From the NCBI RefSeq assembly GCF_900604945.1, contig NZ_UWPB01000001.1:1-64000 (forward strand): 64,000 nucleotides of DNA. The letters run 5' to 3'. Below the pieces are notes generated by a model. The model was not told the DNA's origin. It saw nothing but the letters and a program-made list of their open reading frames with translations, and did no database searches. Position 1 is the first letter of the stretch; each line of letters starts with the position of its first letter. The stretch comes from Ruminococcus sp. Marseille-P6503. Its GTDB lineage: Bacteria > Bacillota > Clostridia > Oscillospirales > Ruminococcaceae. Shown here in pieces: positions 1 to 64,000 of this stretch. The translations under genes were made by a program, and so were the position numbers.

Positions 1-127
1 ACCGCAAAACACATCAGATTTTTGCACATTCAAACCGCCGTATTTGCGCGGTTTTGTTGGGTCCTTTATATTAAATTCGTGTTTTTTCGTATTTTTGCGG
101 TTTTCGGATTTTGCGTGGCGAGCAACA

Positions 128-721
128 ATGACAGACTTCACAGTGAAAAAGCTTGATGACAGTTTTGGGTATGTAATTGAATATCAGAGAATTGATAAAA
201 ACGGGAATCTGTATGACAACCATTACTATTATGCCAATGACGAAATTTATTATGATAATAGCAGCGATAACTGGATAGCGGAAGGAATTCCATACTTATA
301 TTCCTCACAGATACAGCTTACATTTAACGAAAAAGAACAGATCAATTCCTTTATAAAATGTAACACGCCGTATACAGGAGAAATTATTGATAACGGCGAA
401 CAGTTAATATCTCTTACGTCTGCTATAAACATAATATCTTCAAGTATGGCGGATAAATCTGCTTATTCATTTGAAACAGCTGAGTTGGAGTATTACTATA
501 TCGGCAACGACTGCCCTGACTATACTTCTCCTGCCGAAGGCGAAGAACCGAATGTCGATACAGAAAATATGCTTAATAATGCAGATATACAATTAAGACC
601 GTTCTGGGCTTTTACAATGTCCGGCTGCTATCCGGATATAACGGGATATGACAGCACGACAGTAAATCAGAATTGTCTTTATCTTGTGGACGCTTTAACA
701 GGAGAACTCTATATATACTGA
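128..721 (+). CDS. Hypothetical protein, C-terminus like exported PepSY-type proteins; 5' end uncertain
   Basis: Function is not recognised. The 197-residue product is acidic and Tyr/Asn-rich. It ends in a stretch around 'RPFWAFTMSG' followed by 'YLVDALTGELY', the kind of ending seen in exported lipoproteins with PepSY-like folds that sit beside ABC exporters. No signal peptide or lipobox is visible and no good ribosome binding site precedes the ATG at 128. The frame is open back to 44 but that extension is compositionally odd. I therefore suspect the N-terminus was lost, leaving a fragment of a longer lipoprotein. It lies 26 bases before the permease gene in the same orientation and may be its operon partner. 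Confidence 0.55.
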   Translation: MTDFTVKKLDDSFGYVIEYQRIDKNGNLYDNHYYYANDEIYYDNSSDNWIAEGIPYLYSSQIQLTFNEKEQINSFIKCNTPYTGEIIDNGEQLISLTSAINIISSSMADKSAYSFETAELEYYYIGNDCPDYTSPAEGEEPNVDTENMLNNADIQLRPFWAFTMSGCYPDITGYDSTTVNQNCLYLVDALTGELYIY

Positions 722-747
722 TTTCTTATACGCTATTAGGAGGTACT

Positions 748-1629
748 ATGATCAATGCAATAAGGTCAGATTTAAGAAAAAGCTTTTTCAGTATAAACTT
801 TTTGCTGTCAATTATAGTATTTATCATATTGATTTTTTCTACGGGCTGCGTTCTTTTGGATACGTCTACTCCGAGCTATTCAATAGCCGAGTTTATTTTT
901 AAGACGGATAAAAGCTTATGGCTGGAGTATTCTTCTTATAGCTGTATAAGTATTTTTTCACAGGGGTTTGCAAACCAATGGATCGGAATCTTTATACCGT
1001 TTTTAGCTGCATTTTCATGTGTTCCTGTATTCTGTGACGAATATAATTCAAACTATTGGCGTCATATTGCGGAGAGAACCGGTTTCAGAAAATATATATG
1101 TTCAAAATTTATATGTAGCATAATAATTTCGGTTTCTTTAATATCTATATGCTATCTTATCTTTGCAGTCGTATGTTTCAGTATTTTTCCGTTTCCGAAT
1201 GAATATGCCGATAGCGTTTATACTGCGGATTGGCTCAATTATTACGGTTTTAACAGAATATTCGGCTCGGACAGCGTGCTGTTGTTTATTTTCGGCAGAA
1301 TTTTAACCTCGGGGCTTATTGCACAAATAGGCGGATTATTTTGTCTAGCTGTTTCATCTGTCACAATGAGCAAATATGTTTCTCTTGGAATTCCCGTGCT
1401 TACCTATTTCTTTTTTGCACAGGTTGCTAAACCCTATATGTACAGCGGTAAAATGGAAGACGCTAAATTCTATTTTCTTGATAACAGCGCAAGATTTTCT
1501 TCGGTTGAAAATTGGTTTTCAGATTATACAGGGCTTTCCTTAGCTTTTGCGTACATATACTTCCTGTTTGTTATTGCAGTCTTTTTTGTTTTGTATTATT
1601 ATGTTATGAAAAGGAGGCTGAAGCAATGA
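748..1629 (+). CDS. ABC-2 type transporter permease subunit 1
   Basis: This 293-residue integral membrane protein has about six hydrophobic segments. The first, near residues 16-38, follows a short basic N-terminus (MINAIRSDLRKS). This is the topology of ABC-2 permeases that pair with a single ATPase. The ATG at 748 is chosen because AGGAGG lies seven bases upstream; the longer open frame from 673 lacks a site. The stop overlaps the next start as ATGA, implying translational coupling. The substrate cannot be read from the sequence; such exporters often handle peptides or antibiotics. Confidence 0.75.
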   Translation: MINAIRSDLRKSFFSINFLLSIIVFIILIFSTGCVLLDTSTPSYSIAEFIFKTDKSLWLEYSSYSCISIFSQGFANQWIGIFIPFLAAFSCVPVFCDEYNSNYWRHIAERTGFRKYICSKFICSIIISVSLISICYLIFAVVCFSIFPFPNEYADSVYTADWLNYYGFNRIFGSDSVLLFIFGRILTSGLIAQIGGLFCLAVSSVTMSKYVSLGIPVLTYFFFAQVAKPYMYSGKMEDAKFYFLDNSARFSSVENWFSDYTGLSLAFAYIYFLFVIAVFFVLYYYVMKRRLKQ

Positions 1630-2495
1630 CGGCAGTTCTTAAAAAAAGCTATGTTGTTTTGAAAACTACATATGTAAGATGGCTCCTTAGTTCAAGATTA
1701 TTGATTTTTGCTTTTGCATATATGTTCTTTTATACGTATTTTATTGATCCTCTTATACGGATTTCGGATTTTTTTTTAACTCCGCTAAATGCAATAGAAC
1801 CGTTTATTTCACTTATGAATAACGGATATTTTGTACCGTTGGTCGCGCTGACTTATTTAATCCTTATTTCTGATCATCCCAAGTTAGATAATTCGGGAAC
1901 CTTTATACTTTTCAGAACAGGAAGAACTGCCTGGATATTAGGACAGATATGGTTTCTGATATGTTCTTCAGTTACGTTCACAGCGTTTTTAGGCTTATCT
2001 TCAATGTTAACGGTATTTAACAGGAGTTTTTTGATCAACGCATGGAGTCTTGTTTCAAAGAATGCAATTAAACCTGAAAACGTAACGATTAGAAACGAAT
2101 TCACTTTTGCTGTTATAGACGATTCCGTAATTAATCAGTCACGTCCGTACACTGCTTTTTTTCATGCGGTAGCGCTAATGCTTATGTTTATGCTTACAGT
2201 CGGACTGATTCTTATGGTTTTTACCTTGCTTAGGAAGAAAGTATTCGGAATATTTGTAAACCTGAGTTTTATCGTAACAGGTTTGGTATTGTGGGCGGTT
2301 GACGTAAGAGCCAAATGGCTGTTTCCGATTGCAAATTCAGCGTTCGGCTGGCATTATGACGGAATGTACGATAAAACTATAAAAAGCATTTTATACTCAT
2401 ATATATATTTTGCAATCGTATGTACAGTTTTAATTATTAATGTATTTGAAATAGGCAAGCGTTGCTCGTTTCATATAACAGATGAGAACGGTTAG
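1626..2495 (+). CDS. ABC-2 type transporter permease subunit 2
   Basis: This second membrane subunit has 289 residues and about six transmembrane helices. It begins with a basic cytoplasmic segment (MTAVLKKSYVVLKTTYVRW) before the first helix. The start at 1626 overlaps the previous stop and follows the AGGAGGCTGA site inside the upstream gene. It is probably a heterodimer partner of the preceding permease, with the ATPase encoded directly downstream. Similarity to a named family is weak by eye, so only the role in the exporter is inferred. Confidence 0.72.
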   Translation: MTAVLKKSYVVLKTTYVRWLLSSRLLIFAFAYMFFYTYFIDPLIRISDFFLTPLNAIEPFISLMNNGYFVPLVALTYLILISDHPKLDNSGTFILFRTGRTAWILGQIWFLICSSVTFTAFLGLSSMLTVFNRSFLINAWSLVSKNAIKPENVTIRNEFTFAVIDDSVINQSRPYTAFFHAVALMLMFMLTVGLILMVFTLLRKKVFGIFVNLSFIVTGLVLWAVDVRAKWLFPIANSAFGWHYDGMYDKTIKSILYSYIYFAIVCTVLIINVFEIGKRCSFHITDENG

Positions 2496-2504
2496 GTGCG
2501 GCAA

Positions 2505-3161
2505 ATGAATATTATTAATGTGAGAGATATAAATCTGATTTTAGGGAAAACTCAGATACTTAAAGATATAAACGTAACTTTTGAGGCAGGTAAAATTCAC
2601 GGACTGATAGGAAGAAACGGTTCGGGGAAAACAATGCTTATGAAATGCATATGCGGATTTATCAGACCGACAAGCGGAGAAATTACGGTAAACGGCAAGC
2701 GGGTAGGCAGAGACGTTGATTTTCCGGAGAATATGGGTATAATTATAGAAACGCCCGGATTTATTCCGTATTACAGCGGCTATAAGAATCTGAAGCTGCT
2801 GGCGGGGCTAAATAACAGAATAGGAAAAGATGAAATAAGAAACAGTATGGAGCAGGTTGGTCTTGATCCGGATCTGAAACGTCATGTACGCAAATACAGC
2901 CTTGGTATGCGTCAGAGATTAGGTCTTGCTCAAGCGATTATGGAAAATCCGAAAATTCTGATACTGGACGAGCCGTTCAACGGACTTGATAAAGACGGAG
3001 TAATGGAAATGAGAGAATATCTGCTGTCATACAAGAAACAGGGGAAAACTATTCTTATCTGCTCACACTCAGCAGAAGATATTTCCGTACTCTGCGATAC
3101 GGTACATGAAATGGATAAGGGAAGGATAAGCGAAATAAGAATTGAGGAAGAAAAGATTTAA
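2505..3161 (+). CDS. ABC transporter ATP-binding protein
   Basis: This cytoplasmic ATPase of 218 residues powers the two permeases upstream. It has Walker A GRNGSGKT (about residues 34-41), the signature YSLGMRQR, Walker B ILILDEP and the H-loop SHS. It is the short form typical of ABC-2 exporters, such as bacitracin-resistance (BcrA-like) systems. The ATG at 2505 has AGGTG at a suitable distance. An in-frame GTG at 2496, directly abutting the previous stop, is an alternative start. An imperfect inverted repeat after the stop (about 3162-3200) may be the operon terminator. Confidence 0.9.
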   Translation: MNIINVRDINLILGKTQILKDINVTFEAGKIHGLIGRNGSGKTMLMKCICGFIRPTSGEITVNGKRVGRDVDFPENMGIIIETPGFIPYYSGYKNLKLLAGLNNRIGKDEIRNSMEQVGLDPDLKRHVRKYSLGMRQRLGLAQAIMENPKILILDEPFNGLDKDGVMEMREYLLSYKKQGKTILICSHSAEDISVLCDTVHEMDKGRISEIRIEEEKI

Positions 3162-3225
3162 GGTCAACGGAAATTACATTATCTGCGGACTGACCCTTTA
3201 TTGAATCAGTATTTTTCCGAATAGT

Positions 3226-3982
3226 TTATATTTTATTCTTGCTGAAAAAATCAATCAAAATATTCTTAATATAATTATAGCGTCTAGCATATGAATTTTC
3301 CACACGTATTAGTTCAAATCCTTGCTGACGGCAAATTTCATTTTTTTGATTATCACGCTTCTTTACAATTTCGTCCTCAAAATGTTCTTTACCGTCTAGT
3401 TCTATTGCTAAGATAGGAAATTCCTTTCTGTCTTCAGCCTTTTCATAAATCACAAAATCAAATCCTCCCGAATAAAACAGATGACTGTGGGTGATATTGT
3501 TTCGAAAAACCTGAGAAATTGCAACTTCTTTCTTGATTGTGCATTTTCCTCCGCCCATAACGTTGCCGAGAGCATGATCTAAACTTGTGAGAAACGCTTC
3601 CTCTGTTTCTGTATTTACGATTATTAAAATCTATAATTTTCTTTCCGCAGCGATAATGATAGCTGAGCAAGATTTCATCACTGACAGAATCACAGGCTAG
3701 AAATGTTTTGTAAATAGAGTTTTTTATTTAGTCATATTTATTTGAAACTCCGTACTTTTTTCTAAGAACATCGTTATCAGCCTTGTCAAGTAGAATAACA
3801 GGATTAAGCTGTTGAGGGTCTCCTACAAGCATAAGATTCTCCGCTCGGATAATCGGTACAAGCGACATTGCAGTATTACACTGACTTGCTTCATCAATTA
3901 TGCACATATCAAAATACGGCTTTGGTTCGCCTATTTTATATGCAGAAATGCAGGTTGCAGCCATAATCGGAAATATTCTCAT
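3226..3982 (-). pseudogene. Broken superfamily 1 helicase with C-terminal nuclease-like domain
   Basis: Three minus-strand fragments in different frames read as one decayed gene. The first (3982 to 3728) carries helicase motif II IIDEASQCN and motif III GDPQQLNP, then stops. The next frame (about 3715 to 3630) continues with 'LSYHYRCGKKIIDF', the next conserved block of this family. A frameshift near 3620-3630 leads into the last fragment (to 3226), whose 'AIELDGKEHF' resembles a DUF559/DUF2726 endonuclease-like fold. Most of the N-terminal half with Walker A is absent, so at least one large deletion, one stop and one frameshift are present. Such helicase-nuclease proteins are often linked to defence or repair. 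Confidence 0.8.
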
Positions 3983-4073
3983 AATTAAGCGCAGCCAGTT
4001 AAAATATCAAAAGTGTTTTATAAATATGTGTAATCCAACCCCATAAAACTTTAAAAAAACGTGTAAAATCTTA

Positions 4074-4102
4074 TTGCATAACCTTGTTAAAAGTGGTATA
4101 AT
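4074..4102 (+). promoter_or_regulatory. Promoter of the DUF4143 gene
   Basis: TTGCAT, a 17-base spacer and TATAAT lie 25 bases before the GTG start of the ATPase gene. Confidence 0.7.
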
Positions 4103-4126
4103 AATATCGACAAGGAGAGTGATAAT

Positions 4127-5425
4127 GTGAAACGCAATGCGATAGAACAGCTTTTGATGTGGAAAAACAGCGCTGAACGTAAGCCGCTTGTGCTTAAAGG
4201 CGCAAGACAGGTGGGTAAGACTTGGCTGATGGAGGAGTTCGGCAGACTTTATTATGATGACACTTTTTATTTCAACTTTGACGAAGAGGACGAACTGAAA
4301 TCTATTTTTGAAACGAATAAAAATCCCTACAGGATCATTGAATTGCTGGGACTTATCAAGGGCAGAAAAATCATGCCCGAAAAGCACCTGATTATTTTTG
4401 ACGAGGTGCAGGAGTGCTCGGCGGCATTAAACTGCCTGAAATACTTTTGTGAAAAGGCAAATGAGTATCACATTATTTCTGCCGGAAGTCTGCTTGGGAC
4501 GCTGCTTGCTCAGCCGAAGTCATACCCCGTAGGCAAAGTGAATCTGCTTAATATCAGCCCTATGACCTTTGACGAATTTCTCGCCGCCAATGACGAGGGA
4601 CTTTACAATTACTACTGCGGTATAAAAAAAAGGCAGCATATTGAAGAGATATTCCACAACAAACTGCTTGACGAATATAACTATTATTTAATAATAGGCG
4701 GTATGCCTGAATGTGTGCAGTCGTGGATAAAGCATAAGGACCCTGCCGAGGTCAGCAGAATCCAACGGGAGCTTATCGAGCTATATGAAAACGACTTTTC
4801 CAAGCATAACGGCAAGGTGAACAGCGGGCGTATTCTTATGGTTTTCCGAAGTATTGTTACTCAGCTTGCCAAAGATAATGAAAAATTTATTTACGGCTGT
4901 ATAAAAGAGGGCGCAAGGGCGAGGGAATTCGAGGAGGCTATCGAATGGCTTGTTTCGGCAGGAATGGTTCTGCGTATTTACAATGTCAGCAAGCCCGAGC
5001 ATCCGCTTAATGCTTATAAACAGCTCAATCATTTCAAGCTGTTTATGTTTGATGTGGGACTGCTTAAGCACATGGCAGGTATCAGCAACGAAGCGATTTT
5101 GCTGAAGTCCGACTATCAGTTTAAGGGCGCGCTAACGGAAAATTTTGTGTTACAGCAGATAAAATCGCTTTACGACACCGAGCCGAAATACTTTGCGCCC
5201 ACCCCTGCAAGCGAGATTGATTTTATTGTCCAGGACGGAACGAGCATTGTTCCGATTGAAGTAAAGGCAGGGGAAAGCGTAACTTCCGCAAGCTTTAAGA
5301 ATTATCTGAAAGAATACAAGCCTGAAAAAGCTGTGCGGTTTTCAAAGCTGGGTTATGAGATCAACGACAGCTTTGTTAATATTCCGTTGTATCTTGCCGG
5401 GAAAATACGGGATATGACGGAGTGA
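4127..5425 (+). CDS. AAA ATPase with DUF4143 domain
   Basis: This 432-residue protein has an N-terminal AAA_14 ATPase domain. Walker A is GARQVGKT near residues 25-32 and Walker B is LIIFDEVQE near residue 84. The C-terminal DUF4143 domain ends with 'EIDFIVQ...PIEVKAG', the arrangement of a PD-(D/E)XK nuclease-like fold. Such genes are abundant and scattered in gut Firmicutes and Bacteroidetes; their role is unsettled, and accessory or selfish functions have been suggested. The GTG start is supported by AAGGAGAG at 4112-4119. The gene is complete, unlike its neighbour, with its own promoter and terminator, consistent with an independent cargo gene. Confidence 0.88.
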   Translation: MKRNAIEQLLMWKNSAERKPLVLKGARQVGKTWLMEEFGRLYYDDTFYFNFDEEDELKSIFETNKNPYRIIELLGLIKGRKIMPEKHLIIFDEVQECSAALNCLKYFCEKANEYHIISAGSLLGTLLAQPKSYPVGKVNLLNISPMTFDEFLAANDEGLYNYYCGIKKRQHIEEIFHNKLLDEYNYYLIIGGMPECVQSWIKHKDPAEVSRIQRELIELYENDFSKHNGKVNSGRILMVFRSIVTQLAKDNEKFIYGCIKEGARAREFEEAIEWLVSAGMVLRIYNVSKPEHPLNAYKQLNHFKLFMFDVGLLKHMAGISNEAILLKSDYQFKGALTENFVLQQIKSLYDTEPKYFAPTPASEIDFIVQDGTSIVPIEVKAGESVTSASFKNYLKEYKPEKAVRFSKLGYEINDSFVNIPLYLAGKIRDMTE

Positions 5426-5484
5426 TTCAGCGTACTGAGGATATGTATTTTTAGAAATATAATATAATTACAGCCAACAGCAAA

Positions 5485-5520
5485 CCCGCCGCAGACCGTT
5501 AATTTTCAGTCTGCGGCGGG
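5485..5520. terminator. Convergent bidirectional terminator
   Basis: A 12-base-pair GC-rich stem (CCCGCCGCAGAC and its complement) with a 12-base loop is followed by a T-run on the plus strand. It separates the DUF4143 gene from the convergent AbrB gene. Confidence 0.8.
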
Positions 5521-5524
5521 ATTT

Positions 5525-5701
5525 TTATTTTATGTACAGCCTATTCGCAATCTCAAGCATCATCATACAGTAATCAAGTTCTGTTTTCAACGTTGTCTGT
5601 AACGGGTCGCCCTCGCGAATACGCATAGTTCTTCTTATTTCCTTTGGAATTACAACGCGTCCGAGATCGTCAATCCGGCGCACTATTCCTGTTGCTTTCA
5701 T
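5525..5701 (-). CDS. Short AbrB/SpoVT-type DNA-binding protein with altered C-terminus
   Basis: The first 38 residues are a clear AbrB swapped-hairpin DNA-binding domain (MKATGIVRRIDDLGRVVIPK, then EIRRTMRIREGDPL), as in SpoVT, AbrB and Abh transition-state regulators. The ATG at 5701 has GGAGGT upstream. After 'REGDPL' the usual 'EIF...G.VILKKY' ending is replaced by about 20 unrelated residues, and the gene stops at 58 residues. Either a frameshift or deletion removed the last strand, or this is a divergent short form. DNA binding may persist, since the residues forming the swapped barrel are mostly before this point. Confidence 0.7.
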   Translation of the reverse strand: MKATGIVRRIDDLGRVVIPKEIRRTMRIREGDPLQTTLKTELDYCMMMLEIANRLYIK

Positions 5702-6045
5702 TATTTTAACCTCCATTTGTACCATTGTGATTTGTGCAGTTTTTTTGGATTTGTGTTTATATTATCTGCGATATTTGTCATTTTATTCTTAGATTTTTGG
5801 TTTGGATATGCTGCAGGTGCTATTTGCCAGTTTTATTTCAGTCGGAAGGCAATACGTCAGAAAGCTCTGTTTGCTCCTTCCGTAAAGCGCATAAATAACG
5901 CCCTTTATAAAAAACAAAAGACAGCCGTTAAAACGACTGTCTTTAAAATCCCCGAACATTACCATCAGAAAGCTTTTTAAGCCTTTCCAAATATCGCTTT
6001 CGCAATATGCCACTATATTAAAAGATAAACATCTTTTAACTTCGT
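5702..6045. other. Intergenic gap between abrB-like gene and glyS
   Basis: About 340 bases hold the glyS terminator (5919-5943) and the upstream region of the AbrB gene. A weak open frame on the plus strand overlaps the terminator and has no credible ribosome binding site, so I see no further gene here. Confidence 0.5.
5919..5943 (-). terminator. glyS terminator
   Basis: On the minus strand a hairpin of about ten pairs (AGACAGTCGT / ACGGCTGTCT, one mismatch) is followed by a T-rich run, 100 bases after the glyS stop. Confidence 0.75.
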
Positions 6046-7428
6046 TTAAAATTCAAGCTTCTTTGCAATATATGCCTCAAGCTCGTCAATTTTGATCCTC
6101 TCCTGAGCCATAGTATCGCGGTCGCGAACCGTTACGCAGCCGTCTTCCAGGGAATCAAAATCATAGGTTATACAAATCGGAGTGCCTATTTCGTCCTGTC
6201 TGCGGTATCTTTTGCCTATAGCGCCTGATTCATCGTATTCGACAGCAAATTTTTTAGCAAGTCTGCCGTAAAGCTCAATTGCAGGATCCTTAAGCTTTTT
6301 AACCAGCGGAAGCACGCAGACCTTTACAGGCGCAAGAGCAGGATGCAGATGCATTACCGTTCTTGTATCGTTCTTTTCCGCGTCTATAACTTCTTCGTCA
6401 TAAGCCTCTGTAACTATTGAAAGGAACAGCCTTTCAACGCCCAGTGAGGGCTCAATAACATAAGGAATATATTTTGAATTATCCTCAGGATCAAAATACT
6501 CCAAACTTTTTCCGCTGTGATTCTGGTGCTGTGTAAGATCATAATCTGTTCTGTCGGCAATTCCCCACAGCTCGCCCCAGCCAAACGGGAAGAGGTATTC
6601 AAAATCAGTGGTTGCCTTGGAATAAAAGCTGAGCTCCTCAGGATCATGATCCCTGAGCCTAAGATTTTCTTCCTTGATTCCCAGATCAAGCAGAAAATCC
6701 TTGCAGTAGCTTCTCCAGTAGCCGAACCATTCAAGGTCGGTGCCGGGCTTGCAGAAAAACTCAAGCTCCATCTGCTCAAATTCTCTTACGCGGAAAATAA
6801 AGTTTCCCGGCGTTATTTCGTTTCTGAAGGATTTACCTATCTGACCTACGCCGAAAGGCACCTTTTTTCTTGAAGTCCTCTGTATATTAGCAAAGTTTAC
6901 GAATATGCCCTGAGCAGTTTCGGGACGGAGATAAAGCTCGGATTTTGAATCCTCGGTTACTCCCTGAAACGTCTTGAACATAAGATTGAACTGTCTTATA
7001 TCGGTGAAATCGCTTTTTCCGCATTCGGGACAAACAATACCCTTTTCGCGGATATAGTCCATCATCTGCTGATTTGTCCAGCCGGCAACGTTGGTACCGT
7101 CGAAATCTTCTATAAGGTTATCGGCTCTGTGACGTGTTTTACAGGCCTTGCAGTCCATTAGCGGGTCAGAAAACCCTCCCAGATGACCGGAAGCGATCCA
7201 CGTTTCGGGGTTCATAAGAATAGCCGAATCAAGACCTACGTTATACGGAGTTTCCTGAACAAATCTTTTCCACCAAGCCTTTTTGATGTTATTTTTCAGC
7301 TCTACGCCGAGAGGACCGTAATCCCATGTATTTGCAAGACCTCCGTAAATTTCGCTGCCCGAATAAACAAATCCTCTGTTTTTGCACAGCGCAACGATTT
7401 TTTCCATGGTCTTTTCAGTATTCAGCAT
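6046..7428 (-). CDS. glyS: Glycyl-tRNA synthetase, single-chain class II
   Basis: This enzyme charges tRNA-Gly with glycine in the cytoplasm. It is the alpha2 dimeric class II type (460 residues), not the two-subunit GlyQ/GlyS type. Visible features are the N-terminal '[14 protein letters not shown]', a zinc-binding-like set of Cys residues ([13 protein letters not shown]), motif 2 '[10 protein letters not shown]' with '[11 protein letters not shown]', and motif 3 '[11 protein letters not shown]'. The C-terminal anticodon-binding domain spans roughly residues 355-460. The ATG at 7428 has GGAG eight bases upstream. A strong promoter and its own terminator make it monocistronic. Confidence 0.97.
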
Positions 7429-7461
7429 TAATAATTCTCCTTAATTCCCTAATTATTTAAT

Positions 7462-7490
7462 ATTATAATGCAAAATTGACAGCTTGTCAA
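7462..7490 (-). promoter_or_regulatory. glyS promoter
   Basis: Reading the minus strand, TTGACA, 17 bases and TATAAT: near-consensus vegetative promoter 34 bases before the glyS start. Confidence 0.85.
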
Positions 7491-7568
7491 GTGCTTTTTT
7501 GGAAAAATTTTTTCTTTTTTTGGCGAAAGGTTACAGCGCAAAGGAAGCGTACAATAAGTTCTATAGGA

Positions 7569-9698
7569 TTATGCGGGGACAAAATCAATTTTTCCGCTGT
7601 TTACATCGGCGTTTTCCACCTTGACCCTTATCTTGTCACCGACTCTCCACGATTCTCCGGTATTGAGATTTTTAAGGCTCATCGTTCCGTCGTAGTAATA
7701 CTCGCCCTCCGGCAAGGCATGAACGGAAACAAGACCCTCGCAGGTATCGGGCAGGGCGGCGAACAATCCGAAATCCGCAGCCGAAACTATTATCGCGTCA
7801 AATTCCTCTCCTATATGAGCTTTCATATATTCCGCCTTGTAGCAGTCCTCACAGCTGCGTTCAACGTTCATTGCGGTAAGTTCCGTCTGAGTGGACTGGT
7901 CGGCGGAAGCATATGAAAACTTGCTGTATTTCTTAGCGCACTGCTGTTTGGAAGTTCCGCTGAGGAAATCGCTCATTATACGGTGTATAGCGAGATCGGG
8001 ATAACGACGTATGGGTGAGGTGAAATGGGCGTAGTCGTCCAGCACCAGTCCGAAATGACCTACAGGCTCGGTAGAGTATTTAGCCTTTGACATCGATCTA
8101 AGGATAAGATTGTTTATGATCATGGAAATATCAGATCCCTTTACTTTTTCAAGAATAGAGGACATATCCGCGGGAGTCGGCCGACCGTTGAAATTGAAGG
8201 TTATTCCGAGCTTGGTAAGTCCTTCCTTCAGTCCCTCCAGTTTTTCCTCGGAAGGCGGCTCGTGAACGCGGTATACAAAGGGAAGCTGGTTTTCAAGCCC
8301 GAATCTTGCGGCGCATTCGTTGGCGGTAAGCATGAAATCCTCGATCATTTCTTCGCTTATTCCGCGTTTTCTCGCCTCAACTCCGACGCAGATGTCGTTT
8401 TCGTCTATTATAAGCTTTCCTTCCGGAGTTTCCAGCTGCGGCGCGCCCCTGTTCAGCTTTTTGCGGTTAAGCTTATCGGCAAGCTCCCGCATTATCGGCA
8501 GAGTATCAAGAACCTCGGCGTATTTTTCACACAGAGATCTGGAGTTATAGCCCTCCAGCAGCTCGTTTATTTCAGAATATACGCCTTTGACTCTGGAGCG
8601 GATAACGCTTTTGGCAAATTTATAATCTTTTATATTCCCCGAATCGTCAAGATGAGCAATGCAGGAAAACGCCAGCCTGTCCTCCTGCGGATTAAGGGAG
8701 CATATGCCGTTGGAAAGCTCCTGCGGCAGCATTGGTATTACCCTGTTGGCATAATAAACGCTGGTGCCTCTTTTAAAAGCCTCGTTATCCAGAGCCGATT
8801 TGGGAAGCACATAATGGGAAACGTCGGCAATATGAACTCCAAGCTCATAGCTTCCGTCTGAAAGCTTTTTGACGGAAACCGCGTCGTCAATATCCTTTGT
8901 ATCCGCGCCGTCGATTGTGAATATGGGAATATCCCTTAAATCAAGTCGGTTTGCCGATTCCTCAGATATTCTGCGGAAGTCTGCAACGGTTTTTGCTTCG
9001 TATATGACCTCCGGAGGAAAAACGGGGGTTATGCCGTTCAGTTCAAGTACGGAAAGCGCGCAAACCGAGGCTTTCAGCGAGCTTCCGAAGCTGGAAACTA
9101 CAGCGCACTTATGCTCGGAATGCCTGTGCCCTCTTGCCGTTATTTCAGCCATGACCTTATCGTGCTCATGCAGCTCAAGACCGTTGGGATTTTCAAAATC
9201 CATAGCATATCTTGAGAGCGTGTCGGGTACTATTTTAAGTGTTCCGAATTCGTCTACCACTTCTCCCGTAAACCGCGAGAAGTTTTCTTCAAGTATTTTC
9301 TGTACCTCTCCCTCAGGGGATTCGCCCTTTCCCTCAAAGACGCGCACCAACACTATATCCCCGGGCATTGCGCCTTTGAGAAACTTGCCTGTAATAAATA
9401 TCTCCTGATCCGTTTCCGTATTTCTCACAAAGCCGTAGGTTTTATTAAGCCGTGAAACCGCGCATTTAACCAAGGATTTTTTGTCGATCAGAGTAAAGCC
9501 CATACGCGATTCAATGATCTCTCCCTTGGCTTTGAGCTTATCCACCGCCTTTACAAAATCGTCAAAATCAAAGCCGCGCATACGGCAGTTTTTAAGGAGC
9601 GCCTTGAAGCTTACCGGCTTCTTTCCTGATTTCTTAAGCTTTGCAAGTATAAGTCTGCGGTAATCAATTTTAGTTTTCTTTTCTTTTTTCTTAGCCAT
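7569..9698 (-). CDS. rnr: Ribonuclease R
   Basis: This 3'-5' exoribonuclease degrades structured RNA and takes part in rRNA and tmRNA-linked quality control. The 709-residue protein has an N-terminal basic tail and winged-helix region, cold-shock OB folds (about residues 60-220), and the catalytic RNB domain (about 240-560) with 'DTKDIDDAVS' and 'GVHIADVSHYV' carrying the metal-binding aspartates. A C-terminal S1 domain starts near residue 625 (GEEFDAIIVSAADFGLF). The start overlaps the stop of the acetyltransferase gene by eight bases. An rnr-secG neighbourhood is common in Firmicutes; smpB is not present here. Confidence 0.96.
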   Translation of the reverse strand: MAKKKEKKTKIDYRRLILAKLKKSGKKPVSFKALLKNCRMRGFDFDDFVKAVDKLKAKGEIIESRMGFTLIDKKSLVKCAVSRLNKTYGFVRNTETDQEIFITGKFLKGAMPGDIVLVRVFEGKGESPEGEVQKILEENFSRFTGEVVDEFGTLKIVPDTLSRYAMDFENPNGLELHEHDKVMAEITARGHRHSEHKCAVVSSFGSSLKASVCALSVLELNGITPVFPPEVIYEAKTVADFRRISEESANRLDLRDIPIFTIDGADTKDIDDAVSVKKLSDGSYELGVHIADVSHYVLPKSALDNEAFKRGTSVYYANRVIPMLPQELSNGICSLNPQEDRLAFSCIAHLDDSGNIKDYKFAKSVIRSRVKGVYSEINELLEGYNSRSLCEKYAEVLDTLPIMRELADKLNRKKLNRGAPQLETPEGKLIIDENDICVGVEARKRGISEEMIEDFMLTANECAARFGLENQLPFVYRVHEPPSEEKLEGLKEGLTKLGITFNFNGRPTPADMSSILEKVKGSDISMIINNLILRSMSKAKYSTEPVGHFGLVLDDYAHFTSPIRRYPDLAIHRIMSDFLSGTSKQQCAKKYSKFSYASADQSTQTELTAMNVERSCEDCYKAEYMKAHIGEEFDAIIVSAADFGLFAALPDTCEGLVSVHALPEGEYYYDGTMSLKNLNTGESWRVGDKIRVKVENADVNSGKIDFVPA

Positions 9699-10515
9699 TG
9701 ATTTCGCCTTTCGTCTTTTTATTTTCTGCTGATGCTAATTTATGACTAGACGGACTGCCGGCGCAGAAAGCATGGTATCCGCCGTCATATTCGAATCCGA
9801 TTTTTTCGGCAATTTTTACTGATATTTTATTAGCCGCGTCCCAGTGAGGACGAATGTCTCTGCGAACACATTCAATTATAAACTGCGCCGCACAAATCGC
9901 GGCAAGCCCCATTCGTCTGTATTTCGGATTTGTTGCGATCTGAAGCTCAACGCCTTTGCTGTAATAGCCAAATGTTGACGCGCCGGACGCGATCTCTCCG
10001 TCTATAAAAATAATATACCCAAAGCCGTGGCGGCTATAGTCGCCGTAATCCTTAAAATTACTTACAAACGAATTTTCCCACAAGCATTCTCTGAGTTCAT
10101 TATATTCTTTTTCTCCGATCTTTACAAGGCTTGCTCCTTTGATTTTACGGATTTCAGACGTAAGCTTTTCAAGCTTTTCTAAATTGAAGCCTTTGGCGGG
10201 AAGCTTTGTATGGTAACGTTCGGCAGGTCTGATTTTGCAGCCGCATTGTACAAGAGGTTCAAGCCAGCCGGCGGTTTGCGGAATTATTATCAGCTCTTTT
10301 CCGCCGCCGTTTATCAGCCCGGCAAGCTCTTTGCTTTGCTGAGGTTTTCCTGCCAGAAAGCAAAAGTCCCCCGTAAAAACCGCGGCCCATGTGAGATCGC
10401 CTAGATCATCGCAGTATCCTTTGCCTATTATTCCCTCCGAATAGCTTATTATCATAGAATCCCTGCACCATGAAAACATATGGATTATGTCCTTGGAATC
10501 CTTGACTGAATACAT
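9691..10515 (-). CDS. GNAT-family acetyltransferase
   Basis: The 274-residue protein resembles the GNAT_acetyltran family (zwittermicin-resistance-like): a divergent N-terminal half and a GNAT core in the C-terminal half. Acetyl-CoA binding is suggested by 'NPKYRRMGLAAICAAQFI' (about residues 195-212) followed by 'PHWDAANKISVKIAEKIGF'. GCGGAGGAA precedes the ATG. It sits between secG and rnr, overlapping rnr, so the two are translationally coupled. Substrate unknown. Confidence 0.8.
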   Translation of the reverse strand: MYSVKDSKDIIHMFSWCRDSMIISYSEGIIGKGYCDDLGDLTWAAVFTGDFCFLAGKPQQSKELAGLINGGGKELIIIPQTAGWLEPLVQCGCKIRPAERYHTKLPAKGFNLEKLEKLTSEIRKIKGASLVKIGEKEYNELRECLWENSFVSNFKDYGDYSRHGFGYIIFIDGEIASGASTFGYYSKGVELQIATNPKYRRMGLAAICAAQFIIECVRRDIRPHWDAANKISVKIAEKIGFEYDGGYHAFCAGSPSSHKLASAENKKTKGEING

Positions 10516-10558
10516 GATTACATTCCTCCGCTATGAACGCCTGAGATTAAAAATAAAA

Positions 10559-10576
10559 GCCCCGCGTAAGCAGGGC
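10559..10576 (-). terminator. Terminator after secG
   Basis: GCCCTGC-TTAC-GCGGGGC followed by TTTTATTTTT on the minus strand, between secG and the acetyltransferase gene; probably partial, since the downstream genes show no strong promoter of their own. Confidence 0.65.
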
Positions 10577-10592
10577 GAATTTTCAGCTGTTA

Positions 10593-10853
10593 TTATTTCT
10601 GAATAGACGAAATAATGTTTACTGCAAGAGTTACGACAAAAAATACGATTGCCGCTATTTTGGTAAACCTTGAAAGCTTTGCGTCACGGGTTCTGCCGGA
10701 ATTTCTTCCGTAAAAAGATTCGTTAGAACCGCCGCCGATTGCAGAGGTAAGGCCCTGCTCCTTGCTTTCCTGAACCAGAACCACCAAAATAATCACCAGA
10801 CTTGCCAGAATAAGAAGCACGCCTGCTGCAATTTCAAGTCCGCTCATTGTCAT
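10593..10853 (-). CDS. secG: Preprotein translocase subunit SecG
   Basis: SecG is the small membrane subunit that assists SecYE-SecA protein export. The 86-residue protein has two transmembrane segments (about residues 7-27 and 65-83). Between them is the conserved 'LVQESKEQGL...IGGGS' loop, followed by the typical 'SRFTKIAAIVFF'. GGAGG lies eight bases before the ATG at 10853. It is transcribed from a near-consensus promoter. Confidence 0.95.
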   Translation of the reverse strand: MTMSGLEIAAGVLLILASLVIILVVLVQESKEQGLTSAIGGGSNESFYGRNSGRTRDAKLSRFTKIAAIVFFVVTLAVNIISSIQK

Positions 10854-10893
10854 TGTATTTTCCTCCCTAATCCGATAATATGCGATTTATATC

Positions 10894-10922
10894 AGTATAA
10901 CAAAAACAGAAGGGTTTGTCAA
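10894..10922 (-). promoter_or_regulatory. secG promoter
   Basis: TTGACA-17-TATACT on the minus strand, 41 bases upstream of the secG ATG. Confidence 0.8.
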
Positions 10923-10996
10923 TAGAAAAAGAAAAATTTCTTGATTTTTGTTCCTGCTTCATAAATAAATTTTTTTATTTCATCTAATGATTTCAT
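10919..10996 (-). CDS. Possible 25-residue Lys/Phe-rich peptide
   Basis: A short frame on the minus strand starts at 10996 with AGGAG about ten bases upstream. It encodes 25 residues: an amphipathic-looking 'MKSLDEIKKFIYEAG' followed by a run of Lys and Phe. Its stop codon overlaps the -35 box of the secG promoter. There is no homology I can recognise. It may be a real small protein, a leader peptide, or the shortened start of a lost gene. Confidence 0.3.
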   Translation of the reverse strand: MKSLDEIKKFIYEAGTKIKKFFFFY

Positions 10997-11147
10997 CACG
11001 ATCAATCTCCTATTTTATTTCTACAATAATCCATACTTTATCGTTCCTACTGTCCTGAAAGACAGTTTACTGGATATATACTAAAAAAGTGGACAAGTAA
11101 GATATAATAAAAACATCAAAATAAAAGACAAGTAGGAGGAATAAAAA

Positions 11148-11435
11148 ATGTCAGGAAAAAGCAAACCGAAGTACACAGAGGAATTCAAGCAAACAATCGT
11201 AAATTTATATCAATCAGGGAAAACCTATTCTCAGATAAGTCAGGAATACGGAATATCGCACAGCGCCTTAGCCAACTGGATAAAGAAGTATTCAGAGGTC
11301 AAAATGGACGATAACACTATTCTTACCTCCAAGCAAATCAAGGAGCTGCAGAAACGAAACGCACAGCTTGAGGAGGAAAATCTGATATTAAAAAAAGCCA
11401 TTGCGATATTCACGCCTCACTCAGACAAAGATTAA
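11148..11435 (+). CDS. IS3-family transposase OrfA (helix-turn-helix)
   Basis: The 95-residue protein has an N-terminal helix-turn-helix (KYTEEFKQTIVNLYQSG, then 'TYSQISQEYGISHSALANW'). A leucine-zipper-like coiled coil follows (KQIKELQKRNAQLEEENLIL). This is the DNA-binding half of IS3-family transposase. Near its end, seven A residues followed by G (11390-11397) form a typical -1 slippery site leading into OrfB. AGGAGG precedes the ATG. Confidence 0.92.
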   Translation: MSGKSKPKYTEEFKQTIVNLYQSGKTYSQISQEYGISHSALANWIKKYSEVKMDDNTILTSKQIKELQKRNAQLEEENLILKKAIAIFTPHSDKD

Positions 11436-12286
11436 AAGCTGTTAAGCTGCTTTCCTGTGAACACAAAATCACAACACTTTGCCGTGTTCTCGGTGTAAAT
11501 CGAAGTACTTACTACAAATACATAAATCACCGTGAAAGCAACCGCGAAAAGGAAAACCGCCATATACGCAAATGTATTCTTGAGCTTTATACAAGAACTA
11601 AAAAGCGTTTTGGCGCTGAAAAAATGAAAATTTGTCTTCAGCGTGATTATCGCATAAACATCAGCGCCGGCAGAGCGTACCGTCTGATGAAGAGTATGAA
11701 CCTGCCTAAAATGAGCACTGTTAAGCCATTTAAGCACAAATCAAAATCGGTTTCCAATGGAGAATGCAAAAATATTTTGTCTCAAAATTTCAATCAATCT
11801 GCTCCGAACAAGGCGTGGGTATGCGACTTTACGTACATAAGAGCAGCAGGAAGATTTTATTATTTATGCGTAATTCTCGATCTGTTTTCAAGGAAGGTGA
11901 TTGCATACAAATTATCAAATAAAATTGATACTAAACTTGCGATAGATACCGTTAATTCGGCTGTTGCCGCAAGAGGCAAATCCATAGGTATAATATTCCA
12001 CACGGACAGAGGGAGCCAATTCACATCCTCTGAATTTCGCAGACATCTGGACAATCTGAACATGATTCAGTCCTTTTCGGCAAAGGGGCATCCTTATGAT
12101 AATGCTGTTATGGAATGCTTTTTCAAATACTTGAAAAAGGAAGAGGTTAACCGTAAGACTTATTCTTCTCTTGAGGATTTAAACCTCGCTCTTTTTCAGT
12201 ACATTAACGGTTTTTACAATTCGGTAAGACCTCATTCTCATAATAACGGCTTGACTCCTATTCAAGCTGAATTCAATTTTTTCTGA
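11396..12286 (+). CDS. IS3-family transposase OrfB, DDE catalytic part (made by -1 frameshift)
   Basis: This frame is -1 relative to OrfA and open from the slippery A-run, giving about 297 residues. It would be translated as an OrfAB fusion. It contains the HTH_21 region ('LYTRTKKRFGAEKM') and the rve integrase core. The DDE triad is intact: Asp in 'VCDFTY' (codon at 11825), Asp in 'HTDRGSQF' (12005) and Glu in 'NAVMECFF' (12113). The D-to-E spacing of 35 residues is the IS3 hallmark. The element therefore looks capable of transposition. Confidence 0.9.
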   Translation, partial: SHCDIHASLRQRLKAVKLLSCEHKITTLCRVLGVNRSTYYKYINHRESNREKENRHIRKCILELYTRTKKRFGAEKMKICLQRDYRINISAGRAYRLMKSMNLPKMSTVKPFKHKSKSVSNGECKNILSQNFNQSAPNKAWVCDFTYIRAAGRFYYLCVILDLFSRKVIAYKLSNKIDTKLAIDTVNSAVAARGKSIGIIFHTDRGSQFTSSEFRRHLDNLNMIQSFSAKGHPYDNAVMECFFKYLKKEEVNRKTYSSLEDLNLALFQYINGFYNSVRPHSHNNGLTPIQAEFNFF

Positions 12287-12318
12287 TTTTTCTTGTCCAC
12301 TTTATTGACATTGGTTCA

Positions 12319-12504
12319 ATTGCAGCACCGCTTTTTGTGCTGTCTAATTCGTATTTTCTAACTGTTTCACAATACGACAATCGGTGTTCTCGCATATCCA
12401 TTATAACACAGATTTTAAATTCTGCACTATACTTTTTCTGTTTTTGACCCTTTTTGCCATAAAAATATGCACTTCCAAAAGTGTCTAACTTTTGGGGTGC
12501 ATAT
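12319..12504 (-). pseudogene. Truncated remnant of a second IS3-type element (end plus start of OrfA)
   Basis: Read on the minus strand, a terminal-repeat-like sequence (TGCACCCCAAAAGTTAGACA, 12481-12500) is followed by an OrfA start at 12460. With one missing A restored in the A-run, the frame reads MAKKGQKQKKYSAEFK and then REHRLSYCETVRKY, a typical IS3 OrfA N-terminus. The frame is cut off where the intact IS begins. A 40-base imperfect palindrome (12465-12504) spans the terminal repeat. Confidence 0.6.
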
Positions 12505-12556
12505 CAGATTTGAACTCTCGTTTTTATTTCTATTCTATTGTGGTTTTGCATAACAA

Positions 12557-12598
12557 AAAGCTACATTTTTGTGCAATTTACACTAAAAATGTAGCTTT
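12557..12598 (-). terminator. Terminator of the tRNA-Gln pair
   Basis: A 14-base-pair A/T-rich stem (AAAGCTACATTTTT and its complement) with a 14-base loop, followed on the minus strand by TTTTTGTT, just after the tRNA CCA end. Confidence 0.75.
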
Positions 12599-12603
12599 CA
12601 ACT

Positions 12604-12679
12604 TGGCTGGGGTAAAAGGATTCGAACCTTTGGAATGCCGGAATCAGAATCCGGTGCCTTACCACTTGGCGATACCCCA
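12604..12679 (-). tRNA. tRNA-Gln (anticodon CTG)
   Basis: The minus strand folds into a complete cloverleaf. Acceptor TGGGGTA/TACCCCA is followed by discriminator G and an encoded CCA. The anticodon loop TTCTGAT gives CTG, reading CAG. The T-loop GGTTCGAATCC is present. Confidence 0.95.
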
Positions 12680-12700
12680 ATGTCGGGACAAATACATTTT

Positions 12701-12776
12701 TGGTTGGGATAGATGGATTCGAACCATCGGAATGACGGAGTCAAAGTCCGTTGCCTTACCTCTTGGCTATATCCCA
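12701..12776 (-). tRNA. tRNA-Gln (anticodon TTG)
   Basis: The minus strand shows acceptor TGGGATA/TATCCCA, discriminator A and encoded CCA. The anticodon loop CTTTGAC gives TTG, reading CAA. It is first in a two-tRNA transcript with the CTG species. Confidence 0.95.
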
Positions 12777-12826
12777 CAATCTGTCCCAAACAATTAATTT
12801 TATATGCTGTTCTATACAGCTTTTAT

Positions 12827-12855
12827 ATTATATCAGATAAGGCTTTAAAATGCAA
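12827..12855 (-). promoter_or_regulatory. Promoter of the tRNA-Gln pair
   Basis: TTGCAT-17-TATAAT on the minus strand, about 50 bases upstream of the first tRNA. Confidence 0.75.
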
Positions 12856-12943
12856 GAGTATAGTTCGCGTTTTTACAATTTGTTAATAAAAATATTGTAT
12901 ATATGTACCGCAGGATCAGCCTGCGGCGCTCAGCAGAAAAACG

Positions 12944-13099
12944 TTAGCCGTTGTTCTGATTATTCTGGTCCTGACAATTGCTGAACTGATTATTTTTCTG
13001 CTTATTCTGTCCCTTCTGATTCTGGAAAGGCTGGAAATTAGGATTCTGTTTGTTCTGTCTGCTCTTTTCGTTTGCGTTAGACGGATTGTGATTAGACAT
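12944..13099 (-). CDS. Small Asn/Gln-rich protein
   Basis: The 51-residue product begins MSNHNPSNANEK and continues as repeats rich in Asn, Gln and Lys (FQPFQNQKGQNKQKNNQF). About half its residues are Asn or Gln; a single Cys is present. AAGGAG lies at good spacing before the ATG at 13099, which favours this start over the longer open frame. It has no transmembrane segment and is probably disordered. Such composition recalls small acid-soluble or coat-associated spore proteins, but I cannot assign it to a family. It is divergent from mscL. Confidence 0.6.
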   Translation of the reverse strand: MSNHNPSNANEKSRQNKQNPNFQPFQNQKGQNKQKNNQFSNCQDQNNQNNG

Positions 13100-13211
13100 T
13101 ATAAAACACTCCTTAAAAAATAATTTGCCGAAAAACATCGGTGAATTTATATTTCCCTTTGCTGAATAAAATATTCCGATATTGCGAAAGCAATATTTAC
13201 TTAGAAATTTG

Positions 13212-13240
13212 TTGCATTTTAGCGTAATCGGTGATATAAT
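13212..13240 (+). promoter_or_regulatory. mscL promoter
   Basis: TTGCAT-17-TATAAT, about 35 bases before the mscL start. Confidence 0.75.
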
Positions 13241-13274
13241 ATACATAAAAAAATAGCTGAAGGGAATGTTAATC

Positions 13275-13724
13275 ATGGGTAATGAAAAAAAGTCTGGGGT
13301 TATTTCAAGATTTATCGGTGAATTTAAGGAATTTATTTCAAAGGGCAGCGTTCTTGATATGGCGGTCGGCGTTATTGTCGGCGGCGCTTTTACCTCGATA
13401 ATCAATTCTCTGGTCGACGATATTCTGATGCCTGTTATAGGAACTATCCTTTTGGGAGTTAATTTTAAATCCCTTGGCTTTCACATTCCGTGGGGAAATG
13501 AGCCGTACATAAATTTAGGCGGTTTTTTAACGGCAGTTATAACGTTTCTGCTGACGGCGCTGTGCGTGTTTATCTTTGTTAAGGTTGTGAATACGATAAG
13601 GAATTTTCATAAAAAGCCGGAGCCGCCAAAGGAAGAAAAGCCTGCCGAGGTTCCTGACGATATAAAGCTTCTTACCGAAATAAGAGATCTGCTTATTCAA
13701 CAGAAAAACAGCGGAGAAAAATAA
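13275..13724 (+). CDS. mscL: Large-conductance mechanosensitive channel
   Basis: MscL opens under membrane tension to release solutes during osmotic downshock. The 149-residue protein has the N-terminal amphipathic helix (EFKEFISKGSVLDMAVGVI). TM1 contains 'VIVGGAFTSIINSLVDDILMP' and TM2 is near residues 77-102. A cytoplasmic helix follows, with Pro/Lys/Glu linkers (KKPEPPKEEKPAE) and 'LLTEIRDLL'. The start at 13275 is preferred over the ATG at 13266, because GAAGGGA sits nine bases before 13275 but abuts 13266. Confidence 0.95.
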   Translation: MGNEKKSGVISRFIGEFKEFISKGSVLDMAVGVIVGGAFTSIINSLVDDILMPVIGTILLGVNFKSLGFHIPWGNEPYINLGGFLTAVITFLLTALCVFIFVKVVNTIRNFHKKPEPPKEEKPAEVPDDIKLLTEIRDLLIQQKNSGEK

Positions 13725-13748
13725 TGACATTTTTATTGTATCAGGCTG

Positions 13749-13777
13749 TTGACAAAACGGCTCAACTGTGCTATATT
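13749..13777 (+). promoter_or_regulatory. Promoter of the T-box leader
   Basis: TTGACA-17-TATATT shortly upstream of the T-box; transcription would start near 13785. Confidence 0.8.
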
Positions 13778-13784
13778 AGCTTTA

Positions 13785-14068
13785 ATAAGAAAATGCGGCG
13801 ATAGGAACAAGTAGCGTTTCAGAGCGGCTTCAGAGAGTATCCGGAGGGTGCGAGGATACGGCGGTTTGATTCGTGAATACATCTTGGAGCAGATTTCCTC
13901 AGAAAGCGGAGCAGGGCTTCGCAAAGGGAAGTACGGAAGCGTCCGTTAAAGCGCAGGGCTTTGCAGCTATGCTTAGCCGTTAAGGTCGGGAATATCCCGA
14001 TAAACCGAGGTGGTACCGCGATAGATTCGCCCTCTGATAAGCTTAGGCTTGTCGGAGGGCTTTTGTAT
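13785..14068 (+). promoter_or_regulatory. T-box leader with tyrosine (UAC) specifier
   Basis: All landmarks of a T-box riboswitch are in order: 'GATAGGAACAAGTA', the AGAGAG bulge (about 13831), and the specifier region 'GTGAATACATCTTGGAGC' (about 13876-13893). The universal T-box 'GAGGTGGTACCGCG' follows at 14007-14020. Last comes a terminator, GCCCTCTGATAAGC pairing with GCTTGTCGGAGGGC then TTTTG (14029-14064). Aligning to the usual GAA-codon-A pattern gives UAC, tyrosine. Uncharged tRNA-Tyr would stabilise the antiterminator. The first gene downstream is a radical SAM gene; tyrS itself is third, 2.1 kb away. Confidence 0.93.
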
Positions 14069-14189
14069 TATGGGAGCGATATGAAGCTGTTTTGTATTGT
14101 TTAGAGATTAGTCAAACGTAAGTCCGGTTTTGAAAAATGTCATTACTAACCTGCTTTTAAAATGCTTAAAATGATGTTCAGGCGGACGT

Positions 14190-15095
14190 ATGATTTTGAA
14201 AAGAAGTGAATCCATGCTTACGATACCCGCAAAGACTATTCTGCAGAAGAACAGATCCTCCGGCTGGTTCGGAAACGATTATAATATGAACCTTTATAAG
14301 GGCTGCTGCCACGGGTGCATTTACTGCGACAGCCGCAGCGACTGCTACCGTATCGACGATTTTGATACGGTGAGGGCAAAGGAAAACTGCATTGAAATTC
14401 TCAGGGACGAGCTTAGGCAGAAGGTTAAAACAGGCGTGATAGCAACAGGCGCCATGAGCGATCCGTATAATCCCTTTGAAAAGAGCGAGAGGCTTACCGA
14501 GAAAGCTTTAATGCTTATTGACGCCTATAATTTCGGGGTTACGGTAATTACAAAGTCCGGCCTTATAGTCAGGGACATTGATCTGTACAGACAGATCGCG
14601 GAGCATTCGCCTGTGCTTTGCAAAATGACCGTCACAACCTGCGACGACAAGCTTTCAAGGCTGATCGAACCTAATGTCAGCGCTTCAAGCGAGAGATTCA
14701 ATGCTCTTGAGAAAATGTCCGAAGCAGGCTTGAAAACGGGGATAACCCTTATGCCTGTGCTGCCGTTTATTGAGGATACTGAAGAAAATATAACCGAAAT
14801 TGTCCGTAAGGCTCATGAATGCGGAGTAAGGTATATATATCCGGCGTTCGGGATGACGCTGCGTCAGAACCAAAGAGATTATTACTTTAAGAAGCTTGAC
14901 GCGATTTTCCCCGGAATGTCCGATAAATACCGTCGGTACTACGGCGGCAGCTATGAATGCGTATCGCCGAGCGCAAAAAGACTTTGGACGGTATTTGCGG
15001 AAAAATGCGAGCAGTACGGAATTTTGTACAGAATGAACGAGATAATCGCGGATTATCAGCGCGGCTACGGGGATAGGCAGCTGAGCTTTTTATAG
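14190..15095 (+). CDS. SPL-family radical SAM protein
   Basis: The 301-residue protein resembles the spore photoproduct lyase-like / Rv2578c group of radical SAM enzymes. The [4Fe-4S]-binding motif CX3CX2C is seen in 'CCHGCIYCDSR' (about residues 34-44). Radical SAM barrel strands follow: 'GVIATGAMSDPYNPFE', 'TVITKSGLIVRD', 'KMTVTTCDD' and 'GITLMPVLPFIED'. True SPL repairs UV lesions in spore DNA, but many relatives are of unknown function. The ATG at 14190 has GGCGGA upstream; an internal ATG at 14214 is possible. It is the first gene after the tyrosine T-box. Confidence 0.85.
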   Translation: MILKRSESMLTIPAKTILQKNRSSGWFGNDYNMNLYKGCCHGCIYCDSRSDCYRIDDFDTVRAKENCIEILRDELRQKVKTGVIATGAMSDPYNPFEKSERLTEKALMLIDAYNFGVTVITKSGLIVRDIDLYRQIAEHSPVLCKMTVTTCDDKLSRLIEPNVSASSERFNALEKMSEAGLKTGITLMPVLPFIEDTEENITEIVRKAHECGVRYIYPAFGMTLRQNQRDYYFKKLDAIFPGMSDKYRRYYGGSYECVSPSAKRLWTVFAEKCEQYGILYRMNEIIADYQRGYGDRQLSFL

Positions 15096-15209
15096 TCCTG
15101 TAAAGGATTATGGGGCGGTCGGGGCGTTTAAAAATAAATATATCGGTATACTTTATGATCTCGAAAAATCAAAATCAAATCGGAAGCAGCAATAAATAAT
15201 AGGGAGAAA

Positions 15210-15256
15210 TAATAAAAAACTTTTTTTGGAGAACTGAAAAGAAGATGACTTTAAAG
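15210..15256 (+). other. Possible relic of the tyrS 5' end
   Basis: The stretch ending 'GAGAACTGAAAAGAAGATGACTT' matches the first codons of tyrS at 16184-16211 (GAAGAACTGAAAAGAAGAGGACTT) with few changes. Flanking AATAATAAAAAA and T-runs also resemble the tyrS start. It lies just before the nitrilase gene's ribosome binding site. The match is short and A-rich, so chance is possible. Confidence 0.35.
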
Positions 15257-15273
15257 TCAGGAGGATCAAACCT

Positions 15274-16152
15274 ATGAGCAGTAAAAATTATTTCACAGTC
15301 GCTTTGCTCCAGCTGCTGCCGGAGGGAAGTATTGAGGGCAACATGAAAAAAGGCTTGAACGCCTGCCGAAAAGCCAAGGAAATGGGAGCGGATCTGGCTT
15401 TATTTCCTGAAATGTGGAGCATAGGCTATGATTTTAATAAGTTTTCAAACGAATTTGCAGTCGAGCCTGACAGCGGTTTTGTTCGCTCTTTTGCAGAGGC
15501 GGCGGAGAAGCTCGGTATGGCGATAGCGGTAACTTATCTGGAAAGGCATGAGCCTAAGCCAAGAAACACGGCGGAGGTTTTCGACCGTTTCGGAAATTCG
15601 ATACTTAGGTATTCAAAAGTCCACACCTGTGATTTCGGAGATGAAAGCGCTCTTTGTCACGGAGATGATTTTTATACCGCGGACCTTGATACGATAAGCG
15701 GAAAGGTCAGGATCGGAGCGATGATCTGCTACGACAGGGAATTTCCAGAAAGCGCAAGGATTCTTATGCTCAAAGGCGCGGAGATAATCCTTGTACCCAA
15801 TGCTTGTCCGATGGAGATAAACCGTCTTTCACAGCTTCGCGCAAGAGCATATGAAAACATGGTCGGGATAGCGACCTGCAATTATCCGTACGGTCAGCCC
15901 GACTGCAACGGACATTCCACCACCTTCGACGGAATAGCCTACCGCCCGGACGAAAGCGGCTCCAGAGATACTCTTATAGTTGAAGCGGGAGAGGAAGAAG
16001 GTATTTATCTTGCACGCTTTCCTCTGGACGATATAAGAGAATACAGAAAGCAGGAGGTTCACGGCAACGCTTACCGCCGTCCTGAAAAATACAAGCTGCT
16101 TTTATCTGAGGAAAAATGCGAACCTTTTATAAGGAACGATTTTAATAAATAA
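15274..16152 (+). CDS. Carbon-nitrogen hydrolase (nitrilase superfamily)
   Basis: This 292-residue enzyme hydrolyses a non-peptide C-N bond (amide, carbamoyl or nitrile). The Glu-Lys-Cys triad is visible: Glu in 'ALFPEMWSIG' (about residue 47), Lys in 'RYSKVHTCDF' (about residue 115) and Cys in 'GAMICYDREFPES' (about residue 152). It looks closest to carbamoylase/omega-amidase-like members; the substrate is not determinable. AGGAGG precedes the ATG. It lies between the radical SAM gene and tyrS, 22 bases before tyrS, consistent with one transcript. Confidence 0.87.
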   Translation: MSSKNYFTVALLQLLPEGSIEGNMKKGLNACRKAKEMGADLALFPEMWSIGYDFNKFSNEFAVEPDSGFVRSFAEAAEKLGMAIAVTYLERHEPKPRNTAEVFDRFGNSILRYSKVHTCDFGDESALCHGDDFYTADLDTISGKVRIGAMICYDREFPESARILMLKGAEIILVPNACPMEINRLSQLRARAYENMVGIATCNYPYGQPDCNGHSTTFDGIAYRPDESGSRDTLIVEAGEEEGIYLARFPLDDIREYRKQEVHGNAYRRPEKYKLLLSEEKCEPFIRNDFNK

Positions 16153-16174
16153 TAAAAATTTGGAGGAATAAAAA

Positions 16175-17392
16175 ATGACGCTTTTTGAAGAACTGAAAAG
16201 AAGAGGACTTCTCGCTCAGCTAACCGACGAGGAGGAAATCAAGGAGCTTATCAACGCAGGAAAGGCGACCTTCTATATCGGATTTGATCCCACCGCGGAT
16301 TCGCTTCACGTCGGACACTTTATGGCGCTCTGCCTGATGAAGCGTTTGCAGATGGCGGGAAACAAGCCTATAGCCTTGCTTGGCGGCGGAACGGGAATGA
16401 TAGGAGATCCCTCCGGAAAGACCGATATGAGAAAAATGCTTACGCCTGAAACCATACAGCACAACGTAGAGTGCTTTAAAAAGCAGATGAGCCGTTTTAT
16501 CGACTTTTCCGACGGAAAGGCTCTGGTTGTCAACAATGCCGACTGGCTGCTTGATCTTAAATATGTCGACGTTTTAAGAGAGGTGGGAGCCTGCTTTTCG
16601 GTAAATAAAATGCTTACCTTTGAGTGCTATAAGCAAAGAATGGAAAGAGGACTTACTTTCCTGGAATTTAACTACATGATAATGCAGTCCTACGATTTCT
16701 ACAAGCTGTTTCAGGATTACGGCTGCAATATGCAGTTCGGCGGCGACGATCAGTGGGCAAATATGCTGGGAGGCACCGAGCTTATCCGAAAGAAGCTGGG
16801 CAAGGACGCGTACGCTATGACTATAACGCTTCTGCTTAACTCAGAGGGCAAGAAGATGGGCAAGACCGAAAAGGGAGCGGTATGGCTCGACCCTGAAAAG
16901 ACCTCGCCCTATGAGTTCTTCCAGTATTGGAGAAACGTTGCCGACGCCGACGTTATCAAGTGCCTGAAAATGCTTACCTTTGTGCCCGTAGAAGAAATCG
17001 AGGAAATGGAAAAAACCATGGAGGGAGCGCAATACAATAAGGCTAAGGAGCTGCTTGCCTATGAGCTTACCAAGCTTGTTCACGGCGAGAAAGAGGCAGA
17101 CAAGGCTCTTGAAGCGGCAAAGGCTCTGTTCGGAGCCGGAGGGGACAGCGCTGATATGCCGTCTACCGGAATCGCCGCCGATGAGCTTGAGGACGGAAAA
17201 ATAGGAATTCTGAATCTGCTGGTAAAGACCGGACTTGCTCCGTCAAACAGCGAGGCAAGGCGTCTTGTTACCCAGAACGGAATTTCCGTAAACGACGCTA
17301 AATTTACCGACCCTAAGGGAATGGTGGATATTTCCGAGCCTGTGATCATCAAAAAGGGCAAAAAGGTATTCCATAAGGTTTTCAGAGCGTAA
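16175..17392 (+). CDS. tyrS: Tyrosyl-tRNA synthetase
   Basis: A class I synthetase that attaches tyrosine to tRNA-Tyr. The 405-residue protein has the Rossmann catalytic domain with 'HVGH' at residues 45-48 and the KMSKS equivalent 'KMGKT' near 227-231. Tyrosine pocket residues lie in 'YMIMQSYDFY' and 'GGDDQW'. A C-terminal S4 RNA-binding domain (about residues 345-405) contains 'NSEARRLVTQNGISVN'. TTGGAGGA precedes the ATG. It is probably controlled by the tyrosine-specific T-box 2.1 kb upstream, reading through two genes. A strong terminator follows. Confidence 0.97.
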   Translation: MTLFEELKRRGLLAQLTDEEEIKELINAGKATFYIGFDPTADSLHVGHFMALCLMKRLQMAGNKPIALLGGGTGMIGDPSGKTDMRKMLTPETIQHNVECFKKQMSRFIDFSDGKALVVNNADWLLDLKYVDVLREVGACFSVNKMLTFECYKQRMERGLTFLEFNYMIMQSYDFYKLFQDYGCNMQFGGDDQWANMLGGTELIRKKLGKDAYAMTITLLLNSEGKKMGKTEKGAVWLDPEKTSPYEFFQYWRNVADADVIKCLKMLTFVPVEEIEEMEKTMEGAQYNKAKELLAYELTKLVHGEKEADKALEAAKALFGAGGDSADMPSTGIAADELEDGKIGILNLLVKTGLAPSNSEARRLVTQNGISVNDAKFTDPKGMVDISEPVIIKKGKKVFHKVFRA

Positions 17393-17437
17393 CGGCGAAA
17401 GGTGAATCAAACTGTACCTGCTTGTGAAGTCATTAGA

Positions 17438-17468
17438 TAGCCTGAGAGAAAACTGTTCTCTCAGGCTA
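17438..17468 (+). terminator. tyrS operon terminator
   Basis: TAGCCTGAGAGAA, loop AACTG, and its perfect complement, followed by TACTTTT. Confidence 0.85.
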
Positions 17469-17545
17469 TACTTTTATGTATGCCGCACCTTGCAGACTGA
17501 TTTTTGTATACAAATATGCAGGCGGCTTTTTGGTTGTTTTTACGC

Positions 17546-17574
17546 TTGAAAGCCTGACGGGTCTGATATATAAT
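17546..17574 (+). promoter_or_regulatory. Promoter of the MutS-like gene
   Basis: TTGAAA-17-TATAAT, 38 bases upstream of the ATG at 17612. Confidence 0.7.
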
Positions 17575-17611
17575 AGTATTGACGGAAATTTCGGACAGAA
17601 AGGAGCTTGCT

Positions 17612-19291
17612 ATGAAAAATCCGGAAAACAGAAAGTCGCCGGTTGATCTGCTGTATCCTTCCCAGGAAAAAAGGGAGCAGGTAAAGGCAAGGCGGCTGGC
17701 GCTTGAACGGCTTCCGCAGGATTATATTGAAAACCTTGAGATCCAGCAGGTAGCTTCGTTTATATGCCAGTCAAACCAGTTCAGGACGGTGCAGATACTT
17801 ACTGAGCTTAATACCGACCCTGAGATAATAAATTACAGGCTTGACGCGATCGACGATTTTATTGCCGACCCCAGACTTATGCCTGTCCTTTACAAAATCA
17901 TACGGGATATGCTGGACAACGACAGAAGCAATATGCGGAAATTTACCGAGCCAGATTCCTTTGATACATTTCAGACTCAGCTGGACGGCTTTTTGTGCTA
18001 TATAAGCTGCGTTGAAAGTATGCATGAGTTTTATGAGAAAAAGCATGATAACATCAGGTCGCGGGCGCTTAGGGGGCTGTTTGAATATTTTGAGGCTATA
18101 TATTCAAGCAGTGATTTTATACAGGTCAGAGATATTGTAAACGGACTCAAGGAAGCGCTGGGTTCAAGGATAAGAAGCGTGACGGTAGCCATTAATTTTA
18201 ACGAGCGTATGGTTCCTGTCAGCGCGGGCATAGTAGGATATTCGGATACGGAATATATTCAAAAGCCGTCCGTTTTTGAAAAGCTGCTTTACATGAACGC
18301 CAAGAAGAATGAAAATCAGGTGCAGGGCAGTCTGTTCCGCAAATATATGTCCAATCGTTCCGGCGACGGTGACAGGGCGGTAAACGAGATCGATCGGAAG
18401 CTTTTCAAGGGGCTTGAAAAAATTACCGACGATTTTAAGGAGAGGCTTGCACAGGCGCTTAAAAGCTACAGGCTGGTAAGCTTCGACGATCTTGCCGGAC
18501 TTGAGGAGCAGCTGGATTTTTACGACGGGGCAATAAAGCTTATACAGCTTGCGGAGCATAAGGGTCTGAAGATGTGCCGCCCCGAGCTTCTGCCTGCCGA
18601 GCGGCGGGAGGCTGAAATAAAAGGCGTTTTCGATTTATGCCTTTTTAAATCGGCGATCGTCAGAAACCGCGACGTCTGCGGAGACGAGCTTATTGTAAGA
18701 AACGATATTTCAATGAATGACAGCGAGCGCTTTTTTATTCTGACCGGAGCAAACAACGGAGGAAAAACTACCTTTATCAGGGCGGCGGGGCTTTGTCAGC
18801 TGCTTGCTCAGGCGGGGCTGTATGTTCCGGCGGAAAGCTGCCGCATATCTCCTGTGGATTTTATATATACTCATTTTCCCAGGGAGGAGCAGATCGGAAT
18901 AAATGCCAGCCGCTTTACAACGGAAATAAAGGAGTTCAAGACTATAAGCGACACTATAACCGAAAACAGTATGCTGCTTATGAACGAGTCGGTGCAAAGC
19001 ACAACGCCGAAGGAATGCGTCGATATTGCCGTGGAGCTTATAAAGATATTTACATTTATCGGCGCCCGAGGTTTCTTTGCTACTCATCTTACCGATCTAG
19101 CGTATATGTGCGGACAGTTTAACTGCGAACCGGGCGTAAGATCTAAAACCGCCAGCCTTGTTATGCATACCGACGAGGCGACCCAGAAGCGTATGTACAG
19201 GGCGGAGCACGGACTTCCGTCGGGAAACAGCTATGCAAAGGCGATATTTGAGCAATTCGGAATTGATATTAATAAAATAAGAAACAGATAG
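17612..19291 (+). CDS. MutS-family ATPase without mismatch-recognition domain
   Basis: This 559-residue protein has the MutS core/lever helices (about residues 60-330) and the ABC-type ATPase domain V. Walker A is GANNGGKT at residues 379-386, and 'LLMNESVQST' stands at the Walker B position. The N-terminal mismatch-binding domains of MutS and the C-terminal Smr nuclease of MutS2 are absent. It therefore belongs to the MutS-related group (MutS-III/YshD-like) common in Clostridia, whose DNA role is poorly known. AAAGGAGC precedes the ATG; the frame opening at 17579 has no site. Confidence 0.85.
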   Translation: MKNPENRKSPVDLLYPSQEKREQVKARRLALERLPQDYIENLEIQQVASFICQSNQFRTVQILTELNTDPEIINYRLDAIDDFIADPRLMPVLYKIIRDMLDNDRSNMRKFTEPDSFDTFQTQLDGFLCYISCVESMHEFYEKKHDNIRSRALRGLFEYFEAIYSSSDFIQVRDIVNGLKEALGSRIRSVTVAINFNERMVPVSAGIVGYSDTEYIQKPSVFEKLLYMNAKKNENQVQGSLFRKYMSNRSGDGDRAVNEIDRKLFKGLEKITDDFKERLAQALKSYRLVSFDDLAGLEEQLDFYDGAIKLIQLAEHKGLKMCRPELLPAERREAEIKGVFDLCLFKSAIVRNRDVCGDELIVRNDISMNDSERFFILTGANNGGKTTFIRAAGLCQLLAQAGLYVPAESCRISPVDFIYTHFPREEQIGINASRFTTEIKEFKTISDTITENSMLLMNESVQSTTPKECVDIAVELIKIFTFIGARGFFATHLTDLAYMCGQFNCEPGVRSKTASLVMHTDEATQKRMYRAEHGLPSGNSYAKAIFEQFGIDINKIRNR

Positions 19292-19303
19292 GTTATATCT
19301 CAG

Positions 19304-19322
19304 GCGGTCCGGCGCAGACCGC
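19304..19322 (+). terminator. Terminator after the MutS-like gene
   Basis: GCGGTC-CGGCGCA-GACCGC followed by TTGTTTTG, between two convergent genes. Confidence 0.65.
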
Positions 19323-19362
19323 TTGTTTTGTTACGGCGCGGCGGCGTGTTGCCCTGCCGTAG

Positions 19363-20046
19363 TCAGTTCATATGTGCTTTTAAGGTTTGAAGCGCTTTTT
19401 TCTCTATCCTTGAAACATAGGAGCGGGAAATGTTAAGCTTCTGCGCCACCTCGCGCTGGGTAAGCGGACGTTTGTTGTAAAGGCCGTATCTCATGATTAT
19501 GATTTCCGATTCTCTTTTGTCAAGATATTTGTCAACAAGTTTATAAAGCCTTTCGGAGGACAAAATAAGTTCTATACTGTCACAAACGCTGCTGCCGTCT
19601 GAGATGATGTCTATAAGAGTAAGCTGGTTTCCGTTTTTATCCGTTTCGATAGGCTCGTCAAAGTGAAGCTCGCCTACGGATTTCTTGAGAGAACGGAAAT
19701 GCATGAGGATCTCGTTTTCAACACATCTGGAAGCGTAGGTGGCAAAACGGCAGCCCTTTGTGTAGTCAAACGTTGAAACCGCCTTTATAAGACCTATAGT
19801 GCCTATTGAGATAAGATCCTCCTGATCTTTTGAAGCGGAGTAGTATTTTTTTATAATGTGCGCCACCAGTCTGAGATTATGCTCTATTAGCTTATCCTTT
19901 GCCGCTTTGTCGCCTTGCGACATTCTCTCAAAGCATTCCCGTTCCTCTTTTGCCGACAGCGGTTTCGGGAAAGTATTCCTGCCGTCGAAATGCAGAGCAA
20001 AGAACAGAAAATGACTGCTGAGAAACTGTATTATAATTTGTAGCAT
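19363..20046 (-). CDS. sigK: Sporulation sigma factor SigK
   Basis: SigK directs late mother-cell transcription during endospore formation. The 227-residue protein begins with a hydrophobic pro-sequence (MLQIIIQFLSSHFLFFALHF) of the kind removed by SpoIVFB. The diagnostic 'FPKPLS' follows. Region 2 contains 'NLRLVAHIIKKYY', 'DLISIGTIGLIKAV' and 'RFATYASRCVENEI'. Region 4 contains the HTH 'TQREVAQKLNISRSYVSRIE'. The gene is contiguous, with no skin-type intervening element. The start is chosen to match known pro-SigK proteins; the frame is open to 20118 and the ribosome binding site is unclear. Together with the spore-like small proteins it suggests sporulation ability. Confidence 0.9.
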   Translation of the reverse strand: MLQIIIQFLSSHFLFFALHFDGRNTFPKPLSAKEERECFERMSQGDKAAKDKLIEHNLRLVAHIIKKYYSASKDQEDLISIGTIGLIKAVSTFDYTKGCRFATYASRCVENEILMHFRSLKKSVGELHFDEPIETDKNGNQLTLIDIISDGSSVCDSIELILSSERLYKLVDKYLDKRESEIIIMRYGLYNKRPLTQREVAQKLNISRSYVSRIEKKALQTLKAHMN

Positions 20047-20324
20047 GACCGTTTTTATGCCCCCGAAAGAAGGCATACTCCTTTCCCTGATATTCTGCAA
20101 GGCAAAATTTGCATACAAGCAATGCGGGGTATTGCCTTAAAAGCTTATATTTAAGCGTTTACCGTATTTACGGCGCGTGTATCGGTTTTTATATCCTATG
20201 AAAAATAACGGTTTGTCTATGCATAGGCGGCAAGCCTGATTTTGTTAAAATGCATAAAAGTATATAGGTTTTTTGTCAGACTGCACAAAAATTATTTTAT
20301 TACTTCTTTGGCTTTGTGTTATTC

Positions 20325-20353
20325 TTGACACATAAATTAAGATGGTTTATAAT
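20325..20353 (+). promoter_or_regulatory. Promoter of the beta-helix protein gene
   Basis: TTGACA-17-TATAAT, a near-perfect vegetative promoter. It leaves an untranslated leader of about 155 bases before the ATG at 20517; I see no known riboswitch in that leader. Confidence 0.75.
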
Positions 20354-20516
20354 TAAAAAAGGCTGCAGCTGTCTGAGAAACATACCGTTAGAATTGACGC
20401 GGCGCTTTACGAGATTGCTGCAATACAGACAATATAACCGAAGAGCGCTGTTCAGACTTTTTAAACAGGCGCAGAAAGAGAAACGCAAAACGTTCAATCG
20501 GAGGATAATTCACGCA

Positions 20517-23024
20517 ATGAAAGGCAAAAAGGCAAAGTTAATTATTTACATGATAACTGCGGCGCTGATGATGCAGCTTTTTTCGCTGTCTGGCGCCGCT
20601 TATGATGTTTCAAAAATAAAAGGAGCCGTTAAGATCTCCGGAGCGAAGCTTCCGGAATATTCTGACGGCTGCGAACAGATAAACGTATCCGACGAGGGCG
20701 CGGACGGAAGCGGTGAGAAGGACTCCGCGAAGGCAATACAGAAAGCCCTTGATTACGCGAGGGACAACGCCTCTGACAAGCTTCAGGTTAAGGTATTTGT
20801 TCCGGCGGGGGAATACAGAATATCAAAAACTCTCAGAATCTACAGCAATACATGGCTGTATCTTGAGGACGGAGCAGTTATAAAAAAATGCTTCGGCGGC
20901 GGCTGTATGCTGAAAAACACCAAGCAGTTCGGCGGCGGGGGCTATGACGCAGACCGCAATATTATCATTGAGGGCGGAACATGGGACGGCAATACCGCTG
21001 AATATAACAGCATGGAATATTTTTCTAATGTAAGGATAGGTCATGCGAGAAACATTGTTTTTAAGAATACGAAGGTGTGCAACAACAAAAACGGACATCA
21101 TCTTGAGCTTGGCGGCATTGAAGGTCTTACAATAGACGGCTGTTCCTTCAGCGGATATACCGGAAGCCTGCAAAAAGAGGCTATTCAGCTTGACGTAATG
21201 AATAATGCCGAACTGTTTGTTGAATATGAGCCCTTTGACGATACCGCGACCAATAATGTGGTTATAAAAAATTGTACATTTACAGATCTGTGCAGAGGAA
21301 TCGGTTCCCATTCGGCGGTGCTGGGGAAATATTATACAAATACTGTTATAAAAAATAATACGTTCAAGAATATACAGGACGTCTGCATTATAATGTACAA
21401 CCATAAAAACTGTACCATTAAGGACAACGTAATGTCAAAGGTTGGCATGGGAATAGATTTTATGTACATGAGCGAGGACGGATCGTCTGACTATTTCAAG
21501 CCGGTAAACGGCGGCTATGAAGCCGGAAAAAGCAATATTGACGACGACGCTCAGACTGTGATAAAAGGCAACACCATCAAGACCCGCGGCACTTCCGATG
21601 TCTCCCGGCCGTACGGTATCAGAATTTACGGCAAAAGCGTAAAGGGGACGAAGCTGCCGGAGCATAATTACAGGGTACGGGGAGTTAAGATAAGTGAAAA
21701 TAAAATAAGCTCGGCTGCTCAGGCGATCATACTTGACGATACCGTTGACTGCGTTATTTCAGACAATAGTATCAGCGGCAGCAAGAGCGGCTGCGTTGAA
21801 GGCGCGGAGCTTATTGATATTAAAAGGAGCAAAAGTATCACTGTTTCCTCTAACCACATTTCAGCAAGCGCCGGGGACGGAATAAAAATAAGAGGCGGAA
21901 AGAATTTTACGGTTAAGGACAATACGGTCAGCAATGCTGGAGGTTCGGCGATTTGTCTTACCGACTCTGTTTCCGAATCCGAAATTTCGGGCAATACGGT
22001 GAAAAAACCGTCCGCCTGCGGAATTATCGTTAAGAACTCATGTAAGGATATATCGGTTGACGGAAATTCGGTGGAGTTTGCCGGAGCGTCGGGAATATGC
22101 TTTGCCGATAAAACGGTTGAAAACATAGGCTGCACCGGCAATTCCACGGCTCAGTGCGCAAGAGGCATTTGCCTGACGGGAGAAAGCAAGGCGTCTGTCA
22201 GCGGCAACACGTTCAGCAGCAACAAAAAGAATATTGCGATCGGAGAAGGCTCCTATTGCACTCTCAGCGCTCCCTCCGGTTTTGTTTCATCTGAAATAAC
22301 GGAAAAAACGGCGGTTCTTTCCTGGGATTATCAGAGCGAAGCCGCCGGCTATGAAATATACCGCAAACGCGGCGCGGACGGAGAATATGAGCTTGTTTCC
22401 GATCAGACGGACATAAAGTTTTCGGAGGACGGTCTTAATTCCAAAACACTGTATTTCTATAAGGTCGTGCCCTATGTAATGGAGGGCGAAAACAAGCAGC
22501 CGGGAAAGGCTGTAGAGGATTTTGCCGTAAAAACAAAGACCGCTGTTGAAAACGCGTATATTGAGATTCAGCCTGAAATGGCTTATACCGGAAAAGCGAG
22601 AACGCAGGATATAACGGTCAAGGCTGCCGGAGTAACGCTTGTACCTGACGTTGATTATACGGTGGAATATTTCAACAATGTAAACATCGGAACCGCTCAG
22701 GTGAAGATCGTCGCGCAGGGAGATTACTGCGGAGAGGTGACCAGGGAATTTAATATCGTCCCTATGAATCAGGCTTCGCTGAAGGTACAGCCAAGAACAG
22801 AAAAGCCGTCGTCGCTTATAAGCAAAAGAAGTTCGGACGGCGGATACAGCGTGCTTTGCAAGCCCAACGACTTTATTTCCCTGGCAGACGGAGATGAGCT
22901 GAAATCTCCGATACAGATAAGCTTAGAAGCCTTTACCGTAAGAAAAACCTATCTTGTAAGCGTAAGGTCCTACAGTCTGGTAGACGGCACCAGGATTTAC
23001 GGAGTATGGTCGGAGCCTAGGTAG
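20517..23024 (+). CDS. Secreted right-handed beta-helix protein with fibronectin type III and Ig-like domains
   Basis: The 835-residue product starts with a basic signal peptide (MKGKKAKLIIYMITAALMMQ) cut near 'LSGAAYD'. A right-handed beta-helix of the pectate-lyase/NosD type fills about residues 45-580, with repeated 'I.GN.I', 'DN.VS' rungs. It opens with the 'DSAKAIQKALDYARDN' pectate-lyase_3-like start. An FN3 domain (about 585-680, 'AVLSWDYQSEAAGYEIYRK') follows. Then comes a bacterial Ig-like module ('YTGKARTQDITVKAAG', 'DYTVEYFNNVNIGTA') and a final short FN3-like part. No dockerin or sortase motif is seen. It may bind or cleave plant polysaccharide. The ATG follows CGGAGGA; the upstream open frame is leader RNA. 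Confidence 0.82.
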   Translation: MKGKKAKLIIYMITAALMMQLFSLSGAAYDVSKIKGAVKISGAKLPEYSDGCEQINVSDEGADGSGEKDSAKAIQKALDYARDNASDKLQVKVFVPAGEYRISKTLRIYSNTWLYLEDGAVIKKCFGGGCMLKNTKQFGGGGYDADRNIIIEGGTWDGNTAEYNSMEYFSNVRIGHARNIVFKNTKVCNNKNGHHLELGGIEGLTIDGCSFSGYTGSLQKEAIQLDVMNNAELFVEYEPFDDTATNNVVIKNCTFTDLCRGIGSHSAVLGKYYTNTVIKNNTFKNIQDVCIIMYNHKNCTIKDNVMSKVGMGIDFMYMSEDGSSDYFKPVNGGYEAGKSNIDDDAQTVIKGNTIKTRGTSDVSRPYGIRIYGKSVKGTKLPEHNYRVRGVKISENKISSAAQAIILDDTVDCVISDNSISGSKSGCVEGAELIDIKRSKSITVSSNHISASAGDGIKIRGGKNFTVKDNTVSNAGGSAICLTDSVSESEISGNTVKKPSACGIIVKNSCKDISVDGNSVEFAGASGICFADKTVENIGCTGNSTAQCARGICLTGESKASVSGNTFSSNKKNIAIGEGSYCTLSAPSGFVSSEITEKTAVLSWDYQSEAAGYEIYRKRGADGEYELVSDQTDIKFSEDGLNSKTLYFYKVVPYVMEGENKQPGKAVEDFAVKTKTAVENAYIEIQPEMAYTGKARTQDITVKAAGVTLVPDVDYTVEYFNNVNIGTAQVKIVAQGDYCGEVTREFNIVPMNQASLKVQPRTEKPSSLISKRSSDGGYSVLCKPNDFISLADGDELKSPIQISLEAFTVRKTYLVSVRSYSLVDGTRIYGVWSEPR

Positions 23025-23081
23025 GCATCTGTTTGTAAATAGCGTGGCTGACCCGCTCAAAAGAATAGAATATTATAAAAG

Positions 23082-23131
23082 AAAAAATCCGCGAAAAGAG
23101 CCGGACGATCAGGCAGGTTCGCGGATTTTTT
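23082..23131 (+). terminator. Terminator after the beta-helix gene
   Basis: AAAAAATCCGCGAA and its perfect complement flank a 22-base loop; the 3' arm ends in TTTTTT. Confidence 0.8.
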
Positions 23132-23224
23132 ATGTATGAGCGCCTTTTTGAAATACAGTAAGTGCAGCAGAGCGTTTTTTAAAATTGCGCCAAGTATGTC
23201 ATAGCGTCGGCGTAAAAACAGAAA

Positions 23225-23243
23225 AGACTGCTTTTATGCAGTC
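23225..23243 (-). terminator. Terminator of the small acidic protein gene
   Basis: GACTGC-ATAAAA-GCAGTC followed on the minus strand by TTTTCTGTTTTT. Confidence 0.7.
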
Positions 23244-23280
23244 CTTTCCGTGGTAAAGATAGTATGAAAATCAGAAATGA

Positions 23281-23559
23281 TTATTTGTCAACTTCTTCAA
23301 CCGCATCTTCGATGTTGTCAAGGTCGGCTTCCGTATCGTCCGTTACCTCGGGCGCGGCAGTATCGTCAGCAGCTTCGCTGTCGTCAGTAGCTTCCTCAGC
23401 CGCACATTCGTCGCAGTCGCAGCAGCAGTCGTCAAAATCGTCGTCAAGCTCTTCGTAATCGTAATCCTGAAGCTCCTTGCGCTTTTTTAATGCAAAAATT
23501 GCAGCAGCACCGGCAGCGACAGCTCCGAGAGCAGCAAATATTTTCAATCCATTACCCAT
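23281..23559 (-). CDS. Small acidic membrane-anchored protein with Cys cluster
   Basis: The 92-residue product has one N-terminal transmembrane segment (about residues 4-22, rich in Ala and Gly) and a KKRK stop-transfer. The rest is strongly acidic. A Tyr/Asp stretch leads into a cluster of five Cys (CCCDCDEC, about residues 46-53), then a Thr/Ala/Asp/Glu tail. AAAGGAG stands at proper distance from the ATG at 23559. The Cys-Asp cluster could bind metal, but no family is recognised. It has its own promoter and terminator, so it is probably a real gene. Confidence 0.7.
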   Translation of the reverse strand: MGNGLKIFAALGAVAAGAAAIFALKKRKELQDYDYEELDDDFDDCCCDCDECAAEEATDDSEAADDTAAPEVTDDTEADLDNIEDAVEEVDK

Positions 23560-23643
23560 GTTCAAACACTCCTTTAAATTCTTTCCGATACGAAACCGCA
23601 GATGTATAAAAGCAGCGCAAACTTATCGTATCAGGTTATATGT

Positions 23644-23672
23644 ATTATACCACATACTTTGCCGATAATCAA
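23644..23672 (-). promoter_or_regulatory. Promoter of the small acidic protein gene
   Basis: TTGATT-17-TATAAT on the minus strand, 85 bases upstream of the start. Confidence 0.65.
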
Positions 23673-23742
23673 GTATTTTTCAAAAAATAAAAAAATAAGT
23701 TGCGTTTTTTGTGCATATTTAACAATTATATTTCCTCAGCCT

Positions 23743-24462
23743 TTACATATTGTCTGTAAGCGACATTATAATACTGACGGCGGCAATTGGAGCCGTTTCA
23801 CATCTTAATATCCGTCTGCCGAGGGATATGATTTTAACTCCGGAGTTCTCCGCTTTCAGAACCTCGCTGGGCCCGAAGCCGCCCTCGCTTCCCGTGACTA
23901 CGCCCGCGCTTCCGCATGAGGAAAAGACTGCTTCTTTCAGCGGAACGCCGCCTTTTTCATAGCATAAAAGCGAAATATCCAGACCGCCGAGAGCACGGAT
24001 ACATTCGTCAAACGATATTATTTCCGAAACCTGAGGGATTATACCGCGTCCGCATTGCTTTGCCGCTTCAAGCGCGATCTTCTGCCAGCGCAGACGTTTT
24101 TTCTCCGCGCTTTTTGAATCCGGACGTGAAACGCACCTTTCGGTAAGAATCGGATGAATTTCACAGACTCCGAGCTCTACGGCCTTCTGGACGATAAGAT
24201 CCATTTTGTCAGCTTTAGGGAGAGCCTGAAACAGATGGAGCTGTATGTCCGGCTCCGAGGCAGAGGGACGCGAATACATTATCTCGCAGTTTACTGAGCT
24301 TTCGGAAATTTTCGATATTTTTGAAACATATTCCGTCCCGCTGCTGCAAAGAATAAGCTCGTCTCCCGTTTTCATGCGCAGGCTCCTGCCTATATGAACG
24401 GCGTCCTGCCCGGTGATCACGGCATTGCTTCCGTTTGGCTCGTCTATAAAAAAACGCGGCAT
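23743..24462 (-). CDS. rsmE: 16S rRNA m3U1498 methyltransferase RsmE
   Basis: RsmE methylates N3 of U1498 in the decoding region of 16S rRNA. The 239-residue protein has an N-terminal PUA-like domain (MPRFFIDE... 'DAVHIGRSLRMKTGD'). The SPOUT knot domain contains 'ALPKADKMDLIVQKAVELGV', 'TGSEGGFGPSE' and 'SLGRRILRCETA', the trefoil-knot AdoMet site. GGAGG lies eight bases upstream of the ATG at 24462, so the longer frame to 24546 is not used. Confidence 0.95.
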   Translation of the reverse strand: MPRFFIDEPNGSNAVITGQDAVHIGRSLRMKTGDELILCSSGTEYVSKISKISESSVNCEIMYSRPSASEPDIQLHLFQALPKADKMDLIVQKAVELGVCEIHPILTERCVSRPDSKSAEKKRLRWQKIALEAAKQCGRGIIPQVSEIISFDECIRALGGLDISLLCYEKGGVPLKEAVFSSCGSAGVVTGSEGGFGPSEVLKAENSGVKIISLGRRILRCETAPIAAVSIIMSLTDNM

Positions 24463-24507
24463 ATGAGTGTCCTCCATGTGAATTAAGCAGTTTTTTGTGT
24501 GTAAAAT

Positions 24508-24536
24508 AGTATAGCACAGCTTCAAAAAAAGTTCAA
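24508..24536 (-). promoter_or_regulatory. rsmE promoter
   Basis: TTGAAC-17-TATACT on the minus strand, 46 bases before the rsmE ATG. Confidence 0.65.
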
Positions 24537-24596
24537 TAAATTTCATACTAAATACAATAAGTTTTCACACGCATATCACATTGATTGGATATCATA

Positions 24597-24787
24597 TATA
24601 CATCAGAGGACAACGGTTCATCTGATGAGTTCTTTTGATTGTCTGCCGGAAAGTCGGCAGGTTATTATGGTATGTTGGCTTTTACCCCAAGCCTTCATAT
24701 ATACAGTTCAGTAGATTAATTTCTACTGGCTTCTCCCCTATAATTTTTTATTTTTTGGCTCCCGTCTTTATGGCGGGAGTTTTTTTG
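24597..24787 (+). ncRNA. Candidate structured small RNA: chain of four hairpins and a terminator
   Basis: No coding frame fits here, yet successive hairpins fill the segment. CATCAGA/TCTGATG pairs 24601-24607 with 24621-24627. CTGCCG/CGGCAG pairs 24643-24648 with 24655-24660. GGCTT/AAGCC pairs 24677-24681 with 24689-24693. CAGTAG/CTACTG pairs 24709-24714 with 24723-24728. An intrinsic terminator CTCCCGTC/GGCGGGAG (24759-24779) with a run of seven Ts closes it. A separate promoter further down (24881) serves the next gene, so this looks like an independent transcript or an abandoned leader. No family was recognised. Confidence 0.45.
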
Positions 24788-24880
24788 CCTTTTTCTATTT
24801 ACCAGGCTTCTGCCGCCGGAATAAAAGGCTGTCAGTGTTTTCGTGCAAAACGAAAATTAAGTGAAAACAGGCAAAAAACA

Positions 24881-24909
24881 TTGACAGCGAAAGCTAAATG
24901 TAATATAAT
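24881..24909 (+). promoter_or_regulatory. Promoter of the 198-residue membrane protein gene
   Basis: TTGACA-17-TATAAT; the untranslated leader is about 125 bases. Confidence 0.8.
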
Positions 24910-25039
24910 TTATATGCGTATATACGGCTGCGGCTGAAATTGAAGCCAACGCTGCCGATCAGTAAGAATTTCAACGGCTTTGCGGCGGCTGTCTGATAAC
25001 TATGCGGAAGCAGCCGGCGGTTAGGGCGGAATGTAAGAT

Positions 25040-25636
25040 ATGAATTTTTTTACTTTAGGTTATGCTTTTTTGGTCATACATCTTAATATGGGCTGGACTT
25101 CAAGCTATATTCTGAAGCTTGCCGGAATACTGTTCATGCTGGGAGGAATATCGGAGATATCCGATTTTTCAAAAGCGTTCTCGGGTCTGAAAAAGCGGGC
25201 GTACGCTTCGCTTGCGGTTTCGGCGGCGTCCTGCCTGATCATTTTGTGCTTCAAGCTTGCTCAGCGGGAAGGAGAGCTGTTCAGCGCTGTGAGCATTATA
25301 GCGGGAACAGCGTCGGTTGCGGCTGCGTTCGTGTTTCTGCGGGAGCTTATGAGGCTGCTTGCTGAGAACAGCTTGCTCGTAAACGACACGTCGAATATTT
25401 CACGCCTGTGCTCCGGCTGGCAGAAGCTTGCCTTTTTTACGATCGTAAATATGGTTTTCGATATTCTGAACAGACTCGTCCCGTCGGCGGCGGTTGCCGA
25501 TTTTGCAGGAGTTATGGTGACCATATCAAAAATAATTCTGTTTGCGTTCGTTATATCTACCGCGTGGACGTTTAATAAGATCAGATGTGATTTCAATAAT
25601 AAGCACCCGGACGGCGCCGATGTTTCGGAAAAATAG
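25040..25636 (+). CDS. Hypothetical membrane protein
   Basis: This 198-residue protein has about five hydrophobic segments (near residues 1-15, 22-38, 53-72, 80-100 and 130-175) and a short hydrophilic tail. I recognise no family. It has its own strong promoter and lies 170 bases upstream of the glycosyltransferase/YfhO pair in the same direction, so it may serve the same envelope pathway. A weak hairpin around 25695-25719 separates them. Confidence 0.65.
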   Translation: MNFFTLGYAFLVIHLNMGWTSSYILKLAGILFMLGGISEISDFSKAFSGLKKRAYASLAVSAASCLIILCFKLAQREGELFSAVSIIAGTASVAAAFVFLRELMRLLAENSLLVNDTSNISRLCSGWQKLAFFTIVNMVFDILNRLVPSAAVADFAGVMVTISKIILFAFVISTAWTFNKIRCDFNNKHPDGADVSEK

Positions 25637-25805
25637 AAAACCGCAGGCTTGAAACGGTGTTTTCAGCGATTTGCAAAAAAGAATGATTACCGAAGGACGT
25701 CAGTTTTGGCGTCCCTTGTGCTGTATTTTATGTAAAGGCGATTCTGCGCCGTTATAGTGCGGCGCCGCCTTGATTTTATAGAGAAAAGAAAAGGAGCTGA
25801 CAGAA

Positions 25806-26735
25806 TTGTTGTCAATCGTAATTCCCAGCTATAATGAAGAGGGAAACGTGGAGCATACCGCTGACGTGGTTAGTGAAATTCTTGAAAGGAACGGAATAGA
25901 TTACGAGCTTATATTTATTAATGACGGCTCAAAGGACAAAACGTGGGAAAAAATATCAGCGATGGCTGTAAGCAGAGAAAATATCACAGCCGTTAATTTC
26001 AGCAGGAATTTCGGCAAAGAAAGCGCTATTTTTGCAGGACTTGAGGTAGCGGGGGGCGACGCCTGCGTGCTTATGGACTGCGATTTGCAGCATCCTCCCG
26101 AGGTTATTGTGGAGATGTATAAAATCTGGGAAAATAACGACGTGGACGTTGTGGAGGGCAGAAAGAAAAGCCGCGGCAGGGAGAACCCGGTTTACAAGGG
26201 TATGAGCCTGTTTTTCTATAAAATTATAAATAAGGCTTCGGGCTTAGATATGGAGGCGGCTTCAGATTTCAAGCTGCTGGACAGAAAGGTCGTTGACGCC
26301 CTTAACAGAATGCCGGAAAGGCTTACGTTTTTCAGAGCAATGTCCAGCTGGGTAGGCTTCAAAACGGAAAAGGTCTATTTTGAGGTTGCCGAAAGAGCGG
26401 AGGGCGAATCGAAATGGTCTGTCAAGTCGCTGATAAAATATGCGGTCAACAGTATAACGTCATTTACCTCGGCGCCCTTGCAGATCGTTACCGTGTGCGG
26501 AGTAATAACCTTTATTATTTCAATAATTCTGGGGGTCAATACTCTTTACAACAAGATCTGGGGAAACTCGGCGGCAGGCTTTCCGACAGTCATAATACTT
26601 CAGCTGCTTACCTCCAGTATAATAATGTTCAGCCTTGGAGTTATCGGCTTCTATATTTCAAAGATTTACGAGGAAATAAAAAACAGACCCAGATATCTGA
26701 TACGGGATATTGTGAGAAAAAACGACGGCAAATAA
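25806..26735 (+). CDS. Polyprenyl-phosphate glycosyltransferase, GT2 (GtrB/CsbB-like)
   Basis: The 309-residue enzyme has the GT2 domain of the DPM1/GtrB group: 'VIPSYNEEGNVE' at the N-terminus, 'FINDGSKDKTWE', 'MDCDLQHPPEVI' with the metal-binding DxD-type motif, and 'EGRKKSRGREN'. Two C-terminal transmembrane helices follow (about residues 230-250 and 262-288). It would load a sugar from a nucleotide donor onto undecaprenyl phosphate at the inner membrane face. Start codon is TTG with AAGGAG upstream. In Bacillus, CsbB works with YfhO to glycosylate lipoteichoic acid; here a YfhO protein is the next gene. Confidence 0.9.
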   Translation: MLSIVIPSYNEEGNVEHTADVVSEILERNGIDYELIFINDGSKDKTWEKISAMAVSRENITAVNFSRNFGKESAIFAGLEVAGGDACVLMDCDLQHPPEVIVEMYKIWENNDVDVVEGRKKSRGRENPVYKGMSLFFYKIINKASGLDMEAASDFKLLDRKVVDALNRMPERLTFFRAMSSWVGFKTEKVYFEVAERAEGESKWSVKSLIKYAVNSITSFTSAPLQIVTVCGVITFIISIILGVNTLYNKIWGNSAAGFPTVIILQLLTSSIIMFSLGVIGFYISKIYEEIKNRPRYLIRDIVRKNDGK

Positions 26736-26756
26736 ATTCTTAAAAGGAGCAAGTCT

Positions 26757-29603
26757 GTGAATAAGCTTAAATGGGAAAGAGTCAGAAGCCTGCTGTGGGA
26801 CAAGAGAATCTATTTTCTTGTCTTTGCCGTGCCGGCGCTTATAATGTATATCGCGTATGCTTTGTTTGAGGTGCATCCGTTCGGGGATAATTCCGTTCTG
26901 GTGCTTGACCTTAACGGACAGTATGTGTATTATTACGAAGCCTTAAGGGACGCGTTCTGGGGCGACGGCAGTTTGGTATACAGCTGGTCGAGGAATCTTT
27001 CGGGCGAAATGTTCGGAATATTCGCCTATTATCTTGCAAGCCCCTTTATGCTTATCGTCTGCCTGCTGCCCAGAACGGCAATGTGCGGCGCGATCGAGCT
27101 GATGCAGATAGCAAAAATAGGCGCGGCGGCGGTGACGTTTGCGTACTTCCTGAGAAAAACCGGAAAGCCGAGAAATACCTCTCTGGCGGTTTTCTCGTCC
27201 TGCTACGCGCTTATGTCTTATATGGTGGTTCAGCTTATGGATCCCATGTGGCTTGACGGGCTTATTTATCTGCCCCTTATCTGCTGGGGCGTTCACAGGC
27301 TTGTGGATGAAGGAAAGCTGCTTCCGCTTATTATTCCGCTGGCGCTTATGTTTATTGCGCATTTTTATATCGGTTATATGGTAGGCTTTTTTACCTTCTG
27401 CTATTTTATCTATTACTGCCTGTCCCGTGAGGGAAGAATACTTCCCAAGCATATTTTCAGGAGGATAGTGCAGTTCGGGGCGGCGGCGGTTACGGCTGTT
27501 ATGACCGCGGGGGTCGTGCTGATTCCTGTTTACAATTCGCTGAAGCTGGGCAAGCTTGAGTTTTCAACTCCGGATTTTTCGCTTGCGACGCAGTTTGATT
27601 TCCTTACCTTTATAACCAAGCTGTTTCCCATGAGCTACGATACGGTTTATCCCGAGGGGCTTCCGATGATCTTCTGCGGCTCCGCGGTTCTGCTGCTTGT
27701 TCCGCTGTTTTTCATGAACGCGAAAATTTCGGTCAAGGAAAAGGTTTCAAAGGGGCTGCTGCTGCTGGTCCTGTTTGTCAGTATGTATATCGCGCCGATA
27801 GATATTGCGTGGCACGGCTTTCAGGTTCCCAACTGGCTGCCGTACAGGTATTCCTTTGCGTTTTCTTTCTTATTGCTTTTAATGGCGTACAGAGCCTTTG
27901 AAAATCTTGACGGAATAACCGCCAAGGAGATAGGCGGGGTTTTCTTCGGACTTATGGTTTTTCTTTTCTGGTGCGAACGGGAAAACTATTCTCACTTTCA
28001 GATTTTTGAAGGAAGAACCGAGAACGGCGAAACCAAGGGAGTTATTCAGGGGATATGGTTTTCAATTATCGCCCTTTCGGTTTATTTTGCCTTGCTTTAT
28101 CTTTACAGAAAGCGGAAAAGCTCAAAAGCGGTCTGCGTAATTCTTTGTATGCTGGTGGGTCTTGAGCTGCTGGCAAATACGATGGATACCCTTCATAAAA
28201 TAGACGTTGACGTTGTATACAGCGAGTATACGTCGTATGAGCCGTATATGAGCGACACCCGCGACGCTGTTGAGCATATAAAGGAGTTTGATGATTCTCC
28301 GTTCTTCCGCATGGAAGCCACGTTCCACAGAACGGTCAACGATCCGATCGGAACGGGGTATTACGGTATTTCCCATTCAAGCTCGACAATGAATTCCCCC
28401 GCTCTCAAGGCTCTTCAGCAGCTTGGCTACGCGTACGGAGGACATTATACAAAATATGACGGTTCCACCTATCTGACAGACGCGCTGTTCGGCATACGCT
28501 ATCTGATGGATAAGGAGGATTATGACGCAAGCGAAAGGTATTCAGATCAGAGGACGTCCGTTCCTGAGGAATATACGCTTGTTACCCATATCGACGAGCA
28601 GGCGGCTAAATATAAATTCTATGAAAATCCCTACGAACTGGGCCTAGGCGTGGTTTCCTCCTCCAAAATTCAGGACGTGCGGCTTATTGACGCGAATCCC
28701 TTTGAGAATCAGAACAACGTATTCAACGCTTTGATCTCGCAGACTGAGGATACCTCGTATTTTACAAGGATACTTCCGCATAGCATGGAAACGGAAAATA
28801 TGCAGACCTCGTCGCTTGCCGACGGACATACCAAGTATTATCCGGCGGATCAGAGCATTGCGGAATGTCATATTGATTATGTCGTAAGAATGGATAAGGA
28901 TTCAAATTTGTATATGTATCTCCCGACCAAGTATGAAAGAAGCTGCAATGTATGGATTCAGAAGGAGAACGAGTATCTTGAGGGAACTTCGGCAATGGAA
29001 TATGCCGGTCAGTTCTTTGTAGGGGACAATTATTCTATTCTGAATCTGGGGAAATTCTATCAGGATGAGGATATCCGCATAAGGATCACCGTTGCCAACG
29101 ACGATAACGAGGCTTTCTGGTCCGAGGCGCTGTTCTATTCCTTTGATATGAAGGCTTTTGAGGCGGCGGACGCTCAGCTTCAGGAAAGGGTATGGAACGT
29201 TACAAGGCATGAGGATACCTATGTTGAGGGAACCTGTACCGCTGAAAGCGGCGAGGAGGTGCTTTTTACCACTATTCCGTATGAAAACGGCTGGATCGTA
29301 AAGGTAAACGGGAAAGAGGCAGATATCGGAAAATCCCTTGATTCGCTGATTACCATACCTTTGGAAAAGGGTGAGAACGTAATAACAATGGAATTTGCCC
29401 CTAATTATTTTACCGCGGCAAAGATCATTTCAGTATGCGGACTTATAATAATTGTGCTGATATTCATGTTTGAATACAAAAACGGCAGGCTTGTAAAGAA
29501 GTTTTTTGAAAAGCCGCAGCCTAAGTCAGCCGCAGATGCCGCTGATGTAAAGCCTATCATAGCAGATGACAGCAAAATCGACAAAACAGACCCAAATGAC
29601 TGA
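26757..29603 (+). CDS. YfhO-family membrane protein (probable GT-C glycosyltransferase)
   Basis: The 948-residue protein is a typical YfhO: about 12 transmembrane helices in residues 20-460, an extracytoplasmic domain of about 400 residues, and a last helix near residue 895. The N-terminal region includes 'VLDLNGQYVYYYEALRDAFW', which resembles the acidic first loop of GT-C enzymes. It would transfer the lipid-linked sugar made by the preceding GT2 enzyme to an envelope polymer. The start is GTG with AAAGGAGC upstream, 21 bases after the GT2 stop. The acceptor polymer is not known here. Confidence 0.9.
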   Translation: MNKLKWERVRSLLWDKRIYFLVFAVPALIMYIAYALFEVHPFGDNSVLVLDLNGQYVYYYEALRDAFWGDGSLVYSWSRNLSGEMFGIFAYYLASPFMLIVCLLPRTAMCGAIELMQIAKIGAAAVTFAYFLRKTGKPRNTSLAVFSSCYALMSYMVVQLMDPMWLDGLIYLPLICWGVHRLVDEGKLLPLIIPLALMFIAHFYIGYMVGFFTFCYFIYYCLSREGRILPKHIFRRIVQFGAAAVTAVMTAGVVLIPVYNSLKLGKLEFSTPDFSLATQFDFLTFITKLFPMSYDTVYPEGLPMIFCGSAVLLLVPLFFMNAKISVKEKVSKGLLLLVLFVSMYIAPIDIAWHGFQVPNWLPYRYSFAFSFLLLLMAYRAFENLDGITAKEIGGVFFGLMVFLFWCERENYSHFQIFEGRTENGETKGVIQGIWFSIIALSVYFALLYLYRKRKSSKAVCVILCMLVGLELLANTMDTLHKIDVDVVYSEYTSYEPYMSDTRDAVEHIKEFDDSPFFRMEATFHRTVNDPIGTGYYGISHSSSTMNSPALKALQQLGYAYGGHYTKYDGSTYLTDALFGIRYLMDKEDYDASERYSDQRTSVPEEYTLVTHIDEQAAKYKFYENPYELGLGVVSSSKIQDVRLIDANPFENQNNVFNALISQTEDTSYFTRILPHSMETENMQTSSLADGHTKYYPADQSIAECHIDYVVRMDKDSNLYMYLPTKYERSCNVWIQKENEYLEGTSAMEYAGQFFVGDNYSILNLGKFYQDEDIRIRITVANDDNEAFWSEALFYSFDMKAFEAADAQLQERVWNVTRHEDTYVEGTCTAESGEEVLFTTIPYENGWIVKVNGKEADIGKSLDSLITIPLEKGENVITMEFAPNYFTAAKIISVCGLIIIVLIFMFEYKNGRLVKKFFEKPQPKSAADAADVKPIIADDSKIDKTDPND

Positions 29604-29667
29604 TATTCCGCCGTTGACAATGTATCGTACAGCTGGTATCATGTAATCAGGGTTCGCGGCTTGTCTT

Positions 29668-29785
29668 TCAATTCGGAGCAAAGCCCGATGTGCGCTCGCT
29701 TAACATCGGCGGTGACGAAGCAACCCGCCGACTTGGAGAGGCGAACGCCTTCTGAAGAGGGCGGGGACATAGGCGCAAGGTTATA
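29668..29785 (-). repeat. Dispersed intergenic repeat, copy A (inverted)
   Basis: Read on the minus strand it runs from TTATAACCTTGCGCC to TCGGGCTTTGCTCCGAATT, matching copies at 34691, 55900 and 63371. It contains the shared block AGAAGGCGTTCGCCTCT. It lies 65 bases after the YfhO stop and lacks the insert seen in copy B. Confidence 0.85.
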
Positions 29786-29855
29786 AAGCCGGCGGATTTA
29801 TTACTGACCAACGTATGAAGGCGGGTTCTTAGCTGCAAAAAAGGAAGTGTTTTTT

Positions 29856-30632
29856 ATGACGGCTGTTAAAAGCAGCAGAAAAAAGCTCTGCGACGCCGGT
29901 TCGGCGTCATGTGTGTTTGCGTTTATCGCTTTGCTTGCTTCGGGAGCGGGAACGGCTCTGGAGTTTATAGGAAGGGAGATATACCGCAGGGAGTTTTATA
30001 AAAATGAAACGCTGTTTTCACAAAAGTGGGACGAATACTTTGTAACGTATCAGCATTCGGTAGTGCTGTTGGTACTGTCGCTTACCGTGCTGCTTGTATG
30101 TCTTGTCAGCCGCAGGAAAAAGAAGATCGGAGCTGAATTCGGAGCGCTGATAACCGTTGCTTCGGCGGCTGTGTCCGTTGCTCCGGCGCTGTTTATTTAC
30201 CGCCTTTTCAACGACAGCGCATGGAGGCTTGCGGCAGAAGGCTCAGACGAGGCTCGATTTATGTATATAATGCAGGCGCTTGTGTACGGGCTTCCGCTGT
30301 TAGCCGGAATATTTCTGTTTATATGCGGCATTACGCTTTGGGGAAGGAACGCTACCGACGAGTTTTCGGTGTCCTGCCCTTGTATGAAATATATGGCTTC
30401 TCCGGAAAGCCGGGATACGGAGGAGCAGGCGGTTGAAAAAAACGGCAGACCTGAAGAGATAAAGCCCAGCTTTGAATTTACAAACAGTAATTATATGAGT
30501 CCGGCGGACGGAGGAGTAAACGTTAAGTCTGCTCCGGTTATAAAGGAAACTTCAAGATGCAAAGGCTGCGGAGCCGAGCTGAAAGACGGAGCCAAGTTCT
30601 GCCAGCGGTGCGGAGAAAAGATCGGCGAATAA
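29856..30632 (+). CDS. Membrane protein with C-terminal zinc ribbon
   Basis: The 258-residue protein has four predicted transmembrane segments (about residues 20-42, 70-90, 100-120 and 150-170), a polar cytoplasmic stretch, and a C-terminal zinc ribbon 'CKGCGAELKDGAKFCQRCG'. This is a common architecture in Clostridia without assigned function. AAGGAAG lies nine bases before the ATG at 29856; the GTG at 29847 abuts it and is less likely. A terminator follows directly. Confidence 0.72.
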   Translation: MTAVKSSRKKLCDAGSASCVFAFIALLASGAGTALEFIGREIYRREFYKNETLFSQKWDEYFVTYQHSVVLLVLSLTVLLVCLVSRRKKKIGAEFGALITVASAAVSVAPALFIYRLFNDSAWRLAAEGSDEARFMYIMQALVYGLPLLAGIFLFICGITLWGRNATDEFSVSCPCMKYMASPESRDTEEQAVEKNGRPEEIKPSFEFTNSNYMSPADGGVNVKSAPVIKETSRCKGCGAELKDGAKFCQRCGEKIGE

Positions 30633-30635
30633 AAA

Positions 30636-30673
30636 GGCTGGCAGAATCGGAGATTTTCAGGATTCTGCCGGCC
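30636..30673 (+). terminator. Terminator after the zinc-ribbon membrane protein gene
   Basis: GGCTGGCAGAATC pairs with GATTCTGCCGGCC across a 12-base loop, then TTTT. Confidence 0.75.
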
Positions 30674-30759
30674 TTTTCAGGCTTTCTGCGGCAGGTCATG
30701 CGGTTTTTCTTTTTACAGTTAGAGAGTATAAATAAACGGCGCCGCTGAGACGCTTGTTA

Positions 30760-30788
30760 TTGCAATTGCTGTGAAAAAGTGATACAAT
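30760..30788 (+). promoter_or_regulatory. Promoter of the four-gene run 30934-34628
   Basis: TTGCAA-17-TACAAT; about 140 bases of leader follow, with nothing else recognised in it. Confidence 0.6.
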
Positions 30789-30933
30789 AAAGGCGGCGCG
30801 GTATGATTCGTTCAAGCTAATATTTTAACGGCTGTATACCGGCTGCCGAAAACCCGCCGCCGCAAAGCATATACATATACAGATTTGCGGCATAACATAA
30901 TTAAAATTACGCAAAAGAAGGGAAGAGAAAGGA

Positions 30934-31461
30934 ATGTCGGATAACAGGAAATATATTCATCCTGCCGAGGAAATGCAGGAAAGGCACGAGAAAAAGCGCA
31001 TGATGAAGAAAAAGAAAAAAAGAATTATTTTCATGCTGATAATTCTGCTTGCGCTGATAGCTGTATGTATGCTTATGAGGTATTTGGAGATCGGTTTGGT
31101 AAAGAAAAATACGGACAGCTCAGAAGCAGGCAGAGAGAGCGCGCAGAGTTCAGCGCCGGAGGAAAGCCTGACGACGGACGAATCCTCGGAAACGGAAAAA
31201 ATCGCAGTCCAGCTGAGAATTTCGGGAAGCACCTATATTTATGCGGACAAGGTTTATACTCTGGCGGAATTTGAGAAGATAGCAGAGATCATTGACAGGG
31301 ACGCGGTGGTTATCGAGCTTTGCGACGATAATGCAGTTGCTGACGCGGTGAACGATATGCATTCCATGCTTGACGGGCTGGGGATAGCATATGAGGATAC
31401 GGTATATTCCGGCTTGTCGTCTGAAAATTCCGAGATAAGCCGTCAGGATTCGGAGGTGTAG
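30934..31461 (+). CDS. Membrane-anchored protein with ExbD-like exterior domain
   Basis: The 175-residue protein has a highly basic cytoplasmic N-terminus (HEKKRMMKKKKKR), one transmembrane helix (about residues 31-50) and a Ser/Glu-rich linker. A compact domain follows ('IYADKVYTLAEFEKIAEII', 'VVIELCDDNAVADAVNDMHS', 'LGIAYED'). That domain resembles the ExbD/TolR exterior fold in its Asp-ended strand and following helix, but there is no partner ExbB gene here. It starts a run of genes for a patatin, a phosphoesterase and a peptidase, all with tight spacing. Function unknown. Confidence 0.65.
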   Translation: MSDNRKYIHPAEEMQERHEKKRMMKKKKKRIIFMLIILLALIAVCMLMRYLEIGLVKKNTDSSEAGRESAQSSAPEESLTTDESSETEKIAVQLRISGSTYIYADKVYTLAEFEKIAEIIDRDAVVIELCDDNAVADAVNDMHSMLDGLGIAYEDTVYSGLSSENSEISRQDSEV

Positions 31462-31463
31462 CT

Positions 31464-32312
31464 ATGCTTGGGATCGTATGCGAGGGCGGAGGAAGCCGCA
31501 CGGTTTATTCCTGCGGAGTTCTGGACTTTCTGCTGGAGGAAAATATAATCGCGGATTATTTTATAGGCGTTTCCGCGGGAATTGCCTTCGGCGTTTCCTA
31601 TTGCTCGGGACAGAAGGGAAGAAATCTTACGCTTGCTACGGAATATATGAACCGTTCGGAATATTCGGGGCTAAGGCATATGTTCAAAAGAGGAAACCGA
31701 AGCTTTTACAATATGGATTACGTTTACGGAAAAGTGCCTAATGAGGAGCTTCCGTTTGATTTTGACGCGTTTAAAGCTTTTCCCGGCGAAATAATATCCG
31801 TTGTAACCAATGTAAGGACGGGAAAAGCGGAATATCTTCCCTGTGACAGGGACGACAGGAGCTTTATGCACCTGCGGGCAAGCTGCGCGCTTCCGCTGCT
31901 GTTTCCGGAGATAGAGATAAACGGCGAAAAATATCTTGACGGGGGAGTTGCGGATTCCATACCTTACAGGCAGGCTTTAAAGGCGGGCTGCGACAAGCTG
32001 ATAATAATTCTGACCCGCCCCAGAGATTATATCAAAAGGGACGAGCCTGCGATCAGACTTGCTGAAAGATATTACAGGAAAAATCCTGAATTTGTTGAAG
32101 CAATGAGGACAAGGGCGGCAAGATACAACGAATGTGTGAACGAGATCAAGCAGCTTCAGAGCGAAGGCAAGGTCTGCGTTTTCACGCCTAAGACTACCTT
32201 TAACGTAAGCAGGACTGAGGGGGATCCGGCTAAGCTGAAAAGGCTGTACGATCATGGCTACAAACACGCGGAATGGGCGGCTCGGCAGCTTAAAGATTAT
32301 CTCAGCAGATAG
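31464..32312 (+). CDS. Patatin-like phospholipase
   Basis: The 282-residue protein is a serine acyl hydrolase of the RssA/patatin family. The oxyanion-hole motif is 'CEGGGSRTVYSCGVLDFLLE', the nucleophile elbow is 'GVSAG' (Ser at about residue 38) and the catalytic Asp is in 'LDGGVADSIP' (about residue 158). No signal peptide is seen, so it is probably cytoplasmic and acts on membrane lipid acyl chains. GGAGGTG precedes the ATG, which lies just after the previous stop. Confidence 0.9.
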   Translation: MLGIVCEGGGSRTVYSCGVLDFLLEENIIADYFIGVSAGIAFGVSYCSGQKGRNLTLATEYMNRSEYSGLRHMFKRGNRSFYNMDYVYGKVPNEELPFDFDAFKAFPGEIISVVTNVRTGKAEYLPCDRDDRSFMHLRASCALPLLFPEIEINGEKYLDGGVADSIPYRQALKAGCDKLIIILTRPRDYIKRDEPAIRLAERYYRKNPEFVEAMRTRAARYNECVNEIKQLQSEGKVCVFTPKTTFNVSRTEGDPAKLKRLYDHGYKHAEWAARQLKDYLSR

Positions 32313-32412
32313 AGCGGCGCATAGCGGCGGACTGCCCGCGCAGGCGGCGCTCACGATTGCTGCGCGGAGAAATCATTTTCATTTTATTAACGGAAAAGAG
32401 GCGTTACGGAAA

Positions 32413-33264
32413 ATGAGCAAAATAAAAGCCGCGGGGGCGACAGGTATTGCCGCCGCGCTTTCGGCATACTGTTTTGTGCAGAACAGGCTGCTTACTGTAG
32501 ATAATTATAAGGTGGAATGCAAAAATCTTCCACAAAGCTTTGAGGGAGTAAAGATACTGCACATTTCGGATCTGCACAAAAAGAGATACGGCGACGGCTT
32601 TAATAACCTTATCAATGTCTGTCAGGTCTGCGATCCGGATTATATATTTTTTACCGGCGATCTGTTCAGCAGATCGGAGGAAAACCTTACTCCCAAGCTT
32701 GTGCTTATGCGGAGACTGATGAAGCTTGCTCCGGTTTATTATGTTATGGGCAATCACGAAACCGACGCTGCCGTTAAATCGGAGGCGCTCAACTATAAGC
32801 TTGAAGCCGAAGGCGTTCATATACTGAGAAATTCTTATGAAAGAATATACAGAGGCGGCGATTATATAAATATATACGGCGCCGAGCTTTCAATGGATTA
32901 TTACCGAAGCGCGGACGGAATAGGCTATAGAGGACTGAAAAAGGCGGATCGTGAAGCTTTGCAGAGGCTTATGGGAGAGCCGGATCATGAGAAGTGCTGT
33001 ATTCTGCTTGCCCACAATCCTTTCCCTTTCAGGGAATATGCCGAATGGGGAGCGGACTTAGTGTTTTCCGGCCATTGTCACGGGGGAGTTATCAGGCTTC
33101 CGATAGCAGGCGGACTGCTTTCGCCTGAAAGAAGGTTTTTCCCTGAGTATACGAAGGGAGTATATGAAGGATACGGCTCATGCATGGTAGTTTCGGCAGG
33201 GCTTGGTAAGTTCAGGCTCAATAACCCCTCGCAGCTGATCTGCGCATATCTTACGGGAAAATAA
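32413..33264 (+). CDS. Membrane-anchored metallophosphoesterase (YkuE/YaeI-like)
   Basis: The 283-residue calcineurin-like phosphoesterase has an N-terminal membrane anchor (about residues 5-22). All metal-site motifs are visible: 'ISDLHKKRYG', 'FFTGDLFS', 'VMGNHETD', 'LLAHNPFPF' and 'FSGHCHGG'. Relatives act at the cell surface on phospholipid or lipid-linked phosphates. The ATG at 32413 is chosen so that the anchor starts the protein; the frame opening at 32254 overlaps the patatin gene. Confidence 0.85.
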   Translation: MSKIKAAGATGIAAALSAYCFVQNRLLTVDNYKVECKNLPQSFEGVKILHISDLHKKRYGDGFNNLINVCQVCDPDYIFFTGDLFSRSEENLTPKLVLMRRLMKLAPVYYVMGNHETDAAVKSEALNYKLEAEGVHILRNSYERIYRGGDYINIYGAELSMDYYRSADGIGYRGLKKADREALQRLMGEPDHEKCCILLAHNPFPFREYAEWGADLVFSGHCHGGVIRLPIAGGLLSPERRFFPEYTKGVYEGYGSCMVVSAGLGKFRLNNPSQLICAYLTGK

Positions 33265-33278
33265 AAGGAGCGTTTTTG

Positions 33279-34628
33279 GTGTTTGAAAAGGAAATTGCGG
33301 AGTATTTTGATAAAAATATAGATAACGTCATTAAGTCGATGAGAGAAATAATGTCTATCGACAGCAGTCTGTCAGAGCCTTTGGAGGGAATGCCCTTCGG
33401 CAGGGGTTCCGCGGAGGCTCTTAAATGGGGAGCGGATTTCGGCAGAAGTCTTGGAATGAAGGTAAAGAATTTTGACAACTATGCCGTTTCTATGGACTAT
33501 GGCGAGGGTGAACCGATCCTTGGGATACTGAGTCATCTTGACGTTGTTCCGGCAGGCGGCGGCTGGAGCTTTTCGCCTTTTGACTGCACCGTTAAGGACG
33601 GAAATATTTACGGCAGAGGGGCGATAGACGACAAGGGTCCCAGCGTTGCCGTTCTGTATGCGGTCAGGTGTATAAAGGAGCTTGGTCTGCCGTTGAAGAA
33701 AGGATTTCGCGTCATTTTCGGCGGCAATGAGGAGGGTGGCTGTCAGGACATTGAATACTATCAGAAAAAGGAACCGTTTCCGTCTATGGTATTTACTCCC
33801 GACGGTTCTTTTCCTGTGCTCAACTGTGAAAAGGGAATGCTTCATCTGACTTTCTCGGGAGAAGGAAGCTTTGACTGCGGCGGGATCAGATTCGGAAAAA
33901 TCGCCGGAGGAACGGTTATAAACGCGGTTCCCGGGAAAACGTCATGTACGGCTGTTTATGACGAAGGCAGTATTCCTGAAGAGATCTGCGGCTGTAATGT
34001 GAAAAGGTCGGAGGAGGGCTTTGAAATAACGGGGCTGTCCTCTCACGGCTCAAGACCTGAGCTGGGCAGAAATACCGTTACGGCGCTGCTTGCTTTTCTT
34101 GCCGCAAACGGCTGCGAAACGGCAGACAGGCTGTCGGCGGCTTTTCCTCACGGGGAATTCGGCGGAAGCTCCGCAGGACTTGGTTTTTCCGACAGCGTAT
34201 CGGGAGAAATGACCTGCGTTCTTACTCAGCTTGGCTATGAAAACGGAGTGATAACCGGCGGTATAGATATCAGATTTCCAATTGACCGAACCTGCGCTGA
34301 GATAGAAAGGATAATAAAAAATACGCTTGAAAACGCCGGAATGGACGTTACCTCCTGTGAGGGAATGGAGCCTCATTATGTTCCGGAGGACAGCGAGCTT
34401 GTACAGGCGCTGCTGAGAACCTATGAAAAGGTAAAGGGCGAAAAAGGAAAGTGCATTGCGGAGGGAGGAATAACCTACGTTCACAATACCGCCGGAGGAG
34501 TGGCATTCGGCGCCGAATTTCCCTGGGAAAACAATAATATGCACGGCCCCGACGAGCATATATCAGTGGAAACTCTGAAATATAATCTCAATATGTACGC
34601 AAACGCTATAATGGAGATATGCGGGTGA
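33279..34628 (+). CDS. M20-family dipeptidase (PepV-like)
   Basis: This zinc metallopeptidase of 449 residues hydrolyses dipeptides in the cytoplasm. Metal ligands appear in 'GILSHLDVVPAGGGW' (His, Asp), 'GRGAIDDKGPSVAVLYA' (bridging Asp), 'FGGNEEGGCQDIEYY' (Glu pair) and a C-terminal His in 'NNNMHGPDEH'. A long lid/dimerisation insertion in the middle is as in PepV. The start is GTG at 33279 with AAAGGAG eight bases before; the TTG at 33276 is an alternative. Confidence 0.9.
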   Translation: MFEKEIAEYFDKNIDNVIKSMREIMSIDSSLSEPLEGMPFGRGSAEALKWGADFGRSLGMKVKNFDNYAVSMDYGEGEPILGILSHLDVVPAGGGWSFSPFDCTVKDGNIYGRGAIDDKGPSVAVLYAVRCIKELGLPLKKGFRVIFGGNEEGGCQDIEYYQKKEPFPSMVFTPDGSFPVLNCEKGMLHLTFSGEGSFDCGGIRFGKIAGGTVINAVPGKTSCTAVYDEGSIPEEICGCNVKRSEEGFEITGLSSHGSRPELGRNTVTALLAFLAANGCETADRLSAAFPHGEFGGSSAGLGFSDSVSGEMTCVLTQLGYENGVITGGIDIRFPIDRTCAEIERIIKNTLENAGMDVTSCEGMEPHYVPEDSELVQALLRTYEKVKGEKGKCIAEGGITYVHNTAGGVAFGAEFPWENNNMHGPDEHISVETLKYNLNMYANAIMEICG

Positions 34629-34644
34629 TAAGCTGACCCGCTTC

Positions 34645-34670
34645 AGCCTCCGGCACAGAAGCCGGAGGCT
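34645..34670 (+). terminator. Terminator after the dipeptidase gene
   Basis: AGCCTCCGGC-ACAGAA-GCCGGAGGCT then TTTTTT. Confidence 0.85.
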
Positions 34671-34690
34671 TTTTTATCTGTAAAAGCTGA

Positions 34691-34907
34691 TTATAACTTA
34701 GCGCCGATGTCCCCCGCCTTCTTTAGAAGGCGTTCGCCTCTCTTTGGCGGCGGGTTCCATTCAGTATTTCAGCAGGGGAATTAATCCCCCTGCCGAAACC
34801 CTGAGGAGCTGGAAGCTCTTCGCTGTCAAAAGACAGCGTTTGGCGCAGGCTGCTTCGTCGCGGCCGATGAAAAGCCAAGCTTACATCGGGCTTTGCTCCG
34901 AATTAAA
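34691..34907 (+). repeat. Dispersed intergenic repeat, copy B (long form with insert)
   Basis: It begins TTATAACTTAGCGCCGATG and ends TCGGGCTTTGCTCCGAATT, with CCGATGT and ACATCGG as inverted repeats near the ends. Compared with copy D, about 86 bases (34753-34838) are inserted after GGCGGCG. The insert carries three hairpins: GCAGGGG/CCCCTGC, GAGCT/AGCTC and CGCTGTC/GACAGCG. Confidence 0.85.
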
Positions 34908-34911
34908 CAGA

Positions 34912-34923
34912 TTAAACGTTTAA
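34912..34923. promoter_or_regulatory. LacI-type operator upstream of the cellobiose phosphorylase gene
   Basis: Perfect palindrome TTAAACGTTTAA, identical to the one at 41177-41188 before the LacI-family gene. It is 56 bases upstream of the -35 box. Confidence 0.6.
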
Positions 34924-34978
34924 GTTTCAAAAATCAAAAACGGCTAAAATATTTATCAGAAAAGTTTTAAAAACCCCC

Positions 34979-35007
34979 TTGTCAAGAAAGTTAATGTATG
35001 CTAGAAT
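34979..35007 (+). promoter_or_regulatory. Promoter of the cellobiose phosphorylase gene
   Basis: TTGTCA-17-TAGAAT, about 100 bases before the ATG. Confidence 0.65.
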
Positions 35008-35114
35008 GATATTGACGCATATGGAGCACTGTTCAGGCTCTGAAATTTGACGCGTAAGTCTGCTGGTACCTGCGGGGAAGAGTAGTCAAATATTTTTATA
35101 AAGGAGCATTAAAT

Positions 35115-37523
35115 ATGCAGTACGGTTATTTTGACCTCAAAAACAAGGAGTATGTCATCACAAGACCAGATACGCCTGCTCCATGGGCAAACTATCTTGG
35201 TTCGCCTGAGTACGGCGCTATCATTTCAAACAATGCGGGAGGCTACAGCTTTGTGAAGAGCGGAGCCAACGGCAGACACGTCCGCTACCGTTTCAACACC
35301 AACATTGCAGTTCCGGGCAGATATATCTATATCCGCGACAACGATACGTCGGATTACTGGTCGGCTTCCTGGCAGCCGGTAGGAAAGCCTCTGGACAAGT
35401 ATAAATCGGTGTGCCGCCACGGTACGGCTTACACCACAATGCTTGCCGATTATGCGGATATTCATTCCGAGGTTACATACTATGTTCCGCTTAACAAGAC
35501 CTACGAGGTATGGAGAACCAAGGTAACCAACAGCGGCGATACCTACAGAAATCTTTCGCTGTTCGGATTTGTAGAGTTTACGAATGAGAATAATTACGAG
35601 CAGGATCAGGTAAACCTTCAGTATACCCTGTTTATTACAAGAACAAGCTTTGAGGGCAACAAGATCGTTCAGCATATCAACGAAAACAGCGGCAAGGACG
35701 AGCAGGGCTCCAACTGGAGAGAAAGATTTTTCGGCGTTGTCGGCGCTTCCGTTTCTGCATATAACGGAAACCTTGACAGCTTTATCGGACCATACAGGAC
35801 CTACGGCAATCCTATCGCGGTAGAAAGAGGCTTCTGCGACAACAAGTGCAATTATAACGGCAATGCCTGCGGCGCTTTGCAGTCGGAGATCATGCTTGCT
35901 CCGGGAGAAACCGCTGAGGTTATTTATGTTCTGGGACAGAAAAGACCTGTTGCCGCCGATGAAATTCTTGCTCAGTATAATGAGCCGGGCAGATGCGACG
36001 CTGAGATCAGGGAGCTTGTTGATTACTGGCACGGCGAGCTGAACAACTTCCAGGTTGAAACGCCTTCCGCTGAGTTCAACAATATGGTAAACGTATGGAA
36101 CGCTTATCAGTGCTTTATTACTTTTATCTGGTCAAGAGCCGCTTCGTTTATCTACTGCGGACTGAGAAACGGCTACGGCTACAGAGATACAGTTCAGGAT
36201 ATTCAGGGAATTATCCATATCAATCCCGAGCTTGCGGCTGAGAAGATCCGCTTCATGCTGTCCGCGCAGGTTGACAACGGCGGCGGTCTGCCGCTGGTTA
36301 AGTTCGATCACAATGCCGGTCATGAAACCTGTCCTGATGAAAACGATGAAAATTCCGTTTACGCCAAGGAGACCGGGCATCCGTCCTACAGAGCCGACGA
36401 CGCTCTCTGGTTGTTCCCGACAATTGTCAAGTACATCGGCGAAAGCGGCAACAAGGCGTTCCTTGACGAGGTTATCGTTTATGCCAACGGCGGAGAGGAT
36501 ACGGTTTACGATCATCTGAAGAACGCTATCAGGTTCTCGATGGAAAGACTTGGCGCTCACGCTATGCCTGCCGGACTTCATGCCGACTGGAACGACTGCC
36601 TGAGAATGGGCAAGAAGGGCGAGTCTACATTCGTAGCCTTCCAGCTTTACTATGCAATGAGCGTAATAAAGGGCTATGCTGAGGAAAGAAACGATACGGA
36701 ATACGTTGAGTATATCAATAAGGTTCAGGCAGAGCTTGGCAAGAGCCTGGAAGCCTGCTGGGACGAGGACAGATTTATCAGAGGAATCCGCGAGGACGGC
36801 GTTGTAGTAGGAGCAAAGAACGATCCTGAGGCGAATATGTGGCTCAATCCGCAGTCGTGGGCGGTCATTTCAGGCTTTGCAAGCAAGGAGCAGGCCGAAA
36901 CCGCAATGGATAAGGTTCATGAGATACTCAATACTCCTTACGGCGTAAAGCTGCTTGAACCGCCTTATGTAGATCACTACTTCGACGGCGCGCTTATGCA
37001 TATCTTCAATCCGGATACAAAGGAGAACGGCGGTATCTTCTCTCAGACTCAGGGCTGGGCTATCCTTGCTGAGTCACTGCTCGGGCACGGCGACAGGGCG
37101 TTTGAGTATTTCCTTGAAAGCTCGCCCGCAAGCATGAACGACAATGCGGAAACAAGAGTTCTTGAGCCGTATGTTCACGGACAGTTTACCGAGTCTACCC
37201 GTTCGCCGTTTGAGGGACGTTCTCACGTTCACTGGTTGACAGGTACCGGTTCGACCGTAATGGTAGGCTGCGTGGAAGGTATCTGCGGTATGCGTCCGAA
37301 CGCGGAGGGTCTTGTTATAAGCCCGTCTATTCCGCATGAGTGGGACGGCTTTAAGATTGAGAAGAATTTCCGCGGAAAGCATCTTTCCATTGATATTCAG
37401 AATCCCGACCATGTTCAGAGCGGCGTTAAGTCGATCACAGTAAACGGCGAAGCAGTCGAGGGCGATTTCGTATGCGAGTGCAAGATGACTGAGCAGACTG
37501 ATATTGTGGTTGTTTTGGGATAA
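35115..37523 (+). CDS. Cellobiose phosphorylase, GH94
   Basis: This cytoplasmic enzyme splits cellobiose with phosphate into glucose 1-phosphate and glucose, saving ATP. The 802-residue protein begins with the GH94 N-terminal beta-sandwich ('MQYGYFDLKNKEYVITRPDT', 'NYLGSPEYGAIISN'). It continues to an (alpha/alpha)6 barrel with 'YGYRDTVQDI' and the catalytic acid in 'HADWNDCLRMG' (Asp at about residue 494). The length fits cellobiose rather than the longer cellodextrin phosphorylases. AAAGGAG precedes the ATG. It shares an operator palindrome with the LacI gene at 41.2 kb and probably processes sugar from that importer. Confidence 0.93.
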   Translation: MQYGYFDLKNKEYVITRPDTPAPWANYLGSPEYGAIISNNAGGYSFVKSGANGRHVRYRFNTNIAVPGRYIYIRDNDTSDYWSASWQPVGKPLDKYKSVCRHGTAYTTMLADYADIHSEVTYYVPLNKTYEVWRTKVTNSGDTYRNLSLFGFVEFTNENNYEQDQVNLQYTLFITRTSFEGNKIVQHINENSGKDEQGSNWRERFFGVVGASVSAYNGNLDSFIGPYRTYGNPIAVERGFCDNKCNYNGNACGALQSEIMLAPGETAEVIYVLGQKRPVAADEILAQYNEPGRCDAEIRELVDYWHGELNNFQVETPSAEFNNMVNVWNAYQCFITFIWSRAASFIYCGLRNGYGYRDTVQDIQGIIHINPELAAEKIRFMLSAQVDNGGGLPLVKFDHNAGHETCPDENDENSVYAKETGHPSYRADDALWLFPTIVKYIGESGNKAFLDEVIVYANGGEDTVYDHLKNAIRFSMERLGAHAMPAGLHADWNDCLRMGKKGESTFVAFQLYYAMSVIKGYAEERNDTEYVEYINKVQAELGKSLEACWDEDRFIRGIREDGVVVGAKNDPEANMWLNPQSWAVISGFASKEQAETAMDKVHEILNTPYGVKLLEPPYVDHYFDGALMHIFNPDTKENGGIFSQTQGWAILAESLLGHGDRAFEYFLESSPASMNDNAETRVLEPYVHGQFTESTRSPFEGRSHVHWLTGTGSTVMVGCVEGICGMRPNAEGLVISPSIPHEWDGFKIEKNFRGKHLSIDIQNPDHVQSGVKSITVNGEAVEGDFVCECKMTEQTDIVVVLG

Positions 37524-37545
37524 GTTTGAGGTTATAAATGATATA

Positions 37546-37577
37546 AAAAGGAGCGGTTCTGAAGAATCGCTCCTTTT
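37546..37577. terminator. Convergent bidirectional terminator
   Basis: AAAAGGAGCGGTTC pairs with GAATCGCTCCTTTT, one mismatch, ending both the cellobiose phosphorylase gene and the opposite GH5 gene. Confidence 0.8.
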
Positions 37578-37606
37578 AGCTTGTATTTGATTATTCGTTA
37601 AAAAAA

Positions 37607-38797
37607 TCACTTTGCAAATCTTTCACAAAGATCGTAAATTACCTGAGCATGGGCTTCGTCTTTTATTTTGAATTCAGTACGGGAATAGAAGTTGTCGTTT
37701 ACATCCCAAAGTACGGGAACAAAACCATAGTCAGCCGCCATGTTAAGTATAACGCTCAGGCAGTCAGGCGAGGTATTATACTCTGCGTTCTTAACAAAAC
37801 GCTCCTGCTCGTAAATTGATGTGCATTCTCCGACAAATACGGGTATACCCTTGTCGGTAAACGCTTCTTTCAAAAGCTCGCATTGCGACTTGCTGTAGTC
37901 GAGCCAATATTCACCTCCGACCTGATTTGTCCAGTAGCAGGCGTTGTCTATGTAATGCACCGATACCATAAGCTTATCCTCGGCGGAGTCCTCAGGCATT
38001 TTGAACTTTTCGTTGGTAGTATTGTCGATATTAGTCCAATAGCCCGAAGCTATAAGCGGTCTTTCCTGATTGTTTCCGCCTGTGCTTCTTACGGCATCTA
38101 CAAATGTTTGATTCAGCTGATTTACATAGTCATATATCTCATCTTCTGAAAAGTTATCCTCTTCTCTGACAGTGCCCACATTTTCGTTGAAGCCTTCAAA
38201 AATAAGATAGTCCGAATAATCCTTATATTCTTCCGCGATTTGCGTCCAGAGATTATCGAAAATTTTTAAGGCTTCTTCTTTGGATTTGTTCTCGACGATG
38301 AATTCATCATAGTGGTGTATGTTTAAAACCACATACAGACCGTCTTTTCTGCAATAATCAATGATTTCGGTAACTCTGTCAAAATATTCGTCATTTATCT
38401 CGTATTTTTCATCGTCCTCCATCATATTTCCCCAATAAACGGGAATACGCACGGTTGAAAAACCTTCCGCTTTAATTCCGTCAATACATTCCTGAGTGGT
38501 TTCAACAGCGCCCCAGCAGGTTTCGTAATTAAGAGGCGTGTTCTCGCCGATTATCTGAGCGCCGGTAGTCTTGTTGGATTTATCCTCCCAGTAGCTTTCA
38601 AGGGTATTTCCCAGATTGATACCGATACCCATCTCGGTGCGGTAATCCATAGCGGACATATCCTTGCGCATTTTGCCGTCGTCAAATTCAGAGTGCTTAA
38701 CCATTTCTTCGCTTTCAGAGCTGCCGCCCTTACCGCAGGAACACATTCCGACTGACAATACAGCCGCGCATAGTATACATATAATTCTTTTAAGCAT
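37607..38797 (-). CDS. GH5-family glycoside hydrolase, exported lipoprotein
   Basis: The 396-residue protein has a signal peptide with two Cys near its end (MLKRIICILCAAVLSVGMCS), possibly a non-standard lipobox, and a Ser/Glu linker. The GH5 catalytic domain follows: 'GINLGNTLESYW', 'VRIPVYWGNMM', 'VLNIHHYDEF' and the acid/base Glu in 'IFEGFNENVG'. The nucleophile Glu is in 'PVFVGECTSIY'. Such enzymes act on cellulose, glucomannan or xyloglucan chains outside the cell. Being membrane-held, it may trim oligosaccharides before uptake. AAAGGAG precedes the ATG. Confidence 0.92.
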   Translation of the reverse strand: MLKRIICILCAAVLSVGMCSCGKGGSSESEEMVKHSEFDDGKMRKDMSAMDYRTEMGIGINLGNTLESYWEDKSNKTTGAQIIGENTPLNYETCWGAVETTQECIDGIKAEGFSTVRIPVYWGNMMEDDEKYEINDEYFDRVTEIIDYCRKDGLYVVLNIHHYDEFIVENKSKEEALKIFDNLWTQIAEEYKDYSDYLIFEGFNENVGTVREEDNFSEDEIYDYVNQLNQTFVDAVRSTGGNNQERPLIASGYWTNIDNTTNEKFKMPEDSAEDKLMVSVHYIDNACYWTNQVGGEYWLDYSKSQCELLKEAFTDKGIPVFVGECTSIYEQERFVKNAEYNTSPDCLSVILNMAADYGFVPVLWDVNDNFYSRTEFKIKDEAHAQVIYDLCERFAK

Positions 38798-38820
38798 GAT
38801 TTTACAACTCCTTTGGAAGA

Positions 38821-38849
38821 ATTATATCATACAATTACATAAAGTGCAA
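38821..38849 (-). promoter_or_regulatory. Promoter of the GH5 gene
   Basis: TTGCAC-17-TATAAT on the minus strand, 24 bases before the ATG. Confidence 0.7.
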
Positions 38850-38915
38850 TGGTAAAATCTCTTGAATTATATGTATTAAATAAATTTTTTTGTTTAGTTA
38901 AGCTATAAAAAGAAA

Positions 38916-38949
38916 AATACCCGTCACCAGTTTAGTGATAACGGGTATT
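38916..38949 (-). terminator. Terminator of tRNA-Thr
   Basis: AATACCCGT pairs with ACGGGTATT around an inner GTGAT/GTCAC extension, followed on the minus strand by TTTTCTTTTT. Confidence 0.8.
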
Positions 38950-38968
38950 GCGCTGTCCGCGCCAGGAC

Positions 38969-39044
38969 TGGAGCTGATAGTCGGACTCGAACCGACGACC
39001 TGCTCATTACGAATGAGCTGCTCTACCAACTGAGCCATATCAGC
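38969..39044 (-). tRNA. tRNA-Thr (anticodon CGT)
   Basis: The minus strand shows acceptor GCTGATA/TATCAGC, discriminator T and encoded CCA. The anticodon loop TTCGTAA gives CGT, reading ACG. The D-loop (CAGTTGGTAGAGC) and T-loop (GGTTCGAGTCC) are standard. Confidence 0.95.
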
Positions 39045-39165
39045 ATATATTCTATGTTTCATAACAGTGCAATAATTATTATAAACTAAAAAACAGCTTT
39101 TGTCAATAGCTTTGTCCGCAATTTTTTCAGCGGTTCATGCATTTATAAAAAATATTGTAAAGCGG

Positions 39166-39194
39166 TTGAAATTCCTGAAAAGATATGATATAAT
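39166..39194 (+). promoter_or_regulatory. Promoter of the signal-peptidase-like gene
   Basis: TTGAAA-17-TATAAT, 79 bases before the ATG. Confidence 0.7.
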
Positions 39195-39272
39195 AAAACA
39201 TAATGTACCGCGTCCATCAACTGCGGTTTTGTGTAAAAATAAAGCGGAAGTCTTTGGAAAGGGATGTAATTT

Positions 39273-40262
39273 ATGAGTCAGACAAAACAAAAATCCTCAG
39301 CCGCTAAGAATGTGGCAATATTTTTTGTGGTCTTTATAATTCTGGAGATGTTGATAATCTTCGGCGTTTCAAGGGTGTTTAAGAATAAGGACGTTACTCC
39401 GAGCTTTGCCGGATACAGTCTGTATATAATGAATGACGACAGAATGGGCGACGATGTTCCTAAGGGGGCGCTTGTGGTGGCTTCCAACGGAGTGCCGAGC
39501 GTAGAGGGAATAGGAAAAGCAGTTCTTGTTGAAAACGTTCCGAATATCGGTACGTCTGTGTTCTGGCTTGCCGATGTATCGTCTAAGGGCGACAGTATAG
39601 ACGGAGTTGTTTATACTGTTTATCAGGAAAAAAATCCTTCCGTTCTGTATGAGGTCAAGTCCTCGGATATAGTCGGTTCCGCGTCCAGCTATTATCTTAC
39701 GGCAGGAAAGGTCATCACGTTCGTTACCTCAACGTTCGGAATGGCGGTATGCGCCATAGTTCCGCTGTTCTTCCTGGTTCTGATCGAGCTTATTATCGCC
39801 ATTGCTTCCCATTCCGGAGAGGAAGATGAGTATGAAGCTGAACCTGAAAAAGATGAAACCAATGTAACTCTTGACGATTTTCTTTTCGGAGGAGAAAATG
39901 ATAAGGCGCTCCATAATTCTCATATTCATGATGAGGAGCAGGAGGACGCCGAGCAGGAGGAAGAGCCTGCGGAAACTGACGGCGGTATAGGCAACGACGC
40001 TGAAGCTTCAGAGAAAACTGACAGCGAAGGAGGCTCCGAAGTTGACGAGTCGTACTATGAAAAAGCCTCTAAGCTGCTTGACGAGGCCGCTTCAGAAAAG
40101 TCCGATAACTTTGCAGAGGATATCGCTGCTGATAAGGCGTCAGAGCCTGAGGCTCAGACTCCGGCTTCGGCAGGAAAGACTGCGTCCGCTTCCCTGGAGG
40201 ATCTTATGAAGCTTATGGAGGAGGAGCAGAAGAAGCTTAGGGATCAGCTCAACAAGGAATAA
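39273..40262 (+). CDS. Signal-peptidase-I-like membrane protein lacking the catalytic serine
   Basis: The 329-residue protein has the layout of SipW/archaeal-type signal peptidases: one N-terminal transmembrane helix (about residues 15-33), a beta-rich exterior domain, and a second helix (about 155-177). A long acidic cytoplasmic tail with Glu/Asp runs follows. The line 'AGYSLYIMNDDRMGDDVPKG' aligns with 'GYS....TGSMEPTIPVG' of these enzymes, but the serine position is Asp/Arg. The following 'ALVVAS' matches the usual 'DLVVV'. I see no catalytic Lys partner. It probably binds rather than cleaves. GGAAAGGGATG precedes the ATG. Confidence 0.65.
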   Translation: MSQTKQKSSAAKNVAIFFVVFIILEMLIIFGVSRVFKNKDVTPSFAGYSLYIMNDDRMGDDVPKGALVVASNGVPSVEGIGKAVLVENVPNIGTSVFWLADVSSKGDSIDGVVYTVYQEKNPSVLYEVKSSDIVGSASSYYLTAGKVITFVTSTFGMAVCAIVPLFFLVLIELIIAIASHSGEEDEYEAEPEKDETNVTLDDFLFGGENDKALHNSHIHDEEQEDAEQEEEPAETDGGIGNDAEASEKTDSEGGSEVDESYYEKASKLLDEAASEKSDNFAEDIAADKASEPEAQTPASAGKTASASLEDLMKLMEEEQKKLRDQLNKE

Positions 40263-41096
40263 TGTTTTATGCTGTATGAGGGTCGAAGATAATTTACGCA
40301 TTTATTCGGTCTAGCGAAGCGGATTTGACCGCTTATATCTTATAATTAGCTGCTGAGGCAATATCGCGCGTGTTTGTGTGATATTGCCTTAATTTTATTT
40401 GCACGGCAGCGGTTTGTTTTCGGTTCTTAATTAATAATAATTTAAATATTAATATAGTGGAACCGGCGGCTATGTAAATAAGCAATGCTTTTTACACATT
40501 AAAAATCAGCTTGTTTATGCATAAAATATCAAAAACGTTTAAGTAACGTATTTGCGGTTTATGCGAGAATATTATACAAAGCTTCGGCTGTAGGTAGTGA
40601 CTGAAAGGCACGCTGTAGGTGAAAATGCACAATAAAAAGCGCGATAAGATTATCACAATATGAAAATTTTAAACCCTGTAACATAATTTTATATGTTTCT
40701 GCAATACGAAATTGCGAAATTTAAAAAAAATCCGTTGGCTTTGTAAGCGTTATGCAGACGAATTTTGTTTTTTTCAGATATTATGTCGAAAACGTTTAAT
40801 ATTTTCTGCATAATGCTTCCAAGGCGGATGTTTGTTTATAATATACTAATTCGATATGGAAATGTTGAAATAAATATGGATATATGCACATTGAGCTTGA
40901 CTGGCGTAAGCAAAGGAGTCGGGTAACTTAAACGTTAGCAATGCTTTTTGGAGCTTAAGAAAATTTTTAAGGGCTTTAAATTACAGAATGGTTACAGCTG
41001 CGCTGATTTTATAGTTAAATTGCACAAAATATATGTTGAAAGACTGTTCAATTAAACATAATTTATTACATTCAGCAAAAAAGTTTGCAAAAATAC
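40263..41096. other. Long intergenic region with repeated AACGTT palindromes
   Basis: About 830 bases without a credible gene. After the terminator at 40356-40389 it is AT-rich and carries AACGTT-centred sites at about 40532-40543 (AAAACGTTTAAG), 40789-40800 (AAAACGTTTAAT) and 40927-40938 (TTAAACGTTAGC). They resemble the operator next to the LacI gene start. Confidence 0.55.
40356..40389 (+). terminator. Terminator after the signal-peptidase-like gene
   Basis: AGGCAATATC pairs with GATATTGCCT across a 14-base loop, then TTAATTTTATTT. Confidence 0.75.
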
Positions 41097-41125
41097 TTGA
41101 AATTTAAGAGGATATATTGTATATT
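41097..41125 (+). promoter_or_regulatory. Promoter of the LacI-family gene
   Basis: TTGAAA-17-TATATT; two operator-like palindromes lie directly downstream, as expected for autorepression. Confidence 0.6.
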
Positions 41126-41134
41126 TTTATTAAC

Positions 41135-41188
41135 GGAAACGTTTGAAATTCAGATTTTCTGTTTAGCGTTTATAACTTAAACGTTTAA
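41135..41188. promoter_or_regulatory. Pair of LacI-type operators
   Basis: GAAACGTTTG (41136-41145) and the perfect palindrome TTAAACGTTTAA (41177-41188), spaced 42 bases centre to centre (about four helical turns), between promoter and start codon. Confidence 0.65.
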
Positions 41189-41212
41189 ATCAGATGAAAG
41201 GCGGAAATTTTA

Positions 41213-42220
41213 GTGGTTTCACTGAAGGATATTTCCGTTCGTTGCGGCGTTTCAGTTGCAACAGTAAGCAAAGCTCTTAACGGTCATAAGGACGTCAGCG
41301 CTGCTACAAAAGAAAGGCTTATCAAGGCTGCCAAGGAAATGGGATACTTCCCCAACTCTCAGGCAAGAGCGCTTAAAACCAACAGGACGTATAACCTTGG
41401 CGTAATGTTTCTTGACGAAGCGGGAAGCGGTCTTACTCATGAGTTTTTCGCAAAGGTGCTCAACAGCTTTAAAACAGAAGCTGAAGCTTCGGGTTATGAT
41501 ATCACTTTTATTAACAAGGATATCGGACGGCAGAAGATGTCTACTTATGAACACTGTAAATACCGTAATGTTGATGGAATCGTTATCACCTGTACCGATT
41601 TTACCGACCCCGATGTATACGAGGTAATAAACGGTGATATTCCGGTGGTTACGATAGATCACATTTTTGACTGCCGTACTGCGGTGATGTCAAATAATGA
41701 AGGCGGAATGGAAGAGCTTATTAATTATGTTACGGATAAGGGTCACCGCAAGATAGCCTATATTCAAGGCAACAAGTCGGCGGTAGCCGAAAGGCGTCTG
41801 GCAGGCTTTTATAAAGCCTGTATCAACAGAGGTATTTCAGTTCGTTCCGAATGGATACTCAGCGGCGATTACCATAATCCGGATAATACATACAAGCTTA
41901 CTGCTGAGCTGCTGAAGAGCGATGACAGACCTACCTGTATCTTTATGCCGGATGACTATTCGGCGATAGGCGGATTCAATGCGATCAAGGATATGGGACT
42001 TTCGGTTCCGGGAGATGTTTCGGTGGTAGGGTATGACGGAATAGCTTACGCTCAGTTCCTGTCGCCAAAGCTGACGACCTATCTTCAGGATACGGCTCAA
42101 ATAGGCGTAACGGCGGCAAAACAGCTTATTTCTCTTATTGAGAGACCGCAGACGACCTTTACGGAGGTCATTACAGTAAACGGACAGTTTCTTGAAGGCG
42201 AGTCCGTGGCACAGATTTAG
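41213..42220 (+). CDS. LacI-family transcriptional regulator
   Basis: The 335-residue repressor has a classic LacI N-terminus: HTH 'VSLKDISVRCGVSVATVSKALNGH' in parts, with hinge helix 'NSQARALKTNR'. A periplasmic-binding-protein-like sugar domain follows ('NLGVMFLDEAGSGLTHEFF', 'DGIVITCTDFTDPD', 'CIFMPDDYSAIGGFNAIKD'). The ligand is probably an oligosaccharide or its product. It is followed after 72 bases by a CUT1 importer, which it very likely controls. The same palindrome before the cellobiose phosphorylase gene suggests a cello-oligosaccharide regulon. Start is GTG. Confidence 0.93.
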   Translation: MVSLKDISVRCGVSVATVSKALNGHKDVSAATKERLIKAAKEMGYFPNSQARALKTNRTYNLGVMFLDEAGSGLTHEFFAKVLNSFKTEAEASGYDITFINKDIGRQKMSTYEHCKYRNVDGIVITCTDFTDPDVYEVINGDIPVVTIDHIFDCRTAVMSNNEGGMEELINYVTDKGHRKIAYIQGNKSAVAERRLAGFYKACINRGISVRSEWILSGDYHNPDNTYKLTAELLKSDDRPTCIFMPDDYSAIGGFNAIKDMGLSVPGDVSVVGYDGIAYAQFLSPKLTTYLQDTAQIGVTAAKQLISLIERPQTTFTEVITVNGQFLEGESVAQI

Positions 42221-42292
42221 GCATTAATTTATTGCGGATCTATCTGCAATGCAATCACAAATATAATGCGATATTTAAGGAGGAAATTTATT

Positions 42293-43780
42293 ATGACACA
42301 GTTAAAGAGGATCCTTGCCGGCGCACTCAGCGTTTGCATGGCAGCTTCAGTAATGACGGCTTGCGGAAACGACGACAGCTCATCGGCTTCCGGCGGATCA
42401 AATTCAACGGGTTCAAACGGCGGAACGGAAAGCAGAACCAATACCGCGGAACTCCACGGCGTTGAGTCTTCCGAGGAGTCGAAGAACACTCTGACGATCT
42501 ACTGCTGGAACACCGAGTTCAAGAGCAGACTTGACAAGTATTATCCCGCGCACACAGATATGACGGTTACCACTTCTACCGACGCTGACGGAAATCAGGT
42601 AATTGATGCTATCAACGGCGTTAAGATCAATTGGGTACAGAACGAAAACGAAGGAAACGTATATCAGACCAAGCTTGACGAGGCTCTGAAGGCTCAGAAG
42701 GAATCCACCGAAAAGGTAGATATTTTCCTTATTGAAGCCGACTATGCTCTGAAGTATATCAACGGCGACGTTGCTCTCTCCGTTCAGGATATCGGAATTA
42801 CAGAGGACGATCTTTCACAGCAGTATCAGTATGTTAAGGACGTTGCTACCGATACCAAGACAGGCGAGCTGAAGGGCGTTTCCTGGCAGGCAACACCGGG
42901 TCTGTTCCTCTACAACGCGGAGTATGCGAAGGAGGTTCTCGGAACTGACGATCCTGCTGAGGTTCAGGAGTACGTTAAGGACTGGGATGCGTTTACTGAA
43001 ACAGCACAGCTGATGGCTGACAACGGCATTAAGATGCTTTCCGGCTATGACGACGCTTACAGACTGTATTCAAACAATGTTGCTGCGCCTTGGGTTACTG
43101 ACGACAAGATCACTGTTGATCCTCAGATCAAGGCTTGGGTTGACCAGACCAAGGAGTACACAGACAAGGGCTACAACAACAAGACTTCTCTCTGGGACGA
43201 CGCTTGGGCTGCCGGACAGAAGATAGACGGTAAGGTATTCGGCTACTTCTTCTCCACATGGGGTATTCCTTTCACACTTCTCCCCAATACTGTTGACGAA
43301 GAGATCAAGGCTGACAACTCCAACGCTGTTGAAGGAAACGGCGGTTACGGTAAGTGGAGAGCCTGCGAAGGACCTCAGGCTTACTTCTGGGGCGGCACAT
43401 GGATCTGCGGCGCTATCGACTCCGATAACACAGATATCGTCGCTGACATCATGAAGGTTATGACCTGCAACAAGGAGTGCATGAAGGAGATCACAGAGGG
43501 CGAGCAGGACTACACAAACAACAAGGCTGCTATCCAGGAGCTTATCGACGGAGGATATAAAAACGACTTCCTCGGCGGACAGAATCACCTTGCTCTTCTT
43601 ACGGAAGCTGCCGACAAGATCGACCTTTCAAATAAGCTTTCCGCTTATGACCAGGGCTGCAACGAGAAGTTCCAGGCTGCTATGAAGTCTTACTTCGACG
43701 GAAGCTCTACATATGAAGAGGCTCTTGAGGCATTCAAGAAAGAGATCACAGCTCTTTACAGCAACCTTTCAATGGACTGA
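42293..43780 (+). CDS. Sugar ABC transporter substrate-binding lipoprotein
   Basis: This 495-residue extracellular solute-binding protein of family 1 has a signal peptide with lipobox ending 'VMTAC' at about residue 22. A Ser/Gly/Asn linker follows, then the binding lobes ('TLTIYCWNTEFKSRLDKYY', 'FLIEADYALKYI', 'GVSWQATPGLFLYNAEYAKE'). It captures oligosaccharides and hands them to the two permeases downstream. AAGGAGGA precedes the ATG at 42293; the upstream open frame is leader. An attenuator-like hairpin after the stop would keep its level above that of the permeases. Confidence 0.93.
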   Translation: MTQLKRILAGALSVCMAASVMTACGNDDSSSASGGSNSTGSNGGTESRTNTAELHGVESSEESKNTLTIYCWNTEFKSRLDKYYPAHTDMTVTTSTDADGNQVIDAINGVKINWVQNENEGNVYQTKLDEALKAQKESTEKVDIFLIEADYALKYINGDVALSVQDIGITEDDLSQQYQYVKDVATDTKTGELKGVSWQATPGLFLYNAEYAKEVLGTDDPAEVQEYVKDWDAFTETAQLMADNGIKMLSGYDDAYRLYSNNVAAPWVTDDKITVDPQIKAWVDQTKEYTDKGYNNKTSLWDDAWAAGQKIDGKVFGYFFSTWGIPFTLLPNTVDEEIKADNSNAVEGNGGYGKWRACEGPQAYFWGGTWICGAIDSDNTDIVADIMKVMTCNKECMKEITEGEQDYTNNKAAIQELIDGGYKNDFLGGQNHLALLTEAADKIDLSNKLSAYDQGCNEKFQAAMKSYFDGSSTYEEALEAFKKEITALYSNLSMD

Positions 43781-43803
43781 TAATTAAAGCGCGATGAAAA
43801 TTC

Positions 43804-43834
43804 AATAGGGGGCGGAGGTTGTTTCCCCCCCTAT
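43804..43834 (+). terminator. Intra-operon attenuator hairpin
   Basis: AATAGGGGG pairs with CCCCCTATT and is followed by TGTTTTTC, between the binding-protein and permease genes. Confidence 0.7.
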
Positions 43835-43878
43835 TGTTTTTCACAGCCTGCTAATTTTTCTCAGAAAGGATATGTCTT

Positions 43879-44853
43879 ATGAAGAAGAAAAGCATAAGCT
43901 ATGCAAAATGGGGTTATATCTTCCTAATACCATTTTTCGTGGTTTATATAGTATTTTCGCTGTATCCGCTGATTCAGACGTTTTACAACAGCTTTCATGA
44001 GTATATTATAGACCGCGGCTCCATAGGAGGCGGCTGGACTACCGAGGCTGTTGCGGCTGAAGAGCAGATAAAGTTTATAGGAATTGATAATTATAAGGAA
44101 ATCTTCAGTGCGGACGGTACTCTTGTACATAGCTTTATCAATACGATAGTTATCTGGCTGGTAGGTTTTATTCCTCAGATTGCCGTTTCGCTGCTGCTGG
44201 CTACATGGTTTACAGATCTGAGACTGAAAATCAAGGCGCAGGGATTCTTTAAGACCGTTATATACCTCCCGAATGTGATCATGGCTTCGGCTATCGCGTT
44301 TATGTTCTATACTCTGTTCAATCAGGGCGGCGCGATGTACGATCTGGTGTGCAGGATTACAGGGAATGAGGATACGCTGCTCAACTCTGTGTGGGGTACA
44401 AGAGGTATCATAGGCTTTATCAATTTTCTGCTGTGGTACGGTAATACCACTATACTTCTTATGGCTGCTATTATGGGCGTCGATACGTCTCTGTACGAAT
44501 CCGCTCAAATCGACGGAGCCAATCCTACTCAGACTTTCTGGAAGATAACTATTCCGCTTATCAAGCCGCTGCTTTCTTACGTGCTGGTTACATCAATGAT
44601 AGGCGGTCTGCAGATGTACGATGTTCCTGCGCTGCTGACAAACGACGAAGGAAATCCTATCGTCAACGGCGTCAGAACCGCAAGAACCCTTGTTATGGAG
44701 ATCCAGACGCGTAAGGATTCAAATGTGGGACTTGCGTCCGCTATCTGCGTTGTTATTTTCATTGTTTCCGCGGTGCTTGGATTCGCGATCAACTTCCTGG
44801 GAAGCGACAAGCGCGACGGTAAGAAGAAAAAGAAGAAAGCGAAAAGGGGGTAA
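43879..44853 (+). CDS. Sugar ABC transporter permease, MsmF/MalF-like
   Basis: The 324-residue CUT1 permease has six transmembrane helices. The first is at about residues 13-33 ('GYIFLIPFFVVYIVFSLYP'). The EAA loop that contacts the ATPase is 'SLYESAQIDGANPTQTFWKITIPLI' in two parts (near residue 215). It ends in a Lys-rich tail (KKKKKKAKRG). It pairs with the next gene. No ATPase gene is present in the operon, as is usual for CUT1 systems that share one MsmK/UgpC-type ATPase encoded elsewhere. Confidence 0.93.
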   Translation: MKKKSISYAKWGYIFLIPFFVVYIVFSLYPLIQTFYNSFHEYIIDRGSIGGGWTTEAVAAEEQIKFIGIDNYKEIFSADGTLVHSFINTIVIWLVGFIPQIAVSLLLATWFTDLRLKIKAQGFFKTVIYLPNVIMASAIAFMFYTLFNQGGAMYDLVCRITGNEDTLLNSVWGTRGIIGFINFLLWYGNTTILLMAAIMGVDTSLYESAQIDGANPTQTFWKITIPLIKPLLSYVLVTSMIGGLQMYDVPALLTNDEGNPIVNGVRTARTLVMEIQTRKDSNVGLASAICVVIFIVSAVLGFAINFLGSDKRDGKKKKKKAKRG

Positions 44854-44858
44854 CGAAT

Positions 44859-45740
44859 ATGCCGATGTCAACTGATGTGGTTGGTCACAGCAATGACCGC
44901 ACAAGGCTTTTGGTACGAAGAATAATCGCATATGTGGTTCTGATCCTGCTTGTATTGATCTCCCTTTTTCCGTTTTATCTGCTTATAGTAAACGCGACAA
45001 GAGGCAAGGTTCAATCCGGTATCGAATGGATCCCCAGCAACCTTTTGGGCAAGAACTTCAGCAGTCTGTTCAGCGCCAAGACTTCTACAGCTTACGGAAG
45101 CGTATTCGGCGCTTTGAAAAACAGTCTGATAATTTCCGGCTTGTCTGCCATACTTTCGATTTATTTTTCGGCGCTTACTGCGTATGCAATTCATGTTTAT
45201 GACTTTAAGCTTAAGAAATTTGCATTTACATTCATACTGATAGTTATGATGGTTCCTACTCAGGCGTCTGCGATCGGTTTTTACCGTCTGATGAAGGATT
45301 GGGGACTTAATAACAGCTATATTCCGCTTATAGTTCCGGCGATCGCCGCTCCGGCTGTATTCTATTTTATGAAGCAGTATATGGATTCGGCGCTTCCTCT
45401 GGAGATAGTGGAGGCGGCCAGAATTGACGGCTGCGGCGAATTCAGAACCTTTAACTCCATAGTAATCCCGATTCTAAAGCCGGCATTTGCGGTACAGGCT
45501 ATATTTACGTTTGTAACTAACTGGAACAACTATTTTATGCCCAGACTTATTATTGAAGATAAGTCCAAGTATACGGTTCCTCTGGTTCTTTCCGCAATGC
45601 GTAACGCGGGTCCTCTGGAGTCTGACGCGGGTCTGTTCAACCTTTACATAGTAATAGCGATCCTGCCTGTGGTTATCGTATATCTTTGCCTGTCAAAGTT
45701 TATCATCCGCGGCGTTGCGCTTGGTTCAGTAAAGGGATAA
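44859..45740 (+). CDS. Sugar ABC transporter permease, MsmG/MalG-like
   Basis: The 293-residue second permease has six helices. The EAA loop is 'LEIVEAARIDGCGEFRTFNS' (near residue 185). The C-terminal 'FIIRGVALGSVKG' is typical of MalG-type subunits. GGGGGTAACGA precedes the ATG, five bases after the previous stop. It completes the importer, which lacks its own ATPase gene. Confidence 0.93.
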   Translation: MPMSTDVVGHSNDRTRLLVRRIIAYVVLILLVLISLFPFYLLIVNATRGKVQSGIEWIPSNLLGKNFSSLFSAKTSTAYGSVFGALKNSLIISGLSAILSIYFSALTAYAIHVYDFKLKKFAFTFILIVMMVPTQASAIGFYRLMKDWGLNNSYIPLIVPAIAAPAVFYFMKQYMDSALPLEIVEAARIDGCGEFRTFNSIVIPILKPAFAVQAIFTFVTNWNNYFMPRLIIEDKSKYTVPLVLSAMRNAGPLESDAGLFNLYIVIAILPVVIVYLCLSKFIIRGVALGSVKG

Positions 45741-45750
45741 TAAAAAACAT

Positions 45751-45778
45751 AATGCCGGGGCGGAAAAGCCTCGGCATT
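45751..45778 (+). terminator. Terminator of the sugar importer operon
   Basis: AATGCCGGGGC pairs with GCCTCGGCATT, then TTTTTATTT. Confidence 0.8.
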
Positions 45779-45813
45779 TTTTATTTCTGTTCAATTTCAA
45801 CGGTTAGTAACGT

Positions 45814-46491
45814 TTAAGCCTTCGGCTGCTTAAACGCTTCAAGTCTGTAGATCGGAAAGCCTGCCTGTGAAAAGCGCTGTTCATACTCGGTTACTATATT
45901 GCCGTCAAAATCCGAGCTGTGCAGATCGAGAGATATATTTTTCAGAGTCCAGCCGTTTCGGGAAAATTCCTCAAGGGAAAATTCAAAAAACGCTCTGTTA
46001 TCGGTTTTCTGATGTATCTCTCCGCTGCTTGCAAGCAGTTTTTCATATATAGCGAGAAAATTTCTGTGGGTCAGGCGGTGCGCCGCATAGGATTTTTTGG
46101 GGAAAGGACAGCTGAAATTAAGGTAGATCATTCCGACTGTACCGGCAGGAATATAGCTTTCAAGGTATTCCGCTCCTCCCCGCAAAAATCTGAGGTTAGG
46201 AATATTTTCGGAGATCGCCTTTTCCGCGGCGTCTACAATAACGTTGCTGGACTTTTCTACCGCCAGGTAGTTTATGTCGGGATTGCGCCTGGCTATTTCG
46301 CAGGCAAACTGCCCCTTTCCGCAACCTATCTCAAGCTGTACGGGATTTCTGTTCCCGAAAACCGTTTCGTAATCAATTATATTTTCAGTGTCCCTGATCT
46401 GATAATTCCTGTCCTCCCGATCCATATAAATTATGTAATCGCCGCATTCCGCAAGACGTTCTTCAAGGTGCTTTTTTCTTCTCATTCTCAT
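45814..46491 (-). CDS. trmB: tRNA (guanine-N7)-methyltransferase
   Basis: TrmB methylates G46 in the variable loop of tRNAs. The 225-residue protein has the AdoMet site 'LEIGCGKGQFACEIA' (about residues 53-67) and 'YLAVEKSSNVIV'. The family motif 'IYLNFSCPFPKKSYAAHRLTH' (about residues 120-140) and 'IHQKTDNRAFFEFSL' are present. It starts three bases after the upstream gene's stop, in a run with galK and rodA. An ATG six bases later is an alternative start. Confidence 0.95.
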   Translation of the reverse strand: MRMRRKKHLEERLAECGDYIIYMDREDRNYQIRDTENIIDYETVFGNRNPVQLEIGCGKGQFACEIARRNPDINYLAVEKSSNVIVDAAEKAISENIPNLRFLRGGAEYLESYIPAGTVGMIYLNFSCPFPKKSYAAHRLTHRNFLAIYEKLLASSGEIHQKTDNRAFFEFSLEEFSRNGWTLKNISLDLHSSDFDGNIVTEYEQRFSQAGFPIYRLEAFKQPKA

Positions 46492-46493
46492 AC

Positions 46494-47066
46494 TTATTTA
46501 TCATTCCTTCTGCCGATATTATGGACGAACCAGTCCTTGTCGGAGGTGCAGTTTTTCCAGCTTACAGCCAAGCCGTTAAGAGGATTTTCGTTCGGGTAAA
46601 CAGTGATCATGACCTCAGCCTCTTCCGCGCCTTTATAATGCGGAACCGTCTTGAAAGAAATCTCCGACGAAAGTCTTTGAAGAAATTCGTTCTCCGACAG
46701 CCGGCGTCCGAAGCTGAAAAAAGATTGCTTTTGACTTGTGGGAATTTTCACCTCGGGAAAACGGGCGCGGTAGATTTTCTTGCCGTCTTTTTTTGTAACG
46801 GCTTCAAGCTTTTTGACGGCGGGACTTGCCTCGTTATTCAGTATATATAACTCAATTGTGTCAAAAGTTAGCCTGCCCTTGTCGACAGCTTCTCCCGACA
46901 GCGAAACCGTAAGTCCTTGTTCTGAGGAAATTCCGTCGCTTTCCACCCCGAACGCAAAAGGCAGTCCGTCTATAAGTATCTCTCCGCAGGCTGAAAATTT
47001 CAGCTTCACCTGCGGCTTATTTATGCTCTTCAGTTCCTTTTTCAGTCGTTTCAGCGGATTGTTCAT
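46494..47066 (-). CDS. Hypothetical cytoplasmic protein
   Basis: The 190-residue protein begins with a basic helix (MNNPLKRLKKELKSINKPQ) and contains a beta-rich region ('LKFSACGEILIDGLPFAFGV', 'LTFDTIELYILN'). It ends near 'VHNIGRRNDK'. No signal peptide or membrane segment is seen and no family is recognised. The ATG at 47066 is chosen since the longer frame overlaps galK and has poor composition. It is directly upstream of trmB and downstream of galK in one transcript direction. Confidence 0.7.
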   Translation of the reverse strand: MNNPLKRLKKELKSINKPQVKLKFSACGEILIDGLPFAFGVESDGISSEQGLTVSLSGEAVDKGRLTFDTIELYILNNEASPAVKKLEAVTKKDGKKIYRARFPEVKIPTSQKQSFFSFGRRLSENEFLQRLSSEISFKTVPHYKGAEEAEVMITVYPNENPLNGLAVSWKNCTSDKDWFVHNIGRRNDK

Positions 47067-47125
47067 ACCGGCATATTCCTTTTTTGTTCTATCCTGCGGT
47101 AAAATTCCGCAGTGCTGCTTTACTG

Positions 47126-48364
47126 TTACAGCAGAACCTCGGTTCCGCCTACAGGTCTTATCGAAAGCGCATGGCAAGAGCCTTCTCCGAATACCTTTTC
47201 CATTTCTGTGCGGAATTTTTCCAGCTTATCCGACGGGACAAACGCCTGAATGGTTCCGGCAAAGCCTCCTCCGTGAACGCGGAACGCTCCCTCGCCGCCA
47301 AGGATCTGCTCGGCTATGTAAAGGGCGGTGGAAAGTCCCTGCTCATCGGGCGCGGACGAAGCGTAAACGTTTTGCAGATACATATATGACGACCTGCCTG
47401 ATTCCTTTACAAGCTTCAGGAAAGTATTGAAATCTCCGCTTTTGAGCGCCTCGGCTTCCTTGACTACTCTTTGGTTGTCGTCCATAAAGTGAAGCGCGCG
47501 CAGAACGGCTCTGTCCCCGAAATTCTTGCGCAGAACAGCAATATTGTCCATGATGTCAGCTTTGGATATGTCCCTGAGATAACCCTTGCCGAAATATCCG
47601 GCGATCTGCTTCATTTCCGCGGGAACGGCGGCGTATTCAGGCGTAAGGTCCGCATGGTTGCCTTTTGTATCCACGATACACAGACTATGACCGCTTTTTG
47701 CAAAGTCAAAGCCGATCGACTCAATAACGGGAGCCTGCGGATCGTTGAAATCAATGGTAATAAAGCCGCCGACTGACGAAGCCATCTGATCCATAAGACC
47801 GGAGGGCTTGCCGAAAAATACGTTTTCAGCATACTGCGAGAGCTGAGCTGTTTCAACGGCGGAAACTCCGTGATCGTTGTAAAGTCCGCTGAGTATAGTG
47901 CCGATAAGAACCTCAAAAGCGGCGGACGAGGAAAGTCCGGAGCCCTTCAGCACGTTAGAGGTAGTATACGCTCTGAAGCCGCCGATACGGTGACCGTTTT
48001 TGACAAAGCCCGCGGCAACGCCCCTTATCAGAGCCGCCGAGGTGTTTTCTTCCTCCTTGTGCACTTCCAGGTCGGACAAATCTACCGTGTCCATAGGAAA
48101 GCCTTTGGATTTTACCTTGATAATACCGTCGTCGGTCGGAGCTACGGCTGCGATAACGTCAAGAGAAACTCCCGCCGCAAGCACCCGTCCGTGGTTGTGG
48201 TCGGTATGATTTCCGCCTACCTCGGTTCGTCCCGGAGCGGAAAAGAAGCGGCTCGGAGCAGCATTGAACAGCTTTTCAAACTCAGCCGCGGCCTCGGCGT
48301 ATCTTTCCTTCTGAAAAGCTGTTTTATCCTCTGAATAAATTCTGTCAAGTGTATTAACGCCCAT
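47126..48364 (-). CDS. galK: Galactokinase
   Basis: GalK phosphorylates galactose to galactose 1-phosphate, the entry step of the Leloir pathway. The 412-residue GHMP kinase has the galactokinase signature 'APGRTEVGGNHTDHNHG' (about residues 43-59). The ATP loop is 'VLKGSGLSSSAAFEVLIG', and the C-terminal motif 'FRVHGGGFAGTIQAFVP' is present. Family length is usually 380-400. GGAGGTTA precedes the ATG. No other Leloir genes are next to it. Galactose released from mannans or other plant glycans is a plausible source. Confidence 0.94.
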   Translation of the reverse strand: MGVNTLDRIYSEDKTAFQKERYAEAAAEFEKLFNAAPSRFFSAPGRTEVGGNHTDHNHGRVLAAGVSLDVIAAVAPTDDGIIKVKSKGFPMDTVDLSDLEVHKEEENTSAALIRGVAAGFVKNGHRIGGFRAYTTSNVLKGSGLSSSAAFEVLIGTILSGLYNDHGVSAVETAQLSQYAENVFFGKPSGLMDQMASSVGGFITIDFNDPQAPVIESIGFDFAKSGHSLCIVDTKGNHADLTPEYAAVPAEMKQIAGYFGKGYLRDISKADIMDNIAVLRKNFGDRAVLRALHFMDDNQRVVKEAEALKSGDFNTFLKLVKESGRSSYMYLQNVYASSAPDEQGLSTALYIAEQILGGEGAFRVHGGGFAGTIQAFVPSDKLEKFRTEMEKVFGEGSCHALSIRPVGGTEVLL

Positions 48365-48388
48365 ATATTAACCTCCAAAAGAGTATTT

Positions 48389-49522
48389 TTAAACGGTCGG
48401 CTCACTATCGGTTTTTCCCGATTTAAGCGACGACTGCACAAGTCCCATAGCGATAAGCATAGTAAGCACGGCAGTTCCTCCGGCGGAGAAAAACGGCAGA
48501 GGAACGCCTATAACAGGCATAAATCCCAGCACCATGCCTATATTTATAAATGTGTGAGAAAAAATCAGTCCAAACGCGCCGGCACACACCGAGCAGCCGG
48601 GCTGGCTGCATTTTGAACTGTCAATAACAAGTCTAAAGCATATTGCGAACAGTATCAGTATGATGACTCCGCAGCCGATAAAGCCTACGGTCTGCCCGGC
48701 ATATGAAAAAATAAAATCGTTCTGAGATTCGGAAACGTAAATAAATTCTTCGCTTCCGCCTGAAAAAAGACCTTTTCCCCAAAAGCCTCCGCTTTGCAGC
48801 GCAAGCTTTCCCTGCGACTGCTGATATCCGGTGCCCAGCGGATCGAGCTCTGGTCTGAAAAGCACCATGATACGCTGCTTCTGGTGTTCAAGCAGAAGCC
48901 AGTTCCACACTGCCCAGATAATTACGGGAGAAAGGATAAGCGCCGAAAGAATATACTTCCAGCTAAGCCCTCCGGCAAACATCATAACCAAAGCGATAAG
49001 GATAAAGATAACTCCCGTTCCCTGATCTCCCTGAAGATAAACTATCAGAACAGGAACCGCCGCATGGCACAGAAGCCCCAGAATGGTAAGAGGTCTGTTG
49101 AAGCGCTTTTTTACATACGCGATATGCACAGAAAAGGTTATTATAAAGCAAACCTTAAGTATCTCCGCAGGCTGGACTGTGAAGCCGAAAAGACTTATCC
49201 AAGCTCGGTCGTCTGAGGAAGCCGGTCCGGTCCCCAGCGGAGTAAAGGTCAGAAGGGTGAAAAGGATCCCGCCCGCGCCTATTGCCTTCCAATGTTTCAC
49301 GATTTTATCTATTCTTATCATTGAAAGTGTAAACATAGCGGCAAGTCCAAGCACAACGGCAGTGATTTTGGTTATCCAAAGCGACGGGGATATGCCGTAG
49401 GATATTTTCTGATAGGAATTTGTGTCCACCAGTGAAAAAACCAGCACGATACCGCCCGTACAGGCAAGGACGACAAAAATTATCAGAATAAAATCCATAT
49501 GCTTGATTTTATTATACAACAT
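48389..49522 (-). CDS. RodA/FtsW-family peptidoglycan glycosyltransferase
   Basis: This SEDS protein of 377 residues polymerises lipid II together with a class B penicillin-binding protein. About ten transmembrane helices are seen. Conserved features include 'LTFTPLGTGPASSDDRAWI', 'QGDQGTGVIFILIALVMMFA', the long extracytoplasmic loop with 'DPLGTGYQQSQGKLALQSGG', and 'FMPVIGVPLPFFSAGGTAVL'. The short length and the loop favour RodA (elongation) over FtsW/SpoVE. The ATG at 49522 has AAGAGAG upstream. A weak promoter (TGTTAT-17-TATAAT) lies around 49609-49637. Confidence 0.88.
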   Translation of the reverse strand: MLYNKIKHMDFILIIFVVLACTGGIVLVFSLVDTNSYQKISYGISPSLWITKITAVVLGLAAMFTLSMIRIDKIVKHWKAIGAGGILFTLLTFTPLGTGPASSDDRAWISLFGFTVQPAEILKVCFIITFSVHIAYVKKRFNRPLTILGLLCHAAVPVLIVYLQGDQGTGVIFILIALVMMFAGGLSWKYILSALILSPVIIWAVWNWLLLEHQKQRIMVLFRPELDPLGTGYQQSQGKLALQSGGFWGKGLFSGGSEEFIYVSESQNDFIFSYAGQTVGFIGCGVIILILFAICFRLVIDSSKCSQPGCSVCAGAFGLIFSHTFINIGMVLGFMPVIGVPLPFFSAGGTAVLTMLIAMGLVQSSLKSGKTDSEPTV

Positions 49523-49686
49523 AAACGTCTCTCTTTCAATAATAATTTATTAATTCAGCGGCGCCGGCCGGAAGTGAAAACCGCTGTAATATTTTAATGA
49601 ACATATTTATTATAGCATGAATTCTGAGAAAATAACAGCGTAAGGCATAAAAAATTTCTGAACAGCGTTTTTTTTGAGGAAAGCAA

Positions 49687-49715
49687 TTGATTTTTGTATA
49701 TATTTATGGTATAAT
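49687..49715 (+). promoter_or_regulatory. Promoter of the iorA gene cluster
   Basis: TTGATT-17-TATAAT, 100 bases before the iorA ATG. Confidence 0.7.
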
Positions 49716-49814
49716 TATTTTTATTGACAAGGATAGTTGTTGTTTTTTAACAAAGAAATTATAAAATGCAGGAACGGCTGTTTGGCATTTTATCATGAAA
49801 GGAAAGAGATTGAT

Positions 49815-51542
49815 ATGAAAAAACTTATGCTTGGCAATGAAGCGTTTGCAAGAGGTCTGTATGAGGCAGGCTGTAAAATCGCTTCTTCATATCCCGGAAC
49901 TCCGTCTACGGAAATAACCGAGGAGGCGGCTAAATACGACGAGATCTATGCGGAATGGGCGCCTAACGAAAAGGTTGCAATGGAGGTCGCTCTCGGAGCG
50001 TCGATCGCCGGCGCGAGAAGCTTCTGCGCTATGAAGCACGTAGGTCTTAACGTTGCCGCCGATCCTCTTTATACCGCGGGATATACGGGAGTAAACGCGG
50101 GAATGGTAATTGCCGTTGCCGATGATCCCGGAATGCATTCCTCTCAGAACGAGCAGGATTCCCGTCATCATGCGATAGCTTCAAAGGTAATGATGCTTGA
50201 GCCTTCCGATTCGGGAGAGTGTAAGGAGTTCGCAAAAGCGGCGTTTGAGCTGTCGGAGCAGTTTGATACACCCGTAATAGTAAGGCTGTCAACAAGAGTA
50301 TCGCACTCCCAATCGGCGGTTGAGATTCTGGAGCGCGAGCAAAAGGAGCTTATGCCCTACGAAAAGAATCCTCAGAAGTTTGTTATGATGCCCGGAAACG
50401 CCATCAGGCGTCACCCTCAGGTTGAGGAAAGAATGAAAAAGATCGCTCAGTATGCTGAAACCTCTCCTCTTAACAGGCTTGAGATCAACGATACAAAAAT
50501 CGGAGTGATTACAAGCGGCGCGGCGTATCAGTACGCCAAGGAGGCTCTGGGAACAAAGGCTTCGTATCTTAAGCTGGGAATAGTAAATCCTCTTCCTGAA
50601 AAGATAATCAGGGATTTTGCCGACAGATGTGAAACGGTTTATGTTATAGAGGAGCTTGACGACATTCTTGAAACTCACTGCAAAAAGCTGGGACTTGACG
50701 TTCACGGCAAGGATACCTTCAGCCTTATGGGAGAGATATCCCAGGCGATCGTCAGGGAAAAGATACTGGGAGAAAAGGCGGAGGAAACGGTATTTCCCGA
50801 AAACGTGCCCGTTCGTCCTCCGGTTATGTGCGCGGGCTGTCCCCACAGAGGACTTTTCTACTGTCTTTCAAAGCTGGGAGTAATGGTATCGGGAGATATA
50901 GGCTGCTACACGCTGGGAGCTGCCGCTCCGCTTTGCGCTATGGATACGACTATATGCATGGGCGCTTCTGTCAGCGGGCTTCACGGCTTTAATAAGGCAA
51001 GGGGAGCCGACGCGGAAAAAAGCTCTGTCGCGGTTATCGGCGATTCTACCTTTATGCACAGCGGAATGACAGGACTGGTCAATATCGCCTACAACGCTAC
51101 CAATTCCACTGTAATTATTCTTGACAACTCTATTACGGGCATGACGGGTCATCAGCAGAATCCTACCACAGGAAAGAATCTGAAGGGCGATCCCGCCGCC
51201 GCCGTAAATCTTGAAGAGCTGTGTCATGCTATCGGGATCAGGAGCGTAAGGGTAGTAGACCCTTATCACATGGCTCAAACCGAAGCGGTAATAAAGGAAG
51301 AGCTTGCTAAGGAGGAGCCGAGCGTTATAATTTCAAGACGTCCCTGCGCGCTGCTCAAATATGTCAAGCATAATCCTCCGCTCAGGGTGGATTCAGATAA
51401 GTGCGTAGGCTGTAAGCAGTGTCTCAAGATCGGCTGTCCGGCAATTTCAATACATAACGGAAAGTGCGTTATAGACCATACGCAGTGCGTAGGCTGCGGA
51501 ATCTGCAAGGAAATGTGCAGGCTTGACGCTATTAAAGACTGA
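49815..51542 (+). CDS. iorA: Indolepyruvate:ferredoxin oxidoreductase, alpha subunit
   Basis: IorAB interconverts aryl pyruvates and arylacetyl-CoA with ferredoxin. The 575-residue subunit begins with the pyrimidine-binding part ('LMLGNEAFARGLYEAGCK', 'YPGTPSTEITEEAAKY'). The TPP-binding part follows ('CAGCPHRGLFYCLSKLG', 'GDIGCYTLGAAAPL', 'GDSTFMHSGMTGL'). At the C-terminus are two [4Fe-4S] motifs, 'CVGCKQCLKIGCP' and 'CVGCGICKEMC'. GGAAAGAGA precedes the ATG at 49815. iorB follows after one inserted gene. In rumen anaerobes this enzyme can also run reductively, making aromatic amino acid precursors from arylacetates. Confidence 0.95.
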   Translation: MKKLMLGNEAFARGLYEAGCKIASSYPGTPSTEITEEAAKYDEIYAEWAPNEKVAMEVALGASIAGARSFCAMKHVGLNVAADPLYTAGYTGVNAGMVIAVADDPGMHSSQNEQDSRHHAIASKVMMLEPSDSGECKEFAKAAFELSEQFDTPVIVRLSTRVSHSQSAVEILEREQKELMPYEKNPQKFVMMPGNAIRRHPQVEERMKKIAQYAETSPLNRLEINDTKIGVITSGAAYQYAKEALGTKASYLKLGIVNPLPEKIIRDFADRCETVYVIEELDDILETHCKKLGLDVHGKDTFSLMGEISQAIVREKILGEKAEETVFPENVPVRPPVMCAGCPHRGLFYCLSKLGVMVSGDIGCYTLGAAAPLCAMDTTICMGASVSGLHGFNKARGADAEKSSVAVIGDSTFMHSGMTGLVNIAYNATNSTVIILDNSITGMTGHQQNPTTGKNLKGDPAAAVNLEELCHAIGIRSVRVVDPYHMAQTEAVIKEELAKEEPSVIISRRPCALLKYVKHNPPLRVDSDKCVGCKQCLKIGCPAISIHNGKCVIDHTQCVGCGICKEMCRLDAIKD

Positions 51543-51569
51543 TGATTGATAAAGGAGGAGAAGAACGGT

Positions 51570-52016
51570 ATGCTTATAATGTACGGTTGGGGAAACAAAT
51601 TGAAACGCGACGTTCCGATGGGAGTTTCAGTATGCGGAGGATGCCGCAGCTTTTCGCATCATTATCTGGGAAGATTAGTTTTCAGGGTGCATATATGCTA
51701 TATTCCTGTTTTCTGGAGGACCAAGGGCTATTATGTTTTCTGCGACAACTGCGAGGGCGGTCAGGAGATATCCAAGGAGCAGTACAGGGAACTGAAGGAA
51801 ATATACCGTATGTTCACCAACAAAAAGCTGCTGACGGACTGCTATCATTACGCGGTTCAGATATCGCAGGGATTGGAGCTTAACGATCATAATGTGGATT
51901 ATGTTCTTTCTCAGCTTCAGCAGAAATATCCCATTCAGCATCAGGTGATGATCGACCAGTACAGGGGATTGGTGTCCGATATTATGCGTTTTCAGATACA
52001 GCCGCAGCAGGCGTAG
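51570..52016 (+). CDS. Zinc-ribbon protein between iorA and iorB
   Basis: The 148-residue protein has a bipartite zinc site of two CxxC pairs, 'VCGGCRSF' (about residue 21) and 'FCDNCEGG' (about residue 56). Between them is the aromatic stretch 'HICYIPVFWRTKGYYV'. This resembles the zinc-ribbon family of small Clostridial proteins. The rest is helical ('SKEQYRELKEIYRMF', 'DYVLSQLQQKYPIQHQ'). AAAGGAGG at 51551-51558 sets the start at 51570. Its place inside an ior operon hints at a role with the oxidoreductase, but that is only inference. Confidence 0.75.
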   Translation: MLIMYGWGNKLKRDVPMGVSVCGGCRSFSHHYLGRLVFRVHICYIPVFWRTKGYYVFCDNCEGGQEISKEQYRELKEIYRMFTNKKLLTDCYHYAVQISQGLELNDHNVDYVLSQLQQKYPIQHQVMIDQYRGLVSDIMRFQIQPQQA

Positions 52017-52063
52017 GGGAAGGCTTCTGACCGGTGATTAATTTAAAATACGAGGTGTAAATA

Positions 52064-52639
52064 ATGGAAACCAAATCGATTATGATAGTCGGCGTAGGCG
52101 GACAGGGTTCGCTGCTGGCTTCGAGAATAATAGGAAACGTTCTGCTTTCGCAGGGGTTTGACGTTAAGGTAAGCGAGGTTCACGGAATGAGCCAGCGGGG
52201 AGGCTCGGTTGTTACATATGTAAAGTACGGCGACGAGGTATGCTCTCCTGTCGTCAATAAGGGAGAGGCTGATATAATAATCAGCTTTGAACAGCTGGAA
52301 GCCGCAAGATGGCTGCCGTATCTGAAAAAGGGAGGACATCTTGTGACCTCTACGCAGAAGATAGACCCTATGCCTGTAATTACAGGCGCGGCGGAATATC
52401 CCGAAAATATAATCGGCAAGCTGAAGGAGCTGGGAGTGGACGTTATCGCTGTTGACGCTCTGGAGCTTGCGGAGCAGGCGGGAACTGCCAAGGCTTCAAA
52501 CGTTGTGCTTATGGGAGTTGTTTCTACAAAAATGCCTTTTGACGAAAGCGTATGGCAGCAGGCGCTTGAGCAGTGCGTTCCACCCAAATTTCTTGAGCTG
52601 AATAAAAAAGCCTTTGCCCTTGGCAGAGAGGTAAAATAG
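52064..52639 (+). CDS. iorB: Indolepyruvate:ferredoxin oxidoreductase, beta subunit
   Basis: The 191-residue subunit carries the gamma-type domain of 2-oxoacid:ferredoxin oxidoreductases ('VGVGGQGSLLASRIIGNVLL', 'VKVSEVHGMSQRGGSVVTYVK', 'ISFEQLEAARWLPYL'). It completes the IorAB enzyme with the alpha subunit 520 bases upstream. GAGGTG precedes the ATG. Confidence 0.95.
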   Translation: METKSIMIVGVGGQGSLLASRIIGNVLLSQGFDVKVSEVHGMSQRGGSVVTYVKYGDEVCSPVVNKGEADIIISFEQLEAARWLPYLKKGGHLVTSTQKIDPMPVITGAAEYPENIIGKLKELGVDVIAVDALELAEQAGTAKASNVVLMGVVSTKMPFDESVWQQALEQCVPPKFLELNKKAFALGREVK

Positions 52640-52642
52640 CAA

Positions 52643-53140
52643 ATGGACGAAATCAGTAAGCTGATCATTAAGATGACCGAGTTCTTTCGCGGAGACCCGA
52701 AGCGTATTCAGCATTTTATAAAGGTCTATACCTTTTCAGGAGTTATCGGCAGGGCGGAGGGTCTTGACGTCAATATAATGTACCGGCTTGAAGCTGCCGC
52801 CGTGATTCACGATATCGGAATCAAGCCTGTCGAGGAAAAGTATGGAAAGGGCAGCTGCGGCGGAAAGCTTCAGCAGGATCTTGGACCGGAGCCGGCAGAA
52901 AAAATGCTGCGAGAGCTTGATTTTGATAAGGACGTTATAGACAGAGTCTGTTTCCTTATTGCTCATCATCATACCTATACGGGTGTAAAGGGACTTGACT
53001 GGCAGATACTTTTAGAGGCTGATTTTCTCGTGAACGCGTATGAGGACGAGCTGTCGAAGGAAAGTATTAGAAGCTTCCGCGACAAGGTTTTTGTTACCGA
53101 AACGGGAATCCGTATGCTTAATGAAATGTTCGGACTATAA
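52643..53140 (+). CDS. HD-domain hydrolase
   Basis: The 165-residue protein is a single HD domain. Metal ligands are visible in 'RIQHFIKVYTFSGVI' (His), 'AAVIHDIGIKP' (His-Asp), 'IAHHHTYTGVKG' (His) and 'LLEADFLVNAYED' (Asp). Such proteins hydrolyse phosphomonoesters or nucleotides, and the substrate is unknown. It starts four bases after iorB and precedes paaK, so it is part of the cluster. Confidence 0.85.
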   Translation: MDEISKLIIKMTEFFRGDPKRIQHFIKVYTFSGVIGRAEGLDVNIMYRLEAAAVIHDIGIKPVEEKYGKGSCGGKLQQDLGPEPAEKMLRELDFDKDVIDRVCFLIAHHHTYTGVKGLDWQILLEADFLVNAYEDELSKESIRSFRDKVFVTETGIRMLNEMFGL

Positions 53141-53167
53141 TATATATACGATAGGAGGTATGTTCCA

Positions 53168-54475
53168 ATGGGTAAATATTGGAACGAAGAAATTGAGTGT
53201 ATGTCCCGGGAGGACATGAAAAAGCTGCAAAGCGAAAGACTTGCGGCTCAGGTAAGACACGTTTGGGACAATGTGCCTTACTACAGAAAGCTTATGGAGG
53301 AAAAAGGAGTTACGCCGGACGATGTCAACGGTATTGAGGATCTGTATAAGCTGCCTTTTCTTACAAAGGCTGACCTGCGGGACGCTTATCCGTACGGTCT
53401 GCTTGCAAAGCCTCTTGCCGACTGCGTAAGAATCCAGTCTACCAGCGGTACTACTGGCAAGAGAGTGGTGGCGTTTTATACACAGCATGATATTGATCTG
53501 TGGGAGGACTGCTGCGCCAGAGCTATTACCGCCGCTGGAGGAACAAAAGAAGACGTTTGTCAGGTCTGCTACGGCTACGGACTGTTTACCGGAGGACCGG
53601 GACTTAACGGAGGCTCTCATAAAGTCGGCTGTCTTACGCTTCCTATGTCGTCGGGAAATACCGAAAGGCAGATTCAGTTTATGAGGGATCTCGGCTCGAC
53701 GATCCTTTGCTGTACGCCGTCCTATGCCGCCTACATTGGAGAAACTCTGCATGAAATGGGCTACGGTCCGGAAGATATAAAGCTTAAAGCGGGAATTTTC
53801 GGCGCCGAGCCGTGGACTGAGGAAATGCGCCATGAGATAGAAAGGCTGCTGGGCATTAAAGCCTACGATATTTACGGACTTACCGAAACAAGCGGCCCGG
53901 GCGTATCCTTTGAGTGCGAGGAGCAGACGGGTATGCATATCAACGAGGATCATTTTATTGCCGAGATAATCGACCCCGATACGGGAGAGGTGCTTCCCGA
54001 GGGCTCTAAGGGAGAGCTTGTATTTACAAGCATAACCAAGGAGGCGTTTCCGCTGCTCAGATACAGAACAAGGGATATCTGCGTTCTTTCGAGGAAAAAA
54101 TGCTCCTGCGGCAGAACTCTTGTGAAGATGACAAAGCCTATGGGAAGAAGCGACGATATGCTTATTATCAAGGGCGTAAACGTATTCCCGTCGCAGATAG
54201 AATCGGTGCTGCTCAAGGTAAGCAACGCTACGCCCAACTATCAGATAATTGTTGACAGAGTAAACAACACCGATACCTTTGAGATAAGAGTGGAGCTTTC
54301 GGACGATATGCTGTCGGATACAATAAAATCCATTGAAGAGCTTGAAAGGAAGATATCCGGAGATATTCATTCTATCCTGGGAATCAAGGCAAAGATCAGG
54401 CTTGTTGAGCCTAAGTCAATTCCGAGGTCGGAGGGCAAGGCGGTCAGAGTGATCGACAGGAGAAAGCTGGTTTAG
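53168..54475 (+). CDS. paaK: Phenylacetate-CoA ligase
   Basis: PaaK activates phenylacetate or related arylacetates to CoA thioesters with ATP. The 435-residue protein has the adenylation motif 'QSTSGTTGKRVV' (about residues 91-102), 'YDIYGLTETSGPG' (about 235), and the C-terminal hinge 'RSDDMLIIKGVNVFPSQIE'. A late 'GIKAKIRLVEPKSIPRSEGK' segment is also present. AGGAGG precedes the ATG. With iorAB it forms a reversible route between arylacetates and aryl pyruvates. In Ruminococcus, phenylacetate is known to serve phenylalanine synthesis by reductive carboxylation, and R. albus is stimulated by it. Confidence 0.94.
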   Translation: MGKYWNEEIECMSREDMKKLQSERLAAQVRHVWDNVPYYRKLMEEKGVTPDDVNGIEDLYKLPFLTKADLRDAYPYGLLAKPLADCVRIQSTSGTTGKRVVAFYTQHDIDLWEDCCARAITAAGGTKEDVCQVCYGYGLFTGGPGLNGGSHKVGCLTLPMSSGNTERQIQFMRDLGSTILCCTPSYAAYIGETLHEMGYGPEDIKLKAGIFGAEPWTEEMRHEIERLLGIKAYDIYGLTETSGPGVSFECEEQTGMHINEDHFIAEIIDPDTGEVLPEGSKGELVFTSITKEAFPLLRYRTRDICVLSRKKCSCGRTLVKMTKPMGRSDDMLIIKGVNVFPSQIESVLLKVSNATPNYQIIVDRVNNTDTFEIRVELSDDMLSDTIKSIEELERKISGDIHSILGIKAKIRLVEPKSIPRSEGKAVRVIDRRKLV

Positions 54476-54497
54476 TCAATACAGGAGGAATGATCGT

Positions 54498-55007
54498 ATG
54501 AGCTGTCTTGGGGTTCTGTTTGCCGTTCCGGAGGACGTGGTCGGGCATATCAAAGCCCTGCCGATGGAGGAAAGACCGGAATATATATCCTTAAGCTTGG
54601 AGGAGCTTTATTTTGAGGATTATCCTGAAAGAACCGCGGAGCTTGATAAGGCGTGGGACGCGATACACCGCTCCCTTACCGACGGAACGCTTTCCTTTGA
54701 CTGCGGGGAATATCCATTGGGTGGAGTAATTCTCGGCGGTGAGATCCTCTACTATGACGGAGCGGAGTACGACGATTACATAATTACCGCCAAAAGCCCT
54801 GAGGAGGTTAAAAATATCTATACTCAGCTAGCCGGACTTACAAAAAAGCAGTTCAGGGAAGGGTATGACAAAATTGACGAAACATATCCCGACGAGCGTG
54901 GGGACGAGGATTTTGAGTATTCCTGGGAGTATCTTCAGGACGCTGTCCCTTTTTTCAGACTGGCTGCGGAAAAAGGCTTATGGGTGCTGTTTACGGCTGA
55001 CCAGTAA
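54498..55007 (+). CDS. DUF1877 (YfbM-like) protein
   Basis: The 169-residue acidic protein begins 'MSCLGVLFAVPEDVVGHI' and contains 'SLSLEELYFEDYPERTAELDKAWDAIH' in parts. 'YPLGGVILGGEILYYDGAEYD' and the ending 'YSWEYLQDAVPFFRLAAEKG' are the typical shape of DUF1877/YfbM. The family has no known activity. AGGAGGA precedes the ATG. It sits between paaK and an ACT protein. Confidence 0.85.
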   Translation: MSCLGVLFAVPEDVVGHIKALPMEERPEYISLSLEELYFEDYPERTAELDKAWDAIHRSLTDGTLSFDCGEYPLGGVILGGEILYYDGAEYDDYIITAKSPEEVKNIYTQLAGLTKKQFREGYDKIDETYPDERGDEDFEYSWEYLQDAVPFFRLAAEKGLWVLFTADQ

Positions 55008-55076
55008 GCCGTATGAGCAGGCGGCGGTGAAATTTTCTGCCGGCTGCAAAAATAATATAAAAGGGAGGTTATCTTT

Positions 55077-55511
55077 ATGACCGTAAAGCAATTATCAGTA
55101 TTTGTAGAAAACAGACCGGGCAGATTGTCTGCAATAACCAGACTTCTGGGTGACAACGGCATTAATATCCGCGCGATGAGCATTGCCGATACCAAGGATT
55201 TCGGAATCCTGCGTCTTATTGTAAACGACGCGGACAAGGCGCTGGAGATACTTAAAAATGCAGGCTGTTCGGTTACTATAACAAACGTGCTTGCAATCAG
55301 AATTTCAGACAGACCCGGCGGACTTGCCGACGCTATGGATATTCTTTATAAGGACAACATCAGCGTTGAGTATATGTATGCGGCGTTTATCAACGAGCAG
55401 GATGAAACCGCTTATCTTGTTCTGAGAGTTGACAGCAACGACAATGCGGTTACAGCGCTTAATGAAAGCGGCTTCCATTTGCTCAGTCAGGAGGAGCTTA
55501 GCAGGATCTGA
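55077..55511 (+). CDS. Double ACT-domain amino-acid-binding protein
   Basis: The 144-residue protein consists of two ACT domains: 'KQLSVFVENRPGRLSAITRLLGDNGINIRAM' in parts for the first (residues 3-70), and 'LAIRISDRPGGLADAMDILYKDN' for the second (from about residue 72). Such stand-alone pairs commonly accompany paaK-type ligase genes and are thought to sense aromatic amino acids. It probably provides feedback for the iorAB-paaK pathway. GGGAGGTT precedes the ATG. Confidence 0.88.
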   Translation: MTVKQLSVFVENRPGRLSAITRLLGDNGINIRAMSIADTKDFGILRLIVNDADKALEILKNAGCSVTITNVLAIRISDRPGGLADAMDILYKDNISVEYMYAAFINEQDETAYLVLRVDSNDNAVTALNESGFHLLSQEELSRI

Positions 55512-55582
55512 CGGACGGTGAACGGATTCCTGATAAAAAGGCGAAATATTATGAAAAAATTGTGATATTATCATAAAAGCGC

Positions 55583-55610
55583 TTGCATTTTTTTAAAAAT
55601 GTGATATTAT
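55583..55610 (+). promoter_or_regulatory. Promoter of the ferredoxin gene
   Basis: TTGCAT-16-TATTAT, about 50 bases upstream of the ferredoxin ATG. Confidence 0.55.
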
Positions 55611-55660
55611 ATTAATATAGGAACTGATTAGGTTCTTAAAATATTGAGGAGGTATATATT

Positions 55661-55831
55661 ATGGCTTATAAGATTAGTGACGAATGTATCGGCTGCGGCG
55701 CTTGTGTTGACGCCTGCCCTGTAGGAGCTATTGCTATGGAAGACGGAAAGGCAGTTATCGACGCCGATACCTGCATCGACTGCGGTTCATGCGCAGGAAC
55801 CTGCCCTGTTGAGGCTCCTAAAGCTGACTGA
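55661..55831 (+). CDS. 2[4Fe-4S] ferredoxin, clostridial type
   Basis: The 56-residue protein carries two CxxCxxCxxxCP motifs, 'CIGCGACVDACP' (residues 9-20) and 'CIDCGSCAGTCP' (about 38-49), in the classic duplicated arrangement. It ends 'VEAPKAD', shorter than the usual '...GAI' repeat end but close to known clostridial ferredoxins. It is a low-potential electron carrier and the likely partner of IorAB, which lies in the same cluster. GAGGAGG precedes the ATG. Confidence 0.95.
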   Translation: MAYKISDECIGCGACVDACPVGAIAMEDGKAVIDADTCIDCGSCAGTCPVEAPKAD

Positions 55832-55865
55832 TTACATATAGTCAGAATAAATTTTTCATAAAATC

Positions 55866-55894
55866 AAGGTCCGTGTATAAAAAACGCGGACCTT
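55866..55894 (+). terminator. Terminator after the ferredoxin gene
   Basis: AAGGTCCG(TG) pairs with (CG)CGGACCTT across an A-rich loop, then TTGCTTT. Confidence 0.75.
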
Positions 55895-55899
55895 TTGCT

Positions 55900-55980
55900 T
55901 TATAAACGATTTACCGATGTCCCCGCCTTCCTAAGAAGGCGGGGTTACCTCGCCGCAGCTCGGGCTTTGCTTCGAGTTAA
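55900..55980 (+). repeat. Dispersed intergenic repeat, copy C (short form)
   Basis: Starts TTATAAACGATTTACCGATG and ends TCGGGCTTTGCTTCGAGTTAA. The middle is reduced to CCCCGCCTTCCTAAGAAGGCGGGG, a perfect hairpin of 10 pairs. It follows the ferredoxin terminator directly. Confidence 0.75.
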
Positions 55981-56155
55981 AAGCCGGTTCTGCGGCAGTT
56001 CAGGCTGAGTATCTGTAAAGACAGAGCCGTTTATACCTTTGATACATTATTCCTGTAATTTCCTTATTATTTGTATAAAATGAATACCGAAAACCTTTTC
56101 TGAGACAGATAATAGGTTCTAAATGTAGAATATTGCGCGGACAGGCGTTAAGGTG

Positions 56156-56184
56156 TTTACTTTGCACGCAGATTATGATAGAAT
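56156..56184 (+). promoter_or_regulatory. Promoter of the GH26 gene
   Basis: TTTACT-17-TAGAAT, 55 bases before the ATG. Between repeat C (to 55980) and this promoter I see nothing else. Confidence 0.55.
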
Positions 56185-56238
56185 ATTTGTGTAAACATCA
56201 GAATATATCCGTATTGATTTTTTGAGGATGGTGACGGT

Positions 56239-58524
56239 ATGAATAATATAGTCAAAAAAATATTTTCAGCGTTGTGCGCCGCGGTTTGCGCGGCTGCGGT
56301 AATGCCTTCGTATACGCCCGTATCCGCTGACGTAAGCCTGAAATATGAGGCTGAAAACGCTCAGCTTTCAGGCGTCAGCACAGGTTCAGGCTCGTCGTAT
56401 TCAGGCGGAAGATATGTTGTCTTTCAGGGCGCGGGAAGCTGTACCTTCAACGTGTCCGTACCGGAAAACGGCTATTACGATCTTAACTTCAGGAGCAGCG
56501 GCATAGGCAGCGACAAATATAATTACGCTTCTGCCGACGGGGAGAGCATAGGCGAGTTTTATTCAAGGAACGGCGTGCTGGGCGACGGCTATATAAACAG
56601 AGTATATCTGTCTAAGGGAAGCCACAGCGTGCAGGTTACTCCGTCGTGGGGATATATCAATCTTGACTGCCTTATTATCACTGATTCGGAAATGCCGGAC
56701 AGGAATTATTACGATGTTTCGGATGAGCTGATAAATCCTTCGGCTTCCGCTTCGGCAAAGAAGCTGATGAGCTTTATTGCGGATAATTACGGAGAAAACG
56801 TTATATCCGGACAGACCTGCGACGGCGGGCTTTACGGAGATGAGTTTACGGCGATCAGGAATCTTACAGGAAAAACTCCGGCTATGCTCGGCATGGATCT
56901 GATGAGGTATACTCCTACGAGAGTGGCAAAGGGCGACAGATGCGAAACGGTGGAAAACGCGATTGAGTTCTGGGAAGCGGGAGGAATTGTAGAGCTTTGC
57001 TGGCACTGGAACGCTCCCGATAAATATCTGAAATCCGGAACCGACAGCAGCGGAAATCCCAGATGGTGGGGAGGCTTTTATACCGACAACCTCAACATTG
57101 ATTTTTCGGCGATCATGGACGGCTCGGATACTGAGGGCTACGAGCTTCTCATGGAGGATATAGACGCCATAGCCGTTCAGCTGAAAAGGCTGGAGGACGC
57201 CGGCGTTCCCGTGCTGTTCAGACCTCTGCACGAGGCAAGCGGCGGCTGGTTCTGGTGGGGCTCGGACGGTTCTGAGCCTTACATAAAGCTGTGGAAGACG
57301 CTTTATCAAAGGCTTACCGTAGAACACGGACTTGATAATCTTATCTGGGTATGGAACGGTCAGAATAAAGACTGGTATCCCGGAGATGAATATGTCGATA
57401 TTATCGGAGAGGATATTTACCCGGGAAATCATGTTTACAATCCGCAGTCGTCAAAATTTCTCGAAGCGGCGGAGTATACCGATACAAACAAGGTAGTTGC
57501 GCTTACTGAAAACGGCTGTCTTTTCGACGTTGATACGGCTCTGTCGGCAGGTACGCTCTGGAGCTGGTTCTGCGTGTGGGGAGGAGATTTCTGCTCTGTC
57601 GGAACTTCAATATCTGAGAAGTATACCGAAGCGTATATGTGGAAAGAGGTCTATACTCATTCAAACGTAATAACTCTGGATGAAATGCCCGATCTTAAAA
57701 CCTATCCGGACGACGGGGATTCGGGACATACTCACAGCTATACCTCTAAGGTTACCCAAGCGGCAACCTGCACCAAGTCCGGAGTCAGAACCTATAGCTG
57801 TTCCTGCGGCAGCAGCTATACTCAGTCTATACCTGCAACGGGTCATACATATAAATCCACAATAGTTGCGCCTACCTATGCGGCGCAGGGTTATACTCTG
57901 AAAACCTGCTCAAAATGCGGCTCAAGCTATAAAACCAATTATACGGCGAAGAAAACGGTGCCTAAGGTCAGCGCAAAGACCGAATTCAGCTCGGTTACAA
58001 ACGCGGTCCGCATCAACTGGAACAAGGTCAGCGGAGCGTCAGGCTACAGAATTTACAGGTATAACGCGTCGTCTAAAAAATGGGAAAGCGTAAAAACCAT
58101 AGGAGACGGTTCGGCGGTTACATACAGGGATTCAGGACTGAAAAGCGGCGCTCAGTACAAATACAAGGTCAAGGCGTTTGTAAGGTATAACGGAACGGTT
58201 TACTGGGGCAGCGCTTCCGATGAAATACTTACCGCTTCAAAGCCGTCTAAGGTAACGATCGGCAAAATAAATATTTCGACTACGTCGGTAAGGCTTTTCT
58301 GGAACAAGGTAAGCTGTACGGGCTATAAGGTTCAGCAGTCCTCCGACGGCGGAAAGACATGGAAAACAGTAAAGCTTGTAAAAAACGCCGAGGAGCTTAA
58401 AATCACTGGACTGAAAAAGAAAACCTCATATAAATACCGGGTTCTGGCATATAAATCAAACGGAAACGGAACCAACGCCCTGAGTGCGTGGAGCAGCGTA
58501 AAGACTGTTACTACAAAAAAGTAA
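56239..58524 (+). CDS. Secreted beta-mannanase, GH26, with CBM35-like and FN3 domains
   Basis: The 761-residue exported enzyme has a signal peptide (MNNIVKKIFSALCAAVCAAA, cut near 'VSADVS'). A CBM35-like domain follows (about 34-150, 'KYEAENAQLSGVS'). The GH26 barrel (about 165-475) has the acid/base Glu332 in 'RPLHEASGGWFWWG' and the nucleophile Glu424 in 'VALTENGCLF'. It would hydrolyse beta-1,4-mannan. Next come two short Cys-pair repeats (about 497-580, 'TYSCSCGSSYT', 'LKTCSKCGSSYK') and two FN3 domains (about 583-670 and 672-760). No dockerin is seen, so it is probably free or wall-bound rather than cellulosomal. GAGGATGGTG precedes the ATG. Confidence 0.93.
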   Translation: MNNIVKKIFSALCAAVCAAAVMPSYTPVSADVSLKYEAENAQLSGVSTGSGSSYSGGRYVVFQGAGSCTFNVSVPENGYYDLNFRSSGIGSDKYNYASADGESIGEFYSRNGVLGDGYINRVYLSKGSHSVQVTPSWGYINLDCLIITDSEMPDRNYYDVSDELINPSASASAKKLMSFIADNYGENVISGQTCDGGLYGDEFTAIRNLTGKTPAMLGMDLMRYTPTRVAKGDRCETVENAIEFWEAGGIVELCWHWNAPDKYLKSGTDSSGNPRWWGGFYTDNLNIDFSAIMDGSDTEGYELLMEDIDAIAVQLKRLEDAGVPVLFRPLHEASGGWFWWGSDGSEPYIKLWKTLYQRLTVEHGLDNLIWVWNGQNKDWYPGDEYVDIIGEDIYPGNHVYNPQSSKFLEAAEYTDTNKVVALTENGCLFDVDTALSAGTLWSWFCVWGGDFCSVGTSISEKYTEAYMWKEVYTHSNVITLDEMPDLKTYPDDGDSGHTHSYTSKVTQAATCTKSGVRTYSCSCGSSYTQSIPATGHTYKSTIVAPTYAAQGYTLKTCSKCGSSYKTNYTAKKTVPKVSAKTEFSSVTNAVRINWNKVSGASGYRIYRYNASSKKWESVKTIGDGSAVTYRDSGLKSGAQYKYKVKAFVRYNGTVYWGSASDEILTASKPSKVTIGKINISTTSVRLFWNKVSCTGYKVQQSSDGGKTWKTVKLVKNAEELKITGLKKKTSYKYRVLAYKSNGNGTNALSAWSSVKTVTTKK

Positions 58525-58595
58525 TTTCAGTTTTTCGTAAAGCGAAAAGGTAGGCAGGCTGTTCTATGCTTTTGCATATTATGTAAACAAAAAAT

Positions 58596-58617
58596 CTCCG
58601 TTCTTGATTGAACGGAG
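58596..58617 (+). terminator. Terminator of the GH26 gene
   Basis: CTCCGTTC-TTGATT-GAACGGAG followed by GTTTTTTG. Confidence 0.85.
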
Positions 58618-58919
58618 GTTTTTTGTGTGATCGCTCACTTTATATTAATATATGATGGAGAAAAAATAATATGTGGACGGGACTTCAGGTATGTCTTTAC
58701 ATAACGATCATCAGATTTTTCAGATGTGATACCCATTGCCTGAGAATCTCACAAATCGCTTAACCCTCGCGGCTCAGGCGTCCCTCTAACCTGTTGTTTA
58801 TATAATAAAGGCTCAATGTGACAGCTTTATGACAGCGGACTGAAAAGCGGCAGAGTATTGTATGTTCCATGTTAATTTCGGGTAAATTCATACGTTAATT
58901 AATTGTTTATATTTTTCTG
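58618..58919. other. Intergenic region with an unexplained hairpin
   Basis: About 300 bases without a gene. A perfect stem GCCTGAG/CTCAGGC pairs 58738-58744 with 58773-58779. It encloses a conserved-looking loop (AATCTCACAAATCGCTTAACCC at its core, shown here in part). No T-run follows, so it is not a simple terminator. Confidence 0.4.
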
Positions 58920-58948
58920 TTGGCAAAATGATAAAAATATGCTATAAT
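58920..58948 (+). promoter_or_regulatory. Promoter of the ACT-DUF711 pair
   Basis: TTGGCA-17-TATAAT, 122 bases before the ACT gene start. Confidence 0.7.
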
Positions 58949-59070
58949 TATAACTTAAGACACGGTGTTTTCTGTCTTTAAGGCGGCGGAGAATATTTTG
59001 CACGCTGAAAGCGGGGAAGGCTTATTGTTTTAAAGTGTATCTGATTACTAATGAAAGGCTGGTTTATATA

Positions 59071-59340
59071 ATGAGAGCAGTAGTTACGGTTATAGGCAAG
59101 GACGCGGTAGGCATACTTGCAAAGGTAAGCACAAAGTGCGCCGAGCATAACGCGAATGTGATCGAGGTTACTCAGTCGGTGCTTCAGGATCTTTTTGCAA
59201 TGATCATGCTGGTGGATATTTCAAAGCTCAGCACAGACTTCGCTCGTATGGCGGACGATCTGACCGCTCTGGGAGATTCTATGGGTCTGAAAATTCATAC
59301 AATGCACGAGGACATTTTCAACTGTATGCACCATATCTGA
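59071..59340 (+). CDS. ACT-domain protein (UPF0237, GcvR-like)
   Basis: The 89-residue single ACT domain begins 'MRAVVTVIGKDAVGILAKVS'. It contains 'ANVIEVTQSVLQDLFAMIML' and ends 'FNCMHHI', a recognised conserved family. It is probably a small-molecule sensor. The ATG at 59071 gives the family's length; the frame opening at 59035 is leader. It is nearly always followed by a DUF711 gene, as here (21 bases). Confidence 0.9.
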   Translation: MRAVVTVIGKDAVGILAKVSTKCAEHNANVIEVTQSVLQDLFAMIMLVDISKLSTDFARMADDLTALGDSMGLKIHTMHEDIFNCMHHI

Positions 59341-59361
59341 TTTGAGAGGAATGTTTGACCG

Positions 59362-60717
59362 ATGATAAATACTTACGACGTGCTTGAAACAATACGCATG
59401 ATTCAGGACGAGTGTCTTGATATACGCACCATTACCATGGGTATATCGCTTCTTGACTGTATAGACAGCGATATAGACAAGGCGTGTGAAAAGGTTTATA
59501 AAAAGATTACTCAGAAGGCTGAAAGGCTTGTTTCCGTAGGAGAGGAAATTGAAAAGGAATTCGGTATACCTATTATAAACAAGAGGATTTCCGTTACGCC
59601 TATCGCTATAGTTTCCGCCGCCTGCAAATGCTCGCCCGTTCCCTTCGCGAAGGCGATGGACAGAGCAGCCAAGGATGTGGGTGTAAACCTTATAGGAGGT
59701 TATACCGCGTTGGTGCAGAAGGGCTTCTCTGCCGGAGATATTGAACTTATAAAATCCATACCAGAGGCTCTGAGCTGTACCGAGAGAGTTTGCTCCTCAG
59801 TCAACGTCGGCTCTACCAAAACCGGAATCAATCTTGACGCCTGCAAAATGATGGGAAGGATAATCAAGGAGTGCGCGGAAAAAACTGTGGACAGCGCCTG
59901 CTTCGGAGCGGCTAAGCTGGTGGTGTTCTGCAACGCCGTTGAAGACAATCCTTTTATGGCGGGAGCATTCCATGGCGTAGGAGAGCCTGACTGCATGATA
60001 AATGTCGGAGTTTCAGGACCCGGCGTTGTTAGGGCTGCGCTTAAAAAGTATCCCGACGCCGACATTACCCAGATTGCAGACGTTATCAAGAAGATATCAT
60101 ACAAAATAACAAGGGTCGGACAGCTTGTGGGGGTTACCGCCTCTGAAAGACTGGGAGTGCCTTTCGGAATAGTAGATCTGTCGCTTGCGCCTACTCCCGC
60201 GGTCGGAGATTCGGTAGCTCATATACTGGAGGAAATAGGGCTTGAAAAATGCGGAACTCACGGCACTACAGCCGCTCTTGCCCTGCTTAACGACGCAGTC
60301 AAAAAGGGCGGAGTTATGGCCTGCTCCAGAATTGGCGGACTTTCAGGCGCGTTTATTCCTGTGTCGGAGGACGCCGGAATGATAGACGCTGCAAAATGCG
60401 GCGCGTTGTCTATAGAGAAGCTTGAAGCTATGACCGCGGTATGCTCCGTAGGTCTTGATATGATCGTTGTTCCCGGAGATACCGAGCCTGATACGCTTGC
60501 GGCAATTATTGCCGATGAGGCGGCTATCGGCATGGTAAACAGCAAGACCACCGCCGTAAGGGTTATTCCCGCTATCGGCAGGGAGGTCGGCGATGAGCTT
60601 GACTGGGGCGGACTTTTCGGCTGCGGACCGGTTATGCCGCTGAAAAAGGAATCGCCGTCTAAGTTTATCAACAGAGGCGGACAGATCCCCGCGCCGCTTC
60701 ATTCTCTCAAAAACTGA
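59362..60717 (+). CDS. DUF711 (UPF0210) family protein
   Basis: The 451-residue protein is a member of the DUF711 family, structurally related to pyruvate formate-lyase-like barrels. The start '[20 protein letters not shown]' and blocks '[10 protein letters not shown]', '[14 protein letters not shown]', '[20 protein letters not shown]' and '[21 protein letters not shown]' are typical. The reaction is unknown. The fixed partnership with the ACT protein suggests amino-acid-linked control. GAGAGGAA precedes the ATG. Confidence 0.92.
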
Positions 60718-60791
60718 TTTTATGCGGCAGGCTGAGTCCTGCCGTTTTTGATGGAAAAACTTATGCTGCAACAGCTAGGAAAGGATTATAT

Positions 60792-61655
60792 ATGGATTAT
60801 TCAAGGCTTATAGATCTGCATACTCATAGTTCTTTTTCACCCGACGGCGAGGCTCCGCCGGAGCTTATGCTTGAAAGAGCGGCGGAGCTTGGTCTGTCGG
60901 CATATGCCGTAACCGATCACTGCGACTGTAATTACTGGTATCCGGCTGACGGCTGTTCCGGCTCTTTGGATTTAAAGGACATTGAAATGTACGGCGCAGG
61001 ACAGTATGCGTTGGAAAGCATTGCCGCGCAGAGCAGGCTGAAGGAGCTTTATAAGGACAGACTTAATTTTCTCTGCGGGATCGAGCTTGGTCAGCCGCTT
61101 CAAAGTCTGGAAAACGCGGAAAAGCTGGTATCCGACCCGAGGCTTGACTTTGTAATAGGCTCTCATCATCAGAATAAGGGACAGGACGATTTTTATTTGC
61201 TCAAGTATGACGAAATGGAGCTTAGCGGGATATATTCCTTGCTTGACGCATATTTCGGGGAAATGCTGGATATGTGCAGATGGGGAAAATTTGACGTTCT
61301 AGGTCACCTGACGTACCCTCTGAGATATATAGAGGGAGATTACGGAACAGCGCTTGATCTGGACAGATATGAGGAAATAATAAGAGAAATCTTCCGCGTT
61401 CTTATACAAAAAGGTAAGGGTATAGAGATAAATACTTCTGGTTTAAGACAGAAGTACGGAAGAACTTTTCCGACCCTTGAATATGTAAGGACATACCGTG
61501 AAATGGGCGGGGAGATACTGACCGTCGGCTCAGACGCGCACAGGGTAAGCGATCTGGCTGCGGGAACCGCCGCAGGGGCGGAGATTGCCAAAGCCGCTGG
61601 GTTCAGGTATCTGACCTACTTTAAGGAGAGAAAGGCTGTTTTTGAAAAGTTATAG
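60792..61655 (+). CDS. PHP-domain phosphatase (HisJ-like)
   Basis: The 287-residue PHP hydrolase has metal motifs 'DLHTHSSFSPDG' (residues 8-19), 'YAVTDHCDCNYW' (His, about residue 43), 'LCGIELGQ' (Glu), 'VIGSHHQNKGQ' and 'VLGHLTYPLRY'. A final 'VGSDAHRVSDL' completes the set. It is close to histidinol-phosphatases of the HisJ/HisK type, but no his genes are nearby, so the substrate is uncertain. AAAGGATT precedes the ATG. Confidence 0.88.
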   Translation: MDYSRLIDLHTHSSFSPDGEAPPELMLERAAELGLSAYAVTDHCDCNYWYPADGCSGSLDLKDIEMYGAGQYALESIAAQSRLKELYKDRLNFLCGIELGQPLQSLENAEKLVSDPRLDFVIGSHHQNKGQDDFYLLKYDEMELSGIYSLLDAYFGEMLDMCRWGKFDVLGHLTYPLRYIEGDYGTALDLDRYEEIIREIFRVLIQKGKGIEINTSGLRQKYGRTFPTLEYVRTYREMGGEILTVGSDAHRVSDLAAGTAAGAEIAKAAGFRYLTYFKERKAVFEKL

Positions 61656-61738
61656 CTGCGCCGAACGTGTATTTTTTCTTGAAATTGCGTGATGTATATT
61701 AGTTTCGCTTTAAACCAGCCGGGATTAATTATTTGTAC

Positions 61739-61767
61739 TTGAAAAAATAATAACGCCGTGTTATAAT
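61739..61767 (+). promoter_or_regulatory. Promoter of the cardiolipin synthase gene
   Basis: TTGAAA-17-TATAAT, 55 bases before the ATG. Confidence 0.7.
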
Positions 61768-61822
61768 AAACTTTAAAGATTCATAAAAGGAAAGTAAAAA
61801 TAATTTCGGGAAAGGAAATCAG

Positions 61823-63376
61823 ATGACGAAATTTTGGAAAAAGCTTGCGAATGTTGTTTTTTCACAGCGAACGACTATAATTCTGCTTCTGCTTGCGCAG
61901 GTTCTTTTTCTGCTGTTTACATTTTTTCAGCTCAGCGAACATTCAAGCGCGATTTATTATACGTTCACTGTTCTTGGACTCGCTCTGGCTGTGTATATTC
62001 TTAACAAGCCTCAGAATCCGGCATATAAGCTGGCTTGGATAATACCGCTGCTTGCCATACCCGTATTTGCTACGATCGCTTACTTTATACTGACAAATCA
62101 ATACAGCACCAGGAGAGTAAGAAACGCTCATATAAAAAAATGCGCAAGTACAAAGCCCTATCTCAGACAGGATCAGGACGTCCTTACCGAGCTGGATATC
62201 GAGGACAAAAACGTTTACCGCCTTGCAAGGTATGTTGATAAATACGGCGGATATCCTATTTACAAGAATACCACGGTGGAATATTTCAGGGTAGGCGAGG
62301 AAAAATTCGCCGCTATGGTAAGAGAGCTGAAAAAAGCGGAGCATTTTATTTTTCTTGAGTATTTTATAATCGACCAGGGCGAAATGTGGGATGAGATACA
62401 TCAGATACTCGTCGAAAAGGCAAAGCAGGGAGTAGAGGTAAGGCTGCTTTATGACGGAATGGGCTCTCAGCATCTTCTGCCTTTCAGATATGACAAAAAG
62501 CTTGAGGCTGAAGGCATTAGATGTCATGTTTTCAATCCGTTCAGACCAATGCTTTCGTCTATCCAGAATAACCGGGATCATCGGAAGATCTGCGTTATTG
62601 ACGGTCATACCGCTTTCAACGGAGGCGTTAATCTCGCCGACGAATATATAAACCGCAAGGAGCGTTTCGGTCACTGGAAGGATACCGCGGTTATGATAAA
62701 GGGCGACGGAGTCTGGAATTTCACTATGATGTTTCTGCAGATGTGGGAAATCGTTGACGGAGAAGGGCTGGCTTCGGATTACGATCAGTTTCTTCCTGAA
62801 AATACCGACGAAATGCCGAAAAGCGCTCCCGGTTATGTTCTTCCCTACGGCGACTCGCCGCTGGATACCGAAAACGTAGGAGAGCTTGTTTATCTTGATA
62901 TTATAAACAACGCCCGCGATTATATCTATATTACGACTCCCTACCTTATCCCCGACAACGAGATAGTTACGGCGCTTGGCTATGCGGCTAAAAGCGGAGT
63001 TGACGTAAGGCTTATCACTCCGGGAATACCCGATAAGTGGTATGTAAGATCAATTGCCAAATCCTATTACAAGGAGCTTATTGCGCTGGGAGTAAAGATA
63101 TACGAATATAACGGCTTTATTCATGCCAAGAATTTTGTTTCCGACGATAAAACCGCGGTAGTCGGCACGATAAATCTTGATTACAGAAGCCTTTATCTTC
63201 ATTTCGAGTGCGCTACATATATGTATAAGGTGCCGGCGGTCATGGAGGTAAAGGCGGACTTTCTCAATATCCTGGAAAAAAACTGTGTTGAAATCACCGT
63301 TCATGACTGTGCGGAGCGTTCTCTTTGGAGCAGAATGGTTTCAGCCGTGCTGAGGATATTCTCTCCTCTTTTATAA
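61823..63376 (+). CDS. cls: Cardiolipin synthase
   Basis: Cls joins two phosphatidylglycerol molecules into cardiolipin and glycerol at the membrane. The 517-residue protein has two N-terminal transmembrane helices (about residues 18-38 and 42-88 region). Two phospholipase D HKD motifs follow, 'NRDHRKICVIDGHTAFNGG' (about 250-268) and 'FIHAKNFVSDDKTAVVGTIN' (about 430-450). Family length is usual. GGAAAGGA precedes the ATG. Its stop codon overlaps the TTATAA start of repeat copy D. Confidence 0.95.
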   Translation: MTKFWKKLANVVFSQRTTIILLLLAQVLFLLFTFFQLSEHSSAIYYTFTVLGLALAVYILNKPQNPAYKLAWIIPLLAIPVFATIAYFILTNQYSTRRVRNAHIKKCASTKPYLRQDQDVLTELDIEDKNVYRLARYVDKYGGYPIYKNTTVEYFRVGEEKFAAMVRELKKAEHFIFLEYFIIDQGEMWDEIHQILVEKAKQGVEVRLLYDGMGSQHLLPFRYDKKLEAEGIRCHVFNPFRPMLSSIQNNRDHRKICVIDGHTAFNGGVNLADEYINRKERFGHWKDTAVMIKGDGVWNFTMMFLQMWEIVDGEGLASDYDQFLPENTDEMPKSAPGYVLPYGDSPLDTENVGELVYLDIINNARDYIYITTPYLIPDNEIVTALGYAAKSGVDVRLITPGIPDKWYVRSIAKSYYKELIALGVKIYEYNGFIHAKNFVSDDKTAVVGTINLDYRSLYLHFECATYMYKVPAVMEVKADFLNILEKNCVEITVHDCAERSLWSRMVSAVLRIFSPLL

Positions 63377-63500
63377 CCTAGCGCCGATGACCCCCGCCTT
63401 CTTTAGAAGGCGTTCGCCTCTCTTAGGCGGCGTTGGCGCAGGCTGCTTCGTCGCAGCCGATGAAAAGCCACGCTTACATCGGGCTTTGCTCCGAATTAAA
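63371..63500 (+). repeat. Dispersed intergenic repeat, copy D (short of the insert)
   Basis: Starts TTATAACCTAGCGCCGATG, overlapping the cls stop codon, and ends TCGGGCTTTGCTCCGAATT. It is nearly identical to copy B outside the 86-base insert. Confidence 0.85.
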
Positions 63501-63576
63501 ACGCCGAAGTCTGTTTCCGGTGATACGGACAGTATTCACATAATTATGCATATAATAATGTCTTTTGCCAAAAAAA

Positions 63577-63613
63577 CGGACAGCTGACCTTTGTGAAAAA
63601 GGACGGCTGTCCG
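63577..63613 (-). terminator. Terminator of the EF-G-like gene
   Basis: CGGACAGCC pairs with GCTGTCCG on the minus strand, with an inner AAAGG/CCTTT extension, and is followed by TTTTTTTGG. Confidence 0.8.
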
Positions 63614-63626
63614 CTGTTGTTATAGC

Positions 63627-64000
63627 TTAGTCTATTCTGTTCTTGGCTATTACCTCCGCGACAAGGTTCGGGGGAAGCTGCTCATATCTTACGTGCTCTA
63701 GGGTAAATTCGCCTCTGCCCTGGGTCATCTGTCTGAGCGTAAGTGCGAAATCCTGCATTTCCGATTCGGGCACCTCTGCAATAACCTCGGTAAGTCCCTT
63801 GGTTTCAGAAGGGTTCATGCCTAAAACACGTCCTCTGCGCTTGTTGAGATCGCCCATTATATCGCCTGTGTTTTCGTCGGGAACAAGCACGCTGAGAGAG
63901 CCTATAGGTTCAAGCAGGGTAGGCTCAGCCTGAGGTATTCCGTCCTTATATGCGATGGAAGCCGCGGTTTTGAACGCCATTTCGGAAGAATCCACCGGAT
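63627..64000 (-). CDS. Elongation factor G-like protein, C-terminal part (cut by window end)
   Basis: The visible 124 or so residues are domains IV (end) and V of a translational GTPase of the EF-G type: 'MAFKTAASIAYKDG', 'PTLLEPIGSLSVLVPDENTGD', 'IMGDLNKRRGRVLGM' and 'LTEVIAEVPESEMQDFALTL'. The last line ends 'VIAKNRID'. Variation from canonical EF-G ('SLSVLVPDENTG', 'MTQGRGEFTLEHVRYE') suggests an EF-G paralogue rather than main fusA. The start lies beyond the window, so assignment between EF-G, EF-G2 and TetM-like proteins is open. Confidence 0.88.
   Translation of the reverse strand, partial: PVDSSEMAFKTAASIAYKDGIPQAEPTLLEPIGSLSVLVPDENTGDIMGDLNKRRGRVLGMNPSETKGLTEVIAEVPESEMQDFALTLRQMTQGRGEFTLEHVRYEQLPPNLVAEVIAKNRID

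Follow-up and report, generated by a model that had tools for sequence, protein, structure and literature searches.

The csRNAs of Streptococcus depend on CiaR and are characterized by promoters with the direct repeat TTTAAG-N5-TTTAAG, located 10 nt from the -10 element, by lengths of 51–202 nt, an intrinsic terminator, and an unpaired region that is complementary to Shine-Dalgarno sequences (PMC3091779). LhrC of Listeria depends on LisRK and carries CUCCC...UUUU motifs in its loops and in a single strand between stem-loops (PMC4132741). RoxS/RsaE of Bacillus and Staphylococcus, which depends on ResD/SrrA, contains C-rich regions that are able to pair with Shine-Dalgarno sequences (PMC4409812). 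In low-GC Gram-positives, C-rich single strands that are thought to bind ribosome-binding sites also occur in FsrA and in further sRNAs with a UCCC motif (PMC4132741).

The RNA described here was found in a window of 64,000 nucleotides (the whole stretch of DNA that was analysed) of Ruminococcus sp. Marseille-P6503. It is a new family of this known kind and stands outside the csRNA, LhrC, and RoxS/RsaE families. Probably, it is a trans-acting sRNA under the control of a two-component system, and its C-rich strands pair with ribosome-binding sites. Like the csRNAs of the CiaRH system, it has a direct-repeat promoter, a terminator, and an unpaired C-rich region, and two-component control is proposed. 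Unlike the csRNAs, its half-sites are TTCAYA/WTCACA with a distance of 9 to the -10 element, the sequence and fold of the RNA are different, and it occurs in another bacterial family as a single copy at rsmE. With LhrC it shares the C-rich motifs in a loop and in an inter-stem single strand as well as the proposed two-component control, and a second Ruminococcus sRNA is sometimes arranged in tandem, similarly to the multicopy LhrC; in contrast to LhrC, the RNA itself is present in a single copy and matches no Rfam model. The likeness to RoxS/RsaE lies in the C-rich regions and in a regulator at the promoter, which is predicted here from the box, whereas the stems are unrelated and the RNA has no Rfam-model match. 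FsrA-type sRNAs have similar C-rich single strands, but there is no detectable homology and the promoter type is distinct. LhrC, RoxS/RsaE, and the csRNAs are a strong precedent for the proposed mechanism.

The RNA interval (24597–24787) consists of four hairpins and an intrinsic terminator. It is located between rsmE, which is encoded on the minus strand, and a gene for a membrane-type protein of 198 aa (25040–25636) for which no Pfam family was found, and it is present once in the genome. The features of the locus are as follows:

23743–24474, minus strand: rsmE, 16S rRNA methyltransferase (Pfam PF04452/PF20260), located outside the RNA in divergent orientation and a marker of the locus in relatives
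24542–24547, plus strand: outer half-site TTCATA, which precedes half-site 1 by 22 bp, or two helical turns (sequence, kept phase)
24564–24569, plus strand: half-site 1, TTCACA, of the response-regulator type (box conserved within the genus and beyond it)
24575–24580, plus strand: half-site 2, ATCACA, which takes the place of a -35 element and follows half-site 1 at a distance of 11 bp (box conservation)
24590–24595, plus strand: -10 element TATCAT, 9 bp after half-site 2 (box conservation)
24601–24627, plus strand: 5' hairpin 1, predicted by folding, lineage-specific and outside the conserved core
24636–24667, plus strand: 5' hairpin 2, predicted by folding, lineage-specific and missing from short-form relatives
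24670–24700, plus strand: core helix 1, a GUAUG..GGCU stem with the apical loop UUUUACCCCA (fold and covariation)
24684–24688, plus strand: C-rich motif ACCCC in the loop, the first candidate site for pairing (kept in most genera)
24705–24731, plus strand: core helix 2, variable in sequence and covarying (pair changes on both sides)
24731–24742, plus strand: single strand UUCUCCCCUAUA, almost invariant and with an A/U-rich tract after it, the second candidate anti-Shine-Dalgarno site (conservation)
24757–24786, plus strand: core helix 3, the intrinsic terminator with seven T (covariation)
24881–24909, plus strand: promoter of the membrane-protein gene downstream, separate from that of the RNA, with the consensus TTGACA-N17-TATAAT (12/12 matches)

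The initial annotation of this segment had described four successive stems with perfect pairing and a terminator with seven Ts. The coordinates of the stems and the terminator agreed with this description, the latter comprising a stem of 10 pairs (24757–24781) and seven T at 24780–24786. All four stems exist, but the pairing is not perfect throughout: stem 1 is bulged, and a 2x2 internal loop interrupts stem 3. The minimum free energy of 24597–24787 was -61.8 kcal/mol, compared with -40.1 ± 3.8 kcal/mol for dinucleotide shuffles (z = -5.71), and none of 200 shuffles reached the stability of the native sequence. The extent had to be revised in part: the fold of 24597–24787 was retained, but the conserved unit is the 3' part, and a conserved promoter lies just upstream at 24542–24595. 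From the sequence, transcription would start at about 24602, and a length of about 185 nt in this species and about 120–190 nt in its relatives is predicted.

The RNA was detected by BLAST in 13 of 16 genomes of the genus, including all six genomes that are at least 90% complete. With the covariance model R1 it was found at E < 1e-7 in 21 of 298 sampled genomes of the family, representing at least seven genera. Among 394 genomes of the order, the model yielded only weak matches besides G000 (best E 1e-3), and thus no convincing copy beyond the family. Named copies were contributed by an exact-motif (18-mer) scan of GTDB contigs, which also matches unrelated taxa, so that only covariance-model matches were retained; they are from Ruminococcus albus (L094, L114), R. 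bicirculans 80/3 (L110), and Ruminococcus sp. YE71 (L092) and FC2018 (L128). Two further types of elements were observed. L069 (G156:C37:355-447) is a weak covariance-model match (E 6e-4) with an ACCCC loop and a good box of the response-regulator type, TTCACGGGATTTACACA..TATTAT, upstream, and is possibly a diverged member from another genus. L070 and L071, from genomes of 0.8–0.9 Mb (genus g111), contain a short RNA-like element of a hairpin, CAACUCCCCUCUAAAUUUUA, and a terminator, which resembles the 3' half of the RNA and is not accompanied by the box.

A lack of conserved pairings in related genomes had been named as an outcome that would speak against a structured RNA; instead, the comparative alignment revealed that the pairings are conserved and that 24 of the 26 core pairs covary. 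The three-helix consensus was specified by hand on the 13 copies of the genus, for which an independent MAFFT alignment was used. In these copies 96.7% of the cells were paired, and 13 pairs had compensatory changes. Among 53 distinct aligned copies, the 24 covarying core pairs were changed on both sides, and 224 double-change cells were counted, compared with 54 ± 8 after shuffling and at most 40 when the partners were slid. Likewise, 96.1% of the cells were paired, compared with 37–51% when the partners were slid by one to three columns. Since the 53-copy alignment was fitted to the model, it leans to the structure; however, the differences from the controls are large, and the MAFFT alignment of the 13 copies agrees. 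Core helix 1 was paired in 99% of the cells and had double changes at seven of its nine pairs across the family, all seven modelled pairs of core helix 2 were changed on both sides, and the same was true for all 10 pairs of core helix 3, the terminator, across the family. At the level of sequence, the comparison shows selection on the fold.

The proposal of the initial annotation that this may be a new structured RNA was supported by the database scans. No family matched the RNA interval when the whole window was compared with Rfam 15 at gathering scores, and RsaE/RoxS, LhrC, and the other Rfam 15 families all failed to reach theirs. A scan of 24500–25050 at E ≤ 10 gave matches at chance level, the best of them far under the gathering scores. 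Elsewhere in the window, a T-box leader was identified at 13789–14037 (Rfam RF00230, 105 bits). In the literature searched, neither a description of the RNA nor a described trans-acting sRNA in Ruminococcus was found; an unnamed entry in the supplements of a human-microbiome candidate list (PMC8040213) is possible.

The conserved unit comprises the 3' ~125 nt (about 24663–24786), in which stems 3 and 4 are followed by the C-rich linker and the terminator. Core helix 1 has the consensus GUAUG..GGCU/AGCC..CAUAU with a loop bearing ACCCC, and the single strand CUUCUCCCCUAUAAUUUUUU lies between helix 2 and the terminator. The UUCUCCCCUAUA linker and the ACCCC loop are both unpaired in the consensus, so that two conserved C-rich segments are exposed. 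UUCUCCCCUAUA was intact in 28 of 29 copies, the exception (L054) having one extra C; this recount was confined to copies retrieved by BLAST or the covariance model, as pattern-retrieved copies contain the motif by construction. The ACCCC loop was conserved in most genera; its loss in genus g137 counts against the proposed mechanism. Comparison of the copies also shows that the exposed C-rich strand is near-invariant. In contrast to the core, the 5' part is variable: it ranges from near nothing, where no more than about 20 nt separate the start from helix 1, up to two or three hairpins. In the relatives L008, L012, and L013, the extended 5' part bears a CCUCC strand, which is a possible third anti-Shine-Dalgarno site.

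A search for TAGGGGAG ribosome-binding sites 4–11 nt before ATG yielded few matches and no excess over the reversed pattern, and two of the matches were the antisense strand of the RNA itself. One pair of orthologous matches (L145, L158), which precedes similar proteins in two related species, was the sole pair of its kind and was rejected as a target for too little support. The main rival to the proposed pairing is that the RNA mainly binds a protein via CUUCUCCCCUAUAAUUUUUU and titrates or recruits it; this protein would be a translational regulator or an RNA chaperone. The lack of an excess of matching ribosome-binding sites would be in accordance with this explanation, as would the conservation of the strand over at least 12–16 nt across genera while all helices vary, and the near-invariant strand of 12 nt exceeds the typical length of an sRNA seed. 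Nevertheless, the two C-rich segments and the additional CCUCC in L008, L012, and L013 fit repeated anti-Shine-Dalgarno sites, and C-rich single strands of other Firmicutes sRNAs pair with ribosome-binding sites. We regard a predominant protein-binding role as rather unlikely, while pairing of the C-rich strands with ribosome-binding sites is inferred.

A conserved box, TTCAYA-N5-WTCACA-N9 followed by the -10 element, is located upstream of the RNA, and no -35 element is conserved. The exact form TTCAYA-N5-ATCACA-N9-(-10) is present in 12 of the 13 genus copies, and the 13th deviates by one base in the first half-site. Relatives have a further half-site (TTCATA, TTAATA, or TTAACA) 22 bp upstream in the same phase. 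The strict box occurs at 14 sites in the 16 genomes of the genus, 12 of them at the RNA and two elsewhere, while the reversed pattern does not occur. A box score of at least 14 of 16 was reached by 83% of 52 regions upstream of copies from many genera, compared with 0.24% of shuffles. OmpR/PhoB-family regulators commonly activate transcription via two half-sites that are one helical turn apart, replace the -35 element, and have a fixed distance to the -10 element. As a sequence arrangement, the box is of this OmpR-family response-regulator promoter type, a direct repeat at a fixed distance from the -10 element that is conserved across genera. The half-sites resemble the PhoP half-site of B. 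subtilis. Regulation by phosphate (Pho) was nevertheless rejected, since the loci around pstS-like matches were devoid of a repeated box of this kind. At G000:C7:1186798-1187625 and G003:C7:125058-125828, a PstS-like gene adjoins pstC; its match to the PstS model is split in two, the C-terminal half coming before the other, and it possibly encodes a permuted phosphate-binding protein. One of the strict boxes outside the RNA (L043, G001:C139:1749) lies directly upstream of a gene for a Clp-type ATPase with an N-terminal CxxC motif; it may be a chance occurrence or a true member of the regulon.

The relaxed box TTHAYA-N5-WTHACA-N9-TANNAT was found at 40 sites in the 16 genomes, compared with four for the reversed control. 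Sites of this form precede genes for OmpR-family regulators, for example at G000:C4:207041 (L184; TTAACA-N5-TTAACA) with its orthologue in G003 and at G005:C20:22944, and a few other sites precede other genes. The promoter of a paralogous regulator, G000:C7:610375 (L233), has the sequence TTTACA-N5-TTCATA-N9-TATTCT, which is conserved in G003. The presence of the 11-bp-phased box in the promoters of paralogous OmpR-family regulators suggests autoregulation. A second C-rich sRNA carries the box TTCATATTCGG-TTCACA-N9 before its -10 element. Present once or as two or three tandem copies, it is oriented divergently to an operon that encodes an OmpR-family regulator and a HAMP histidine kinase. It is located at G000:C7:502118-502357 (L183, about 3575–3858, minus strand) and occurs in several genera (also L185-L192 and L197-L205); in other genera, a version lies beside the regulator in every locus with a readable regulator start. 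In this second sRNA, GAUAAAACUUAAAG/CUUUAAGUUUUAUC form a long hairpin, whose loop region holds CUUCCCUC in the long copies; the single strand UCCCUUUCAUAAUUCUAUA is strictly conserved, a terminator is present, and no match to Rfam was found. By comparison, the RNA of the window belongs to a set of similarly promoted genes that includes this second sRNA.

A strong match to the kinase (E < 1e-38), with a profile that covers the sensor/HAMP part, was obtained in 14 of the 298 family genomes. All 14 are among the 21 genomes that contain the RNA, an association that is inflated by shared ancestry, and the kinase was not detectable in the remaining seven. The closest relative, G003 (99% complete), has the RNA and its box unchanged, while the kinase was not detected and the regulator paralogues are at most 62% identical. 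Because G003 keeps the RNA and has only regulator paralogues, another regulator of the OmpR-family group may be the true one; as co-occurrence with the kinase is not one-to-one, control was assigned to the group and not to a single gene.

The persistence of the RNA in genomes without the kinase is also what would be expected if the RNA were a trans-acting sRNA with a promoter that is constitutive or under an unrelated factor, the likeness to a response-regulator box being a coincidence. In addition, the box of the RNA, TTCAYA-N5-ATCACA, differs from that of the second sRNA. However, the type of half-site, the 11-bp phase, and the 9-bp distance to the -10 element are common to both sRNAs and to the regulator genes that appear to be autoregulated, and no -35 element is conserved, so that this explanation seems improbable. 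Transcription of the RNA and binding of the regulator to its box are put forward as predictions.

In most copies, rsmE lies divergently on the upstream side; the gene downstream differs between species. A gene (window 23281–23565, minus strand; no Pfam family) whose small, acidic product has a hydrophobic N-terminus and contains a CCCDCDEC cluster is kept near rsmE in several relatives. As rsmE is the constant neighbour and a likely minus-strand promoter is located at 24508–24536, the conserved elements could serve the regulation of divergent rsmE, as operators or in antisense control, with incidental hairpins. This is very unlikely, because the compensatory changes in the helices and a terminator that faces away from rsmE require selection on an RNA that is read in the direction opposite to rsmE, and at several loci rsmE is several hundred bases off or outside the fetched flank. 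A riboswitch-like or attenuator leader of the membrane-protein gene, to which hairpins and a terminator upstream of a same-strand gene might point, is hardly credible, as that gene has its own perfect promoter past the terminator, the RNA and rsmE stay while the downstream gene changes between species, an anti-terminator pairing is not evident, and the most conserved part is single-stranded.

The initial annotation had left open whether the segment is an sRNA or an orphan riboswitch-like leader, and had already ascribed a consensus promoter of its own to the downstream gene. The latter was confirmed by the promoter at 24881–24909, 3' of the RNA terminator. Conservation of the RNA upstream of a regulated, co-transcribed gene, as expected for a riboswitch or cis-acting leader, was not found across the copies; because rsmE is divergent in most copies and the downstream gene changes, the RNA is no leader of a single gene. 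Covariation, the RNA's own promoter and terminator, and its persistence beyond that of the downstream gene favour the sRNA, while the separate promoter and the non-conserved gene speak against the leader. Comparative evidence thus characterizes the locus as a stand-alone RNA gene with its own promoter and an intrinsic terminator.

In the mechanism that we propose for a two-component-controlled sRNA, an independent, intrinsically terminated regulatory RNA would be read from its own promoter, at which two (to four) 11-bp-phased half-sites for an OmpR-family regulator would stand in for the -35 element. With an active sensor kinase, the response regulator would turn on the RNA, and the RNA would act in trans. 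Base pairs with G-rich ribosome-binding sites would be formed by ACCCC in the first core loop and by CUUCUCCCCUAUAAU in the linker that precedes the terminator, and the pairing of CUUCUCCCC/ACCCC would block translation of the target mRNAs. A bolder combination, in which one two-component system of the Ruminococcaceae acts largely via the two sRNA families and the near-invariant CUUCUCCCCUAUAAUUUUUU strand serves to dock an RNA-binding protein not yet described and is not a simple pairing seed, is judged to be a doubtful prospect.

Taken together, the analysis describes an RNA that occurs family-wide and covaries strongly, along with its defined promoter box, a candidate regulatory system, and another candidate sRNA of this regulon. 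Species of Ruminococcus are major fibre degraders of the gut and the rumen, and an sRNA network becomes directly testable in the culturable R. albus and R. bicirculans. The principle that a two-component regulator drives C-rich sRNAs, as in Streptococcus, Listeria, Bacillus, and Staphylococcus, would thereby be extended to this family of Clostridia.
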